Shown: piece after piece, positions 1 to 22,625 of the stretch
Numbering within the stretch: the stretch's first letter is position 1
Layout: the number at the start of each line of letters is the position of its first letter
Virus record (IMG/VR): IMGVR_UViG_3300044716_000918
Coordinates: 1 to 22,625 of that record
Length of the DNA stretch: 22,625 nucleotides
Origin: a virus
Reading direction: 5' to 3' (one strand)
Notes under the pieces: generated by a model
Database searches by the model: none
Told to the model about the DNA's origin: nothing
The model's input: only the letters and a program-made list of their open reading frames with translations
Program-made: the position numbers and the translations under genes

Positions 1-572
1 TCGGCCCCGGGGGGCAGACCGCCATCGAGCGCATGAAGGACGCGGAGAAGAAGGCGAAGCAGGAGGCGAAGGAAGCCGCGGACCGCGCCGCCGAACTGCA
101 GCGCCAGCTCGAAGCCGCGAAGGGCGGCGTCTCGAGCGAGCTGCTCGAGAAGTGGAACGCGGACAAGGCCAAGGAGCTGGCGACGCGCGACCAGCAGATC
201 GCCTCGCTCACCAAGTCGCTCCGCTCGCTGCAGCTGGACGACAAGGTCAAGGCCGCCGCGCTTGAGGCCGGGATGTTCCCGAAGCACGCCAACAGCACGC
301 TCCGGGCGCTCCTTGACCAGTTCGACCTCTCGGAAGACGGCAAGCCGGTCGTCCTCGACGCCGGCAAGCCGAGCCCGAAGACCCTGCAGGACTTCTTCGC
401 CAGCCACAAGGCGGAGTACCCCGAGCTGTATCAGGCCGCGCCGGCATCCGGCGGCGGCGCCAAGCCGACCAGCGGCGCCCCTGCCGTGTCCAAGGTCGCC
501 ATCACCGACCAAGCCGCGTTCCTCGCCAACCTCGAAGGGATCGCGAGCGGCAAGGTCACGGTCACCACCTGA
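1..572 (+). CDS. Phage capsid scaffolding protein (5' partial)
   Basis: Likely internal scaffold for procapsid assembly. The reading frame is open through the left edge; the residues before the first visible ATG at 33 (GPGGQTAIER) continue the same protein style, so the true start is upstream. The first ~70 visible residues are rich in Lys, Glu, Ala and Gln and should form a long helix or coiled coil. The middle carries a helical segment followed by a Pro/Gly/Ala-rich linker at about residues 133-150, and the end is a short helical tail. This composition and its place immediately before the major capsid gene are typical of scaffold proteins. No protease motif is visible in the part present. 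The functional call rests on position and composition, not on a catalytic signature. Confidence 0.75.
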   Translation, partial: GPGGQTAIERMKDAEKKAKQEAKEAADRAAELQRQLEAAKGGVSSELLEKWNADKAKELATRDQQIASLTKSLRSLQLDDKVKAAALEAGMFPKHANSTLRALLDQFDLSEDGKPVVLDAGKPSPKTLQDFFASHKAEYPELYQAAPASGGGAKPTSGAPAVSKVAITDQAAFLANLEGIASGKVTVTT

Positions 573-574
573 CG

Positions 575-596
575 CCGCGGCTGTGCCGCGGGAGAG
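575..596 (+). promoter_or_regulatory. Stem-loop and Shine-Dalgarno before the capsid gene
   Basis: CCGCGG at 575-580 pairs with CCGCGG at 586-591 around a 5-nt loop. The 3' arm ends in GGAGAG (591-596), a good ribosome binding site seven bases before the capsid ATG at 604. The hairpin touches the Shine-Dalgarno and could tune translation of the most abundant virion protein; that effect is inferred. Confidence 0.45.
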
Positions 597-603
597 CTGA
601 ACG

Positions 604-1761
604 ATGCCGAATACGATCACGAACCTCCTCCCCGTGGTGTTCGCCCAGGGCCTGCAGACGCTGCGCGAGTTCTGCGTCATGCCGCGCCTCGTCAACAACA
701 ACTTCGCCGACGCCCCGGCCGGGCAGGGCGATACGATCAACTGGCCGCTCCCGACCGCGCTGTCGGACTCGGACGTGTCGCCCGGGCCGACGCAGGTCAC
801 GCCGCCCGACCTCACCCCGCTTCGCGCGTCGGTGACGCTCAACCGCTGGCGCCGCGCCGGCTTCTACATGACCGACAAGGAGCGCAGCGAGATCGGCGGC
901 GGCTTCCAGTCGATGCAGCTGCAGGAGAGCGTCAAGGCGCTCGCCAACGGCATCAACTCGTTCATCTTCTCGCAGTACGTCCGCGTGGCCCGCACGGTCG
1001 GCGCGCCCGGCACCGCGGTCTTCGCCGGCGCCGACTACACCGCCCGGTCGGCCGTCGCCCGCGCCGCGATGCGCGCCCTCGACGACGCCGCCGTGCCCGG
1101 CAGCGACCGCCGCATGGTCCTGCACACCAGCTCGTATCAGGACGCGCTCGGCGTCCCCGAGTTCGTGCGCGTGAACGAAGCCGGCCGCGAGGCCGCGCTC
1201 CGCGCCGGCCTGCTCGGCGAGCTCTTCGGCTTCGACACCTACAAGGACCAGCAGGTGCCGACGCACGGCGCGACGGCCGCGACCGCCGGTGCGATCACCG
1301 TCAACGGCAACCAGGCCGCGGGCATCACCACGATCTCGCTCGCCAAGGCGACCAACGCCACCAACCTGATCGCGGGTGACGTGCTCACGATCGGCTCGGG
1401 TGCGGCGGCCATTCAGGTCGCGGTCGCGGCCAACGTGACCCTCGCGGTCGGCAACACCAACGTCCAGCTCGCGTTCCCGCTGCAGCGCGCCATCACGGCG
1501 GGCGAAGCGGTCACGCTCACGGCCGGCGCGGCGGCCTATCGCGTCAACCTCGGCTTCCACCGCGACGCCTTCGCGTTCGCGAGCCGCCGGCTCACCTCGG
1601 AGGTCGCCTCCGAGAACATGATGTCGATGGCCGACCCGGTGTCGGGTGTGGTGCTCCGCATGGAGCTGATCCGCCAGAACAAGCAGGACTACATCGAGTT
1701 CGACGTGCTCTACGGCGCGGCCTGCATCCGGCCGGAACTCGCCGTCCGCGTCGTCGAGTAA
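604..1761 (+). CDS. Major capsid protein, P22 coat-protein type
   Basis: Builds the icosahedral shell (HK97 fold). The 385-aa protein resembles the P22 coat family: an N-terminal arm, a region with NRWRRAGFYMTDKERSEI that corresponds to the family's segment leading into the long helix, then ARAAMRALDDAAVPGSDRRM before the peripheral domain, where the family has the 'decide residues, then placeholder Phe/Asn-Pro' pattern. Residues about 222-311 are a small-residue-rich beta insertion with the phrase IAGDVLTIGSG, placed where P22 coat has its I-domain. The last segment (HRDAFAFASRRL then DPVSGVVLRM, IEFDVLYGAACIRPELAV) is the usual P-domain ending of this family. A GGAGAG site lies seven bases before the ATG. 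It sits directly after the scaffold gene. Confident for capsid; the P22 subtype is by pattern. Confidence 0.9.
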   Translation: MPNTITNLLPVVFAQGLQTLREFCVMPRLVNNNFADAPAGQGDTINWPLPTALSDSDVSPGPTQVTPPDLTPLRASVTLNRWRRAGFYMTDKERSEIGGGFQSMQLQESVKALANGINSFIFSQYVRVARTVGAPGTAVFAGADYTARSAVARAAMRALDDAAVPGSDRRMVLHTSSYQDALGVPEFVRVNEAGREAALRAGLLGELFGFDTYKDQQVPTHGATAATAGAITVNGNQAAGITTISLAKATNATNLIAGDVLTIGSGAAAIQVAVAANVTLAVGNTNVQLAFPLQRAITAGEAVTLTAGAAAYRVNLGFHRDAFAFASRRLTSEVASENMMSMADPVSGVVLRMELIRQNKQDYIEFDVLYGAACIRPELAVRVVE

Positions 1762-1772
1762 GGAGACGGGGT

Positions 1773-1803
1773 CGGGAGGGGCGGCACGCCCGCGCCCCTC
1801 CCG
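1773..1803 (+). terminator. Strong 11-bp hairpin after the capsid gene
   Basis: CGGGAGGGGCG (1773-1783) pairs perfectly with CGCCCCTCCCG (1793-1803) around a 9-nt loop, 11 bp after the capsid stop codon. No T-run follows, so this is not a canonical intrinsic terminator. It may be a partial attenuator that lowers expression of the downstream tail genes relative to capsid, or a 3' end that protects the capsid mRNA. It is one of very few non-coding gaps in the structural operon. Confidence 0.6.
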
Positions 1804-1814
1804 CCTCACGCCCG

Positions 1815-2369
1815 ATGGCCTTCGACGCCACGCTCGGCGGCCCGGCCGCCACGAGCTACGCCACGCAGGCGTTCGCCGAGGACTATTTCGGCGATCGCCT
1901 CTTTGTGTCGGCGTGGGAAAACGCCGACGAGCAGCAGCGCCGGCAGGCGCTCACGCAGGCGACCGCGTGGCTCGACAAGCTGGCGTGGGAAGGCATGAAG
2001 GCGACCACAGCGCAGCGGCTGGCATGGCCGCGCGCCTACGCGCCGACACAGGAACCGTCGTTCGCCGATGCGTTCCCGACCTCGGCCAAGTTGCTGGACG
2101 CCCGGGCTCGCTACTACCCCGAGACCGAGATCCCGCTCCCGATCCTCGAGGCCACCTGCGAGCTCGCCCTCGCGCTCCTGGGCGAGACCGCCGACCCGTC
2201 GGCGCGGGACGCGTCGGAAGGCATCACGCGCGAGAAGGTCGGCCCGCTCGAGACCGAGTACGCCGCGCCGCTCGTGCGCAAGCAGGGGCTCGCGCGCTTT
2301 CCGGCCGTCTGGACCCGCATCCAGCCGCTCTTGCGCCACGCGCAGGGCGGCACGGTGACGCGCGGGTGA
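1815..2369 (+). CDS. Head-tail connector protein (DnaT-like/adaptor family)
   Basis: 184 aa. The opening (SYATQAFAEDYFGDRL, then a helical stretch ending in a conserved ATAWLDKLAWEG) matches the phage family often labelled 'putative DnaT-like ssDNA binding protein', which occupies the head-tail adaptor position in many siphovirus genomes. The rest is mostly helical: RLAWPRAYAPT, PILEATCELALALLGE, and a C-terminal part with PLETEYA. In this family the protein is believed to be the adaptor ring bound below the portal rather than a replication protein; that is family knowledge plus gene order. It follows the capsid hairpin with no obvious Shine-Dalgarno, and its stop overlaps the next start by four bases. 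Confidence 0.7.
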   Translation: MAFDATLGGPAATSYATQAFAEDYFGDRLFVSAWENADEQQRRQALTQATAWLDKLAWEGMKATTAQRLAWPRAYAPTQEPSFADAFPTSAKLLDARARYYPETEIPLPILEATCELALALLGETADPSARDASEGITREKVGPLETEYAAPLVRKQGLARFPAVWTRIQPLLRHAQGGTVTRG

Positions 2370-2686
2370 GCGCCGATCTGCGCGCGCAGAGCACGGCGGC
2401 CGCGATGCTCCAGCGTCGCGGCGTGACGCTGTCGCTGTCGCGCGACGGCGTGGCGTACACGATGCGCGGCGTCGTGCTGCCGTCGTCGCCGCGAGGTCCG
2501 GACGCCGGCTCGCTGACGGTGCAGGAATCCGTGACCGTCTACCTGACCCCGGTCGGCGCGTCGCGCGTCCCGCAGGCGGGCGACGGCCTGACGTGGCTCG
2601 GCCGCGAGTTCACGCTGCGCACGGTCGAGACGCTGGCGCCGACGGGCACCGTGCCGGTGCTGTATACGGCGGAGGCGACCCGATGA
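2366..2686 (+). CDS. Head closure / head-tail joining protein
   Basis: 106 aa. The GTG at 2366 overlaps the previous stop (GTGA), the same coupling used throughout the operon; the frame is open further left but only as a shadow of the adaptor gene. The sequence is predicted beta-rich (GVTLSLSRDGVAYTMRGVVLP, QESVTVYLTP, GLTWLGREFTLRTVETLAPTGTVPVLYTAEA), the pattern expected of the stopper/head-closure beta-barrel that seals DNA in the filled head. The assignment depends mainly on position between adaptor and HK97-gp10-like genes, and it could also be called a generic neck protein. Confidence 0.6.
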   Translation: MSADLRAQSTAAAMLQRRGVTLSLSRDGVAYTMRGVVLPSSPRGPDAGSLTVQESVTVYLTPVGASRVPQAGDGLTWLGREFTLRTVETLAPTGTVPVLYTAEATR

Positions 2687-3126
2687 GCCGCGAGCTGTCT
2701 TGGCGCATTGGCTTCGCCGAGTTCGACCGGCTGGTCGATCGCCGCCTGGACGAAGTCCAGCGGGGCGCGGCGTTGCTGACCGCCGAGGCCGTGAAGACCG
2801 GGCTCCCGCGATTCGGCCTGCCCGGCACGCCGGTCGATACGAGCTTCGCGCGGAATAGCTGGCGCGTCGGCGTCAACGCCGCCCCCGCCTATGGGCCGTC
2901 GAGGAACCCGAACCGCAAGGCTCCGGCGCCCGACGTGTCGCTCGAGCCGGCGCTCGCGGTGGTTACGGCCGGCGACGAAGTCATCATCGGCAACAACGCC
3001 GAGTACATCGAGCCGCTCGAGTACGGCCGGTCGTCGCAGGCGCCGCAGGGCTTCGTGCGGCTGACCGTCGCGGCCTTCCCGCGGATCGTGAACGCCGTCG
3101 CCCGACGCCTTGGGGTGGCCCGATGA
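2683..3126 (+). CDS. Tail completion protein, HK97 gp10-like
   Basis: 147 aa, starting at the ATG that overlaps the previous stop (ATGA). The N-terminal helix contains FDRLVDRRLDEVQRGAALLT, followed by a VDTSFARNSWRVG stretch, then YIEPLEYGRSSQAPQGFVRLTV near the C-terminus. The 'tGxLr.sw' and 'yi..lEyG.s.qap.Gfvr' phrases are characteristic of the HK97-gp10/neck-type tail completion family, which joins the tail tube to the head. It lies exactly where this protein is normally found, between head closure and tail terminator. Confidence 0.8.
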   Translation: MSRELSWRIGFAEFDRLVDRRLDEVQRGAALLTAEAVKTGLPRFGLPGTPVDTSFARNSWRVGVNAAPAYGPSRNPNRKAPAPDVSLEPALAVVTAGDEVIIGNNAEYIEPLEYGRSSQAPQGFVRLTVAAFPRIVNAVARRLGVAR

Positions 3127-3560
3127 GCGCCCGCACCAGCATCCGGAGCGCGTTGCGCACGCGCTACCTCTTGGACGACGCGATCCCGGCCATCCGGCAA
3201 TGGGAGGGCCAGCGGCTCGACCCCAAGCCGGCCGACGTGTACGTGCGCGAGACCTGCCTGTTCGGGCCGTCCAGCGCCGAGAGCGAGGGCGGGCAGATCG
3301 AGACCGTCGGCGTCTACCAGCTCGACATCACGGGGCCGGTCGGCGTGAGCGGCGCCGGCCTCGCCGCACTCGATGCGATCGCCGAAAGCGCGGCCGCGCA
3401 GTTCCCGATCGATGCGCGCCTCGCCGCCAACGGCATCGCGGTCGAGATCACGGGCGTCCGCACCGGCCCCACGCTCGCGCTCGACGCCGGGCGGCTCACG
3501 ATCCCGGTGTCGATCCAGTGGCGCGCCTTCCACACCAACCCTTCGCCGGTCTTCGCATGA
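3123..3560 (+). CDS. Tail terminator protein (DUF4128-like)
   Basis: 145 aa, ATGA-coupled to the tail completion gene. Protein order: an N-terminal helical stretch, WEGQRLDPKPADVYVRETCLFG, then EGGQIETVGVYQLDITGPVG, a helix (AALDAIAESAAAQFP) and C-terminal strands ending IPVSIQWRAFHTNP. This alpha/beta plan fits the lambda gpU/DUF4128 tail terminator group, which caps the tube at its final length and binds the neck. Family membership is by pattern and gene order. Confidence 0.75.
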   Translation: MSARTSIRSALRTRYLLDDAIPAIRQWEGQRLDPKPADVYVRETCLFGPSSAESEGGQIETVGVYQLDITGPVGVSGAGLAALDAIAESAAAQFPIDARLAANGIAVEITGVRTGPTLALDAGRLTIPVSIQWRAFHTNPSPVFA

Positions 3561-3757
3561 CGACCCCGCTCGAGTACGGCGCCGTCCACGCGACGGGCAC
3601 GGTCGCCGACGACACGATCACGATCGAGGTCGGGGCCTTGGGGCCCGTCGAGCTCGACACCCGGATCGGCGTCGGCGCGCCCCGTCGCTTCGCCCGCATC
3701 ACCGGCCACACGGCCGACGACTCCACCGAAACGCTCACCGTCGCCTGGGAGGACTAG
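3557..3757 (+). CDS. Small beta-rich phage protein, function unknown
   Basis: 66 aa, from the ATG at 3557 that overlaps the preceding stop. Sequence such as DDTITIEVGALGPVELDTRIG and TETLTVAWED alternates polar and hydrophobic residues and should be all-beta. It lies between the tail terminator and the putative tail tube gene, and only 3 bp separate it from the latter. Translational coupling to the neighbours and consistent codon use suggest it is real. I do not recognise a named family; it may be a small tail-tube accessory protein. Confidence 0.6.
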   Translation: MTTPLEYGAVHATGTVADDTITIEVGALGPVELDTRIGVGAPRRFARITGHTADDSTETLTVAWED

Positions 3758-3760
3758 GCC

Positions 3761-4309
3761 ATGTCCGGTTTCTCGAGCAGCACCCGCGGCAACATCATCC
3801 TGACCGGGCTCACCCGGGTCTACTTCGGCACGTCCCCCGCGCTCATCGGCGCGACGCAGGGCGGCTTCCAGTTCTCGCCCAACCCGTCCTTCTTCACGCC
3901 GGACATCGACGGCGTGACGACGGAGGTCGAAGGGCTGCCGACGGTCGAGAGCTACAACCCGTCGATCACGCTCACCGCGATCGAGGTGACGACGGCGCGG
4001 CTCTCGCAGCTCATGCGCAACATCGCTTTCACGGGCTCGGCCCCGGCCACGCTGACGCCGAAGCCGACGCTCGAGGCGATGACGCTCTCGGCCCCCGACA
4101 ACTACCTCCGCGCGGTCGAGGTGCAGAGCCAGCAGGGCGCCTCGCTCTTCTTCTCGGTGCAGCTGCCCGTCTGCCGCGCCGAGGCCGAGATCACCGGCCA
4201 GTCGCGCGACACGTGGAAGCTCAACCTGACGCTCACGGGCGTGGCGCCGGTCGCCAGCATCCGTGACGCCGGCTTCCGGCTGCTCACCCGCACGGCGTGG
4301 CTGGTCTGA
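3761..4309 (+). CDS. Major tail tube protein (probable)
   Basis: 182 aa. The start codon follows the previous stop by three bases. The protein opens with SSTRGNIILTGLTRVYFGT, has FSPNPSFFTPDIDGVTTEVEGLPTVESYNPSITLTAIEV (an early beta sheet), a helix (RLSQLMRNIAF), and a repeated beta pattern ending TWKLNLTLTGVAPVASIRDAGFRLL. This is the general plan of siphophage tail tube monomers, which stack as hexameric rings. It lies between the terminator and the frameshifting chaperone pair, the standard tube position. The sequence is too divergent to name a subfamily. Confidence 0.7.
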   Translation: MSGFSSSTRGNIILTGLTRVYFGTSPALIGATQGGFQFSPNPSFFTPDIDGVTTEVEGLPTVESYNPSITLTAIEVTTARLSQLMRNIAFTGSAPATLTPKPTLEAMTLSAPDNYLRAVEVQSQQGASLFFSVQLPVCRAEAEITGQSRDTWKLNLTLTGVAPVASIRDAGFRLLTRTAWLV

Positions 4310-4656
4310 TGCTCACGCCCGACAAGATCGAGACCCCGCTGCCCCCGTGCGCCATCGGGGGCCGCGAGGTCGCCATCCGGCCGCTCACGATGCGCGGGTT
4401 CGCGCACTGGCGCGCGTTCCAGCAGGCGGCGGCCGGCAACGACGAGGACGGCGCGCAGGCGGCGCTCGTCGCGGCGGCGCGCTACGCCGTCCCCGACGCC
4501 GGCGACGACGTGCTCGACTGCACCCCGACCTATCTGCTCGCGATCCTCGCCGTGGCGACCGGCCGCGCCGACGAGATGCTGGCCGCGCTGGAGGCGCAGG
4601 CGGGAAACGCCCCGGGGGCGTCAGCGGGAGTCACCCCGACCCCGTCGGCGCCCTGA
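4309..4656 (+). CDS. Tail assembly chaperone, upstream product (G-like)
   Basis: 115 aa from the ATG at 4309, which shares its A with the tail tube stop (TGATG). An alternative GTG start four codons earlier (4297) is possible. Protein features: short beta segment (CAIGGREVAIRPLTMRGFAHW), then helices (FQQAAAGN..., AALVAAARYAVP, TYLLAILAVATGR, EMLAALEAQAG). Small helical proteins encoded between tube and tape measure serve as chaperones that coat the tape measure during tail assembly and are usually made in two forms by -1 frameshifting (lambda G and GT). Here a GGGAAAC heptamer in the right register lies 48 bases before the stop, and the next frame is open. See the slippery-site and downstream entries. 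Confidence 0.75.
   Translation: MLTPDKIETPLPPCAIGGREVAIRPLTMRGFAHWRAFQQAAAGNDEDGAQAALVAAARYAVPDAGDDVLDCTPTYLLAILAVATGRADEMLAALEAQAGNAPGASAGVTPTPSAP
4602..4608 (+). other. -1 programmed ribosomal frameshift site (GGGAAAC)
   Basis: Read in the upstream gene's frame the heptamer is G GGA AAC, which fits X XXY YYZ; lambda G/T uses GGGAAAG. Slipping back one base gives GGG AAA CGC, and the new frame is open to the stop at 4968-4970. The predicted fusion has 100 residues from the first frame and 120 from the second, 220 aa in all. A CG-rich segment follows (CCCCGGGGG, 4611-4619) that could form a stimulatory structure. Confidence 0.8.
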
Positions 4657-4658
4657 CG

Positions 4659-4970
4659 ATGAAGGTGGCGCGCGCCTTGGGGCTCTCGCCGCTCGCGGTG
4701 CTGGACATGGCCGCCGCGGTCGTGCTCTGGTGCGCGTGGCACCTGAACGACCATGAGGCCGTCAGCGCGCTGGTGCGCGAAGAGGCCGCGATCGCGCAGG
4801 CCAAGCTCGTCAACCTCGCGGTGTGGAAGCCCGAGGCCCTGGACGACGAGGCCGCCAAGCTGTCGGCGCGCCGCATGACCCTGCTCGGCATCACGCCCCC
4901 GGCGACCGACGCCGAGACGCTCGCCCTGCTGTTCAACGCCGACGCCCCGGAGCCGCCGCCCAATGGCTGA
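4659..4970 (+). CDS. Tail assembly chaperone, downstream part (T-like)
   Basis: Probably not translated alone, but as the C-terminal part of a -1 frameshift fusion with the 4309-4656 gene. The coordinates give the segment from the first in-frame ATG (103 aa); the frame is open through the slippery site at 4602 with no stop. No Shine-Dalgarno precedes the ATG. The sequence is helical: KVARALGLSPLAVLDMAAAVVLWCAWHL, LVREEAAIAQAKL, EALDDEAAKLSARRMTLLG, LALLFNADAPEPPP. Its end overlaps the tape measure start (ATG at 4963) by eight bases. In the lambda model this part recruits tail tube subunits to the tape measure-chaperone complex. A separate protein from 4659 is the alternative. Confidence 0.75.
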   Translation: MKVARALGLSPLAVLDMAAAVVLWCAWHLNDHEAVSALVREEAAIAQAKLVNLAVWKPEALDDEAAKLSARRMTLLGITPPATDAETLALLFNADAPEPPPNG

Positions 4971-6777
4971 TGTCGTCGCCTCCCTTGCGATCAAGCTCGA
5001 GGCCTTGGGCGCTGAGCAGGCCAAGCGGCAGGTCGCCGGCTTGGGCACCGAGGCCTCCCGCACCGAGCGGGCCGTCTCGGCGCTCGGCCGCGCGATGTCG
5101 CTCGTCGCGTCGGGGTTCGTCGTGCGCGAGTTCACGCGGTGGCTCGACACGACCACGCGCTTGCGCGGGCAACTGTCACTGGTCGCGCAAAGCACCACCG
5201 AAGTGGCCGAGGCGCAGCGCGCACTGTTCCGGGTGGCGCAGGAGACCCGCACGAGCCTCGAGGACACCACGACGCTGTACGTGCGCATCGCGCAAGCGGC
5301 GGGCGATCTCGGCCTGAATCAAGAGCAGATCGTCCGCATCACCCGCACGGTCAACCAGTCGCTTGCGCTCTCGGGCACCACGGCGGGGCAGGCGGCGGGC
5401 TCGCTCCTGCAGCTCGGCCAGGCGTTCGGCGGCGGGATCGTCCGGGCGGAGGAGTTCAACTCGATCCTCGAAGGCAACCGCGCGCTGTTGGCGAAGGTGG
5501 CCGAGGCCAACGGTACGTCGGTCGCCAAGCTGCGCCAGCAGGTCAACGACGGGCTGCTGTCGTCCCGCGACTTCGCGGCGATGGTGCTCCGCGCGGAAGG
5601 GACGGTCAACGAGTCGTTCCTGCGGATGCCGGTGACGATTGAGCAGGCGATGACGCGGGTCCGTAACACTCTGCTCTCGACGCTCGGCACCCTGAACCGT
5701 GACGGTGCGATCGCCGGGATCTTCGTCAAGGTCATCGAAGGGGCCGCGAGCGCCATTGAATGGCTGATCGGCAACATCATGAAGCTGGGCGGTGCCGTGG
5801 CGGGCATGATCGGCACCGTGGTGCGCGCCATCGCCGAGTCGCCTCTCGCCGAGACGCTGTTCCCGGGGGCAGCGGAGGCCGCCGCCAACTGGGCGAGCCG
5901 CGAGAATGCGCGCTCGATGCGGCTGTACAAGCAGGGCGAGGGCATCGTCGCGGGCACGCCTGGCGGCCCCGGGGGCGGGCTTGGCGGTGGGCGTCGCGGG
6001 GGCGGTACTGGCGGTACCGGTGGCACGGCCGCAGCCGGCGCGCGCCGCTCGGCTGGTCCGATGCAGACGTTCGCCGAGACCATCCAGCAGAGCTTCTTGA
6101 CCGACCGGGTCACGCGCGGGCAGTTCGCGCTGTCGCAGTCGGGTGGCATCCTCGACGGGATCCGCGCCCCCCGCATGACGGCCAAGAGCATCGCCGAGCT
6201 GGTGCCAATTACCGAGGCGATGCAGGCGTTCCAGCAGATCGAGCAGATCCTGTCGAACGGGCTGGCGTCCGCCCTCGGCAACGCGATCGCCGCTGGCTTC
6301 GCCCGGGGTGTCCAGACGCACAACTGGTCCGAAGGATTCAAGGCGCTCGGCGCGACGCTGCTCGGCGGACTCGGCGGGATGCTGCAGCAGATTGGCACCG
6401 CCGCGCTCGCGTCGATGGCGTGGCTCGCGAAGATCCGAACGGCGCTCCTGACGTGGAATCCGGTGCTCGGCACCGCCGCCGCGATCGGCATGATCGCCTT
6501 GGGCGGGGCGATGCAAGGCCTCGCGGGGCGCACCACGTCGCAGAAGGGCCTCCCCGTCGGCGCCGGCGCCGGCGCGGTGGGGTCCACCGGCGGCACCATC
6601 ATCGATCGCGGCGTCATCGGTGGCCCGATCGCGCCCTTCGGCGGCGCCGCGTTCGGCGCGCCGGGCACGCCCGGCGGCGTCTCGGTGGGCAACCTCGTGC
6701 TCCTGTCGCCCAACGACCCGACGTGGCAGCGGCAGCTCTCCGAGTCGCTGCGCGGCGTGCGCGCGCGGGAGGGCTGA
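4963..6777 (+). CDS. Tape measure protein
   Basis: 604 aa. The N-terminal 240 residues (IKLEALGAEQAKRQVAGLG, LRGQLSLVAQSTTEV..., NQSLALSGTTAGQAAGSLLQLGQAFGGGIVRAEEFNSI, VAEANGTSVAKLRQQVNDG) match the well-known tape measure N-terminal domain with its repeated helical hairpins. Hydrophobic segments lie around residues 266-290 and 465-525, suited to membrane insertion during DNA ejection. A Gly-rich linker spans about 329-362, and a Gly/Ala-rich region precedes the C-terminal helix. By the usual ~0.15 nm per residue rule the tail would be about 90 nm. It follows the chaperone pair, as in other long-tailed phages, and its stop is fused with the next start (TGATG). Confidence 0.92.
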   Translation: MADVVASLAIKLEALGAEQAKRQVAGLGTEASRTERAVSALGRAMSLVASGFVVREFTRWLDTTTRLRGQLSLVAQSTTEVAEAQRALFRVAQETRTSLEDTTTLYVRIAQAAGDLGLNQEQIVRITRTVNQSLALSGTTAGQAAGSLLQLGQAFGGGIVRAEEFNSILEGNRALLAKVAEANGTSVAKLRQQVNDGLLSSRDFAAMVLRAEGTVNESFLRMPVTIEQAMTRVRNTLLSTLGTLNRDGAIAGIFVKVIEGAASAIEWLIGNIMKLGGAVAGMIGTVVRAIAESPLAETLFPGAAEAAANWASRENARSMRLYKQGEGIVAGTPGGPGGGLGGGRRGGGTGGTGGTAAAGARRSAGPMQTFAETIQQSFLTDRVTRGQFALSQSGGILDGIRAPRMTAKSIAELVPITEAMQAFQQIEQILSNGLASALGNAIAAGFARGVQTHNWSEGFKALGATLLGGLGGMLQQIGTAALASMAWLAKIRTALLTWNPVLGTAAAIGMIALGGAMQGLAGRTTSQKGLPVGAGAGAVGSTGGTIIDRGVIGGPIAPFGGAAFGAPGTPGGVSVGNLVLLSPNDPTWQRQLSESLRGVRAREG

Positions 6778-7427
6778 TGGCGGTCCTCACGTTCAACGAC
6801 GGCGAGCTCGTGGCGCTCCGCAATGCGCCGGGGCTCGTGTCGTCGGCGCTCGGGCGGCTCAACGGCTGGACGCCGCTTCCGGACAGCATCGGCCCCGAGG
6901 CGGTGGCGCTCGCGACCGGGCAGGCGTTCCGGTTCCGCTTCCGGCGGCAGCGGGCCGTCGCGTTCACGCTCGGCGACCTGCCGAGCATCCGCACGGCGCA
7001 CATCGGCGGCAACGGCGGCACGGTGTCGATTGCGAGCACGACGGCCACCTTCACGGTGTCGCAGGACGGGGCACTCGTCCTCGGCGATGCGCTCGTCGTC
7101 GCCGGGACGACCTACACCGTCACCGGCCGCACGTCGGGCACGGTCTGGACGCTCGGCTCGAGCGGCACGGCCAGCGGCGCGGCGTTTACGCTGCTGACGG
7201 TTCCGCTCGAGCGCGCCGCCCGCCTCGTGGCCCACCTCCTCGAGTACAACACGGTGGACGTGGCGACCGAGGACACGCTCGGCAACACCTACACCGGCCT
7301 GCAGCTGTTGGCTGGGACGCGCCCCGAGTTGCGCCAGGACTCCGCCCGCACGCTCCGCTACAGCCTGTCGGTGACGCTCGCCCGCATCGACGGGAGCGCG
7401 ACGCCGCTGGTCTGCCGGTATAGCTGA
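6777..7427 (+). CDS. Distal tail protein (probable)
   Basis: 216 aa starting at the ATG within the tape measure stop (TGATG). It opens with beta-like sequence (VLTFNDGELVALRNAPG), continues AFRFRFRRQRAVAFTLGDL, then a small-residue-rich beta insert (about residues 78-140) with ALVLGDALVVAGTTYTVTG, and ends in a helix plus strands (LERAARLVAHLLEYNTVDVATED, LRYSLSVTLARI). It lies immediately after the tape measure, the normal place of a distal tail/hub-anchoring protein. Homology to a named Dit or minor tail family is not visible by eye, so the call is positional. Confidence 0.5.
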   Translation: MAVLTFNDGELVALRNAPGLVSSALGRLNGWTPLPDSIGPEAVALATGQAFRFRFRRQRAVAFTLGDLPSIRTAHIGGNGGTVSIASTTATFTVSQDGALVLGDALVVAGTTYTVTGRTSGTVWTLGSSGTASGAAFTLLTVPLERAARLVAHLLEYNTVDVATEDTLGNTYTGLQLLAGTRPELRQDSARTLRYSLSVTLARIDGSATPLVCRYS

Positions 7428-10400
7428 TGCCGACGAGCCTGATCGAGTACGAGTACCGCGTCCACGACGGCACGACGGCGCTCGCGACGTTCTACGGCGC
7501 CACCGGCGGGGCGATGCTCGTCGCGTCCTCGGTGGCGGGCGGCACGAATCCGTGGCTGACGGAACCGCCGGCGGGCGACGGCACCACGATTGATCCGCTC
7601 ACCGGCAAGACGCGCGCGGGGGCGTGGTCGGTCAGCATTGGCGACCCAGTTACGAGCGGCACTGATCGCCTCGTCACCAGCGTCCTCGAGGACGCGACGC
7701 GGGGCTGGCGGTCGCGGCTGACCAGCCGGCGCGCCTTCGTGCGCGAGCGGATCGATGGCGGCGCGTGGGTCACGTCGTGGGTCGGCTTCGTCGCGCGCGT
7801 CCGGTACACCACGGCCGCGACGGTGCAGATCGGGCACACCGACAGCCCCGCGCGCGACAAGGACGCCGCGGCGGCCACGCAGCGGCCGACCGAGACGGTG
7901 GCGGCCTACGTCACCCGCTGGCCGACGCGCGCCTGCCTCGCCGGCGGCCCCATCCGCGGCGGGTGGCTCTTCCGGCAGGATCCGGGCGGCTGGGATGTGC
8001 TGGTCGAATCGCAGAGCGGCGGGTTCACGGTGCTCCGGGTGACCAGCGCCTACGCGGCCCCGAGCTTCCAGCGGCGCACGGTCAACATGTTCGCGCCGAT
8101 CCAGACGCTCAACGATGCGGCGCGCGGCTACTTCGTCGGCTCGGCGCTCCTTGGCGGCAGCTTCCCGCGGCTCACCGTCGAGACGTTCACGCCAGGCGGG
8201 GCGAGCACGTTCAGCGAGCCCGTGGTGCTGGCGTCGCCCATCTACGTGCCGAGCGTGCCGAGCGGCCCCGGCCCCGTGCTCGGCGGCACGCCGCAGTACT
8301 ACGACCCGACGCTCTTCTGCTCGCAGGAGCGGATCACGGTGGCCGGCACGGTGGGGTCGGTCGGGCAAGTGCGCCGGCTGCGCGTGCTGGCGCTGGACCC
8401 GTCGGAGGCGTTCCCGGTCTACACGACGGCGCACCCGGTGACGCTGGTCGAGACCTTGCTGGTCGAGCAGGGGCTCACCGTCGATGCGACCTCGCGGGAC
8501 GCCGTGCGCGACCTCGTGGGGCAGTCCGCGCGCGTCTCGGTCCGGATCGCCTCGGTGCGCAACTTCTGGCGCTTCGCGGAAGAGTTGCTGGCGCCCTACG
8601 GCGTCGCGCTGCGGGCGATCGCCGACGGGTCGGTCGGCTTCGTCGCCATCCGGCGCACCACGAGCAGCCTGCCGTCCATCACCATCACGCAGGCGGACAT
8701 CGCCGAGACCGACGGCGCGGGGATCTACGAGGTCGAAGAGCAGTCCGTCGTCGCCCGGGTGGCGTTCTCGTCGGTGCTCTACGGCCTCGCCAGCCCGTCG
8801 GACCAGAGCGGCCCGCCCGACGGCGTGGTCGCGCAGCCGATCCGCGTCGAGCGCGAAGCGTGGGACCTCGGGAGCGAAGAGGCCCCGCGCACGCTCACGC
8901 TCGAGGCCGACGCGATGTTCCACGTGGACGGCCAGCTCGAGTCGGACGCGCCGCGCCTCGGGACCGCCATCGCCCAGGACGCCTTCTTGCGCTCGCGGGG
9001 CGGCACGGTCCAGATCGGCGAGCTGCTGGTGCGACGCGGCACGACGCCGGCCGCGCTCCGGGTCGGCGACGAATGCTTGGTCAACCTCCCGCACCTCCCG
9101 CACCGCAACAAGCGGATGGGGGACGACGGGAGCGTGCCCGCGCGTGTCGCGACGGTGGTCCGCGCTCAGGTGGAGCCCGAGTGGGTCCGGCTGCAGCTCG
9201 CGGACGCGGGCTCCGCCGCGATCGACAGCGGGGCGGCGCCGACGGCCACGGTGGCGCAGGATGCGACCTTCCCCCGGCAGTGCGTGGCGCTGACCATCAC
9301 CAACGCCGCCACGCTCAACACGGCGGGGCGCGGCGTCCGGGTGCAGGTCGCCGTCACGAGCGGCGCCGCGCCGGCATCCACGGCATACACGGACCTCGTC
9401 GCCTACGCGCCGGGCGCGGTGCCGACGACGGCCGAGCGCCTCGGCCCCTTCACGCCCGGCCAGACGGTCTATCTGCGCCTGCGCGCCGAGCAGGCGGGGC
9501 TCCGCCCAGGCGCATGGCAGACGGCGATCTCGGCGGCGTTGGCGACGCTGCCGGCGCCGTCCGGCGTGACGGCCACGTGGGGCGGCCCGCCGAACCGGTG
9601 CGACATCACCTGGACGAACGGCGACGCGACCGCCTTGGTCGTCGTCGCGGTGCGCCGCACGGTCGATCCCGCCCCCGGGCGGACGATCGATGTGCTCCCG
9701 GCCGGATCCAATCGGCTGCGGGTGCATCGGGAGGCGGACGCCGACGTATTCGCGGCCTTCGGGACCGGGTACACCGTGGAGGTGTGGCATCTCGACCAGC
9801 TCACCGGGCAGGCGTCGGCGCGTGCCACGGCGACGGTCACGCCGAGCGACACCGGCACGCTGGCCGTCGATGCCCCCGCGGTCGAGATCATCAGCCCGAG
9901 CGGCAACCCGACGGCCGGCGCCCCGACCGGCATCGAGCTCTCGATCGCCACCGGCGCGACCGGCGAGCCGATGACGGTCTGGCGCGGCACGACGAGTACG
10001 CGCGCCAGCGCGACGCGCATCGCCATTCTCGACCCCGACACGACGACGTTCCGCGACTACCTCCCGGCCGACAACATCACGCGGCACTACTGGGTCGAGT
10101 ACCTGCGGGTCAACGTCAACCTGCTGTCCTTCCTGCAGGGCTACGCTGGCTCGGCCATCCCGGGCCCGCTGCGCGATCAAGCCGGGACGGCGGACAGCCC
10201 GCGCCCGACGGTGTCGATGGTCGGCGGTCAGGTCTACCGGCAGACGCCGGCGGCGTTCGCGTCGGCCACGCCTGGCGGAAGCATCGGCGGCACCGGCACC
10301 ACCAACCGCCTCGCGAAGTGGTCGGGGGCGTCGACCCTCGCCGACAGTGTCCTCGAGGACGACGGCACGCACGCCTTCCCCTCGGCGGACGCGACGCGGG

Positions 10401-11197
10401 ACTTCGGCACGGCGGCGCGGCGGTGGCGCGACATTCGCGCGAGCCGGGATGTGTACGTCGGGGGCGCGCTCACGGTTGGCCCCGGCTCACTGTCGCAGTT
10501 CAGTCGCTCCGTCAACGGCACGGTGGTCGGCCTCATTGGGCCGTCGCGTGCGATTCGCATCGAAACCGACGCCACTCTGGCGACCATCGCGGGCGTCGAT
10601 ACGACGCTTTTCGCTTCGTTCCAGCCGCTTGGGTTGAACGGTAGCGACCTCCGCCTGTTTACCGGCGGCACGGAGCGCGCGCGCCTCCACGCTTCCGGCG
10701 GCATCTCCCTGCTTGACGCCACGGACCCGAGCGCAGGCGTTGTGCGCGTGGCGGGGGACCTGCAATCGACCGGGCGGCATCGTGCCGGCTTGGGAGCCAA
10801 CGGGTTCGTGCAAGCGCACCCGGGCACGGCCAGCTTTTCCGGCTACTACGAGTTCTACCGGCCGGCAGGGACGCGCGTCGGCTACATCGGCTTTGCGGGC
10901 ACGAGCGGCGGATCGGACACCGGGACGATTCCCTACGTGGCTGGAGTGCACGCCTTCACCGGCCATCTCCGGTTTGCGAGCGACGCGACACACGACATCG
11001 GCGCGAGCGGCGCGAACCGCCCACGCGACGGCTGGTTCTCGCGCGACCTCACGGTGGGGGCGGCGCTGGCGGTCACGGGGGCATCCGCACTCGCCGGGGG
11101 CGTCACCGGCCGTAGCGGCACGCGCGTCCCTGAGATTTACGTGCAGGCCACTGATCCCGGCGCTGTCGGGGCCGGGGCGATCTGGATTCAGACGTGA
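7427..11197 (+). CDS. Tail hub / host-recognition fibre protein
   Basis: 1256 aa, the largest gene. It starts TGATG-coupled to the preceding gene. Residues 1 to ~700 are beta-rich and resemble a tail hub (EYEYRVHDGTTALATFYG; DPLTGKTRAGAWSVSIGDPV; a helix with FWRFAEELLAPYGVALRAIADGSVGFVAIRRTT). About 705-800 and 805-900 look like fibronectin-type or Ig-like sandwiches (PSGVTATWGGPPNRCDITWTN). From ~950 (GGTGTTNRLAKWSGASTLADSVLEDDG) it becomes a fibre shaft: FGTAARRWRDIRASRDVYVGGALTV and later GWFSRDLTVGAALAVTG repeat a tail-fibre phrase seen in trimeric shafts. The end (VPEIYVQATDPGAVGAGAIWIQT) resembles a fibre tip. Base composition drops in the distal part. Function in receptor binding is inferred from architecture. 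Confidence 0.8.
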   Translation: MPTSLIEYEYRVHDGTTALATFYGATGGAMLVASSVAGGTNPWLTEPPAGDGTTIDPLTGKTRAGAWSVSIGDPVTSGTDRLVTSVLEDATRGWRSRLTSRRAFVRERIDGGAWVTSWVGFVARVRYTTAATVQIGHTDSPARDKDAAAATQRPTETVAAYVTRWPTRACLAGGPIRGGWLFRQDPGGWDVLVESQSGGFTVLRVTSAYAAPSFQRRTVNMFAPIQTLNDAARGYFVGSALLGGSFPRLTVETFTPGGASTFSEPVVLASPIYVPSVPSGPGPVLGGTPQYYDPTLFCSQERITVAGTVGSVGQVRRLRVLALDPSEAFPVYTTAHPVTLVETLLVEQGLTVDATSRDAVRDLVGQSARVSVRIASVRNFWRFAEELLAPYGVALRAIADGSVGFVAIRRTTSSLPSITITQADIAETDGAGIYEVEEQSVVARVAFSSVLYGLASPSDQSGPPDGVVAQPIRVEREAWDLGSEEAPRTLTLEADAMFHVDGQLESDAPRLGTAIAQDAFLRSRGGTVQIGELLVRRGTTPAALRVGDECLVNLPHLPHRNKRMGDDGSVPARVATVVRAQVEPEWVRLQLADAGSAAIDSGAAPTATVAQDATFPRQCVALTITNAATLNTAGRGVRVQVAVTSGAAPASTAYTDLVAYAPGAVPTTAERLGPFTPGQTVYLRLRAEQAGLRPGAWQTAISAALATLPAPSGVTATWGGPPNRCDITWTNGDATALVVVAVRRTVDPAPGRTIDVLPAGSNRLRVHREADADVFAAFGTGYTVEVWHLDQLTGQASARATATVTPSDTGTLAVDAPAVEIISPSGNPTAGAPTGIELSIATGATGEPMTVWRGTTSTRASATRIAILDPDTTTFRDYLPADNITRHYWVEYLRVNVNLLSFLQGYAGSAIPGPLRDQAGTADSPRPTVSMVGGQVYRQTPAAFASATPGGSIGGTGTTNRLAKWSGASTLADSVLEDDGTHAFPSADATRDFGTAARRWRDIRASRDVYVGGALTVGPGSLSQFSRSVNGTVVGLIGPSRAIRIETDATLATIAGVDTTLFASFQPLGLNGSDLRLFTGGTERARLHASGGISLLDATDPSAGVVRVAGDLQSTGRHRAGLGANGFVQAHPGTASFSGYYEFYRPAGTRVGYIGFAGTSGGSDTGTIPYVAGVHAFTGHLRFASDATHDIGASGANRPRDGWFSRDLTVGAALAVTGASALAGGVTGRSGTRVPEIYVQATDPGAVGAGAIWIQT

Positions 11198-11715
11198 GCC
11201 TCGGCACCTTCGTCCGCAACGCGGGCAACACGGCGTGGGTCGAGGTCAACCGCGCGCTCGGGGCCACGTCCAACCTGCTCTGTGTGCGTCGCGCGGACAA
11301 TGCGGCGTGGCTACGCACGGACAACAACACGATCAAGCGCGCGTGGGCGCGCAATGCGGGCAACACCGGCTGGGTGGTGCTGTGGGCGCCGATCTTGACG
11401 ACGCCATCCGCCCCGGGATTCTCTGGCTTCCAAATCAATCCGCCATTTACGACGCCGGTCCGCCTCAACGTATCGGCGCTGGAGGCGTCCCCGGTCGTGT
11501 CAATCAATTTCACGATTGACTGGCGCGTGCCCCTCGGATCGTGGAGTGTGCTTGAAAACGCGACCCTTGTGCCCACGGACACGGACGCGACCCTCGATTG
11601 GGATCCCGGAGCCGACGGCACCTACGAGTTCCGCTGTCGGTATCGCTACACGGACGGCACGGACTTCGGGCCGTGGTCCTCATACACCACCATAACCATC
11701 GATGTCTTTATCTGA
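11194..11715 (+). CDS. Small tail-tip protein with N-terminal NAGNT-W repeats
   Basis: 173 aa, GTG start overlapping the fibre stop (GTGA). The first 62 residues hold three related units: RNAGNTAW at 8-15, RRADNAAW at 32-39 and RNAGNTGW at 53-60. Aromatic-glycine repeats like these are common in phage tip proteins. The rest looks like an Ig or fibronectin-type sandwich (INFTIDWRVPLGSWSVLENATLV, TYEFRCRYRYTDGTDFGPWSSYTTITI). The gene is less GC-rich than its neighbours, with AT-rich stretches around 11417-11455 and 11500-11520. That suggests exchange of the receptor-binding tip. Name uncertain; tail tip assignment is positional. Confidence 0.65.
   Translation: MSLGTFVRNAGNTAWVEVNRALGATSNLLCVRRADNAAWLRTDNNTIKRAWARNAGNTGWVVLWAPILTTPSAPGFSGFQINPPFTTPVRLNVSALEASPVVSINFTIDWRVPLGSWSVLENATLVPTDTDATLDWDPGADGTYEFRCRYRYTDGTDFGPWSSYTTITIDVFI
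11215..11374 (+). repeat. Diverged direct repeat in the tip gene
   Basis: The 25-nt segments at 11215-11239 and 11350-11374 are near-identical and encode RNAGNT(A/G)W. A third, more diverged copy lies between them and encodes RADNAAW. The differences are mostly at wobble positions, so the unit is an old in-gene duplication under protein-level selection. Confidence 0.6.
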
Positions 11716-11902
11716 TCATTGCTCTCGCGTGCGGCCGCTGCTCGTGGCCGTCGCCATCGTGCTGGCCCTCGCCGCGTGTCGCACCGCGCCGACCGCGCCA
11801 TGCGCCGACCGCCGGGTCGTGGTGGGCCGTGACACGCTGCGGGTCGTGTGTGACCATGACGGCCGCTCGATCCCCGTCCCCACACCCCCCACCGCGCCGT
11901 GA
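11702..11902 (+). CDS. Small proline-rich lipoprotein, o-spanin (Rz1-like) candidate
   Basis: 66 aa. A hydrophobic signal (VRPLLVAVAIVLALAAC) ends in a lipobox with Cys26, so the mature lipoprotein would have 41 residues with seven prolines, several clustered at the C-terminus. Rz1 of lambda has a 40-residue proline-rich mature form, a close physical match. It is expected to be anchored in the outer membrane and to pair with a coiled-coil inner-membrane protein to fuse the envelope after endolysin action. The gene overlaps the tip gene by 14 bases and leads the lysis cluster. A GTG at 11729 would give a shorter signal peptide and is the alternative start. Mature Cys residues beyond Cys26 (two) could form a disulfide. 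Confidence 0.6.
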   Translation: MSLSDHCSRVRPLLVAVAIVLALAACRTAPTAPCADRRVVVGRDTLRVVCDHDGRSIPVPTPPTAP

Positions 11903-12105
11903 CGATGCCTATCTGGACCCTTGTGAGTTACGAACTGGTGCTCGCCACCGGCACGCTCCGCTCGACCATCCGCCGCGACGTGGACGGCGACACGATCACG
12001 CGCCACGTTGACGTACCGCAGCCGCCCGGCGACGATTGGACCGACACCGACGCCTGCGCCGCCATCGCCGCCGCGCTCCCCATCGGCCACGTGGTGACCC
12101 CGTGA
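11899..12105 (+). CDS. Unknown small protein in lysis region
   Basis: 68 aa from a GTG that overlaps the lipoprotein stop; an ATG two codons later (11905) is also possible. The protein begins with alternating hydrophobic residues (PIWTLVSYELVLATGTLRSTI), then a charged loop (RRDVDGDTITRHVDVPQPPGDDW) and a short helix (DACAAIAAALPIGHV). No signal peptide or membrane segment is convincing. Its coding nature is supported by the GTGA coupling at both ends. I do not recognise a family. Confidence 0.55.
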   Translation: MTMPIWTLVSYELVLATGTLRSTIRRDVDGDTITRHVDVPQPPGDDWTDTDACAAIAAALPIGHVVTP

Positions 12106-12320
12106 GCGCGCCGGTCGTGGTGCCGATCCCCGCCCGCGCGCGTGAGGCGCTGGCGATGGCCGCGCGCGAGGTCGCGCAGGCGCAGCGCGCGCAAGCTGAC
12201 CTGCTCGCGGGCGTCCTGCTCGCCGCGTCCGACGTGGACCTCGCGCGCGTCGCGCGGTGGGACCTCACCGACGACGGCATCACCCTGACCCTTGCCGAGC
12301 CACGCCCCGATGCCGAGTGA
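12102..12320 (+). CDS. Unknown small helical protein
   Basis: 72 aa from the GTG at 12102 (GTGA overlap). The middle is a long amphipathic helix rich in Ala, Arg and Gln (RAREALAMAAREVAQAQRAQADLLAGVLLAASDV), followed by a strand-like end (RWDLTDDGITLTLAEPRP). No membrane segment is strong enough to call. It sits directly before the membrane proteins of the lysis cluster and overlaps the next gene by 11 bases. Family not recognised. Confidence 0.55.
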   Translation: MSAPVVVPIPARAREALAMAAREVAQAQRAQADLLAGVLLAASDVDLARVARWDLTDDGITLTLAEPRPDAE

Positions 12321-12570
12321 CGTTTCCCCCGCGCCCGCCGTGGACCTGACCGGCCTCGCCCAGATCGCCGGAGCGCTCATCGCCATCGTGACGGCGCTCA
12401 CCTACCTCGTGCGGCTGGGCAAGCTCGTCCAACTGCTCGACACGCTCCACCGCGATGTGACGGACATGCGGCGCGCCCTCGACACGCACACGCAATCCAG
12501 CGCGCGGCAGTCGGCGGAAATCGTCGCGCTGCGCCGTGAGCTCGACCTCCTGCGCGAGGGCCTGACATGA
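12310..12570 (+). CDS. Membrane plus coiled-coil protein (i-spanin or holin-accessory candidate)
   Basis: 86 aa. The ATG at 12310 lies 11 bases inside the preceding gene. One hydrophobic segment (about residues 16-34, LAQIAGALIAIVTALTYLV) is followed by a long charged helix with heptad-like leucines (LVQLLDTLHRDVTDMRRAL, IVALRRELDLLREGL). This N-in, TM, then periplasmic helix plan is that of Rz-type inner-membrane spanins, though it is shorter than lambda Rz (153 aa). It lies two genes after the Rz1-like lipoprotein and directly before the putative holin. It may instead be a holin or antiholin-like accessory. Confidence 0.55.
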   Translation: MPSDVSPAPAVDLTGLAQIAGALIAIVTALTYLVRLGKLVQLLDTLHRDVTDMRRALDTHTQSSARQSAEIVALRRELDLLREGLT

Positions 12571-12827
12571 CCCGCCGCTTCCTGTCGTGGCTGGGCAGCC
12601 TGCCGACCACCAACGCGCGCATTGCGGTCACGCTGCTGTGCACCATCGCCACGTGCGCCCGCGTGGTGCTCGCGCGCGAGTGGCACCCCGACCCCGAGTG
12701 GCTGGTGTTCCTCGCGTCCATGTCGGGGATCGACGTACTGCAATTTAGCGCCAAGCGCGTCACGGATGCGACGCATACCGCCGCGCGGCAGACGGCGACA
12801 CATCCGACGCCAGGGGGCCAGCCGTGA
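12567..12827 (+). CDS. Holin (probable)
   Basis: 86 aa, ATGA-coupled. Two hydrophobic stretches, about residues 17-36 (ARIAVTLLCTIATCARVVLA) and 45-60 (WLVFLASMSGIDVLQF), are joined by a short polar turn with REWHPDPE; the C-terminus is polar (KRVTDATHTAARQTATHPTPGG). Small size, two membrane segments and position immediately before the endolysin gene are those of class II holins, which form the membrane holes that release the endolysin. The sequence gives no specific family name. Confidence 0.65.
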   Translation: MTRRFLSWLGSLPTTNARIAVTLLCTIATCARVVLAREWHPDPEWLVFLASMSGIDVLQFSAKRVTDATHTAARQTATHPTPGGQP

Positions 12828-13324
12828 CCCGCCTCGGGCTCGCCCCCGCCCACGTGCGCGCCGCGCGGGTGTCGTCGCTCGACGGCCTCGCGCCCGGTTT
12901 CCGCCGCAAGCTGGACCAGCTCCTCAGGGATATGCGCCTTGACGGGCATCGTCCGCTCGTCTTTGAGACGATGCGCACCGACGCCCGCCAGTCCTACCTC
13001 TACGGCTACGGCCGCACGTGGGACGACGGCCGCGGGATCGTCACCAACAGCCGCACCGGCGCGACGACGTGGCACGGCTACGGCCTCGCCGCGGACCTCG
13101 TGTGCGCCGACCGCCTGCACGACGCCACGGCGGGCTTCTGGCGCTCCATGGACTCGCACGCGCGATACGTCGGCCTTGAGTGGGGCGGGCTGTGGGCGTC
13201 CTTCCCCGACCGGCCGCACGTGCAGTGGTCCCCGATGCGCCGCTCCCCCTCGGCTGACGTGGCCCAGCGGCTGTACGCGGCGGGCGACATCGCTGAGGTC
13301 TGGCGTAGAGTCGGCGCCGCGTGA
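12824..13324 (+). CDS. Endolysin, M15-family peptidase (L-alanyl-D-glutamate/VanY type)
   Basis: 166 aa, GTG start overlapping the holin stop. Zn-peptidase signature: H84 and D91 in TWHGYGLAADLV, the general base E119 in GLEWGGLW and third ligand H132 in FPDRPHVQW, the layout of M15C-type cell-wall peptidases such as T5 endolysin and CwlK. The first third is helical (FRRKLDQLLRDMRLDG), followed by the ExMRTDARQSYLYGYGRT stretch usual in this family. There is no signal peptide or membrane anchor, so export should depend on the holin next door. It cleaves peptidoglycan stems; the exact bond is by family similarity. Confidence 0.92.
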   Translation: MTRLGLAPAHVRAARVSSLDGLAPGFRRKLDQLLRDMRLDGHRPLVFETMRTDARQSYLYGYGRTWDDGRGIVTNSRTGATTWHGYGLAADLVCADRLHDATAGFWRSMDSHARYVGLEWGGLWASFPDRPHVQWSPMRRSPSADVAQRLYAAGDIAEVWRRVGAA

Positions 13325-13470
13325 GTCGCTTCCGCGTGATCGGCGTCGGTGAGGATCTCTTGGGGGAGCTCGAGGCCCCCGATCCCGACACCGCGTGGGG
13401 CGAGGCCCGCCGGCGCTGGCCGTGGCGCATGCTGCGGATCGAGCAGCTCCCCGAGCGCGACGCGGCGTGA
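13321..13470 (+). CDS. 49-aa protein of unknown function
   Basis: GTG at 13321 overlaps the endolysin stop and its own stop overlaps the next GTG, so it is coupled on both sides. The product is charged and Trp-rich (FRVIGVGEDLLGELEAPD, then DTAWGEARRRWPWRMLRIEQLPE) and has a beta-helix-beta look, with no membrane segment. Third codon positions are almost all G or C, as in neighbouring genes. No family recognised. Confidence 0.6.
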   Translation: MSRFRVIGVGEDLLGELEAPDPDTAWGEARRRWPWRMLRIEQLPERDAA

Positions 13471-13790
13471 TCCCCGTCCCGGCCGTCGACGCCGCGATCG
13501 CCGACCGCCGGCTGCGGGGCGCGGCGCTGGCCGTGCTGGTCTACTGCTGGCGGCACGCCGTGCTGTCACACGAGACGTGGCGGATCTTCAAGATCGACGC
13601 GCACGAGACGCCGCTCGCCCGCGACCGCGTGACGATCTACCGCGCGCTCGACGACTTGAGACGGGCCGGCTACGTCGAGCGCCACCCGTCCGAGCTGCAG
13701 GCGTGGCGGCTCCGGTGGGACCCGACGCCAGTTTCACTTCTGAAACCGCTCGACGCGGAATGTGACGGCGAGGGCGAAGCGGTCGCGTGA
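13467..13790 (+). CDS. Winged helix-turn-helix protein
   Basis: 107 aa from the GTG at 13467, which overlaps the previous stop. Residues 14-32 form a helix (RRLRGAALAVLVYCWRHAV), residues about 51-66 (ARDRVTIYRALDDLRR) look like the recognition helix, and AGYVERHPSELQAWRLRW reads as the wing strand pair; this pattern 'yraLddLrraGyv' is typical of winged helices in MarR/replication-initiator-like or transcription-factor domains. The C-terminal 20 residues are acidic. DNA binding is inferred. Its location between lysis and tail-adhesion genes, in the late operon, is unusual for a regulator. Confidence 0.65.
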   Translation: MIPVPAVDAAIADRRLRGAALAVLVYCWRHAVLSHETWRIFKIDAHETPLARDRVTIYRALDDLRRAGYVERHPSELQAWRLRWDPTPVSLLKPLDAECDGEGEAVA

Positions 13791-13823
13791 TCCTGCGGGC
13801 GTCACCCTCGACCCCGACGCCTC

Positions 13824-14387
13824 ATGTCCGCTGCTCGCTCGATCGCCCTCGCCACCGACGCCGTCATGGCGCGCGTCGGCCTGCCTCGCCCGGAGCTGCG
13901 CTCCGGCGTGACGCTCCTCGGCCTCGTCACCGCGCGCCTCTACGACGCGCAGGGCCGCCTCGTCCGCGAGGACCACGGCAAGAACATCATCCCGAACGTC
14001 GGCCTCCAGTACATCCTCGAGAACGACGTGATGGCGACGACGCTCTTCGTCGGGCTGCTCGCCAACTCGCCGTCGCTCTCGGCGACCTCGACCGGTGCCA
14101 CGATCACGCTGACCGACGTGCCGTTCTCCGAGACGGTCCGGCCGACGTGGACGAAGACGCGCACGAACCAGACGATGTCGAACTCGGCCGCGCTCGCGCG
14201 CTTCAGCTTCACCGGCGCGGGGACGAACGGCATCGGCGGCGCGTTCATCTCGGCCAGCTCGAGCAAGACCGACGCGACGGCGGGCAACCTGATCGCGGCG
14301 CGGGCGTTCGCCGGCGGCAACTTGGGCGCGGTGGCGAACGGGTACACGCTCGACATCCAGTACGACATCACGCTCAGCTCGTCGTAG
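13824..14387 (+). CDS. Virion structural protein (tail/decoration type)
   Basis: 187 aa. The protein has an N-terminal helical segment, a hydrophobic beta segment (VTLLGLVTARLYDAQGRLVRED), KNIIPNVGLQYILENDVMATTLFVGLLANSPSL, and ends in strands including GIGGAFISASSSKTDATAGNLIAARAF. The ordered phrases '(K)N.(I/V)..n.gL.y.l....t.fvGL', then 'f.tv.Ggfis.ss.k..t.G.l.aa..F', match a frequent phage structural family with no assigned biochemical role. An alternative GTG start at 13787 exists only in another frame. It opens the row of beta-rich genes beyond the lysis cassette. Confidence 0.65.
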   Translation: MSAARSIALATDAVMARVGLPRPELRSGVTLLGLVTARLYDAQGRLVREDHGKNIIPNVGLQYILENDVMATTLFVGLLANSPSLSATSTGATITLTDVPFSETVRPTWTKTRTNQTMSNSAALARFSFTGAGTNGIGGAFISASSSKTDATAGNLIAARAFAGGNLGAVANGYTLDIQYDITLSSS

Positions 14388-14389
14388 TC

Positions 14390-15202
14390 GTGAGCCCGTG
14401 TGTACTGACGGCCCCGCTGTCGGGCGGGGGCGGGGGCGGCGGCGTCACCCCTGACTTCTTCGTGGACTGGCGCACGGCCACGGGCACGGGCGGCACGGCC
14501 GTCAGCGACGGCGGGAAGCTCGGCACGCGGTCGTGGAACGGCGTCGATCCATACTGCAACGTCATCAGCGCATCCGGCCTCGGCTTCCCGTCGGGCATGA
14601 CCAACGTCATGCGCGTCACGTTTAACAACGCCGAAGGAGATGCGCAGTGGCAGGGGTCGGCGTTTCCTGAAATCAGCGTCGGGCAGACGCGGTGGTTTCG
14701 CGTGTACATGCGCGCGGACTACCCGAATGGCGCGGGCATCGGGAGCGGGTTCCATCCGTATCAGGCTGCGCTCAACGTCGCGTGGGAGTTCAAGCCCATC
14801 AGCCCCGGCGCGTCCACGTTCCGGTTCAGCTTTCAGCCGCGCGGGGTCGCCGAAAGCTTCGACTGGATGGCCGCGCCACTCCGCACCACGCTTCGGATCG
14901 ATCACAGCATGGAGCGGATCAGCAGCACGCAGGTCCGCTTTGCCGCCATCAACGTGTACGACGTGGCGGGCACGTTGCTGGCCGACGCGACGGACTTTCT
15001 CGAAAGCACCACGGGTCCCGACACGCTCGCCAGTGTGCAGCCCGTCGTCACGCTGTCGGACCTCACGCAGGACCTGCGCGGCATCCTAATCGGCAACAAC
15101 GGGCCGTTTGGCAACACCTACGTCGGCGGCGCGCTGGACTGGGGCGGTTTCGCCACGGCCATCGGCGGCACGCCCGGCCCCTACAACGCGAGCACCGGCT
15201 AA
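14390..15202 (+). CDS. Putative carbohydrate-binding/ConA-like fibre protein
   Basis: 270 aa from the GTG at 14390, two bases after the previous stop. It has a short N-terminal leader with a Gly-rich linker (LSGGGGGGGV), then FFVDWRTATGTGGTAVSDGGKLG and TRWFRVYMRADYPNG, a pattern of alternating strands with aromatic and polar residues like jelly-roll lectin/polysaccharide-lyase-type domains. Further strands include FRFSFQPRGVAESFDW, RISSTQVRFAAINVYD and the C-terminal YVGGALDWGGFATAIGGTPGPYN. Catalytic residues are not recognisable, so binding is a better guess than cleavage. It lies in an array of tail adhesion-like genes. The fold assignment needs a structure comparison. Confidence 0.55.
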   Translation: MSPCVLTAPLSGGGGGGGVTPDFFVDWRTATGTGGTAVSDGGKLGTRSWNGVDPYCNVISASGLGFPSGMTNVMRVTFNNAEGDAQWQGSAFPEISVGQTRWFRVYMRADYPNGAGIGSGFHPYQAALNVAWEFKPISPGASTFRFSFQPRGVAESFDWMAAPLRTTLRIDHSMERISSTQVRFAAINVYDVAGTLLADATDFLESTTGPDTLASVQPVVTLSDLTQDLRGILIGNNGPFGNTYVGGALDWGGFATAIGGTPGPYNASTG

Positions 15203-15843
15203 TGCCGTTCGTCGCAGGCAATGAGAATCGGGTCAGCTTCCCGAGCACGTTGTTCAGCCAGGCCACCGGCGTACTCTCCGGCACGGACTTGCACGGGCTG
15301 GTCGCCGTGATGCTGGCGTCCGGGTCATCGGGACTGTCGGTGACGTGGAATGGTGCGCCCTGCACACTGCTCGTCACCGCCCCGACGGCCGACGGGCAGG
15401 TGCTCCGACTCTACGGAATCGACGACCCGACGGCAGGCAACGTTGAGGCGACGTGGACGGGCGGTGCGGACTGCTGGTTCGCGTGGCAGTGCTTTTCCGG
15501 GCGCAATGGCGTGCGGGCGTCGTCGGCCACGGCAGACAGCGGGTTCAGCGGAACGGCGCAGACGCGATCCGTCACCAGCGCGAGCGGCGACGATGTCGCC
15601 GATTTCTTCATTGCGGGCGCCTCGTCCACGATTGGGGCGGGGCAAACACCGGCATGGACCGCGAGCAATCGTGCCGGCTACTGGATGCACGGCAGCTACG
15701 AAGCCGCCAGCGGCACGACGACGGACATGTCGTGGACGCCGGGATCGGCTGTGTGGTTTCACCATGTGGCCGTCGCCCTGCAGGCGGCCGGCGGCGGCGG
15801 CCCGCCCGCCAACACGCACCGCCTCACCATCCCGATGGGCTGA
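15202..15843 (+). CDS. Beta-sandwich adhesion protein
   Basis: 213 aa; its ATG shares one base with the previous stop (TAATG). The sequence follows the pattern of a widespread extracellular beta-sandwich domain in bacterial exoproteins and phage fibres: LHGLVAVMLASGSSGLSVTWNGAPCTLL, QVLRLYGIDDPTAGNVEATWTGGAD, WQCFSGRNGV, then SGDDVADFFIAGAS and WFHHVAVALQAAGG at the end, where the 'vsv..va.....p.t.nv.vt.sg' and 'sg.d' phrases are characteristic. A Gly-rich linker (GGGG) and a short tail follow. Likely a displayed domain on the tail tip or head. No enzymatic motif is visible. Confidence 0.55.
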   Translation: MPFVAGNENRVSFPSTLFSQATGVLSGTDLHGLVAVMLASGSSGLSVTWNGAPCTLLVTAPTADGQVLRLYGIDDPTAGNVEATWTGGADCWFAWQCFSGRNGVRASSATADSGFSGTAQTRSVTSASGDDVADFFIAGASSTIGAGQTPAWTASNRAGYWMHGSYEAASGTTTDMSWTPGSAVWFHHVAVALQAAGGGGPPANTHRLTIPMG

Positions 15844-15849
15844 CCTGCC

Positions 15850-16692
15850 ATGGCGATTACCTCTCCCGCCCAGCTGCTCGACGCGCTTGCGAACAACTCG
15901 AGCCGCCTCGTCATCGACAAGGCCTCGCTCCCCAACGCCGTCGCAGGGCAGCTGTTCAGCCTCTGGCGCGCGACCGGCCAGCCCGCGCAGGGCGCGATCC
16001 CGGGCACCACGCCAGCGGTCCCGACCTCGGCGACGCTCGGCGCGTTCTCGTTCACGAACCAGACCGCCCCGAACACCAGCTACCTCGGCTGGCTCGCGCT
16101 CGTGGCGGGCAACAACGCGCAGTCGTGGGAGGTGCATGACCGCATCGCCCACATGGGCACGCTGTTTCTCAACATCACCACGTCGCAGCCGATCACCGGA
16201 CTCGACATCGGGACGGGGGGGCTCAATCCGCCCGCCGCGCGACTCGGCGCGTCGAACTTCTCCGATGTGCAGTGGTTCCTCGAGGTCTACGCGGACGGGG
16301 GCGCGACGGCCAGCAACGCGACCGTCAACGTCACGTTCGGCGACAACTCGTCGGCGAACCTCGCGGTGATCCCGGTCGGCGGCACGCTACGCGCCGGGCG
16401 GCTCATCCCGCTCACGCCGTTCATTCAGGCGGCGGACCAAGGGAAGTTCATCCGGCAGATCAACTCGGCGATCCTCTCGACCTCGACCGGGACCGCGGGC
16501 AACTTCGGCTTTACCTGCATGCGCCAGCGCACGGTCGTCCCGACCCTGCTGGCGAACCTGCAGGCCGTGGCGGACTGGGCGGACCTCGGGTTCCCCGAAG
16601 TGCCGAACGATTCGTGCCTGCAGCTGGTCTGCACCACGTCGGCGACCAGCACCGGCACGCTGCGGGGCCAAGGCAAGATCGCGCACGGATGA
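15850..16692 (+). CDS. Virion structural protein, large beta-rich type
   Basis: 280 aa. Begins with a helix (PAQLLDALANNSSRLVIDKASL) then AGQLFSLWRATGQPAQGAIP and YLGWLALVAGNNAQSWEVHDRIAHMGTLFLN, resembling structural proteins scattered through phage genomes, in which an N-terminal helix carries 'kas.p..agq..slwra.G.pg.g..P'. The middle is Asn/Ser/Thr-rich beta (NVTFGDNSSANLAVIPVGG), and the end has a helical segment (LLANLQAVADWADLGFPEVP) plus two Cys. The role (decoration or tail component) is not defined by the sequence. The next gene starts nine bases after its stop, with a ribosome binding site in between. Confidence 0.6.
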   Translation: MAITSPAQLLDALANNSSRLVIDKASLPNAVAGQLFSLWRATGQPAQGAIPGTTPAVPTSATLGAFSFTNQTAPNTSYLGWLALVAGNNAQSWEVHDRIAHMGTLFLNITTSQPITGLDIGTGGLNPPAARLGASNFSDVQWFLEVYADGGATASNATVNVTFGDNSSANLAVIPVGGTLRAGRLIPLTPFIQAADQGKFIRQINSAILSTSTGTAGNFGFTCMRQRTVVPTLLANLQAVADWADLGFPEVPNDSCLQLVCTTSATSTGTLRGQGKIAHG

Positions 16693-16700
16693 GGTAGCCC

Positions 16701-17396
16701 GTGGAGACCGCCCCCCGCACGGCGGAGCTGCGGCCGCCGCGTGGCGGCGCGGCCCTCTGGTTCTACGACGAGCCGGCGGGCCAGCTCGCGATCGATGCGT
16801 TCTTCAACCCGGCCGTCGCGCGCGTCGAGACGCTTGCCGACACGGCGACCGGCGCCGATCAGGTCGGCGGCCTGCTGGCGCTCCCAGCGGGCGAAGACAC
16901 CGCGAGCGCCAGCGATAGCGTCACCGAGACGCTGTCCACCGGCAGCACCGCCCTCTCGCGCACGCTCGCCGACACGGTCACCGTCGCGGACGCCGTCGGG
17001 GGCGTGCAGGCCGTGCCGGCCGGTGCGGACACGGTCACCGCCGCCGATGCCGTGACGGCCACGCTGCAGAGCGACACGGCGCTGAGTCGCACGCTCGGCG
17101 ACACGGCGACGCTTGCCGAAGCCGACGCCTGGGCGCTGACGTTCCCGGCGCTGGCCGATGCCATCGCGGCGACCGACGCCGCGCTGGTGCGGCAGGCGAT
17201 CGTGGCGGCCGACGTGGCGGTCGCAACGGATGCCGTGGTCGCGACCCTCACGCCGCCAGGCGTGGTGACCGCACCGCCGCTGGTCGTTGACGTGCGCCTC
17301 GCCCCCGTGCTCCAGCTCGACCCGCGCCTCGCGCCACAGCTGGCGCTCGAGCCGAGCTTGGCCCCGGTCCTGTCTCTCACCCCTCGTGTCCAATGA
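16701..17396 (+). CDS. Repeat-containing fibre or tail protein
   Basis: 231 aa from GTG 16701, preceded by GAGG at 16691-16694. After an N-terminal segment with GGAALWFYDEPAGQLAIDAFFNP (typical of a coat-like attachment domain), about seven units of 18-22 residues follow, each centred on D(T/A)x3-4(A/S)D(A/S)V, as in RTLADTVTVADAVGGVQAVP. The C-terminus has a proline/valine-rich repeat (LVVDVRLAPVLQLDPRLA then PQLALEPSLAPVLSLTPR), a different short periodicity. Such tandem beta-type repeats occur in fibre shafts. No homologue comes to mind, and a rod-like fibre is inference. Confidence 0.65.
   Translation: METAPRTAELRPPRGGAALWFYDEPAGQLAIDAFFNPAVARVETLADTATGADQVGGLLALPAGEDTASASDSVTETLSTGSTALSRTLADTVTVADAVGGVQAVPAGADTVTAADAVTATLQSDTALSRTLGDTATLAEADAWALTFPALADAIAATDAALVRQAIVAADVAVATDAVVATLTPPGVVTAPPLVVDVRLAPVLQLDPRLAPQLALEPSLAPVLSLTPRVQ
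16827..17261 (+). repeat. Seven tandem 18-22-residue protein repeats
   Basis: The units start at ETLADTATGADQV, EDTASASDSV, RTLADTVTVADAV, ADTVTAADAV, RTLGDTATLAEAD, ADAIAATDAAL and ADVAVATDAVV. Units 1, 3 and 5 share an (E/R)TL(A/G)DT start, so a two-unit super-repeat of about 43 residues is visible at protein level. At DNA level copies have diverged, apart from short runs such as GACACGGTCACCG. Confidence 0.7.
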
Positions 17397-17764
17397 GCCT
17401 CACGCTGACCCTCGATGTCTGGGATCCCACCGGGACCAACAACCCGGAGGTGACGGTCACCAACCGCAACACCGGCGCGGCCGTCACCGACGCCACGGTC
17501 ACGGTGACGATCCGCCGAGACGACGGCACCGACGCGGGCGCGGCCCTCGCCGGCGCGCTGGCGTCTCCCCTCTCGCTCACGCATCAGGGCTCGGGCGTCT
17601 ACAGTGTCGCCGTCACGCAGGCGCAGAGCGCGGCGGCCGGCATCACGCTGGCGGCCGGCGGGCGCTTGCTGCTGGACTACCGCGCTGTCGCGTCGGGGCT
17701 GCCCGAGCAGGCCGAGCCGATTCGCCAGGTGTGCCGCGTCGGCCGCAAGCGAGACGCCACATGA
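17393..17764 (+). CDS. Ig-like domain protein
   Basis: 123 aa, ATGA overlap with the repeat protein. The sequence has the strand order of a single Ig-like domain: NPEVTVTNRNTGAAVTDATVTVTIRRDDGT, then SLTHQGSGVYSVAVTQAQ and LTLAAGGRLLLDYRAVASG-like sequence, where 'dAtVtvtird..G.' and 'GsGvYsv.v' are common in phage and bacterial surface Ig-fold proteins. It ends in a basic tail (CRVGRKRDAT). A role as a virion-displayed binding domain or fibre cap is inferred. Confidence 0.6.
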   Translation: MSLTLTLDVWDPTGTNNPEVTVTNRNTGAAVTDATVTVTIRRDDGTDAGAALAGALASPLSLTHQGSGVYSVAVTQAQSAAAGITLAAGGRLLLDYRAVASGLPEQAEPIRQVCRVGRKRDAT

Positions 17765-18363
17765 CCACGCCGCACGACGACTGGCACGACTGGAAGCGGC
17801 TGCAGTCGCTTGACTGGCCGGCCCGCCCCGATCCGATCGCGCGGGCGCTGTGGTCGGTCGCGGGCGTGCTGCTGCTCGCGCTGGTGCTCGGCGGGCTGGT
17901 GGGCTACTGCACGGCGATTCCGGATCCGCGCCCCCGCGAGCGGGCGTTGCGCGACTCGCTGGCGGCGGCGCGCGTCGTGGCGGCGCAGGCCCGGGCCCGC
18001 GTCGAGACGGTGACGGTCACGGTCACGCAGGCGCGCGACCGGTGGCTGGCGGCAGCAGCGCAGGTCGGCACGGTGAGCGCCGAGACGCCCCCGCCGATTC
18101 GCGCGCTGGTGCTGGCGGGGTCTGAGATGGCCGACGCCTGCGGAGAGCTCGTGCGCACGTGCGGCGCGGCGGTGTCGGCGGAATCGACCCGGGCGGCCGT
18201 GGCCGAGTCGCTGGCCGTCGTCGTCACCCGTGACCGGGACCGGCTCGCGCGGGGGTGTCGCGTGTTCGGCGTGCCGTGCCCACAGGTCGGCGTCGGGGCG
18301 GCGCTCACGCCGACCGGCGTCCAGCCCGCCGTGACGCTGACGGTGCCGCTGAGGTGGCCGTGA
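17761..18363 (+). CDS. Membrane-anchored helical protein, second i-spanin candidate
   Basis: 200 aa, ATGA-coupled to the Ig-like gene. A charged N-terminus (about 28 aa) precedes one membrane segment at residues 29-50 (ALWSVAGVLLLALVLGGLVGYC). Beyond it are Ala/Arg-rich helices (about 60-105 and 138-163) suited to coiled-coil formation, five Cys residues, and a strand-like C-terminus (GVGAALTPTGVQPAVTLTVPL). An N-in, single TM, long periplasmic helix layout is that of an Rz-like inner-membrane spanin, and the length is closer to lambda Rz than the 12310-12570 protein. It ends the rightward late genes, 6 kb from the Rz1-like lipoprotein. It could also be a tail-assembly or superinfection membrane protein. 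Confidence 0.6.
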   Translation: MTTPHDDWHDWKRLQSLDWPARPDPIARALWSVAGVLLLALVLGGLVGYCTAIPDPRPRERALRDSLAAARVVAAQARARVETVTVTVTQARDRWLAAAAQVGTVSAETPPPIRALVLAGSEMADACGELVRTCGAAVSAESTRAAVAESLAVVVTRDRDRLARGCRVFGVPCPQVGVGAALTPTGVQPAVTLTVPLRWP

Positions 18364-18369
18364 TCCGTC

Positions 18370-18387
18370 GAGCCGGATAGACGGCTC
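18370..18387 (+). terminator. Candidate terminator between convergent genes
   Basis: GAGCCG (18370-18375) pairs with CGGCTC (18382-18387) around a 6-nt loop, then TTG. It lies in the 29-bp gap between a rightward gene and a leftward lipoprotein gene, where a terminator is needed. The stem is short and the T-run poor, so it is weak or bidirectional at best. Confidence 0.4.
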
Positions 18388-18392
18388 TTGAT

Positions 18393-18809
18393 CTACCGAG
18401 GCCCCGGCCGACCCCTACGAATGTCCGGATTGCAGTCGGTCCGGAAGGCGAGGCAGCCGGTAATGCGCCACCCGGTCGCGCTGGCCGGGTCTCGCACCTG
18501 CACCGTCGCCGCATAGGCGTCCGGGAGGCACGCGATATCGGCCGTCGCGGTCGCGCCTGCGTCGATGGGGGCGATACCACGGCGACACACTTCGAAGCTC
18601 GCGCCGGGGCCGCCGTTGTAGTCGCCCAGCGTGTGGTCCCACAGCACAACGCGGTAGTCGCCAGTGCCCCCGTGGTTCTTGACCGTCACCGTGTAGGTCA
18701 GGCCGGAGACCGAGAACCGCTCGACCGTGAGATTCGGAGGACCGCTGGGCCCCGTGGCGCGGTCGCAGGCGGCGAGAGCAACGGCAGCGATGACGGCGGT
18801 GTGACGCAT
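18393..18809 (-). CDS. Leftward Ig-like lipoprotein, possible lysogenic-conversion gene
   Basis: 138 aa. The N-terminus (MRHTAVIAAVALAAC) is a short lipoprotein signal with lipidated Cys15. The mature protein begins DRATGPSGPP and continues with LTYTVTVKNHGGTGDYRVVLWDHTL, a single Ig/CARDB-like beta domain, plus four further Cys that could form disulfides. Third positions are mostly G or C, supporting coding. A weak AAGG site lies before the ATG. It reads against the flanking late genes, next to the repressor, the place where phages often carry genes expressed in the lysogen. Surface lipoproteins of this kind can block receptors or alter the host envelope. No specific family is recognised. 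Confidence 0.65.
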   Translation of the reverse strand: MRHTAVIAAVALAACDRATGPSGPPNLTVERFSVSGLTYTVTVKNHGGTGDYRVVLWDHTLGDYNGGPGASFEVCRRGIAPIDAGATATADIACLPDAYAATVQVRDPASATGWRITGCLAFRTDCNPDIRRGRPGPR

Positions 18810-18848
18810 CGGCGGAACCTTCGGGTTGGGGTTACGTATTCGGAATCT

Positions 18849-19028
18849 ATGCGCCGCCTGTGCGACCTGCCGGGCGGCGGTGCGATCTGCGAGGGCGACG
18901 ACGGCCGACGCTGGCTGGTCATCCCTCTGCCTGCCGGCGTCCTCGAGTCGGCGGCCGAGGCGTGCCCGCCGCCGTCAGCGCCGCCGCCTCCTCTGGACCC
19001 TCCCTTGCCGCTGCGGCTGGTGCGCTGA
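18849..19028 (+). CDS. Small ORF antisense to the repressor 3' end
   Basis: 59 aa. It starts in the 109-bp gap between the two leftward genes and its last 110 bases overlap the repressor gene antisense. Nearly every codon ends in G or C, and the beginning (MRRLCDLPGGGAICEGDDGRRWLVIP) reads like a small folded domain with two Cys; the rest is proline-rich and less informative. There is no clear Shine-Dalgarno, though an AT-rich stretch precedes it. It may be a chance frame, because antisense frames of GC-rich genes are often open. Confidence 0.3.
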   Translation: MRRLCDLPGGGAICEGDDGRRWLVIPLPAGVLESAAEACPPPSAPPPPLDPPLPLRLVR

Positions 19029-19338
19029 CCGACAACATCGGGTCGCCCAGTCGGCGCCGGGCGTCGTGCACCACGTCGGCCACCGTGCGGCTGACCCGCT
19101 CAGCCGCGTCCAGCATCCCGAAGGCGTGCGCGTGCTCGGCGTCTCGCATCGGCGAATGCTTGGCCGCCCACGCCTCAAGGTCCGAGACGGCTTCGGTCGG
19201 GATCCGACCCTTCTCGTAGCCGTTCCACGTCTGCCGCGAGACGCCATTCTCGGCGCCAGCGTCCTCCTGGCTGATGTCGCGCCATGCCCGGGCGACCCGC
19301 AGCCGCGCTGCCAGCGTTGACAAGATGTCGGCTGTCAT
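18919..19338 (-). CDS. XRE-family repressor (CI-like)
   Basis: 139 aa from the ATG at 19338. An XRE helix-turn-helix lies at residues 10-60, with the core SQEDAGAENGVSRQTWNGYEKGRI at 23-46. The rest is a helical segment (AHAFGMLDAAERVSRTVADVV) and a Pro/Ala-rich C-terminus. There is no S24/LexA-like peptidase domain, so SOS-type self-cleavage is unlikely and induction would need an antirepressor or other signal. It is transcribed away from the early operon, as expected for a lysogeny repressor. A composite inverted-repeat motif covers its start codon (19319-19344), consistent with autoregulation. A longer start (19398) would add 20 residues without domain support. Confidence 0.8.
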   Translation of the reverse strand: MTADILSTLAARLRVARAWRDISQEDAGAENGVSRQTWNGYEKGRIPTEAVSDLEAWAAKHSPMRDAEHAHAFGMLDAAERVSRTVADVVHDARRRLGDPMLSVSAPAAAAREGPEEAAALTAAGTPRPPTRGRRQAEG

Positions 19339-19344
19339 GCGACA
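19319..19344 (+). promoter_or_regulatory. Composite operator, copy A (at repressor start)
   Basis: The plus strand reads GACA-N3-TGTC-N3-TGTC-N4-GACA. The repressor ATG (minus strand, 19338-19336) lies inside it. The same 26-bp geometry appears in opposite orientation at 19718-19743. Both also contain TTGACAA, 2 nt, TGTCGGC (19317-19332 and 19731-19746). Binding here would shut off the repressor's own expression; that is inferred. Confidence 0.55.
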
Positions 19345-19717
19345 TTCCGTCCGACGGTGGGGCGCTCGTACCGGCACCGGCCACGTGAAGCACGCCACGT
19401 GGCGAATCCTCGGGGGTGAAGGTGTCGCGGGGCAGAGTACCCAAATCCGGGCAACGCAGGCGTGCGACCCGGTCCGGCAGTCCCCGCATCACCGGCAGGA
19501 CGGCGCCTGTACCGGCGTCGAGAGCGGCCAGCTTGGGCGGATCCTGCTGACGACAGGTCACCGACGAAGCCCGCCGCCACGGCACTCGCGTGTATCAGCG
19601 GTCGAGATTCCCGGGTTACTGCCGGGTAAACGCTCGTCATGTCCCCTCCGGAGCCGGCCTCGTCCCCCGGCTTGGTTGCCCCGACGCCTCGGGGCAGCAC
19701 GGCGGGGACTCGCATTT
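19345..19717. other. Intergenic control region without a convincing gene
   Basis: This 373-bp stretch lies between the two composite operators. Codon patterns are mixed in all frames. A leftward frame ending at 19335 reads into the repressor start with an ATGA overlap, which is how neighbours are coupled here, and could be a gene of about 101 aa from 19640 (MTSVYPAVTRESRPLIHASAV...). Its third positions are not clearly GC-rich, so I do not call it. CCGGGTTA/CCGGGTAA is repeated near 19609-19628. It may hold the repressor promoter, an RNA or an attachment site. Confidence 0.4.
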
Positions 19718-19743
19718 TGTCGGGCGACACTTGACAAACTGTC
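19718..19743 (-). promoter_or_regulatory. Composite operator, copy B (early promoter)
   Basis: The minus strand reads GACA-N3-TGTC-N3-TGTC-N4-GACA, the mirror-oriented partner of 19319-19344. It covers the TTGACA at 19731-19736. On the plus strand this includes TGTCGGGCGACA (19718-19729) and GACA-N3-TGTC (19733-19743). A repressor bound here would cover the -35 element of the rightward early operon. Confidence 0.55.
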
Positions 19744-19758
19744 GGCATGTGTGAATCT
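19731..19758 (+). promoter_or_regulatory. Candidate early promoter (PR-like)
   Basis: TTGACA at 19731-19736, a 16-nt spacer, and GAATCT at 19753-19758 preceded by TG at 19750-19751 (extended -10 style). The -10 is poor. It lies about 50 bp before the first early gene at 19806, whose ATG has no obvious Shine-Dalgarno, so a short leader is likely. Confidence 0.4.
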
Positions 19759-19770
19759 TGGTGTCAGCCG

Positions 19771-19787
19771 CCCGACGCGGTGTCGGG
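19771..19787. repeat. Inverted repeat in the early leader
   Basis: CCCGAC (19771-19776) pairs with GTCGGG (19782-19787) around 5 nt. It contains TGTC at 19781-19784, a half-site of the composite operators, and may be an extra binding site or an mRNA hairpin. Confidence 0.35.
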
Positions 19788-19805
19788 CCACCCAACGATA
19801 CCACA

Positions 19806-20018
19806 ATGCGCGAACAGCGACAGGAACCCTACTGCACCTTCACCGAAGCCGCGACGCTCATTGGCGTCACGCGCCAGACGGTGCACGAGTGGGCCAAGGC
19901 CGGCCGCATCCGGACCCGCGAGGTCGCGGGGCGCCGAGTGCTTTACCGCCGACAGGTCCAGCAAGTGGCCGCAGAACGCCGAGCGGCAATTCTGGCCTCC
20001 CTCCCGGTGGCGTCATGA
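19806..20018 (+). CDS. Excisionase/MerR-like helix-turn-helix protein
   Basis: 70 aa. The winged-helix-type DNA-binding domain spans residues 11-52: TFTEAATLIGVTRQTVHEWAKAGRIRTREVAGRRVLYRRQVQQ, which has the 'teAA.llGvsr.tv..w.k.GrI....v.gr..y...dv' pattern of the HTH_17/MerR-like family. In phages such small proteins are excisionases or Cro-like early regulators. No integrase is in the window, so a Cro-like role beside the repressor is as likely as excision. ATG at 19806 follows the divergent region and composite operator B. Its stop overlaps the next ATG. Confidence 0.75.
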   Translation: MREQRQEPYCTFTEAATLIGVTRQTVHEWAKAGRIRTREVAGRRVLYRRQVQQVAAERRAAILASLPVAS

Positions 20019-20383
20019 CGTTGGTGGCGCGCGCGCTCTCATGGGTGGACGGTACGCCCGTCGCGGCCCCGTCTGGCAGTCCGAGGACGGAGCAGTCCGC
20101 GCCCAATCGGGAACGGGGGCGCCGGCTGGCGCTGGTGCGCGCGGCCACCGATCCGGTGCGGCCGAAGTCGTCGTCGGTGCGCCGGCTCCGCATCGGGCAC
20201 GCGCGGCCGCAGGAGGCGCTGGTGGACGCCATCGACGCGGCGCTCGACGCGACCCCGCCCTACGCCATGGCGCACGCCGAGGCGGGCTGGCTCGCGCTGC
20301 TGGCGGACCTCAAGGCGCACTTCGTGGCCCGCACGCGGGCCGGTCGCGCCGAGGCGGAGTACGCGAGGCTCGACGACGAATGA
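20015..20383 (+). CDS. Unknown early protein
   Basis: 122 aa, ATGA overlap with the HTH gene. The N-terminal half is basic and disordered-looking (SPRTEQSAPNRERGRRLALVRAATDPVRPKSSSVRRLRIG), while the C-terminal half is helical (ALVDAIDAALDATPPYAMAHAEAGWLALLADLKAHFVARTRAGRAEAEYARL). No membrane segment or recognised motif. It is coupled to the next gene as well, so it belongs to the early operon. Nucleic acid binding is conceivable from the basic arm but not demonstrated. Confidence 0.55.
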   Translation: MTLVARALSWVDGTPVAAPSGSPRTEQSAPNRERGRRLALVRAATDPVRPKSSSVRRLRIGHARPQEALVDAIDAALDATPPYAMAHAEAGWLALLADLKAHFVARTRAGRAEAEYARLDDE

Positions 20384-20472
20384 TCCGCACCGCGCTTCTG
20401 GCGCTCGGCCTGTGCCTCGTCCTGCCGGTCGTGGTCGGCGAGTGGCGGGCGCTCTGGCGGCGCAGACGGTAG
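20380..20472 (+). CDS. 30-aa single-span membrane peptide
   Basis: ATGA-coupled to the preceding gene. The product MIRTALLALGLCLVLPVVVG followed by EWRALWRRRR has one hydrophobic span (about residues 4-20) and a strongly basic C-terminus, so the C-terminus should face the cytoplasm. It resembles small membrane peptides in early phage operons, but no function is recognised. A translated gene is supported by the coupling and the sensible membrane topology. Confidence 0.5.
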   Translation: MIRTALLALGLCLVLPVVVGEWRALWRRRR

Positions 20473-20482
20473 GCAAAGAGGT

Positions 20483-20511
20483 GCCCCGGCGTGGCAGCCA
20501 CCACCCGGGGC
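20483..20511 (+). terminator. Nested stem-loop in the early operon gap
   Basis: GCCCCGG (20483-20489) pairs with CCGGGGC (20505-20511), and inside it GTGG (20491-20494) pairs with CCAC (20498-20501). It starts 11 bases after the micro-peptide stop. There is no T-run, so it could be a partial terminator, processing site or mRNA-stability element separating early genes. A 6-bp GGGGCG/CGCCCC pair (20530-20535, 20556-20561) follows before the next ribosome binding site. Confidence 0.45.
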
Positions 20512-20577
20512 GTGGCCGGCGGGAGAATTGGGGCGACCGCCGACGCCGAATCATACGCCCCGCATGGAGATCAAGCA

Positions 20578-21066
20578 ATGTCGGAGACGTTGGAGCTGTT
20601 GCGGGACAAGGTCTGGGCGGCGCGGATCGCCGCCAACGCGGACGACACGACCTACGCTGAGCGGCTGGCCGAGTTCGAGGCGGCGAACGCCAGGCTCGTC
20701 GAGTCGCGGAAGCGGGCGCACCAGCATGTGGCCGAGGCCGAGTCGGCCTTGCGCGCCGCCGCCGAGGCGCACTACCGCGTGACCGGCGAGAAGAAGCCCG
20801 TCGACGGTGTCGCGATCCGCGAGGCGGTGTCGCTCGAGTACGCGGCTGCCGACGCGGTGGCGTGGGCGAAGACGGCGATGCCGCAGCTGGTGCACGAAGT
20901 GCTGGACGTGAAGGCGTTCGACAAGGTGGCGAAGGCCGCGCCGACGGCGGTGCCGTTCGTCACGGTCGTGACGACGGGGAAGGCGACGATCGCGACCGAG
21001 CTGGTGCCGTCGCCGGGCTACCGGCCCTCGGTCGAGGACCTTTCCATCACCGGAGCGCCGTTCTGA
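20578..21066 (+). CDS. Early coiled-coil protein of a phage family
   Basis: 162 aa from ATG 20578, preceded by GGAGA (20566-20570) at seven bases; the open frame from 20491 lacks a better start. Helical N-terminus (SETLELLRDKVWAARIAANADD, FEAANARLVESRKRAHQHVAEAESALRAAAEAHYR) is likely coiled coil. It then has GEKKPVDGVAIREAVSLEYAAADAVAWAKTAMPQLV and LDVKAFDKVAKAAPTAVPFVTV, a phrase pattern I have seen in small phage proteins close to recombination genes, where the conserved 'leYe..aAlaWak' and 'ldvkafekvak' parts recur. The biochemical role is unknown. Confidence 0.6.
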   Translation: MSETLELLRDKVWAARIAANADDTTYAERLAEFEAANARLVESRKRAHQHVAEAESALRAAAEAHYRVTGEKKPVDGVAIREAVSLEYAAADAVAWAKTAMPQLVHEVLDVKAFDKVAKAAPTAVPFVTVVTTGKATIATELVPSPGYRPSVEDLSITGAPF

Positions 21067-21488
21067 TGCGCGCCGCCATCGACTTCCCGCGCCCGATGGG
21101 CGCGCCATGCACGGACTACCGCGCCGAGATCACGGACGAGGGGCGTGAGGCGTTGCGCTACACGCAGCAGGCGATCCGCGAGACGATCGGCGCGGCGACG
21201 GTGGCCGTCGAGTCGCCGACGATCGCGGAACTGGCCGCGCGCACGCCGATGATCGTGTCGCTGGCGGCACGCCCGCACGGCGACTGGGCGTGGCTGGCGC
21301 TGTTTCAGGAGCTCTACTCCGTCGAGGTCGTGCGCCTCGACATGCCCAACGGGCGCACGTGGCTGGCGGCGTGTCGGGGGTTCGACGGCCGCGACCTGAG
21401 CGAGTACGGCGCGACCCGCATGGACGCGCTGCGGCACGTGTGGGAGGCCCTGCTCGAGACGATCCCGACGGACGGGAGGGCGGCATGA
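21066..21488 (+). CDS. Unknown early protein
   Basis: 140 aa; its ATG shares the A of the previous TGA. The sequence is alpha/beta: RYTQQAIRETIGAATVAVESPTIAELAART as helix, then WAWLALFQELYSVEVVRLDMPNGRTWLAACRGFDGRDLSEYGATRMDALRHVWEALLETI. The pattern of repeated 'w(l)a...rgfdg...s.yG.tr.dAl..v.eal' may be a small conserved phage domain, but I do not recognise a name. Codon use and coupling on both sides support it. Confidence 0.6.
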   Translation: MRAAIDFPRPMGAPCTDYRAEITDEGREALRYTQQAIRETIGAATVAVESPTIAELAARTPMIVSLAARPHGDWAWLALFQELYSVEVVRLDMPNGRTWLAACRGFDGRDLSEYGATRMDALRHVWEALLETIPTDGRAA

Positions 21489-22348
21489 GCGAGCCGACGA
21501 CGGTCGCCACGACCAAGCCGGCGCTGCCGCCCGAGATTCAGGCTCGCGTCGAAGAGAACAAGCAGAAGAACGCGATCGTCGCCGCCATCCGCGGCACGAT
21601 CTGGGGCAAGGACTTGAACGAGGGCCAGGTGCGCGCCGTCGCGCAGTACGCCCGCGAGAACGGCATCGACCCCGTCCGGCACGTCGAAGTGCTCGGCGGG
21701 CGCATCTACCTGACGGCCGAACTGTACGACGAGCGCGGCGCCGAACTCGTCGCGGCGGGCATCATCCAGCCGTGCGAGCCGGACCTGATCCAAGCCGACG
21801 AGCGGCTGACGAAGCTCGCCGCCGCTGGCGACGAGTGGGCGAAGGCCGAGGACACCCGCCGGATGCGCGAGCGGATCAAGTACGGCGTGCCCGAGGCCGC
21901 GAAGGCGGCGGCGGTGACCCGCTTCCGCATCACCAGCACCGGGGCCGAAGTGGTCGGCGTCAACTGGTGCGGCGGTGGCGTGCGTCAGCGCGATCCGGTG
22001 GGCGATGCCGAGCCGGTCAAGACCGCGATCACCCGCTCGCGCCGGCGCGCGTGGAAGCAGTTGGTCACGATCGTCCCGCAGATGGCCGAGCGCATCGGCC
22101 ACCTGCAGGCGTCGGCCGAAGTGGTCGAGGGCAAGCTGCTCGAGGTCGCGCCGCCGCGTGAGACGAGCGCCCGCCGCCTCGGCTCCGGCACGCTCCCGTC
22201 GGACTACGACGACACCCGCCCCGCGTTCGCCGGCCGCGAGCCTGCGCGCGTGGTGCAGGGCACGCCGACGCCCGCGCCGTCGCTGGACGCGCTCGGGGTG
22301 CCCGAAGGCGAGCGTGACCCGTATGGGTTGGAGGGCTCCGATGCCTGA
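21485..22348 (+). CDS. Candidate single-strand annealing/recombination protein (RecT/Bet-like)
   Basis: 287 aa, ATGA-coupled. The front contains LNEGQVRAVAQYARENGIDPVRHVEVLGGRIYLTAELYDERG, like the 'l....AR..giDP...hvevlggr.Yltae' stretch in phage ssDNA-annealing proteins, and the middle has KTAITRSRRRAWKQLV (near residue 182), resembling the 'k.ata.rRA..lv' helix in Bet/RecT/Erf relatives. It ends with a disordered Pro/Gly/Ala tail carrying a strongly acidic stretch (PSDYDDTRPAF). Neighbours are an upstream coiled-coil protein and a DUF3310 gene, which fits a DNA-metabolism cluster. The annotation is by pattern only; it may be another DNA-binding phage protein. Confidence 0.55.
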   Translation: MSEPTTVATTKPALPPEIQARVEENKQKNAIVAAIRGTIWGKDLNEGQVRAVAQYARENGIDPVRHVEVLGGRIYLTAELYDERGAELVAAGIIQPCEPDLIQADERLTKLAAAGDEWAKAEDTRRMRERIKYGVPEAAKAAAVTRFRITSTGAEVVGVNWCGGGVRQRDPVGDAEPVKTAITRSRRRAWKQLVTIVPQMAERIGHLQASAEVVEGKLLEVAPPRETSARRLGSGTLPSDYDDTRPAFAGREPARVVQGTPTPAPSLDALGVPEGERDPYGLEGSDA

Positions 22349-22571
22349 TATGGTGAACCACCCGCCGCACTACACCGAGGGGCGCGTCGAGTGCATCGAC
22401 GCGATCCGCTCTGCGCTCGGGGACGACGCTTTCGTCGCGTACTGCCGGGGGCAGGCGATCAAGTACGCCTGGCGCGCGTCCCTCAAGGGCGCGACGGCCG
22501 AGGATCTCCGCAAGGGCGCGTGGTATCTCGTGCGTGCGGCAGAAGTGGTCGAGGAGGGAGCCGATGCGTGA
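22341..22571 (+). CDS. DUF3310 protein (nucleotide-kinase-like, T7 gp1.7 family)
   Basis: 76 aa. The short protein carries the DUF3310 pattern in order: VNHPPHYTEGRVECIDAIRS, then DDAFVAYCRGQAIKYAWRASLKG, then LRKGAWYLVRAAEV. T7 gp1.7, a dGMP/dTMP kinase, shares the 'hP.HY', 'iea', 'gyc.GnilKY.lRa' and 'l.ka.wY' positions. It should form a helical bundle with a nucleotide-handling or other phage-specific role. It begins eight bases inside the previous gene, and GAGGAGGGAG near its end serves as the Shine-Dalgarno for the following gene. Confidence 0.85.
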   Translation: MPDMVNHPPHYTEGRVECIDAIRSALGDDAFVAYCRGQAIKYAWRASLKGATAEDLRKGAWYLVRAAEVVEEGADA

Positions 22572-22625
22572 CCTCCTCGTAACCCTCGCCGTCGCCGCGC
22601 TGGTCGCGTGGGCGCTGTTGCGTCC
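22564..22625 (+). CDS. Membrane peptide, cut by right edge
   Basis: Only 20 codons are visible (MRDLLVTLAVAALVAWALLR). It begins with a strong Shine-Dalgarno (GAGGAGGGAG at 22551-22560, core GGAGG six bases before ATG) and is hydrophobic from residue 4, consistent with a membrane-inserted small protein. It overlaps the DUF3310 gene by eight bases. The rest is outside the window. Confidence 0.6.
   Translation, partial: MRDLLVTLAVAALVAWALLR

Follow-up and report, generated by a model that had tools for sequence, protein, structure and literature searches.

The window analysed here is the whole viral record, 22,625 bases with a G+C content of 72%, whose genes run from a P22-type capsid through tail and lysis genes to a leftward helix-turn-helix (HTH) repressor gene, followed by a rightward HTH_17 gene and then small early genes. 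The repressor matched Pfam HTH_31 (3.6e-8), and its best PHROG was phrog_2328, 'transcriptional repressor' (4.2e-8, residues 7-60 against positions 14-66 of 128 in the profile). The C-terminal S24 peptidase domain that marks LexA/CI-type, SOS-cleaved repressors did not appear among its Pfam matches at E 0.01, an ssrA-like C-terminal tag is absent (the protein ends in RRQAEG, with no AA-type end), no related solved structure was found by sequence, and the predicted structure was too poor for use (mean pLDDT 56). The excisionase/Cro-like product of the first rightward gene matched Pfam HTH_17 (1.7e-8) and phrog_66, 'excisionase and transcriptional regulator' (1.1e-7), and phmmer matched it to structures 6ama and 6amk, which we take to be BldC-DNA complexes. 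For integrase, no PF00589 or PF00239 match was detected in the contig, which may be incomplete. Directly downstream of the repressor gene, on the same strand, lies a lipoprotein-like ORF (18393-18809, minus strand) with a signal peptide containing LAAC, which could be expressed from the prophage.

The two divergent regulatory genes are separated by a control region (Table 1) that we consider noncoding because its longest ORF shows no codon-position signal. This 137-aa ORF (19335-19748, minus strand) was rejected as a gene, having flat codon-position G+C (0.72/0.69/0.65) and a log-odds of -0.46, in contrast to the major capsid gene (0.67/0.49/0.96 and +0.63).

Table 1. Features of the repressor/HTH_17 locus, in window coordinates
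Feature	Position	Strand	Remarks
139-aa helix-turn-helix repressor	18919-19338	-	Start codon CAT 19336-19338
Control region between divergent genes	19339-19805		467 bp, noncoding
Composite site A, GACAAGATGTCGGCTGTCATGCGACA	19319-19344	+	Repressor codons 1-7 and 6 bases upstream
Site A outward dyad, TGACA-N10-TGTCA	19318-19337		5-bp arms, interleaved with the inward dyad
Site A inward dyad, ATGTCG-N9-CGACAT	19325-19345		6-bp arms, centre 19335, beside the start codon
Composite site B, GACAGTTTGTCAAGTGTCGCCCGACA (minus strand)	19718-19743	-	From pattern search and look-elsewhere test
Site B inward dyad, TTTGTC-N11-GACAAA	19716-19738		6-bp arms
Site B outward dyad, CGACA-N10-TGTCG	19725-19744		5-bp arms
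TTGACA, possible early-promoter -35	19731-19736	+	Perfect hexamer inside site B
Inverted repeat, GCCCGAC-N5-GTCGGGC	19770-19788		HTH_17 gene leader, perfect 7-bp arms, one further TGTC
70-aa HTH_17 protein, excisionase/Cro-like	19806-20018	+	First gene of the rightward block

Within this locus the pattern GACA-N3-TGTC-N3-TGTC-N4-GACA occurs twice, once on each strand, as the original prediction had stated: both copies, sites A and B, match at all 16 fixed bases with identical spacing, and their spacer bases differ. The concern that the motif might be frequent elsewhere in the genome was not borne out, as the 22,625-base contig holds no other exact match. A third match (19326-19351, minus strand) has two mismatches and overlaps site A, and shuffles gave a mean of 0.17 matches with three mismatches allowed. 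The pairs GACA-N3-TGTC, TGTC-N4-GACA, TGTC-N11-GACA and GACA-N10-TGTC are each confined to sites A and B within the window. Because the pattern had originally been chosen by eye, with the caution that chance deserved testing, we ran a look-elsewhere test covering all non-palindromic 4-mers at all spacings up to 26 bp in 1000 dinucleotide shuffles. In the real window the A/B pattern was the only recurring signed four-element arrangement of any 4-mer. Among the shuffles, recurrence was seen in 64 of 1000 for any word, in 4 of 1000 for any word within 600 bp, and in none of 1000 for words no commoner than TGTC/GACA, while single TGTC/GACA quadruples numbered two against 0.016 expected per shuffle.

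Since part of site A is coding sequence, we also resampled the first repressor codons with the phage codon usage. Three in-gene half-sites in register were obtained with P 0.003, a value that is somewhat too small because the third-position G+C of the repressor (0.81) is below that of the structural genes. The early repressor codons inside the motif include the rare ACA (1.3% of Thr), TTG (6.6% of Leu) and TCA (1.9% of Ser), and codon choice at site A is selection-like. Chance is a very unlikely explanation of sites A and B.

The internal structure of the sites differs from that first proposed. Each had been described as an outward pair joined to an inward pair, as adjacent short palindromes, but the extended symmetry belongs to the long interleaved pairs: it continues past the four fixed bases in all four of these dyads, whereas the symmetry of the short abutting pairs never extends outward and extends inward in a single case. 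For this reason we prefer to parse the sites as interleaved dyads with a core of 18-19 bp, with the reservation that there are only two sites to judge from. The claim that the copies face each other has likewise to be given up, as it relied on the internal palindromes; the flanks of both carry TTGACAAnnTGTCGG in the same plus-strand orientation (19317 and 19731), so the modules of A and B swap order, not direction. Both sites also contain a direct repeat spaced by 7 bp (TGTCGGCTGTC and GACACTTGACA). Their centres are 399 bp apart, close to 38 turns at 10.5 bp, to which we give no weight because the helical repeat is too uncertain. RNA structure at the sites was rejected and DNA sites were favoured over RNA elements, since no significant RNA hairpin was found at the sites (z -0.6 and -0.4).

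As originally predicted, one copy, site A, covers the repressor start codon. The other was said to cover the early -35, and here the outcome was mixed. Site B does contain TTGACA, 69 bp upstream of the divergent HTH_17 gene (the hexamer occurs twice on the plus strand of the window, once per site), but the promoter scan at the early promoter returned no acceptable -10, the best-placed being AATCTT (19754-19759), a poor match, and the promoter consensus is weak. The inverted repeat in the HTH_17 gene leader has TGTCGGGC in common with site B and is a possible auxiliary site.

No relative spanning the switch locus was found in our searches. The repressor, the HTH_17 protein and two neighbouring proteins had no relatives among viral contigs, the repressor had none among bacterial genomes, phages or plasmids, and the HTH_17 protein had none among phages. 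For the major capsid protein there were two close relatives (93% identity; L027 and L028), both on contigs that stop before the switch, and none in bacterial genomes; an alignment search with it yielded 80 distant relatives, and in the 25 longer records among these the repressor was absent and no convincing motif match was present. The 16-base pattern itself occurred in 23 of 2.9 million viral contigs, in about ten independent groups, compared with 6 for a scrambled-word control, which is no clear general enrichment. None of the 23 held a convincing relative of the window repressor or HTH_17 gene, and these occurrences in unrelated groups say little about the window phage.

Some of these contigs show features of their own. 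In one unrelated phage group (L005, L015, L016, L018, L024 and L025; 63-69% G+C) the 16-base composite is kept between two large ORFs with varying spacers, where it could act as a promoter or in processing; in L018 the flanking ORFs (741 and 342 aa) have a portal- and scaffold-like look, with no Pfam match. In two phages of 68% G+C whose flanks differ (L004, 869-894, and L010, 6608-6633) the composite has small ORFs of weak HTH character beside it and continues into TTGACA, and in L008, L006/L009/L012/L026 and L017 it is surrounded by dense runs of TGTC/GACA repeats. A text search of the literature found no published motif of the A/B form.

Because both non-random sites fall in the control region between the divergent repressor and HTH_17 genes, with no further copy in 22.6 kb, they are most likely the paired operators of a lysogeny switch. 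More specifically we propose, with a probability of roughly 0.6, that they serve a temperate-phage immunity switch as its two operators, bound by the repressor, which would block the early promoter at B and regulate its own gene at A. The repressor would recognise TGTCG-type half-sites in both. At B, binding would block a rightward early promoter whose candidate -35 lies inside the site, so that the HTH_17 gene and the genes behind it would be shut off. At A, sitting on its own start codon, the repressor may limit its own expression by blocking either elongation or a nearby promoter. Two interleaved dyads per site would suit two dimers or one tetramer.

Several other explanations were weighed against this one. 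We give very little credence to a coincidence in which part of site A merely codes for MTADILS and site B is similar by chance: three half-sites of A do lie in codons, the pattern was first found by eye and it occurs in other viruses (23 contigs against 6 for the control), but the shuffles and the codon resampling both speak against it, and the two copies sit in the sole place where operators are expected. That both proteins read the sites, one interleaved dyad each, with direct competition at every site, is unlikely. Every site does offer one inward and one outward dyad with extended arms, and in lambda-type switches two proteins share operators; set against this, all the dyads are built on the TGTC half-site, so a single protein is sufficient to explain them. 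Quite unlikely too is a dual-code version in which the inward dyad would be read by the repressor and the outward one by the excisionase/Cro-like protein, with A and B looped over 399 bp.

It is also doubtful that the HTH_17 protein is the main binder, coating tandem half-sites head to tail and repressing the repressor gene during lytic growth. The matches to 6ama and 6amk point in this direction, as do the encoding of an HTH_17 relative beside the sites and the short direct repeats in both, since BldC occupies direct repeats as head-to-tail multimers (PMC5859096). The BldC repeats, however, are AT-rich and take up 9 bp per subunit (PMC5859096), rather than the 7 bp and dyad-symmetric TGTC half-sites seen here, and the dyad symmetry of the extended arms is stronger than the direct repeat and suits a symmetric dimer. 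The immunity switch, which we prefer, has points against it as well, namely that no relative spanning the region turned up in our searches, the lack of a good -10 at B and certain departures from known switches, to which we now turn.

Mycobacteriophage Hope, like BPs, is a cluster G phage. Its gp33 falls in phrog_2328 (residues 1-124 match, 3e-41), and the window repressor is 35% identical to it over 65 aa (E 2e-6), in an alignment confined to the HTH domain, which weighs against an immunity switch of this kind; Hope gp34 is also an HTH_17 protein, with a match below the cut-off. The window resembles BPs and Hope in having a small HTH repressor that lacks a cleavage domain and is encoded divergently from an HTH_17 protein, and two composite operators, putative in the window, with GACA/TGTC-type half-sites, one at the early promoter and the other at the repressor gene. 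The gp33 protein of BPs recognises composite operators, each made up of two half-sites, one of them CGACATATGTCG, with OR at the PR early promoter and ORep near gene 33, and its authors weighed looping between the two without reaching a decision (PMC4557955). Using the text description in PMC4557955 we assigned ORep-like stretches in Hope (GQ303261; L114) at 1820-1831 and 1840-1851, 8 bases apart and with 8 and 7 conserved positions, the former overlapping the repressor start codon (1823-1825). The placing of an operator on the repressor start codon is therefore probably not new, and because of the paired operators of BPs and the ORep overlap in Hope, the A/B layout appears to have precedent, its pairing in the one and its start-codon placement in the other.

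The differences are also clear. The half-site order is - + - + in BPs and - + + - in the window, CGACAT and ATGTCG abut in BPs whereas site A has ATGTCG-N9-CGACAT, and the 12-bp BPs palindrome (CGACA-N2-TGTCG) occurs zero times in the window; both the order and this absence count against the immunity switch. The integration-dependent immunity of BPs has an integrase gene adjoining the repressor gene, attP within the latter and an ssrA-like degradation tag at the C terminus of the long repressor form; there is no integrase beside the window repressor, and the repressor/HTH_17 gap is about 173 bp in Hope compared with 467 bp here. We liken the putative switch to that of BPs in its working and do not assign it as a BPs-type member, because the match is HTH-only, the palindrome is absent, no integrase was detected in the contig and the repressor has no AA-type end.

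UmaThurman, Purky, QuinnAvery, Sneeze and Shipwreck likewise carry a repressor gene and an HTH_17/MerR-like excise gene in divergent orientation. In the actinophages examined the whole repressor-to-excise gap is roughly 50-265 bp, whereas about 380 bp already separate site B from the repressor gene, a distance that again counts against our reading. The lambda CI/Cro operators lie between divergent repressor and early genes, as the window sites do; unlike in lambda, these are 399 bp apart with one over the repressor start codon, and no S24 cleavage domain is reported in the repressor. The RcoLS20 switch of pLS20 likewise has an Xre-family regulator and two operators, one overlapping the promoters and one distant, with motifs in both orientations (PMC4207663). 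It differs in its motif (CAGTGAAA), in the 75 bp between operators and in controlling plasmid conjugation (PMC4207663), and its DNA looping would be hypothetical for the window sites. None of the switches compared shows the - + + - operator grammar, and with the pairing and start-codon placement precedented, this grammar and its possible dual reading are the modestly interesting part. If our reading is correct, a phage lineage without known relatives at this locus would join the small set of paired-composite-operator switches, adding to them a site on the repressor start codon and a short half-site grammar, open to direct test, for a repressor with kinship to a family known chiefly from mycobacteriophages, while the general picture of such switches would stay as it is.
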